NCBI GenBank assembly: GCA_021157815.1
Contig: JAGGVT010000100.1
Location: 1 to 18,943, forward strand
Reading direction: 5' to 3'
Length of the DNA: 18,943 bases
Source of the DNA: a bacterium
GTDB taxonomy: Bacteria > JAJVIF01 > JAGGVT01
Numbering within the stretch: the first letter of the stretch is position 1; every line of letters starts with the position of its first letter. This document shows positions 1 to 18,943 of this stretch, in pieces. The position numbers and the translations under genes were made by a program. A model generated the notes under the pieces. That model was not told the origin of the DNA. It made no database searches and saw only the letters and a program-made list of their open reading frames with translations.

Positions 1-1134
1 GCGGCTGAATTTCTCGCGCTTCACGGCAAAGGCAGTCTGCGCGATACCATTTCGCTTCTTGATCAGGCAATTATATATTGCGGGAAAAAAATAGAACTGG
101 CAGCGGTAAAAGAACTTCTCGGCACGGCTGAAGAGACAATAATCAGCGAGATTGTGGATGCCATTATTGGTGCGGACGTCGGAAAACTCATGGAACTGAT
201 TGACATGGTTATCGCGACAGGCCAGGACCTTCCGGAAATAGCATCGGCTGTTATCGGGCATTTCAGAAATATCATGCTGGTGAAAGCCGGTATCAAGACA
301 GAGAGGATTCTGGGATTCGTCGGAGACCTGCTTCCAAAACTGGAAGAGCAAAGCGGGAAGCTAACCGAATCCAATATTCTTGAAACACTGGAGCATCTTA
401 CCGAAACAACGCGCCAGATGAAATTCGATGTCGATCAGCGGTTGGGCCTGGAAACCGCGCTGCTGGGCGCGATGTGCGTTTTGAACAAAATCGAACCCAT
501 AAGAAAAGCAACCGTTCAAAAAAATACTGAATCAAAAAGTATAGAGAAACCGGTCGAGGCGACAGTTTCTCCACGACAGGCGAGGAAACCGGAAATCGAA
601 AGGCAACCTGCGGGTGAAAGGAAACCGGTGGTTCTGCGTCCCGCGATAACAAAAGAAAAAAAGGACAAGCCGGATTCTCTAACTGATACTCAAACCCAAA
701 GCGATAGTTTTCCTCCGAAATCGACTGAAAAAAAAAAGCCGATAATTGATAAAACCGGATTCTGGACTCAATTCCTGAAACATTTATATGAAACGGATTT
801 GCCTTTGATGCTGCTTGTCAGAGGTGTACAGCCATTGTTCGAAAACTCCTTTCTCAAACTGGTTTACAGCAAGGATGATGAAATAACCTATCATTTCGCG
901 ATTGAGGATAAAGTCGAATCACGTATTAGCAAGTTGGTTACTGAATATCAAAAATCTCCCATTAGTGTTGGAGTCATCTTAGAGGGTGCTGAACCCAAAC
1001 AGAAGGCAAATGGAAATGATAGCGGGGAAAAATTCGACAAGGAGGAAATCATGAAATGGGGAAAAGAGATTAAGGAAAATTTCATGCCTAATTTCCCTGA
1101 CGGCACCCTTAAATGGGAGGGAAAACAGAAATAA
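1..1134 (+). CDS. dnaX: DNA polymerase III gamma/tau subunit, C-terminal part (5' truncated)
   Basis: This is the clamp-loader ATPase subunit that organises the replicative polymerase. The reading frame is open from base 1, so the gene starts upstream and the N-terminal ATPase domain is missing. The first residues carry the DnaX signature GSLRDTISLLDQAI at the start of the domain III collar, which runs to about residue 160 of the visible part. A Lys/Pro/Glu-rich linker follows (about residues 165-245), then a compact C-terminal domain from GFWTQFLKHLY onward that is expected to be the tau-specific, polymerase-binding part. The linker holds two in-frame A-AAA-AAG sites, one within a run of ten A, which could give a shorter gamma form. 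The downstream neighbours ybaB and recR form the classic dnaX-ybaB-recR cluster, which supports the call. Confidence is high. Confidence 0.95.
   Translation, partial: AAEFLALHGKGSLRDTISLLDQAIIYCGKKIELAAVKELLGTAEETIISEIVDAIIGADVGKLMELIDMVIATGQDLPEIASAVIGHFRNIMLVKAGIKTERILGFVGDLLPKLEEQSGKLTESNILETLEHLTETTRQMKFDVDQRLGLETALLGAMCVLNKIEPIRKATVQKNTESKSIEKPVEATVSPRQARKPEIERQPAGERKPVVLRPAITKEKKDKPDSLTDTQTQSDSFPPKSTEKKKPIIDKTGFWTQFLKHLYETDLPLMLLVRGVQPLFENSFLKLVYSKDDEITYHFAIEDKVESRISKLVTEYQKSPISVGVILEGAEPKQKANGNDSGEKFDKEEIMKWGKEIKENFMPNFPDGTLKWEGKQK
657..663 (+). other. Candidate -1 frameshift heptamer A-AAA-AAG in dnaX
   Basis: The heptamer is in the frame used by the E. coli dnaX programmed frameshift (gaA AAA AAG). 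After a -1 slip the next codons are GGA CAA GCC GGA TTC TCT AAC and then TGA at 684-686, giving an eight-codon-spaced stop in the linker. I see no strong upstream Shine-Dalgarno stimulator or downstream stem-loop, so use of this site is uncertain. Confidence 0.4.
728..738 (+). other. Run of ten A then G in dnaX linker: candidate slippage site
   Basis: Bases 728-737 are ten consecutive A followed by G, again ending with an in-frame A-AAA-AAG. Both alternative frames close at once: the -1 frame (or one extra A) reads GCC GAT AAT TGA, ending at 749, and the +1 frame (or one A fewer) reads AGC CGA TAA, ending at 745. The layout resembles the A-run in Thermus thermophilus dnaX, where transcriptional slippage makes the gamma form. 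Confidence 0.5.
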
Positions 1135-1176
1135 GCTGTTAAAAAGCAAATATTCAAATGCGTAAATCCGAATCTA

Positions 1177-1205
1177 TTGATAGAATAATAACCTTTTATG
1201 ATAAT
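1177..1205 (+). promoter_or_regulatory. Sigma-70-type promoter for ybaB-recR
   Basis: TTGATA (1177-1182) and GATAAT (1200-1205) are 17 bp apart, each one base from consensus. Transcription would start near 1212, about 23 bases before ybaB. It lies in the 100-base gap after dnaX and would let ybaB-recR be transcribed independently. Confidence 0.55.
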
Positions 1206-1234
1206 CGGAATCATACAGTCACAAGGAGTTAACT

Positions 1235-1549
1235 ATGGCTTTTGACATGAACGCGCTGATGAAACAGGCGCAGCAGATGCAGGAAAAAATGGTCGAGGTG
1301 CAGGAGGAACTGGCAAATGAGCGAATCGAGGAAACAGCCGGCGGCGGGATGGTCAAGATTGTTGTGAACGGACAACAGGAAATAATCGAACTTGCCATCA
1401 AGCCGGATGCTGTTAATCCCGATGAGGTCGAGATTCTTGAGGACATGATTCTCGCGGCTCTCAGAAACGCGCTTGGCAAATCGCAGGAAATTGCCAAGGA
1501 GAAAATGGCTGCCGTTACAGGTGGTATGAAAATACCGGGGATCATGTAG
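1235..1549 (+). CDS. ybaB: YbaB/EbfC family nucleoid-associated DNA-binding protein
   Basis: The product is a 104-residue protein of the usual family length. It begins with a helix rich in Gln, Met and Glu (MNALMKQAQQMQEKMVEVQE), then the conserved core around GGGMVKIVVNGQQEIIEL and a second long helix (VEILEDMILAALRNALGKS). YbaB proteins form dimers that bind DNA and bridge or coat the nucleoid; no enzyme activity is known. The start is supported by AAGGAG at 1223-1228, six bases before the ATG. It sits between dnaX and recR, its classic position, and recR follows after 18 bases, so the two are probably co-transcribed from the promoter at 1177-1205. Confidence 0.93.
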   Translation: MAFDMNALMKQAQQMQEKMVEVQEELANERIEETAGGGMVKIVVNGQQEIIELAIKPDAVNPDEVEILEDMILAALRNALGKSQEIAKEKMAAVTGGMKIPGIM

Positions 1550-1567
1550 ATTGAATGGGTATTCAAA

Positions 1568-2164
1568 ATGACATTTAACATTCGACCCTTTGATCGAGTT
1601 ATACGCGAGCTGTGCCGTCTTCCGGGAGTAGGCCCAAAAACCGCACAGAGGCTGGCGTTGTTCCTGTTGCGTGAAAACCAGGAAAATAACGAAAGGCTTG
1701 CTGATGCCATACGCGAATTGAAAATCAACATACGGTTTTGCAAACGATGTTTCAACCTGTCTGAAGATGAAATCTGCGCTGTCTGCAATAATCCACAACG
1801 GGATCAATCAATGATATGTGTGGTAGAGGAACCTGTTGACGCTCTCGCTATTGAAAGGATAGGGGAGTTCAGGGGAGTTTATCATGTTCTTCATGGCGTT
1901 ATCTCGCCGCTTGACGGCAGCTATCCTGAGAATATTAAAATCAAGGAACTGATGGAAAGAATCAGCGATGATGGTGTCGAGGAGGTCATTCTCGCGACTG
2001 GCGCTAATGTTGATGGCGATGCCACAGCTTTGTATATCGCGAATCTTCTTAGAGGGCGGGTTAAAGTTACGAGAATCGCGAGAGGCCTGCCGGTCGGAAG
2101 CCAACTTGATTACGCTGACCAGGGGACGCTTTTAAAAGCATTGGAAGGCAGGCGGGAATTTTAA
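1568..2164 (+). CDS. recR: Recombination mediator protein RecR
   Basis: The 198-residue protein has the full RecR domain order. A helix-hairpin-helix is visible near residues 11-30 (LPGVGPKTAQRLA), a four-cysteine zinc finger at C58, C61, C70 and C73, and a TOPRIM domain from about residue 81 (MICVVEEPVD) to 175 containing GVISPLDG. RecR acts with RecO and RecF to load RecA on SSB-coated single-stranded gaps. The length matches the family (about 200). The Shine-Dalgarno is weak (a GGGT near 1556), so translation may depend partly on coupling to ybaB 18 bases upstream. No recO or recF is in the window. There is no clear terminator after it, so rsmE may be read through. Confidence 0.96.
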   Translation: MTFNIRPFDRVIRELCRLPGVGPKTAQRLALFLLRENQENNERLADAIRELKINIRFCKRCFNLSEDEICAVCNNPQRDQSMICVVEEPVDALAIERIGEFRGVYHVLHGVISPLDGSYPENIKIKELMERISDDGVEEVILATGANVDGDATALYIANLLRGRVKVTRIARGLPVGSQLDYADQGTLLKALEGRREF

Positions 2165-2247
2165 AATAATCTGGAAATTCAGGTTTTAACATCCAATTAA
2201 ATTAGCACCATGCTTTAGAGGTTGTCGAGTGAGTTTTCATAACAAGA

Positions 2248-2384
2248 TGCCCCCACCCCAGCCCTCCCCGCGAGCGGGGAGGGAGAAAATGTTATCTATT
2301 GCTCGTGGTTGTATAGACTAAACACATGGTTTACAAATGAAAAAAACATCTCCCACCGCTCGCGGGGGGATTAAGGGGGGGACA
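2248..2384 (+). repeat. GC-rich imperfect inverted-repeat element before rsmE
   Basis: Two C/G-rich arms, 2248-2285 and 2350-2384, are imperfect inverted copies, both reading CCGCGAGCGG near their inner part and starting TG[C/T]CCCCC when oriented alike. The left arm also folds on itself: CCCTCCCCGC (2262-2271) is the exact complement of GCGGGGAGGG (2274-2283). The middle is AT-rich and has no gene. It looks like a non-autonomous palindromic element; no certain target duplication is visible. Its right end is three bases before the chosen rsmE start. Confidence 0.6.
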
Positions 2385-2387
2385 GAT

Positions 2388-3113
2388 ATGCCTTCCAAAC
2401 ATCCAAGAATATATAATAAAGAACTTCCTAACGATGGCGAAATCAGCATCACGGGAGATAAGTACCGCCATCTTGCAAGGTCAGTTCGAGCGCGATGCGG
2501 TGATGAAATCCATCTGTTTAACGGGCGTGGTTTGTTCGCGGATGCTGTAATCGATTCGATTGATTCATCAACAATTCATGCGACTATAACCGGTTCAAAA
2601 AATGCTGACAACACGCCAAATGTTAAACTAACTCTCGCTTTCGGAATCCTCACCGCAGAGCCGATGAAAACGCTGATTGCAGGAGCGACACAGCTTGGAG
2701 TATCCGCCTTCATGCCTTTCATGTCCAGGTTTAACGACATCAGGAAAAAGCCCGAGCAAATTCAAAAATCAATGGAGCGTTGGCAAAAACTGATTATTGA
2801 AAATTCAGCTGTGGCAGAAAGAAGCCATCTTCCAGATATTCACTCACCGATTTCTCTAGCGGATGTGGCTGAAAAATCGAATGGCTTTGAATTCAAATTC
2901 GCTTTCTGGGAGGAAAATGGCGAAAGCTGGCGCGATTATCTTCCGCTAAACAAAGGCAAAACTATTGCGGTAATCGGTCCCAAAGGTGGACTGCATGAGG
3001 ATGAAGTATCGATGCTCAGAGATTACGGGTTTAAAATCCTGACTATGGGCGATTTAATTCTCAAAGCTGAGATGGCGTCGATTGCGGTATGCGCGCGAAT
3101 AATCGGCGGTTGA
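2388..3113 (+). CDS. rsmE: 16S rRNA (uracil-1498-N3)-methyltransferase RsmE
   Basis: This SPOUT-fold enzyme uses SAM to methylate U1498 of 16S rRNA. Starting at 2388 it is 241 residues, the usual size. An N-terminal PUA-like domain covers roughly residues 1-70 (GDKYRHLARSVRARCGDEIHLFNG). The SPOUT domain follows with MPFMSRF, the ERWQKLIIENSAVAERSHLP helix, and the cofactor-knot motifs GPKGGLHEDEV and MGDLILKAEMASIA. In this gene the more common GPEGG and ILRAETA read GPKGG and ILKAEMA. The frame also has an ATG at 2337, but that would add 17 residues coded by the inverted-repeat element and has no Shine-Dalgarno. The ATG at 2388 has a strong AAGGGGG eight bases upstream, itself part of the repeat. 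Confidence 0.93.
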   Translation: MPSKHPRIYNKELPNDGEISITGDKYRHLARSVRARCGDEIHLFNGRGLFADAVIDSIDSSTIHATITGSKNADNTPNVKLTLAFGILTAEPMKTLIAGATQLGVSAFMPFMSRFNDIRKKPEQIQKSMERWQKLIIENSAVAERSHLPDIHSPISLADVAEKSNGFEFKFAFWEENGESWRDYLPLNKGKTIAVIGPKGGLHEDEVSMLRDYGFKILTMGDLILKAEMASIAVCARIIGG

Positions 3114-3218
3114 GTTATCAGTTGCCTGAGGTATAAATCCCCAAAATATGCGATAATTATATTACTAATAATCCGATTGAAATTTCGGCCGATAAAAGAG
3201 TTGGGCAAAAAATTTTTC

Positions 3219-3920
3219 ATGGCAATGAATTGTAAAATACGCAGGGTTAAAATAGGGGACGCATCCGAGATAGCGCGTATTCAACGTTTGGCGTTCACCG
3301 AGATGATAGGGCACTATTTCGGCACCGATTCAATAACTAAAAAGAAAACAGCCAGCGTTATTGAGAAGCTCTTTCTTCTTTTAATAAAAGCCATGAAGGA
3401 TGAAATATTCATCGCAGAGGTGGATGGAAAAATCATTGGGAATATTATCGTCCCGTACGATATTCGAAAATCAAGCAGGAAGTTCCCATCATATCGTGTT
3501 TTCTGGATTGCCCTGGTGAGAGTGCTTCTCGCAATGAGATCAGTGCCGCATGAAAATCGAATTGCTCTTCTCTCGGACAAAGGGACAATCAGAAGATTAG
3601 GCAAAAGTGAAATCAAAAGGCAAATCCATTCGAGGATTTACAATATCGCTGTTGACCCGGCTTTCCAGGGGGAGGGTATTGGATATGTGCTAATGCAAAA
3701 AGGTTTGCGATACCTTTTCAATGAACGCGGGGCAAATGCTGTAACGCTTAATGTCATGGCGCGTAACCAAAACGCGATTGCGCTTTATCATAAATTCGGT
3801 TTTGTTCAAAAAGAACGATTTGTGAATTCAATGGGGGAGTGGATTGTTATGGTGCTGACAAGGGAAAATCACCTGAAAGCAGAAAGGCCATTCTCAGCCA
3901 AGAAGTATTCTCCCGCCTAG
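3219..3920 (+). CDS. GNAT family N-acetyltransferase (RimI-like)
   Basis: The protein is about 233 residues. The C-terminal half holds the acetyl-CoA site: a beta strand YNIAVDPAFQ leads into the pyrophosphate loop QGEGIG (motif A), followed by VTLNVMARNQNAIALYHKFGF, the typical motif B of RimI-like enzymes. The N-terminal half has RRVKIGDASEIARIQRLAF, the usual first strand and helix, and then a longer middle insert with a hydrophobic helix (residues about 85-105) that is less typical. The substrate is unknown; it could be a protein N-terminus or a small molecule. The start is uncertain: TTG 3177, ATG 3219 and ATG 3225 are in frame and none has a good ribosome site. The 3' end overlaps the 3' end of hrcA by 27 bases on the opposite strand. 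Confidence 0.85.
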   Translation: MAMNCKIRRVKIGDASEIARIQRLAFTEMIGHYFGTDSITKKKTASVIEKLFLLLIKAMKDEIFIAEVDGKIIGNIIVPYDIRKSSRKFPSYRVFWIALVRVLLAMRSVPHENRIALLSDKGTIRRLGKSEIKRQIHSRIYNIAVDPAFQGEGIGYVLMQKGLRYLFNERGANAVTLNVMARNQNAIALYHKFGFVQKERFVNSMGEWIVMVLTRENHLKAERPFSAKKYSPA

Positions 3921-4958
3921 TTTCTCACTTAAAATCTCAGCGATGTAATCTACAAGAGGAATGATTCGCGAATAGGGCATTCTGGTTGGTCCCAGAACTG
4001 CAATCTGTCCTTTCTCAGTTCCCCAGCTTAGTGTGAAATTGGTAAATACAAGAGATAGTTCCCTTAGATCCTCATGAACATTATCATGTCCTATCAAAAC
4101 CCGTACGCCTGACCGCTTGCCACTTAAATCCATGAGTATGTTTTTAATGAACTCCTCCTCGTTTCTCGCGCGAAGGAAAGCCCGTAATCGTTTTGATTCA
4201 GTGAATTGCGGATTATCAATCAGTGTTCTAAGCCCATGTGAAAAGACAACCGAGCCCTGCTGATCCCTTAATCTTGACAGGAATTCGGTGATTGGCTTTT
4301 TAATCGACTCATGATAGATATTGTAAATCAGCGCTTTTTCGAAAAACTGATTGAGAAGATTTTTATCTACTTCGCTTACTGTCTTGCCTTTAAGAAATGC
4401 GTTCAGTTTGTTTTTTATTAGATCAAGATTAAGGTTCTTTATTTCAACCCCCAGATTGACCTTCTCATTTTCAACATGTCCGTCGCTTGTAACAAGAACG
4501 ATCACAACCGCTTCCGTCCCGATTGGCACAAGGTTGATCGATTCCACAAAACCGTGCGATGCTGTCGGCGACATGACAACGCTGACCAGTTTTGTTTCCT
4601 CGGAAAGATATTCACTGGCGCGCTTGAGAATATCCTCGATTCCAAGGCGAATATCACCAAGCGCTTTGGCAATGAGCTCTTTCTCTTTGCTGTCGAGATT
4701 CGAGCTCTTGACAACCTCGGCAGCGTACAGCTTTAATGCCGCTTCTGTGGGTAGCCGTCCGCTGGATGTGTGCGGTTTCTCAACCAGCCCGGCTGCTTCA
4801 AGCTTGACCAAATCATTGCGGATTGTGGCACTTGAACAGCAGAAATCACCGCGATTCAGAAGCTTGCTGCTTGATACTGTCTGTCCTGTGACAATATGCT
4901 CTTCCACAAGGGCAAACAATAATGCACATTGCCTGTCTGTAAGTTCATCAATACTCAT
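3894..4958 (-). CDS. hrcA: Heat-inducible transcription repressor HrcA
   Basis: HrcA represses chaperone operons by binding CIRCE elements, with GroEL as its folding sensor. The 354-residue protein has the N-terminal winged helix (LTDRQCALLFALVEEHI, SSATIRNDLVKLEAAGLVEK, HTSSGRLPTEAALKLY) and the C-terminal family signature LGPTRMPYSRIIPLVDYI. The usual GSktL motif is replaced by VSSSKLL. HrcA normally heads a grpE-dnaK-dnaJ operon, but here it stands alone, divergent from the aldolase/phosphatase gene and convergent with the acetyltransferase. I find no CIRCE (TTAGCACTC-N9-GAGTGCTAA) near it. The ATG has no Shine-Dalgarno and lies only about seven bases after the predicted transcription start, so the mRNA may be leaderless. 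Confidence 0.94.
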   Translation of the reverse strand: MSIDELTDRQCALLFALVEEHIVTGQTVSSSKLLNRGDFCCSSATIRNDLVKLEAAGLVEKPHTSSGRLPTEAALKLYAAEVVKSSNLDSKEKELIAKALGDIRLGIEDILKRASEYLSEETKLVSVVMSPTASHGFVESINLVPIGTEAVVIVLVTSDGHVENEKVNLGVEIKNLNLDLIKNKLNAFLKGKTVSEVDKNLLNQFFEKALIYNIYHESIKKPITEFLSRLRDQQGSVVFSHGLRTLIDNPQFTESKRLRAFLRARNEEEFIKNILMDLSGKRSGVRVLIGHDNVHEDLRELSLVFTNFTLSWGTEKGQIAVLGPTRMPYSRIIPLVDYIAEILSEKLGGRILLG

Positions 4959-4964
4959 TTTTAA

Positions 4965-4979
4965 TGTTTAAACTAAACA
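4965..4979. promoter_or_regulatory. Inverted repeat over the hrcA -10 region
   Basis: TGTTTA-AAC-TAAACA is a perfect 6-bp inverted repeat with a 3-bp centre. It covers the predicted -10 box and transcription start of hrcA, where a repressor site would be expected. It does not match CIRCE, and the binder is unknown. Confidence 0.35.
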
Positions 4980-5000
4980 ACAATATCATGTGTCTGTCAA
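4972..5000 (-). promoter_or_regulatory. Sigma-70-type promoter for hrcA
   Basis: On the minus strand TTGACA (4995-5000, perfect -35) and TTTAGT (4972-4977, four of six -10 bases) are 17 bp apart. Transcription would start near 4965, leaving a leader of about seven bases before the hrcA ATG. Confidence 0.5.
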
Positions 5001-5016
5001 TCCTGAAGCATTTAAC

Positions 5017-5045
5017 TTGAATTAAAGATATAATTAATCTAAAAT
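5017..5045 (+). promoter_or_regulatory. Sigma-70-type promoter for the aldolase/phosphatase gene
   Basis: TTGAAT (5017-5022) and TAAAAT (5040-5045) are spaced by 17 bp. This predicts a leader of about 100 bases before the ATG at 5149. The site lies divergently next to the hrcA promoter. Confidence 0.45.
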
Positions 5046-5148
5046 TCTGGCTTGTGCTGGTCGAACGATGTTTGGCCATTGTAATATATTTTCAGTTTGT
5101 GATTTCGCAGCTGACAGGCTCATTCAAAAATAATACAACGGGTGAAAA

Positions 5149-6246
5149 ATGAAAATAACAATTTCGGTATTAAAGGCTGATGTCGGTGGATTGGTCGGCC
5201 ATTCTACAATGCATCCTGATATCATGAAAGATGCCGGCTCCGCTCTGGAAAAGAAAAAAGATGACGGGTTTCTTATTGATTATCGAGTCCTTCATTGCGG
5301 TGATGACCTTGAGCTGATAATGACCCATACGCACGGAACGGATTTCGAGGGAATCCATCAAATGTGCTGGGATATTTTCTCAGACTGCGCTGACAAGGCA
5401 AGGGAAATCGGACTGTATGGCGCCGGCCAGGACCTCCTCGCGGATGCTTTCGCGGGAAATATAAAAGGCATGGGACCAGGCGTGGCGGAAATGGAATTTG
5501 AGGAAAGGCCAAGCGAACCGATTCTCATTTTCATGGCTGACAAGACCTCTCCCGGCGCATGGAACCTTCCGCTGTTCAAGATATTTGCCGATCCGATGTG
5601 CAATCCAGGACTTATACTTGATCCTAAAATCCATGATGGATTTACGTTTGATGTCCTTGATCTTAAGAACAACAAGAACATAAAATTCAACATGCCGGAA
5701 GATATGTATGACTCTCTCGTATTCATCGGCTCGACAGAGGATTATGGAATCAGGGCGATTTACAGGAAGAAAGACAACGAAATCGCAGCAGTGGCATCAA
5801 CTCAGCGTCTCGCAATGATGGCTGGACGGTATATCGGAAAAGACGACCCTGTTATGATTTGCCGCTCGCAAAATGGATTTCCCTCAGTTGGTGAAATTAC
5901 CGAGCCGTTCACTCATCCGCATCTGGTTACGGGTTGGATGCGCGGAAGCCATATAGGGCCCATTATGCCTGTTAGTTTCGAGGATGCACAGTGTGTTCGT
6001 TTTGATGGTCCCCCAAGAGTTATCTGCGCTGGATTCCAGGTTAAGGATGGAAATCTTGTTGGTCCCGTTGACATGTTCGATGACCCGGCATTCGACAACG
6101 CGCGTCAAACCGCGAATGACGTCGCTGATTACCTGCGACGCCATGGCCCGTTTGAGCCGCACAGGCTATCTCTTGGCGATATGGAATACACAACACTGCC
6201 GATTGTCATGGAGAAAGTAAAAGACAGATTCAAATCGATTGATTAA
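5149..6246 (+). CDS. fbp: Fructose-1,6-bisphosphate aldolase/phosphatase (archaeal type, class V FBPase)
   Basis: This bifunctional gluconeogenic enzyme condenses triose phosphates to fructose-1,6-bisphosphate and then dephosphorylates it to fructose-6-phosphate. The 365-residue protein has the family landmarks, each one position lower than I recall for the Sulfolobus enzyme: D11 and H18 in KADVGGLVGHS, D52-D53 in CGDDLELIMTH, Q94 in GAGQD, D131 in ADKTSPGA, the Schiff-base lysine K231 with Y228 in YIGKDDP, and Y347 near the C-terminus. So both the aldolase and phosphatase sites look intact. GGGTGA at 5140-5145 is a modest ribosome site. It is monocistronic, ended by the terminator at 6271. 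The family is typical of archaea and some deep-branching, often anaerobic or thermophilic bacteria. Confidence is high. Confidence 0.95.
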   Translation: MKITISVLKADVGGLVGHSTMHPDIMKDAGSALEKKKDDGFLIDYRVLHCGDDLELIMTHTHGTDFEGIHQMCWDIFSDCADKAREIGLYGAGQDLLADAFAGNIKGMGPGVAEMEFEERPSEPILIFMADKTSPGAWNLPLFKIFADPMCNPGLILDPKIHDGFTFDVLDLKNNKNIKFNMPEDMYDSLVFIGSTEDYGIRAIYRKKDNEIAAVASTQRLAMMAGRYIGKDDPVMICRSQNGFPSVGEITEPFTHPHLVTGWMRGSHIGPIMPVSFEDAQCVRFDGPPRVICAGFQVKDGNLVGPVDMFDDPAFDNARQTANDVADYLRRHGPFEPHRLSLGDMEYTTLPIVMEKVKDRFKSID

Positions 6247-6270
6247 GAAGTACAAAAATGAATGATAGAA

Positions 6271-6308
6271 AAACCTGGTATGCCAGCTTGGCAAAGCCAG
6301 GTTTTTTT
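6271..6308 (+). terminator. Intrinsic terminator after the aldolase/phosphatase gene
   Basis: AAACCTGG (6271-6278) pairs with CCAGGTTT (from 6297), and a nested hairpin TGCCA-GCT-TGGCA (6281-6293) sits inside. Seven T follow (6302-6308). It begins 24 bases after the stop codon. Confidence 0.85.
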
Positions 6309-6349
6309 GTTTGAATTTGTCTCTGAATTCTATTACAGGCATGCTCTTG

Positions 6350-6459
6350 TGTCATTCTGAGCGCAGCGAAGAATCTATTCGCGATAACCGAAATATTTTA
6401 CATCAGATATAATCACCAACGCAGTAGCATATAGATTCTTCGCTTCGCTCAGAATGACA
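6350..6459 (+). mobile_element. 110-bp inverted-repeat element, copy 1 (MITE-like)
   Basis: The ends 6350-6378 and 6431-6459 are 29-base inverted repeats with a single mismatch, beginning TGTCATTCTGAGCG. A second 110-bp element at 8067-8176 is its homologue in opposite orientation: by eye about 94 of 110 bases agree without gaps, including the core CATCAGATATAATCA. No protein is encoded. Transcribed, it would form a long hairpin. I infer a non-autonomous transposable element or an extragenic palindrome. No clear target duplication is visible. Confidence 0.75.
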
Positions 6460-6541
6460 ATGTAGCCTGTTTAAATCAGGATTACGAGACATTTCCCAAG
6501 CAGCGTCTATACGAAAAGTGCATTAATGAACAATAACTGGA

Positions 6542-6570
6542 TTGACTTGACCGAAAATACAGTCTAATAT
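6542..6570 (+). promoter_or_regulatory. Sigma-70-type promoter for the SAM riboswitch-metK transcript
   Basis: TTGACT (6542-6547) and TAATAT (6565-6570) are 17 bp apart. The predicted start, about 6577, coincides with the first base of the riboswitch P1 stem, which strongly supports the call. Confidence 0.75.
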
Positions 6571-6576
6571 AAAGAG

Positions 6577-6678
6577 GTCTTATTAAGAGCAGGCTAAGGG
6601 ACTGGCCCGATGAAGCCCAGCAACCGATTTAATTCGGTGCTAACTCCTGCGAATCATAGATGATTCGAGAGATAAGAC
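6577..6678 (+). promoter_or_regulatory. SAM-I (S-box) riboswitch aptamer
   Basis: P1 is GTCTTAT (6577-6583) with ATAAGAC (6672-6678). The conserved S-box core AGGGACTGGCCCGATGAAGC follows at about 6597-6616. P3 is ACCGA-N6-TCGGT (6623-6638) and P4 is GAATCA-TAGA-TGATTC (6651-6666). The aptamer binds S-adenosylmethionine. Placed before metK with a terminator downstream, it should shut off SAM synthetase expression when SAM is plentiful, by premature termination at 6701-6725. Confidence 0.95.
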
Positions 6679-6700
6679 TGAAATGTAAAACACACTTCAT

Positions 6701-6725
6701 CCGGGCACATGTACCCGGTTTTTTT
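6701..6725 (+). terminator. Riboswitch-controlled attenuator before metK
   Basis: CCGGG (6701-6705) pairs with CCCGG (6714-6718) around an eight-base loop, followed by seven T (6719-6725). The stem is short but all GC. Bases 6695-6706 can instead pair with aptamer core bases 6605-6615, which would break this terminator when SAM is absent. Confidence 0.8.
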
Positions 6726-6820
6726 AGTCCTCTTGATATGGCCCAATTAATACCGTCGTTGTGCGGTAATGGGATAGAATATTAATTTTCAACTTAATAA
6801 CCTGAAGGGGTTTAATTAAC

Positions 6821-8029
6821 ATGGCAAAGAAAGATTTTATGTTCACAAGTGAATCAGTTACAGAGGGACATCCGGATAAAGTTGCTGACCAGATTTCTGA
6901 CGGCGTACTTGACGCGATTCTCGAAAAGGATCCGAAAGGGCGTGTTGCATGCGAAACCGCGATAACAACAGGTTTCGTTCTTGTGATGGGTGAAATCACA
7001 ACTGCTGCCTATGTTGAAATTCCAAAAATAGCTCGCCAGACATTAAAGGGAATTGGCTATACCGACAGCCGTTTTGGAATTGACTGGAACACATGCGGCG
7101 TGTTGTCATCCATTGATGAGCAGTCCCCGGATATTGCCGGCGGCGTAAGCACATCAGTTGAAAAGCGCGATGAAAAAACAAAACTGGCCAGAGAGGAAAA
7201 AAGCATTGATGAATTAGGCGCTGGCGACCAGGGCATGATGTTCGGTTATGCATGCCGTGAAACTGATGTCCTCATGCCTTTGCCGATTGTACTGGCGCAT
7301 AAACTCTGCAGGAAATTGGCGGAATTGAGAAAGAAAGGCGACATTATCTTCCTGAGGCCCGACGGCAAATCGCAGGTTACTGTCCAGTATGAAAATGGAA
7401 AACCTAAATCTGTTGACAGAGTTCTTCTTGCAGCTCAGCATGAACCGGATGTTTCAGATAAGGAAATCAGGGAAGTACTGATTGAAAAGGTCATTAAACC
7501 TGTGATTCCGGCTGAACTTATGTCAAAAGACATTCAGTTTTTGATAAACACGTCCGGTCGATTTGTTATCGGCGGACCTCAAGCGGACGCTGGTTTGACT
7601 GGAAGGAAAATAATCGTTGACACATACGGCGGATTCGGACGCCACGGTGGAGGCGCGTTCAGCGGAAAAGACCCATCCAAGGTTGACAGGTCGGCAAGTT
7701 ATGCCGCAAGATGGGTGGCGAAGAATCTTGTCGCGGCTGGTGTCGCGGACAATCTTGAAATCCAGATTGCATACGCGATTGGAGTGGCAGAGCCTTTCAG
7801 CATCATGGTTGACACGTTTGGCACTGGGAAAATAGATGAGGACAAAATCGTTGAATTAATCAATGGCCATTTTGACCTGAGGCCCGGCGCAATCATTCGG
7901 GACTTGAATCTGCGAAGGCCAATTTACCAGCAGGTCGCAGCGTATGGGCACTTCGGACGGGATGACCTCAATCTGCCGTGGGAGGATATTTCAAAAGCGG
8001 ACGCGATTAAGCAGGACGCCGGATTATAG
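6821..8029 (+). CDS. metK: S-adenosylmethionine synthetase MetK
   Basis: MetK makes SAM from ATP and methionine. The 402-residue protein has all the family landmarks: [19 protein letters not shown] near residue 17, the methionine and ATP loop [35 protein letters not shown], the glycine-rich [20 protein letters not shown] loop, and AIGVAEP near the C-terminal domain. The length is a little above the roughly 380-400 norm. AAGGGG at 6805-6810, ten bases before the ATG, supports the start. It is the only gene of its transcript, controlled by the SAM-I riboswitch upstream. A 110-bp palindromic element begins 37 bases after its stop and may act as a transcript end. Confidence 0.97.
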
Positions 8030-8066
8030 GTGAAGGTGTCTCAGAATTCAGGAAAACGGCTAAAAT

Positions 8067-8176
8067 TGTCATTCCGAGCGTAGCGAAGAATCTATATGCG
8101 ACTGTGTTAATGATTATATCTGATGAGAAATATATACGTTATTGCAAATAGATTCTTCACTACGTTCAGAATGACA
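8067..8176 (-). mobile_element. 110-bp inverted-repeat element, copy 2 (inverted relative to copy 1)
   Basis: The element has the same length as the copy at 6350-6459, and its reverse complement aligns to that copy without gaps. The ends read TGTCATTCCGAGCG on the left and, reverse-complemented, TGTCATTCTGAACG on the right. The two copies flank the riboswitch-metK unit as large inverted repeats. No coding content. Confidence 0.75.
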
Positions 8177-8219
8177 GAAAAATTGAGGTTCTGAGACAAT
8201 TTCTAGGTTTTACGAGTTT

Positions 8220-8274
8220 CCAGAATGAACATTCCAGAATGAACATTCCAGAATGAACATTCCAGAATGAACAT
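8220..8274 (+). repeat. 14-bp tandem repeat, four units, upstream of the peptide-binding lipoprotein gene
   Basis: CCAGAATGAACATT occurs four times in a row, the last lacking its final base. The array is also an alternating palindrome: GAATG and CATTC half-sites alternate every 7 bp, separated by AA and CA. It ends one base before the AAGGA ribosome site of the next gene, so it lies in the leader or promoter. The unit resembles the CAGAATGACA end of the element finishing at 8176. It is not a CRISPR. Confidence 0.85.
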
Positions 8275-8286
8275 AAGGACTTGATT

Positions 8287-9948
8287 ATGAATATCTCCAA
8301 ATGGAATCTTATTCCACTTGTTTGCATATTGTTATCAGCTTTCGTTTCATGTGGCCACGATACTGGATTCAATCGGGGACCGGTAAAGAATAAGATTTAC
8401 AACTTTCCGTGCTCATCTGAGATTTCAACACTTGATCCCGCGCTGGCATCAAACATGAGCGAGGAATCAATCATCTGTGAGATTTTCGATTCCCTTGTTA
8501 CACTCGACAACGATTTGAATATCATTCCTGAAATCGCGCAAAGCTGGGAATATGATTCAGAATCAGCGACGTACACGTTTCATATAAGAAAAGGAATCAA
8601 ATTCCATGATGGAGGCATACTGACAGCGAACGATGTAAAAGCTTCGTTCACTCGTTTGATTAATCCTGATATTAAAGCGCGGAATTCTGACTGGGCGATG
8701 TGGATAAAAGGAACATCAGCTTACTCCAAAGGTGAGTCTGAGGATATTTCCGGTCTGAGAGTAACGGATAATTTCACGATTGAGATACAACTTCATGAAG
8801 CTTACATTCCATTTATTGATATGCTCACAACCTCAACTTTTTCAATCATGCCATCCAAACTGGCTGAAAGAAGCGTTGATAACGGTGAATTCATACCTGT
8901 TGGTTCAGGCCCTTTCATATATGTTAAAACTCGGAGTGATGGCTCGGTTGCTCTTAAAGCGAACGACATGTACTATTCAGGCAGCCCAAAGCTGGATGGG
9001 ATTTTGTTTAGAGTAATCAAGGAACCATCCAAAATGATTGAGGAATATCGCAAAGGAAATCTTCACCATACATGGGTGTTCCCCGAACTTGCGGAGAAAA
9101 TTCTGGCTGATGAAACTATCGCGGGACAGATTCAAACATACCCAATAAACGCGATGTATTTCTATGCATTTAACCTGGATAAGTTGAATAGATTTGGCGG
9201 CAGCAAGGAAAACAAGCGGCTTCTCCGGCAGGCGATAAATTATGCTGTTGACCGTGAAACGATTTGCAGGGATGTTTTCATGGGGCGATGCGTTCAGACT
9301 GGTTCTGTCATACCGTCAGGGATTTGCGGATACTCCAATCCGCTTTCAGAACGGCTTGGTTTTGAGCGCGATCCTGTCAAAGCACGTGAACTGCTGGAGC
9401 AGGCGGGATATGCTAATGGTGAGGATGTTGGAAAAGTCAGCCTGTTCACAACATACGAAAGCCCGAATATTGAAATTGCCGAGATTTTCAAAAACAACCT
9501 TGGCGAAATCGGGCTGGATGTGGAAATTGTCGCGAAGGACAAGGAAAATTACCTGAAAGCGGTTCAAGAGGGCGATCCCGCACTGTTCAGTTATGAATGG
9601 TACATGCAGTATCCAAATGTGGATAACATATTTTCGATGTTCCATACTGAAAACGCTGATGGCGGCCAGAATTTCGCGCGCATGACGAGGGATTATATCG
9701 ACTCGATAATTGATGAATACCGCCAGTGTGAAAACGCCGATGAAAGACAGAGTACGTACACGGAATTGGAACGCCAGCTGACTTTCGATGCCCCCTGGGT
9801 TTTCATGTTCCATTTGAAAAACGCCATTCTTGTAAATCCTGAAGTTGAAGGATTGCTCGACCAACTTGGCCAGTTCGATTACAGGGAATCAATCTCACAT
9901 GTACGCATGGAAAAGGTCGATCTTGTGTTTGTTGAAGAGAAGGAGTAA
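8287..9948 (+). CDS. ABC transporter substrate-binding lipoprotein, oligopeptide/dipeptide family (SBP_bac_5)
   Basis: The 553-residue protein starts with a lipoprotein signal peptide: M-N-I-S-K, a hydrophobic stretch, then a lipobox AFVSC with the lipidated cysteine at residue 22. The mature part has OppA/DppA family features: STLDPALASNMSEESIICEIFDSLV, HIRKGIKFHDGGILTANDVKASF, PVGSGPF, and INYAVDRETICRDVF, followed by PVKARELLEQAGY. It should be anchored outside the cytoplasmic membrane and bind a peptide or similar solute, but no permease or ATPase genes are next to it. The ATG at 8287 is chosen because AAGGA (8275-8279) is seven bases upstream; the in-frame TTG at 8281 is too close. aroC follows after two bases, an unusual partner. 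Confidence 0.9.
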   Translation: MNISKWNLIPLVCILLSAFVSCGHDTGFNRGPVKNKIYNFPCSSEISTLDPALASNMSEESIICEIFDSLVTLDNDLNIIPEIAQSWEYDSESATYTFHIRKGIKFHDGGILTANDVKASFTRLINPDIKARNSDWAMWIKGTSAYSKGESEDISGLRVTDNFTIEIQLHEAYIPFIDMLTTSTFSIMPSKLAERSVDNGEFIPVGSGPFIYVKTRSDGSVALKANDMYYSGSPKLDGILFRVIKEPSKMIEEYRKGNLHHTWVFPELAEKILADETIAGQIQTYPINAMYFYAFNLDKLNRFGGSKENKRLLRQAINYAVDRETICRDVFMGRCVQTGSVIPSGICGYSNPLSERLGFERDPVKARELLEQAGYANGEDVGKVSLFTTYESPNIEIAEIFKNNLGEIGLDVEIVAKDKENYLKAVQEGDPALFSYEWYMQYPNVDNIFSMFHTENADGGQNFARMTRDYIDSIIDEYRQCENADERQSTYTELERQLTFDAPWVFMFHLKNAILVNPEVEGLLDQLGQFDYRESISHVRMEKVDLVFVEEKE

Positions 9949-9950
9949 CC

Positions 9951-11105
9951 ATGGGAAGGCTGAAATTCCTGACCGCCGGAGAATCGCATGGAAAGTGCCT
10001 TGTGGGAATTCTTGAAGGCGTTCCGGCGGGATTGGAATTGTCTGCCGATGATTTTGAGCGGGATTTATCAAAGCGTTCCCTCGGTATTGGCAGAAGTTCA
10101 AGAATGAAAGTTGAGAAATCCGGCGTAGAAATCCTGTCCGGTGTAAGGCTTGGCAAAACAACAGGCGCGCCAATCGCTGTCAGGATTGAAAACATGGTTC
10201 ATGACAAATGGGCGGATGTTGTGAAAATTGAAAAAGGGGAGGGGGGGAGTAAACCAATTACAACCCCAAGGCCAGGACATGCGGATTATGCCGGATTTGG
10301 TAAATTCAGGCTTGATGACATTCGTGATGTAATCGAGCGCGCAAGCGCCAGAGAGACTGCTGTACGATGCGCTCTGGGTGCAATAGCGCGTAAATTCCTT
10401 GCCGCATTAAAAATCGAGATTATGTCAAGGCCGCTTGTTATCGGTGATGTTCATTTCGATTATGAAATTCCATTTCCAACCAGTCAGGATTTGCCGGATG
10501 GATTGGAATCTCTGGAAATGGAAGCTGAAGAAAAATACTGCAATGAAAAACAAAAGGAACTTGAAAATCTGGAAAAATCGCTTGAAGAAACCGGCGATAC
10601 GACAGGAGGAATATTTCAGATCATCGCTTCCGGTTTGCCGGTTGGATTGGGTTCATATACACAGGCTGATAAACGCTTGGATGCTCTGCTCGGCTACTCT
10701 ATAATGAGTATTCCATCTGTAAAGGGATTCGCAATCGGTGCGATTATGGTATCGGATTTCCATCATGGATTATCGTACATGGATAGTTTTACAAAACACC
10801 AGGATGAATTTCTTTCTCGTTCAACAAACAATGCTGGCGGTATAGAAGGTGGTATCACAAACGGGCAGCCGATTATTTTAAGTGGATGTGTAAAACCTGT
10901 TCCCACAACCAAAACACCTCAAAAATCATTTGACCTTGCATCGATGAAAGAGAAGGATTCGTTTTATGAAAACGCGGATTTGTGGGTCGTGGAAGCTGCG
11001 GGTGTAATTGCTGAGGGAATGACAGCGATTGTAATAATGGATGCTGTTCTTGATAAATTCGGTGGTGATTCCTTATCTGAAACCAAAGAGAGATTTCCCT
11101 TTTGA
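9951..11105 (+). CDS. aroC: Chorismate synthase AroC
   Basis: AroC makes chorismate from EPSP with reduced FMN, the last shikimate-pathway step. The 384-residue protein contains GESHG (H13), TTPRPGHADYAGFGKF (H110), ERASARETAVRCALGAIA, GDTTGGIFQIIASGLPVGLGSY, SIPSVKGFAIG and STNNAGGIEGGITNGQPI, all in family order. A highly charged Glu/Lys-rich stretch at about residues 186-218 precedes GDTTGG and looks longer than usual. Its AGGAG ribosome site (9941-9945) lies in the last codons of the lipoprotein gene, two bases after which it starts, so translation is probably coupled. No other aro gene is nearby. No clear terminator follows; the next gene, rex, has its own upstream region of about 200 bases. 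Confidence 0.96.
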   Translation: MGRLKFLTAGESHGKCLVGILEGVPAGLELSADDFERDLSKRSLGIGRSSRMKVEKSGVEILSGVRLGKTTGAPIAVRIENMVHDKWADVVKIEKGEGGSKPITTPRPGHADYAGFGKFRLDDIRDVIERASARETAVRCALGAIARKFLAALKIEIMSRPLVIGDVHFDYEIPFPTSQDLPDGLESLEMEAEEKYCNEKQKELENLEKSLEETGDTTGGIFQIIASGLPVGLGSYTQADKRLDALLGYSIMSIPSVKGFAIGAIMVSDFHHGLSYMDSFTKHQDEFLSRSTNNAGGIEGGITNGQPIILSGCVKPVPTTKTPQKSFDLASMKEKDSFYENADLWVVEAAGVIAEGMTAIVIMDAVLDKFGGDSLSETKERFPF

Positions 11106-11148
11106 ATCTTTGTTTAACTTCAAATTGATGATTGTTGATAAAACGTGA

Positions 11149-11166
11149 TTGTGATAAAATTAACAA
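11149..11166. promoter_or_regulatory. Candidate Rex operator
   Basis: TTGTGATAAAATTAACAA closely matches the known Rex site form TTGTGAA-N4-TTCACAA / TTGTTAA-N4-TTAACAA, with right spacing and conserved outer TTGT...ACAA. It lies about 140 bases before rex, suggesting autoregulation. It is about 80 bases upstream of the promoter proposed at 11247, so either the site acts at a distance or another promoter is used. Confidence 0.55.
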
Positions 11167-11246
11167 GCTATTAGTCCTCTGATAATCAAATTGTTTAATA
11201 ACTTGGATTAGAACTTATGACATTTAGTGTTTTCGATACTGGAGTA

Positions 11247-11275
11247 TTAACTGGTACGATTACGACAGTTATATT
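11247..11275 (+). promoter_or_regulatory. Possible promoter for rex
   Basis: TTAACT (11247-11252) and TATATT (11270-11275) are 17 bp apart in an AT-rich region. The start would be near 11282, giving a short leader with AAGG at 11297-11300 before the rex ATG. The match is moderate. Confidence 0.35.
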
Positions 11276-11307
11276 AACTAAAAGTAAAACAAATTAAGGT
11301 TGCGATA

Positions 11308-11961
11308 ATGGTAAAAAAGAACGATAACCGTGACTTTTCACAGATTCCAAGAGTGGTAATCAAGCGCTTGTTTAAATATCATTCTGCGCTTGAGAACCTT
11401 CTAAGCAAGGGAACCGTTAAAGTAAGCTCAAAAAGCTTAAGCGCCGATGTGCATGTCAAAGCGTCACAATTAAGAAAAGACCTTGCATATTGCGGTGAGT
11501 TTGGAACTCGTGGAAAGGGTTATGATGTCAAATATCTTAATGGCAAACTTGCGGAAATTCTTGGCCTTCATACTGAATGGAATTACATTCTTGCGGGATT
11601 CGGGCATGTCGGTCACGCGTTCGTTTGCTATGAGGGCATATTTCGAAAAGGATTCAATGTTAAAGGTATCTTTGATATTGATGAGAAAAAAATCGGCCAG
11701 GTTTTTCGCGGAATTGAAATATGTGATATCTCGAAGATGCCTGAAATTGTAAGAGAGCATAATGTTCAAATAGGCGTAATTACCGTGCCATTTGATAGCG
11801 GACAATCCGTTTGCGACAAGATGATTGAGGCTGGCATCACTGCAATTCTGAATTTCGCTCCAGTGCTTCTCAAACCCAAGAAATCAATTTTTATCGAACG
11901 AATTGATATTTCAAGGGAATTGGTTACCCTGAGCCACTACCTTTCACATCACAAAGAATAA
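11308..11961 (+). CDS. rex: Redox-sensing transcriptional repressor Rex
   Basis: Rex senses the NADH/NAD+ ratio and releases DNA when NADH rises, derepressing fermentation or respiration genes. The 217-residue protein has the N-terminal winged helix (IPRVVIKRLFKYHSALENLL, SQLRKDLAYCGEFGTRGKGY) and a Rossmann fold with GFGHVG at residues 97-102 and FDIDEKKIGQ after the second strand. The signatures ITVPFDSGQ and GITAILNFAPVLL near the C-terminus complete the call. AAGG seven bases before the ATG supports the start. A candidate Rex operator lies upstream at 11149. The TAA stop codon is duplicated as the apparent target site of a 357-bp element that follows directly. Confidence 0.96.
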   Translation: MVKKNDNRDFSQIPRVVIKRLFKYHSALENLLSKGTVKVSSKSLSADVHVKASQLRKDLAYCGEFGTRGKGYDVKYLNGKLAEILGLHTEWNYILAGFGHVGHAFVCYEGIFRKGFNVKGIFDIDEKKIGQVFRGIEICDISKMPEIVREHNVQIGVITVPFDSGQSVCDKMIEAGITAILNFAPVLLKPKKSIFIERIDISRELVTLSHYLSHHKE

Positions 11962-12103
11962 TACCAAATCCATATTGATGTTTAACATTTCGGGGCAAAT
12001 AACACAATCAAGTTGAACAACCAGTCATTCCCGCGAAAGCGGGAATCCATTTTTCTTTTATAGAAGAGCTGGGATCTCTCATTTTTAAATGGATTCCCGC
12101 TTT

Positions 12104-12232
12104 CGGGCTTGTTGAAAAAGCTTATTTTATCCCGAACCGTAGGGGCAGCCCTCTGTGGCTGCCCTGTATTTACAGCAAACCTAAAGGCAGGCACAGAGAC
12201 CTGCCCCTACATAATTATGTTTTTCAACAGTC
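12104..12232. mobile_element. Inner element inserted in the hairpin loop of the middle element
   Basis: TGTTGAAAAA (12110-12119) and TTTTTCAACA (12220-12229) are 10-bp inverted repeats near both ends. GCTTT precedes (12099-12103) and follows (12233-12237) it, a likely 5-bp target duplication. No coding content. Confidence 0.65.
12139..12210. repeat. Paired hairpin arms inside the inner element (possible fourth layer)
   Basis: GTAGGGGCAG (12139-12148) and CTGCCCCTAC (12201-12210) are inverted copies. Each arm also folds by itself: the left pairs GGGCAGCC with GGCTGCCC. The arms differ at three base-paired positions in ways that keep pairing when read in the same orientation. It may be a separate element or the body of the inner one. 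Confidence 0.5.
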
Positions 12233-12325
12233 GCTTTTGCGGGAATGACATAATTCTTTTCGCGGTAGTTAAGGGATTAGTTTGAAATCAAATGTTGGAT
12301 ATCAATCAGGATTTGGTATAAGAGC

Positions 12326-12358
12326 AAAAAAACGTTCCCGTGAACAGGTCGTTTTTTT
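12326..12358. terminator. Bidirectional terminator between rex and pilB
   Basis: AAAAAAACG (12326-12334) pairs with CGTTTTTTT (12350-12358) around a 15-base loop, giving a T-run in either direction. It lies between convergent rex and pilB. If the nested elements are removed it would begin four bases after the rex stop codon, so it was probably the original rex terminator. Confidence 0.6.
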
Positions 12359-12430
12359 ATAAGAACAAATAAAACAGCAGAGAGTTTGACTATCTGCTAT
12401 TGTGATTTTAAGCGTATTATTTATTATTTA

Positions 12431-14329
12431 TTAAAGCAGGCCTTCAATTTTTTCAAGCGGCATTTCTTCAAGAAGAGTATCCTCAGGAAATTCATCCAGT
12501 TTGCCATCACTGAACTCATCAAGCATGCCTGTACCTGCTTCTTCGCGTGGTTCCTCATCGAGGTCGTAGTGTTCAATCGTTGCCCCTTCTTCCATACGCA
12601 GTGTTGTGACACGCATGGCTTCCTCGATTGTTGTAATGCCCTGTGTGACTTTTGCAAGCGCGGAAAGTTCCAGTGAACGCATTCCCTCCTTGATAGCCAT
12701 TTTTCTAATCTCGTCCGTTGAGGCATCCTGAAGAATGAGTTCCCTGACATTCGGAGTAACTTTCATCATTTCGAATATACCGGTTCGACCTTTGAATCCT
12801 GTGCCACGGCAGATTGTGCATCCTTTGCCCTTGAATAGCTTTGGCACAAAATCCGGGCCATAACCAAAGCGTTTTTGCATCATGGCTCGCATCTCATCGG
12901 TATATGGCACTGGTTCAATACATGTCGGGCAAATCTTTCGTACGAGCCGTTGCGCCATGATTCCGATTGTGGATGCGGCGACCAGGTAGTTCGGTGCGCC
13001 CATCTGAACCATTCGAACAACAGCGCTTGGTGCGTCATTGGTATGAAGAGTTGAGAACACAAGGTGGCCGGTTAGTGATGCCTCAATGGCCGCTTCAAGT
13101 GTTTCGTAGTCTCGAATCTCTCCAACCAGGATGATATCAGGGTCCTGCCTGAGGAACGATCTCAAAGCGGAGTTGAAGTCCATTCCCGCTTTACGGTTAA
13201 GCTCAACCTGGTTGATGCCTTTCAGCGTGTACTCAACGGGATCCTCAATTGTTATAATGTTTACCGTTGGGCTGTTCAAATGGTGCAATATGGAATACAG
13301 GGTTGTTGATTTGCCTGAACCGGTAGGACCGGTAACAAGGAAAACACCCCACGGTGATGCTGCCATATCGTAAATGAATTTTTCCTCGAAATCCTCAAGC
13401 CCAAGTTTTCCCAAGCCAACCATCGCGTTGGTCTTGTCCAGAATACGCATAACTATTTTCTCACCATGAACGGTGGGAAGACAGCTTACACGGAAGTCCA
13501 GTTCCCGTCCGGAAATCGTGGATGACATACGGCCGTCTTGCGGTTTACGTCTCTCCGCGATATCCATGCTCGACAGGATTTTGATACGGCTGACTGTTGG
13601 ATTCTGAATCTTGGGAGGAATTGAAAGTATCTTGTGGAGAATACCATCAATTCGATATCGAACAACAACTTCGTCATATGTAGGCTCAATATGAATATCA
13701 GAGGCGTTTGATTCCACAGCCTCGGAAATAATCGTGTTAACAAGACGTACAACAGGCCCGGCATCGATAGCTTCAAGGCCCTCAACCTTTAGCGCCTGGC
13801 TGATATCGACATCATCATCTTCCTCGTCGAGAGTTTTTAGATAATCGCTGATTAATTCGTCCGTCGCGTATTTCTTGCCGACCTTCTGGAAGATAATCTC
13901 TCTGATTTCATCCTCATGAGCAAGCATCGGCTCAATGCGCATCCCGCTTGCCAGCCTGAGATTCTCCTTCACGACAAAATCAAGCGGATCCGCCATGGCG
14001 ACATACAGCGTGTTGTCCTCAGCCTTGATTGGAAGAACCATAAACTTCGACATTAAATCAGGCTGAATGTATGCTTCAAGCGCTGATGTGTACGTATAAT
14101 CGGAAAGGGAAATGTATTTGATGCCCGTCTGTTTTTCCAACGCGAGGGCAATATCATTCTTCGAGCAGAAGCCAAGTTTGACAAGAACCTTACCCAGCTT
14201 TTCAGAAGAGCCTTTTTGGTACTCAAGTGCTTCACTTAGCTGTTGCTGAGTAATGACTCCCTGGTGAATGAGTATAATTCCCAGTTTGTCTTTCTGCCTG
14301 CTTGGCTTATCGTTGCTTGCTGCAACCAT
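12431..14329 (-). CDS. pilB: Type IV pilus assembly / type II secretion ATPase (PilB/GspE family) with tandem MshEN motif
   Basis: This hexameric cytoplasmic ATPase powers pilin or pseudopilin assembly. The 632-residue protein has an N-terminal MshEN region with two 24-residue motifs of the form [RK]LG-x2-hh-x2-G-hh-x4-L-x3-L-x2-Q at residues 15-38 and 44-67, separated by five residues, the known c-di-GMP-binding layout. The ATPase core has Walker A GPTGSGKST (334-342), Asp box TIEDPVEY (360-367), Walker B ILVGEIRD (400-407) and His box HLVFSTLHTND (422-432). A zinc-binding pair C467/C470 and C504/C507 is present. The C-terminal tail (about 589-632) is very acidic with LDEF repeated, not typical. 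It is a lone gene here, so pilus and secretion roles cannot be separated. AAGGATGG is 13 bases from the ATG, rather far. Confidence 0.93.
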   Translation of the reverse strand: MVAASNDKPSRQKDKLGIILIHQGVITQQQLSEALEYQKGSSEKLGKVLVKLGFCSKNDIALALEKQTGIKYISLSDYTYTSALEAYIQPDLMSKFMVLPIKAEDNTLYVAMADPLDFVVKENLRLASGMRIEPMLAHEDEIREIIFQKVGKKYATDELISDYLKTLDEEDDDVDISQALKVEGLEAIDAGPVVRLVNTIISEAVESNASDIHIEPTYDEVVVRYRIDGILHKILSIPPKIQNPTVSRIKILSSMDIAERRKPQDGRMSSTISGRELDFRVSCLPTVHGEKIVMRILDKTNAMVGLGKLGLEDFEEKFIYDMAASPWGVFLVTGPTGSGKSTTLYSILHHLNSPTVNIITIEDPVEYTLKGINQVELNRKAGMDFNSALRSFLRQDPDIILVGEIRDYETLEAAIEASLTGHLVFSTLHTNDAPSAVVRMVQMGAPNYLVAASTIGIMAQRLVRKICPTCIEPVPYTDEMRAMMQKRFGYGPDFVPKLFKGKGCTICRGTGFKGRTGIFEMMKVTPNVRELILQDASTDEIRKMAIKEGMRSLELSALAKVTQGITTIEEAMRVTTLRMEEGATIEHYDLDEEPREEAGTGMLDEFSDGKLDEFPEDTLLEEMPLEKIEGLL

Positions 14330-14685
14330 CTAGATTAGTATCCATCCTTTTTATGTTGTGAATATCAGATTTCCCAAATTAAGGAAAATCCGGCGTATTA
14401 ATTGAATACAACTATGACTCCCCTTGGTTAAAACATTAAACAGATCCTCCAATGTAAAAACCTCCACCCAATACAAACATATACTTATCATTCACAACTA
14501 CAAGAATTTTACTTGATAAACAAATACAAGTCAAATAGTCCCTATCAAATATTAACTAACACTGCTTGATTAAGTATATTCAAAGAGTTGATGCTCGAAA
14601 TGACTACTTAACATTATTTGCTCAATATGTAAAACTCCTATTCAAAAAGCGTAATAATTATCAATGACACTATAATCAATATTAG

Positions 14686-14883
14686 AGACTTTGTAAAGTA
14701 TATATTACCGCAAAAATCGTGCCATACAACCCATTGAAGTATGCCCTGTGTTGCGCATTAATAGGGGCTTCAGAAGCATCATTTCCCGATAATTTCGATG
14801 TTTTAAAAATGGCGCATAATGCGCTTAATCTTATTAAAAAAATGCAAAATGAAGAAAGTCGAATCATCTGCGTTGAAATTTAA
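14686..14883 (+). pseudogene. Possible relic of a GGDEF (diguanylate cyclase) domain C-terminus
   Basis: The frame is open from just after a TAG at 14683 to TAA at 14881-14883. Its last part reads GASEASFPDNFDVLKMAHNA then LNLIKKMQNEESRIICVEI. This resembles the end of GGDEF domains (a 'SIG-A-xx-P... LL-x2-AD-x-AL-x2-AK-x-G-x-N-x-V' pattern) with the key AD and AK replaced. There is no good start codon (a TTG at 14734 is the only late option) and no GGDEF motif upstream. It could be chance; a decayed gene is my preferred but weak reading. Confidence 0.25.
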
Positions 14884-14901
14884 ACAGATGTGAATAACCA
14901 A

Positions 14902-14929
14902 TTGCCGCTTTTTTATGGTTAAATATTGT
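14902..14929 (+). promoter_or_regulatory. Possible promoter for the ispH-selA-selB operon
   Basis: TTGCCG (14902-14907) and TATTGT (14924-14929) are 16 bp apart. A start near 14936 would give a leader of about 58 bases. The match is moderate. Confidence 0.3.
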
Positions 14930-14993
14930 AATCAGGCACAGTGGAATCGCTTGAGAATATCAAGAAGGTGAACATTAGAATTTCCCGAAATCA

Positions 14994-15899
14994 ATGCATA
15001 TTATAATTTCAAAAAAGACAGGATTTTGCCAGGGAGTGAAAAGAGCGCTCGACCTTGCAATTAATGAAGCCACAAAATCTGAGGAGCCGGTCTATACTTT
15101 TGGGCCGCTTGTTCATAACAGCCAGGTTATTTCATACCTGGAGGACTTAGGAATCGAAAGCATTGACAGAGTTGATGATGTCCCTGCCGGCAGCCACATT
15201 ATCATACGGTCTCATGGAATTGGACCTAATGATTTAAGAGAGATAACATCCCACAATTTTGAGATAATCGACGGCACATGCGGAAAGGTAATAACGGTTC
15301 AGACTTTCGCAAAAGATCTTGATGAAAAAGGATATTCGCTGATAATACTGGGAGAGCCTGAACATCCGGAAGTAAGGGCGATTCGCGAGTATGTAAACGA
15401 CAAGGCGCTTGTCCTCAGTTCGCTTGATGAAATAGTGGAGCCGCTTTATGAGCAGATTCCTGAGAAAATCGGGCTGGTTTGCCAGACAACACTATCGCTT
15501 GAGTTCTTCAATGCCGCGGTTAAAAAAATAAGAATGCAAATTCCACATATTGAAGTGCATAATACTATCTGTGGCGCGACTCGCAGAAGGCAGCAGGAGG
15601 CGAGAGAAGTCGCGAAACTTGTTGACCTCATGTTTGTTATTGGTTCGCCGGTAAGCTCGAACACGTCAAAACTGGCTGAGCTGTGTGGTGAAATAACAAT
15701 GGTTAAAAGAATCGAGACACAGGATGACCTTGATGAAAATTGGTTTGAAAGCCGGATGAAAATTGGTGTAACCGCCGGTGCAAGTACGCCTGACTGGATA
15801 ATCATGCGAGTGATTAAAAAATTGATGGAAATATCTCGATCAATTGATGGGGATGTGGAAATAGAAAACGCGGATAATTACATCACAAGCGCCGATTGA
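14994..15899 (+). CDS. ispH: 4-hydroxy-3-methylbut-2-enyl diphosphate reductase IspH
   Basis: IspH is the [4Fe-4S] enzyme that converts HMBPP to IPP and DMAPP in the last MEP-pathway step. The 301-residue protein keeps the cluster cysteines C12 (GFCQGV), C96 (DGTC) and C193 (NTICGAT). Substrate-site residues are also present: H41 (GPLVHN), H74 (RSHG), H124 and E126 (EHPEV), T165-T166 (QTTLS), S221-S222-N223 and S264 (AGASTPDW). The usual DATCP around the second cysteine reads DGTCG here, a small oddity. AAGGTG at 14965-14970 is 23 bases before the ATG with a stop codon in between, so the start has no well-placed ribosome site. selA follows after 30 bases. Confidence 0.95.
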   Translation: MHIIISKKTGFCQGVKRALDLAINEATKSEEPVYTFGPLVHNSQVISYLEDLGIESIDRVDDVPAGSHIIIRSHGIGPNDLREITSHNFEIIDGTCGKVITVQTFAKDLDEKGYSLIILGEPEHPEVRAIREYVNDKALVLSSLDEIVEPLYEQIPEKIGLVCQTTLSLEFFNAAVKKIRMQIPHIEVHNTICGATRRRQQEAREVAKLVDLMFVIGSPVSSNTSKLAELCGEITMVKRIETQDDLDENWFESRMKIGVTAGASTPDWIIMRVIKKLMEISRSIDGDVEIENADNYITSAD

Positions 15900-15929
15900 T
15901 TCGACGGATTGCTCTTTCAATGGTGATAT

Positions 15930-17312
15930 ATGAACGAAGAAAAACACGACAGACTAAAAGAACTTCCATCTATTGATGGCTTGATAGAACAGGTTAAAAC
16001 ACTTGATATTGCAAAAGGGTTTTCCCATAAACATGTTGTTAATGTGTCACGCGATGTAATTGAATCGATTCGACAAAAAATACTTGATGGCAAATTTGTT
16101 CCAAAGGATTTGTCCGCTCATGCAGTCAAGCAGGTTGAGAAAACCATAATTGAATTAAAAACGCCATCGCTGGCGCGTGTGGTTAATCTGACCGGAGTTT
16201 TCGTTCACACGAACCTTGGTCGTTCTCCGTTAATGCAGGATGCCATGGATGCTCTCAAAACCGCTGCTGACTACTGCAATCTCGAATATGATTTATCAGA
16301 GAGAAAAAGGGGAAAGCGTGACAGGAATCTTTCCAGAATGCTGTCTCTAATTGCCGGATGTGAGAATTTCCTTCTGACAAACAACAACGCAGCAGCGCTG
16401 TTTCTTGTGTTAAACACTCTCGCGAAGGGAAAAAAGGTAGCAGTCAGCAGGGGAGAATTAATCGAGATTGGCGGCTCGTTCAGAATCCCGGACATAATGC
16501 GAGCGAGCGGCGCGAAACTTGTCGAGGTCGGAACTACAAATCGAACCAGGCTGAGCGATTATAAAAATGCGATTGATGACGGCGTCCAGATGATTCTAAA
16601 AGTGCACACCTCGAATTACTCAGTTGAGGGTTTTACCGAATCAACTCCCGCGAAGCAGCTTGTCGAACTTGCAAAATCAAAAGATGTTTTATGTGTCGAG
16701 GACCTTGGCAGCGGGACTTTTGTCGATTTCACAAAGTGGAATCTGCCATTTGAACCGACAGTTCAGGATTCATTGAACACCGGAGTTGACCTGGTTACAT
16801 TCTCGGTTGACAAACTGCTCGGAGGCCCGCAGGGTGGACTTGTTTTGGGGAATCGTGAATTAATCGCAAAGATGAATAAAAACCCGATTAAAAGGGTTGT
16901 CCGGGCGGGTAAACTAACGCTTCTCGCTCTTGAAGCCACACTTCGAGGATATCTTGATGAGGAAAATATCATGAGAACTCATCCTCTATACCGCAATCTG
17001 ATTCTAAAAAAAGATGTGCTGGTTAAAAGAGGGGAGAAATATGTGATTCTTCTAAAAGAGAAATTTGGTGATAATGTTGAATACGCCATTCGTAACGATA
17101 AATGCTACATCGGCGGCGGTAGCCTTCCGGGGCAGGCGATAGACACCATGGTTGTGGAATTAAATCCTGTGAAAATAAAATTAAAAAAACTTGCGGATGT
17201 TTTCTTTGAGAATAAACCGCCAATAATTGGACGTATCGCCGACAATAAATTAATATTTGATTTAAGACAACTTGAGAATATCAAGGATGGAGTTCCCACA
17301 CGGGGATTGTGA
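15930..17312 (+). CDS. selA: L-seryl-tRNA(Sec) selenium transferase SelA
   Basis: SelA is a PLP enzyme that turns Ser-tRNA(Sec) into Sec-tRNA(Sec) with selenophosphate. The 460-residue protein matches the bacterial family length. It has NLTGVFVHTNLGRSPL (88-103), an N-terminal tRNA-binding helical region before that, VEDLGSGTF in the PLP fold, and the Schiff-base lysine K295 in FSVDKLLGGPQGG, at the same number as in E. coli; the common FSGDK is FSVDK here. The tail has VRAGKLTLLALEATLRGY and a PPIIGRI motif. GGTGAT is a modest ribosome site. selB starts nine bases after the stop, so the pair forms a selenocysteine operon with ispH upstream. No selC tRNA or selD is in view. Confidence 0.96.
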   Translation: MNEEKHDRLKELPSIDGLIEQVKTLDIAKGFSHKHVVNVSRDVIESIRQKILDGKFVPKDLSAHAVKQVEKTIIELKTPSLARVVNLTGVFVHTNLGRSPLMQDAMDALKTAADYCNLEYDLSERKRGKRDRNLSRMLSLIAGCENFLLTNNNAAALFLVLNTLAKGKKVAVSRGELIEIGGSFRIPDIMRASGAKLVEVGTTNRTRLSDYKNAIDDGVQMILKVHTSNYSVEGFTESTPAKQLVELAKSKDVLCVEDLGSGTFVDFTKWNLPFEPTVQDSLNTGVDLVTFSVDKLLGGPQGGLVLGNRELIAKMNKNPIKRVVRAGKLTLLALEATLRGYLDEENIMRTHPLYRNLILKKDVLVKRGEKYVILLKEKFGDNVEYAIRNDKCYIGGGSLPGQAIDTMVVELNPVKIKLKKLADVFFENKPPIIGRIADNKLIFDLRQLENIKDGVPTRGL

Positions 17313-17321
17313 TCTGAATAA

Positions 17322-18943
17322 ATGGCTGAGAAACCGCACTATATCATAGGAACAGCTGGTCATATCGACCACGGAAAGACAGCGCTTATTAAAGCGTTGA
17401 CCGGTATCAACACAGACAGATTAAAAGAGGAGCAGGAAAGGGGCATCACAATTGAGCTCGGGTTTGCCTATTTCGATAATGTCGATGGTTGCCGTTATGG
17501 CATTGTTGATGTTCCGGGGCATGAAAAATTTATTCCAAACATGCTTTCTGGAGCGCATGGGTTTGATGTTGTCATGATGGTCGTTGCTGCTGATGACGGT
17601 GTAAAGCCGCAGACTATCGAGCATTTCGAAATACTTCACCTTCTTCGAATTCCACGAGCCATGTTTGTAATCACAAAAATAGACATGGTCGAGGAGGGGA
17701 GAATTGAGGAGGTTATGGAGGAAATTGAGATTCTCACGCATGGAAGTTATCTTGCTGATTCGAAAATAATTCCGGCGTCCAGTAAAACAGGCGAGGGACT
17801 CGATGATGTCCGCGCTGAAATATCTCGATTAATGTCAGAGGATATTCCAAGATTAAACCGGCCGTATTTACGACTCCCGATTGACAGGGCTTTTACCATA
17901 ACCGGCTTCGGAACAGTAATCACAGGAACTATCATTTCGGGAAATGCCAGCATTGATGATGAGGTTATTCTGTCTCCTCTGGACAGGAAACTTCGTATAC
18001 GCAACATGGAGGTTCATTCTGAGGATGTCAAATCCGCTGTTGAGGGGCAGCGAGTCGCGATAAACCTTCCCAAAATCGAGAAAGAATCTATCGAAAGGGG
18101 AATGGAACTGGTCAATGTTCCTTTGTCCACCCAGATGTATTCCCGATATTACGCCGACCTTGAACTCCTTTCGCATAAAGCCTGCAGGTTTAAAAATTTC
18201 AAACGAGTTCGTGTGTTCAAAGGGGCATCGGAAGCAATCGCAACGCTGGTAAATCTGAGCGAAAATCAATTCGAGCCAAAGGGTAAATACATTGTCGATG
18301 TCGGCTTCCGTAAGGAAATCCTCATTATAAGCGGTGAAAGATTCATCATTCGGGATGAGACAAATCAATATACGCTTGGAGGAGGGGAGTTTATTCTGCC
18401 GTCCACAATCAAACGCGCGAAGATGACAGATGAAAATCTCCAGACACTCAAGGCATTTTCTGATGGCGGCCTTTCCGCAAAGATAAAAGCCGCTCTCGCG
18501 TTTAATAAAGCGATTGCGATGCCAATTGAGGAACTTTCGATAAGGTTCAATCGAACGGTTGATGAGATAAAACCTGCAATTGAAAACCTGAAAGATGAGA
18601 TTATCCACCTTAAATGGAAAGGCGGCTCATTCGGGCTTAAGCGTGTAATTGAAGAAAAGAAAAAACTGATAAAAGATATGGTTAGTGAGTACCACAAGCA
18701 AAATCCTGAACTGCCGGGTTTCCCAAAGCAGGAATTAAGGGACAAACTTAAACGTGGATTTTTCGCTGATGAGGAAATCGCTGTAATCTGGGATTTGCTT
18801 ATGTCTGATGAAATGCTCGCGGATGGCGGTGAGTTTGTCCGATTGAAGGATTTCAAGATTGAGTTCAAAGGCGAGGATGCCGAACTCAAGATGAAAATTC
18901 TTAAACTATATTCTGATTTTACATCGAATCCGCCAAAGCTGGA
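17322..18943 (+). CDS. selB: Selenocysteine-specific elongation factor SelB (3' truncated by window end)
   Basis: SelB is the EF-Tu-like GTPase that brings Sec-tRNA(Sec) to UGA codons marked by a SECIS hairpin. The frame is open from 17322 to the last base, 540 codons, so roughly 80-100 residues are missing. GTPase motifs are G1 AGHIDHGKT (12-20), the switch [11 protein letters not shown]3 DVPGH (63-67), G4 TKID (118-121) and G5 ASSKTGEG (152-159). Domains II and III follow ([39 protein letters not shown]). From about residue 355 the region fits the C-terminal winged helices that bind SECIS (for example [20 protein letters not shown]). It starts nine bases after selA. Confidence 0.95.

Follow-up and report, generated by a model that had tools for sequence, protein, structure and literature searches.

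IS1272 and TnSha1, two elements of the IS1182 family, target hairpins that differ in sequence, with no sequence preference; the stem-loop is deleted and no target duplication is left (PMC5678879, PMC4923244). For IS1272, Wan et al. also drew, as hypothetical pathway c, a route with joining 5' of both loops and duplication of the loop only. Insertion in REP palindromes is an established habit of insertion sequences, e.g., IS1397, ISKpn1, ISPpu9/10, and ISRm22, and has been described in families IS3, IS110, IS4, IS256, and IS5, not in IS1182 (PMC1525189). GTAG REPs and REPINs are GTAG-tagged hairpins in head-to-head pairs (PMC3733652, PMC3116915), while CGTC REPs and the neisserial dRS3 repeats carry ATTCCC-N8-GGGAAT in head-to-head dimers beginning (C)GTC (PMC3733652, PMC3898611).

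Here we analyzed a stack of nested inverted repeats that lies in the gap between rex and a convergent PilB/GspE-type ATPase gene in an uncultured bacterium (Table 1). The window, i.e., the whole stretch of DNA analyzed, is the 18,943-nt contig JAGGVT010000100.1 of assembly GCA_021157815.1, hereafter contig C211 of a 91%-complete genome of 3.2 Mb on 221 contigs, which was searched throughout. Overall, we consider it very likely that the stack consists of three gene-less mobile repeats, an outer element A, a middle element B, and an inner element C, and that C targets hairpin loops, the loop being duplicated on insertion. Chance does not account for the nested inverted repeats: the folding energy of the strand is -150.6 kcal/mol compared to -87.8 +/- 5.8 for shuffled sequences (z -10.8), the terminal motif of C (TGTTGAAAAA) has 315 exact matches genome-wide vs 9 for the reversed control, and the hairpin motif of B (CCCGCGAAAGCGGGAAT) occurs 47 times with ≤1 mismatch vs 0 in the control. 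All four inverted-repeat pairs named between 11962 and 12318 in the original prediction are present, with the ends of the TGTTGAAAAA pair (12110-12119/12220-12229) misplaced there by a few bases; its list of layers overlooked a perfect 19-nt pair at 12034-12052/12087-12105.

Table 1 Features of the nested stack and of its two neighboring genes in the window.
Feature	Coordinates	Strand	Remarks
Upstream gene, redox-sensing repressor Rex	11308..11961	+	Element A begins directly after the rex stop codon
Layer A, TIR element	11961-12319		Two complete copies in the genome
A, left terminal inverted repeat, ATACCAAATCC...	11961..11990	+	Same arms in second copy at C167
Layer B, head-to-head REP pair of CGTC/dRS3 type, ATTCCC-N8-GGGAAT	12024-12249		
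B, left part: first CGTC/dRS3-type REP hairpin (12024-12048), spacer, second hairpin to loop	12024..12105	+	Empty homologue L063
Target duplication, left copy CTTTCG	12100..12105	.	Loop TTTC + closing pair
Inner MITE C, IS1182-type ends GGCTTGTTGAAAAA ... TTTTTCAACAGTCG	12106..12233	+	
GTAG-type REP, first of head-to-head pair in C	12139..12164	+	
GTAG-type REP, second of head-to-head pair in C	12186..12210	-	
Target duplication, right copy CTTTTG	12234..12239	.	One mismatch
B, right remainder: loop copy CTTTTG + CGGGAATGAC	12234..12249	+	
A, right terminal inverted repeat	12290..12319	-	Pairs with left arm; second copy at C167
Convergent downstream gene, type IV pilus/type II secretion ATPase, PilB/GspE family	12431..14329	-	Match below equivalog cut-offs

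That perfect 19-nt pair reveals layer B, with its outer pair at 12024-12041/12232-12249 (18 nt, 94%), to be a double hairpin. It shares with CGTC REPs and dRS3 the ATTCCC-N8-GGGAAT hairpin, the high copy number (about 50 B-type hairpins genome-wide), and the head-to-head arrangement with (C)GTC at the start; window B lacks the first C of CGTC, which many other copies have. However, B sits in an unrelated uncultured lineage, and it is the landing site of a MITE, C, whereas dRS3 is that of a filamentous phage integrase (PMC3733652, PMC3898611). Two copies of B with the same spacer type as in the window have no insert (L062 and L063), and seven more empty head-to-head pairs have other spacers. 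In copies L013, L017, L028, L054, L061, and L063, a recurrent 20-bp insert, TTCTTTAGTCTGTCCTCAGA, interrupts the first hairpin arm at one and the same position.

Element C is 126-128 bp long, ends in GGGC-TGTTGAAAAA, and, as expected of a MITE, has many copies and no coding capacity, with no transposase gene inside. It is found without layer B on contigs C167, C35, C23, C11, C195, and C162, among other places. Its core, GTAGGGGC...GCCCCTAC, forms a pair of 25 nt (12139-12163/12186-12210, 88%) and resembles GTAG REPs and REPINs in being a head-to-head pair of GTAG-tagged hairpins, but differs from them in being locked between IS1182-type ends, with which it travels. This pair (GTAGGGGCAG...) had been read in the original prediction as a separate, later insertion at 12139-12210; since it occupies the identical place in every 120/121-bp copy of C, it is instead inherited cargo of C and not a fourth insertion at the window locus, i.e., it entered an ancestor of C elsewhere. 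Other TGTTGAAAAA TIR pairs have other cargo, either a single GTAG hairpin (L137, L140, and L134:575) or unrelated sequences of 180-443 bp. The genome contains nine Y1_Tnp (RAYT-like) transposase genes, the neighborhoods of which were also checked for CGTC REPs; GTAGGGG lies within 1.5 kb of three of the nine, with no clear flanking pair.

Outermost, layer A has arms of 30 nt at 83% identity. A second complete copy (C167:24215-24465) has 37-nt arms and encloses a different hairpin, GGAACGCGGACAGCCTTGTCCGCGTTC, with C in its loop, so that the genome holds two separate stacks of A, hairpin, and C. Both copies have TA at both ends. Its end motif, TACCAAATCC, is only weakly enriched genome-wide (15 sites vs 4 in the control) and forms paired arms of 30-37 nt at two places, the remainder being single sites, several of them probably due to chance; none of the 15 sites is associated with a transposase with A-type ends. 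We take A to resemble Correia/NEMIS-type MITEs, which presumably share with it TIRs of ~30 nt, TA-containing ends, and the lack of coding capacity, although A has only two complete copies and no transposase with matching ends was found in the genome.

Could B+C, or even the whole stack, be a single composite that is copied as a whole, with the nesting going back to one ancient event? For some copies, larger units must have been involved given their common flanks beyond B: copies L005, L009, L013, and L017, which carry C in their right arm, and copies L054, L055, and L057, which carry it in the opposite arm, lie in a larger repeat with ~60-100 bp in common on each side of B, an extra level of nesting outside the window. 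As a general rule this explanation is nevertheless unlikely, and for the 357-bp block it is refuted. The whole stack as a query yielded one full-length match in its own genome, the window itself, against ~60 partial matches, all layers occurring together in the window only. Elsewhere the layers come apart: C stands alone in at least three unrelated hairpins, B occurs empty, and B+C lacks A at many sites, where either arm of B can hold C. Separate nested families, as the original prediction had proposed in place of a unit always found as one block, are thus borne out by a genome-wide search for single layers, in which C was found alone, B empty, and A in a second complete copy.

The order of insertion, suggested to be outer first and inner last, is well supported for its inner step, as the target duplication CTTTCG/CTTTTG and the empty homologues of B both indicate that C came after B. 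For the outer step, we infer that B entered A from the containment of B and from the second copy of A with a different hairpin; no duplication was seen around B.

A different explanation would see in these palindromes a structure kept for a cellular role, as a bidirectional transcription end or an mRNA 3' stabilizer between rex and pilB, their transposon look being secondary. The convergent position of the genes, the very stable fold, and two terminator-like hairpins in the stack where 0.6 are expected would all be consistent with such a role. We nonetheless regard it as quite unlikely as an account of the stack, since dozens of unrelated loci carry these elements too, with loop-centered target duplications, and a role at this site would leave the nesting unexplained. 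A search among relatives yielded no orthologous rex-pilB locus, neither within the genus nor within the family (Rex ≤45% identical), and hence no empty site for comparison; layers B and C were absent from the class relatives searched, and the stack had no match in a plasmid collection. MicroRNA-like hairpin matches in Rfam, searched at a relaxed threshold, were all sub-threshold and were rejected.

Next, we evaluated the target choice of C from 59 TIR pairings at targeted loci, a few of which overlap and so represent somewhat fewer elements. Palindromic flank pairs were found for 34 of the 59, compared to 2.6% of random sites, and in 33 of the 59 the element ends bear a direct duplication of ≥5 bp with no mismatch. 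When the empty site was reconstructed by joining the flanks of C, a hairpin dyad lay exactly at the center of the duplication in 25 of these 33 cases, and a stem of ≥7 pairs was present at the duplication in 22 (vs 0.26% of random sites). However, 20 of the 33 duplications are those of one REP loop (CGAAAG/CTTTCG), several in copies with common flanks, so that independent insertions number fewer than 33. The duplications, 5-8 bp long and mostly 6-8 bp, with 6 bp predominating, consist of the loop and 1-2 closing pairs, i.e., C-GAAA-G, CA-GCCT-TG, CA-GGA-TG, and G-TAGC-C, in four unrelated hairpins with loops GAAA, GCCT, GGA, and TAGC, all of them dyad-centered; hairpin folds agree with these loop assignments, the first and third folded sequences being slightly idealized. 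Judging from these junctions, C inserts in hairpin loops. The preference for palindromic sites that the original prediction attributed to all layers in common was found for C only. DDE transposases normally produce duplications of a fixed length; here, the varied duplication length and the centering on loops of different sequence point to structure-directed joining. A minority of C copies (L097, L099, L166, and L168) have long palindromic flanks without duplication, which possibly reflects stem-loop replacement or a later deletion between a C copy in one arm of B and another in the opposite arm.

The same junction was also detected in other genomes. CCCGCGAAAGGGNNTGTTGAAAAA was found in seven stretches, six of them from Zixibacteria MAGs and one from a Sedimentisphaerales MAG, the left half being fixed by the search pattern and the right half constituting the independent observation. 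Where the far end was readable, it mostly displayed the same CGAAAG duplication (L185, L187, L188, L190, and L191), and L189 has palindromic flanks at the junction. All of these (L185-L191) are TGTTGAAAAA elements at the CGAAAG loop, with a cargo unlike that of window C and often itself palindromic. That the association of C with hairpins stems from recombination among palindromes or among copies of C, with no targeting by a transposase, is very improbable: chimeric flanks at L134:2485, L135, and L167 would fit it, as would the four copies without duplication, which can arise by deletion between C copies in both arms of B, yet recombination does not account for duplications that match the loop exactly in four unrelated families of hairpins, or for the reappearance of this junction in other phyla.

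A candidate source for the transposition of C lies in the same genome. On contig C90, a decayed IS1182-family gene is bounded by GGGGCTGTTGAAAAAGCCTATTAT and TTTCAACAGCCCC, and the first 24 nt of this relic are identical to the termini of some MITE copies, L005 among them, i.e., the terminal repeats of C are common to C and to an IS1182-family relic. The relic comprises pieces of NF033551, DUF772, and DDE_Tnp_1_6 with an internal deletion and a stop, and its protein, too decayed to reach the equivalog cut-off, has NF033551 as its best match (1.2e-32). A further relic, on contig C56, resembles it at the left end; only one end of this copy could be found. By its ends, C is therefore classified, from sequence, as an IS1182-type MITE. 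In the assembled, 91%-complete genome, the transposases with TGTTGAAAAA ends are relics only, none intact; C would have been mobilized in trans by an IS1182-family transposase. The search for matching transposases that the original prediction proposed thus recovered relics for C and none for A, and its description of the families as "active" was not supported. An IS1182-like protein on contig C155 (PF13751 match) was ruled out as the autonomous partner of C, as its ends are GGTACCGTTGCAAAA. This intact-looking 337-aa IS1182/IS5-like transposase (L164:676-1689), with exact GGTACCGTTGCAAAA inverted repeats and next to the contig end, belongs to a separate IS.

Taken together, these patterns suggest the following course of events. 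A, a small TIR element with TA-bounded ends, would have come to lie in the convergent intergenic gap, B, a CGTC/dRS3-type REP hairpin pair, would have entered A once A was in place, and C, with its GTAG-REP pair as fixed cargo, would then have landed in the second hairpin of B, at its loop. C was probably mobilized in trans by a hairpin-recognizing IS1182-family transposase, and the target hairpin was probably either single-stranded or part of an extruded cruciform. The transposase would join C to the target at either side of the loop, and repair would duplicate the loop with one or two closing pairs, so that the length of the duplication would follow the hairpin.

With IS1272 and TnSha1, C shares hairpin targets without a common sequence and, presumably, an IS1182-type transposase; unlike them, it is gene-less and carries REPs. 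Some C copies also resemble IS1272 in having palindromic flanks without duplication, as if the top of the hairpin had been replaced, but most readable copies (the 33 above) duplicate the loop and 1-2 closing pairs where IS1272 deletes the stem-loop. Compared to the REP-targeting insertion sequences, C is a single element that uses several unrelated hairpins. In a literature search that covered few subscription papers, no IS1182-type MITE with loop duplications was described. The C copies provide sequence evidence for a loop-duplicating route that was previously only a model for IS1272, and the stack offers a concrete route for the nesting of REPs, REPINs, and MITEs.

More tentatively, and with slightly less than even confidence, we suggest that C may belong to a widespread MITE type in uncultured phyla, moved by a shape-reading transposase that joins symmetrically around any hairpin loop, so that the hairpin and not the enzyme would set the duplication length. 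As the cargo is itself a REP hairpin, each new C copy would bring a new landing site, and Russian-doll palindromes could build up.

Several contigs start or stop inside such elements, and the nested repeats may explain assembly breaks at these sites. Finally, one C-type element (L144:395-686, i.e., C139:16894-17185) holds about five tandem 43-bp GTAG-REP units between TGTTGAAAAA ends.
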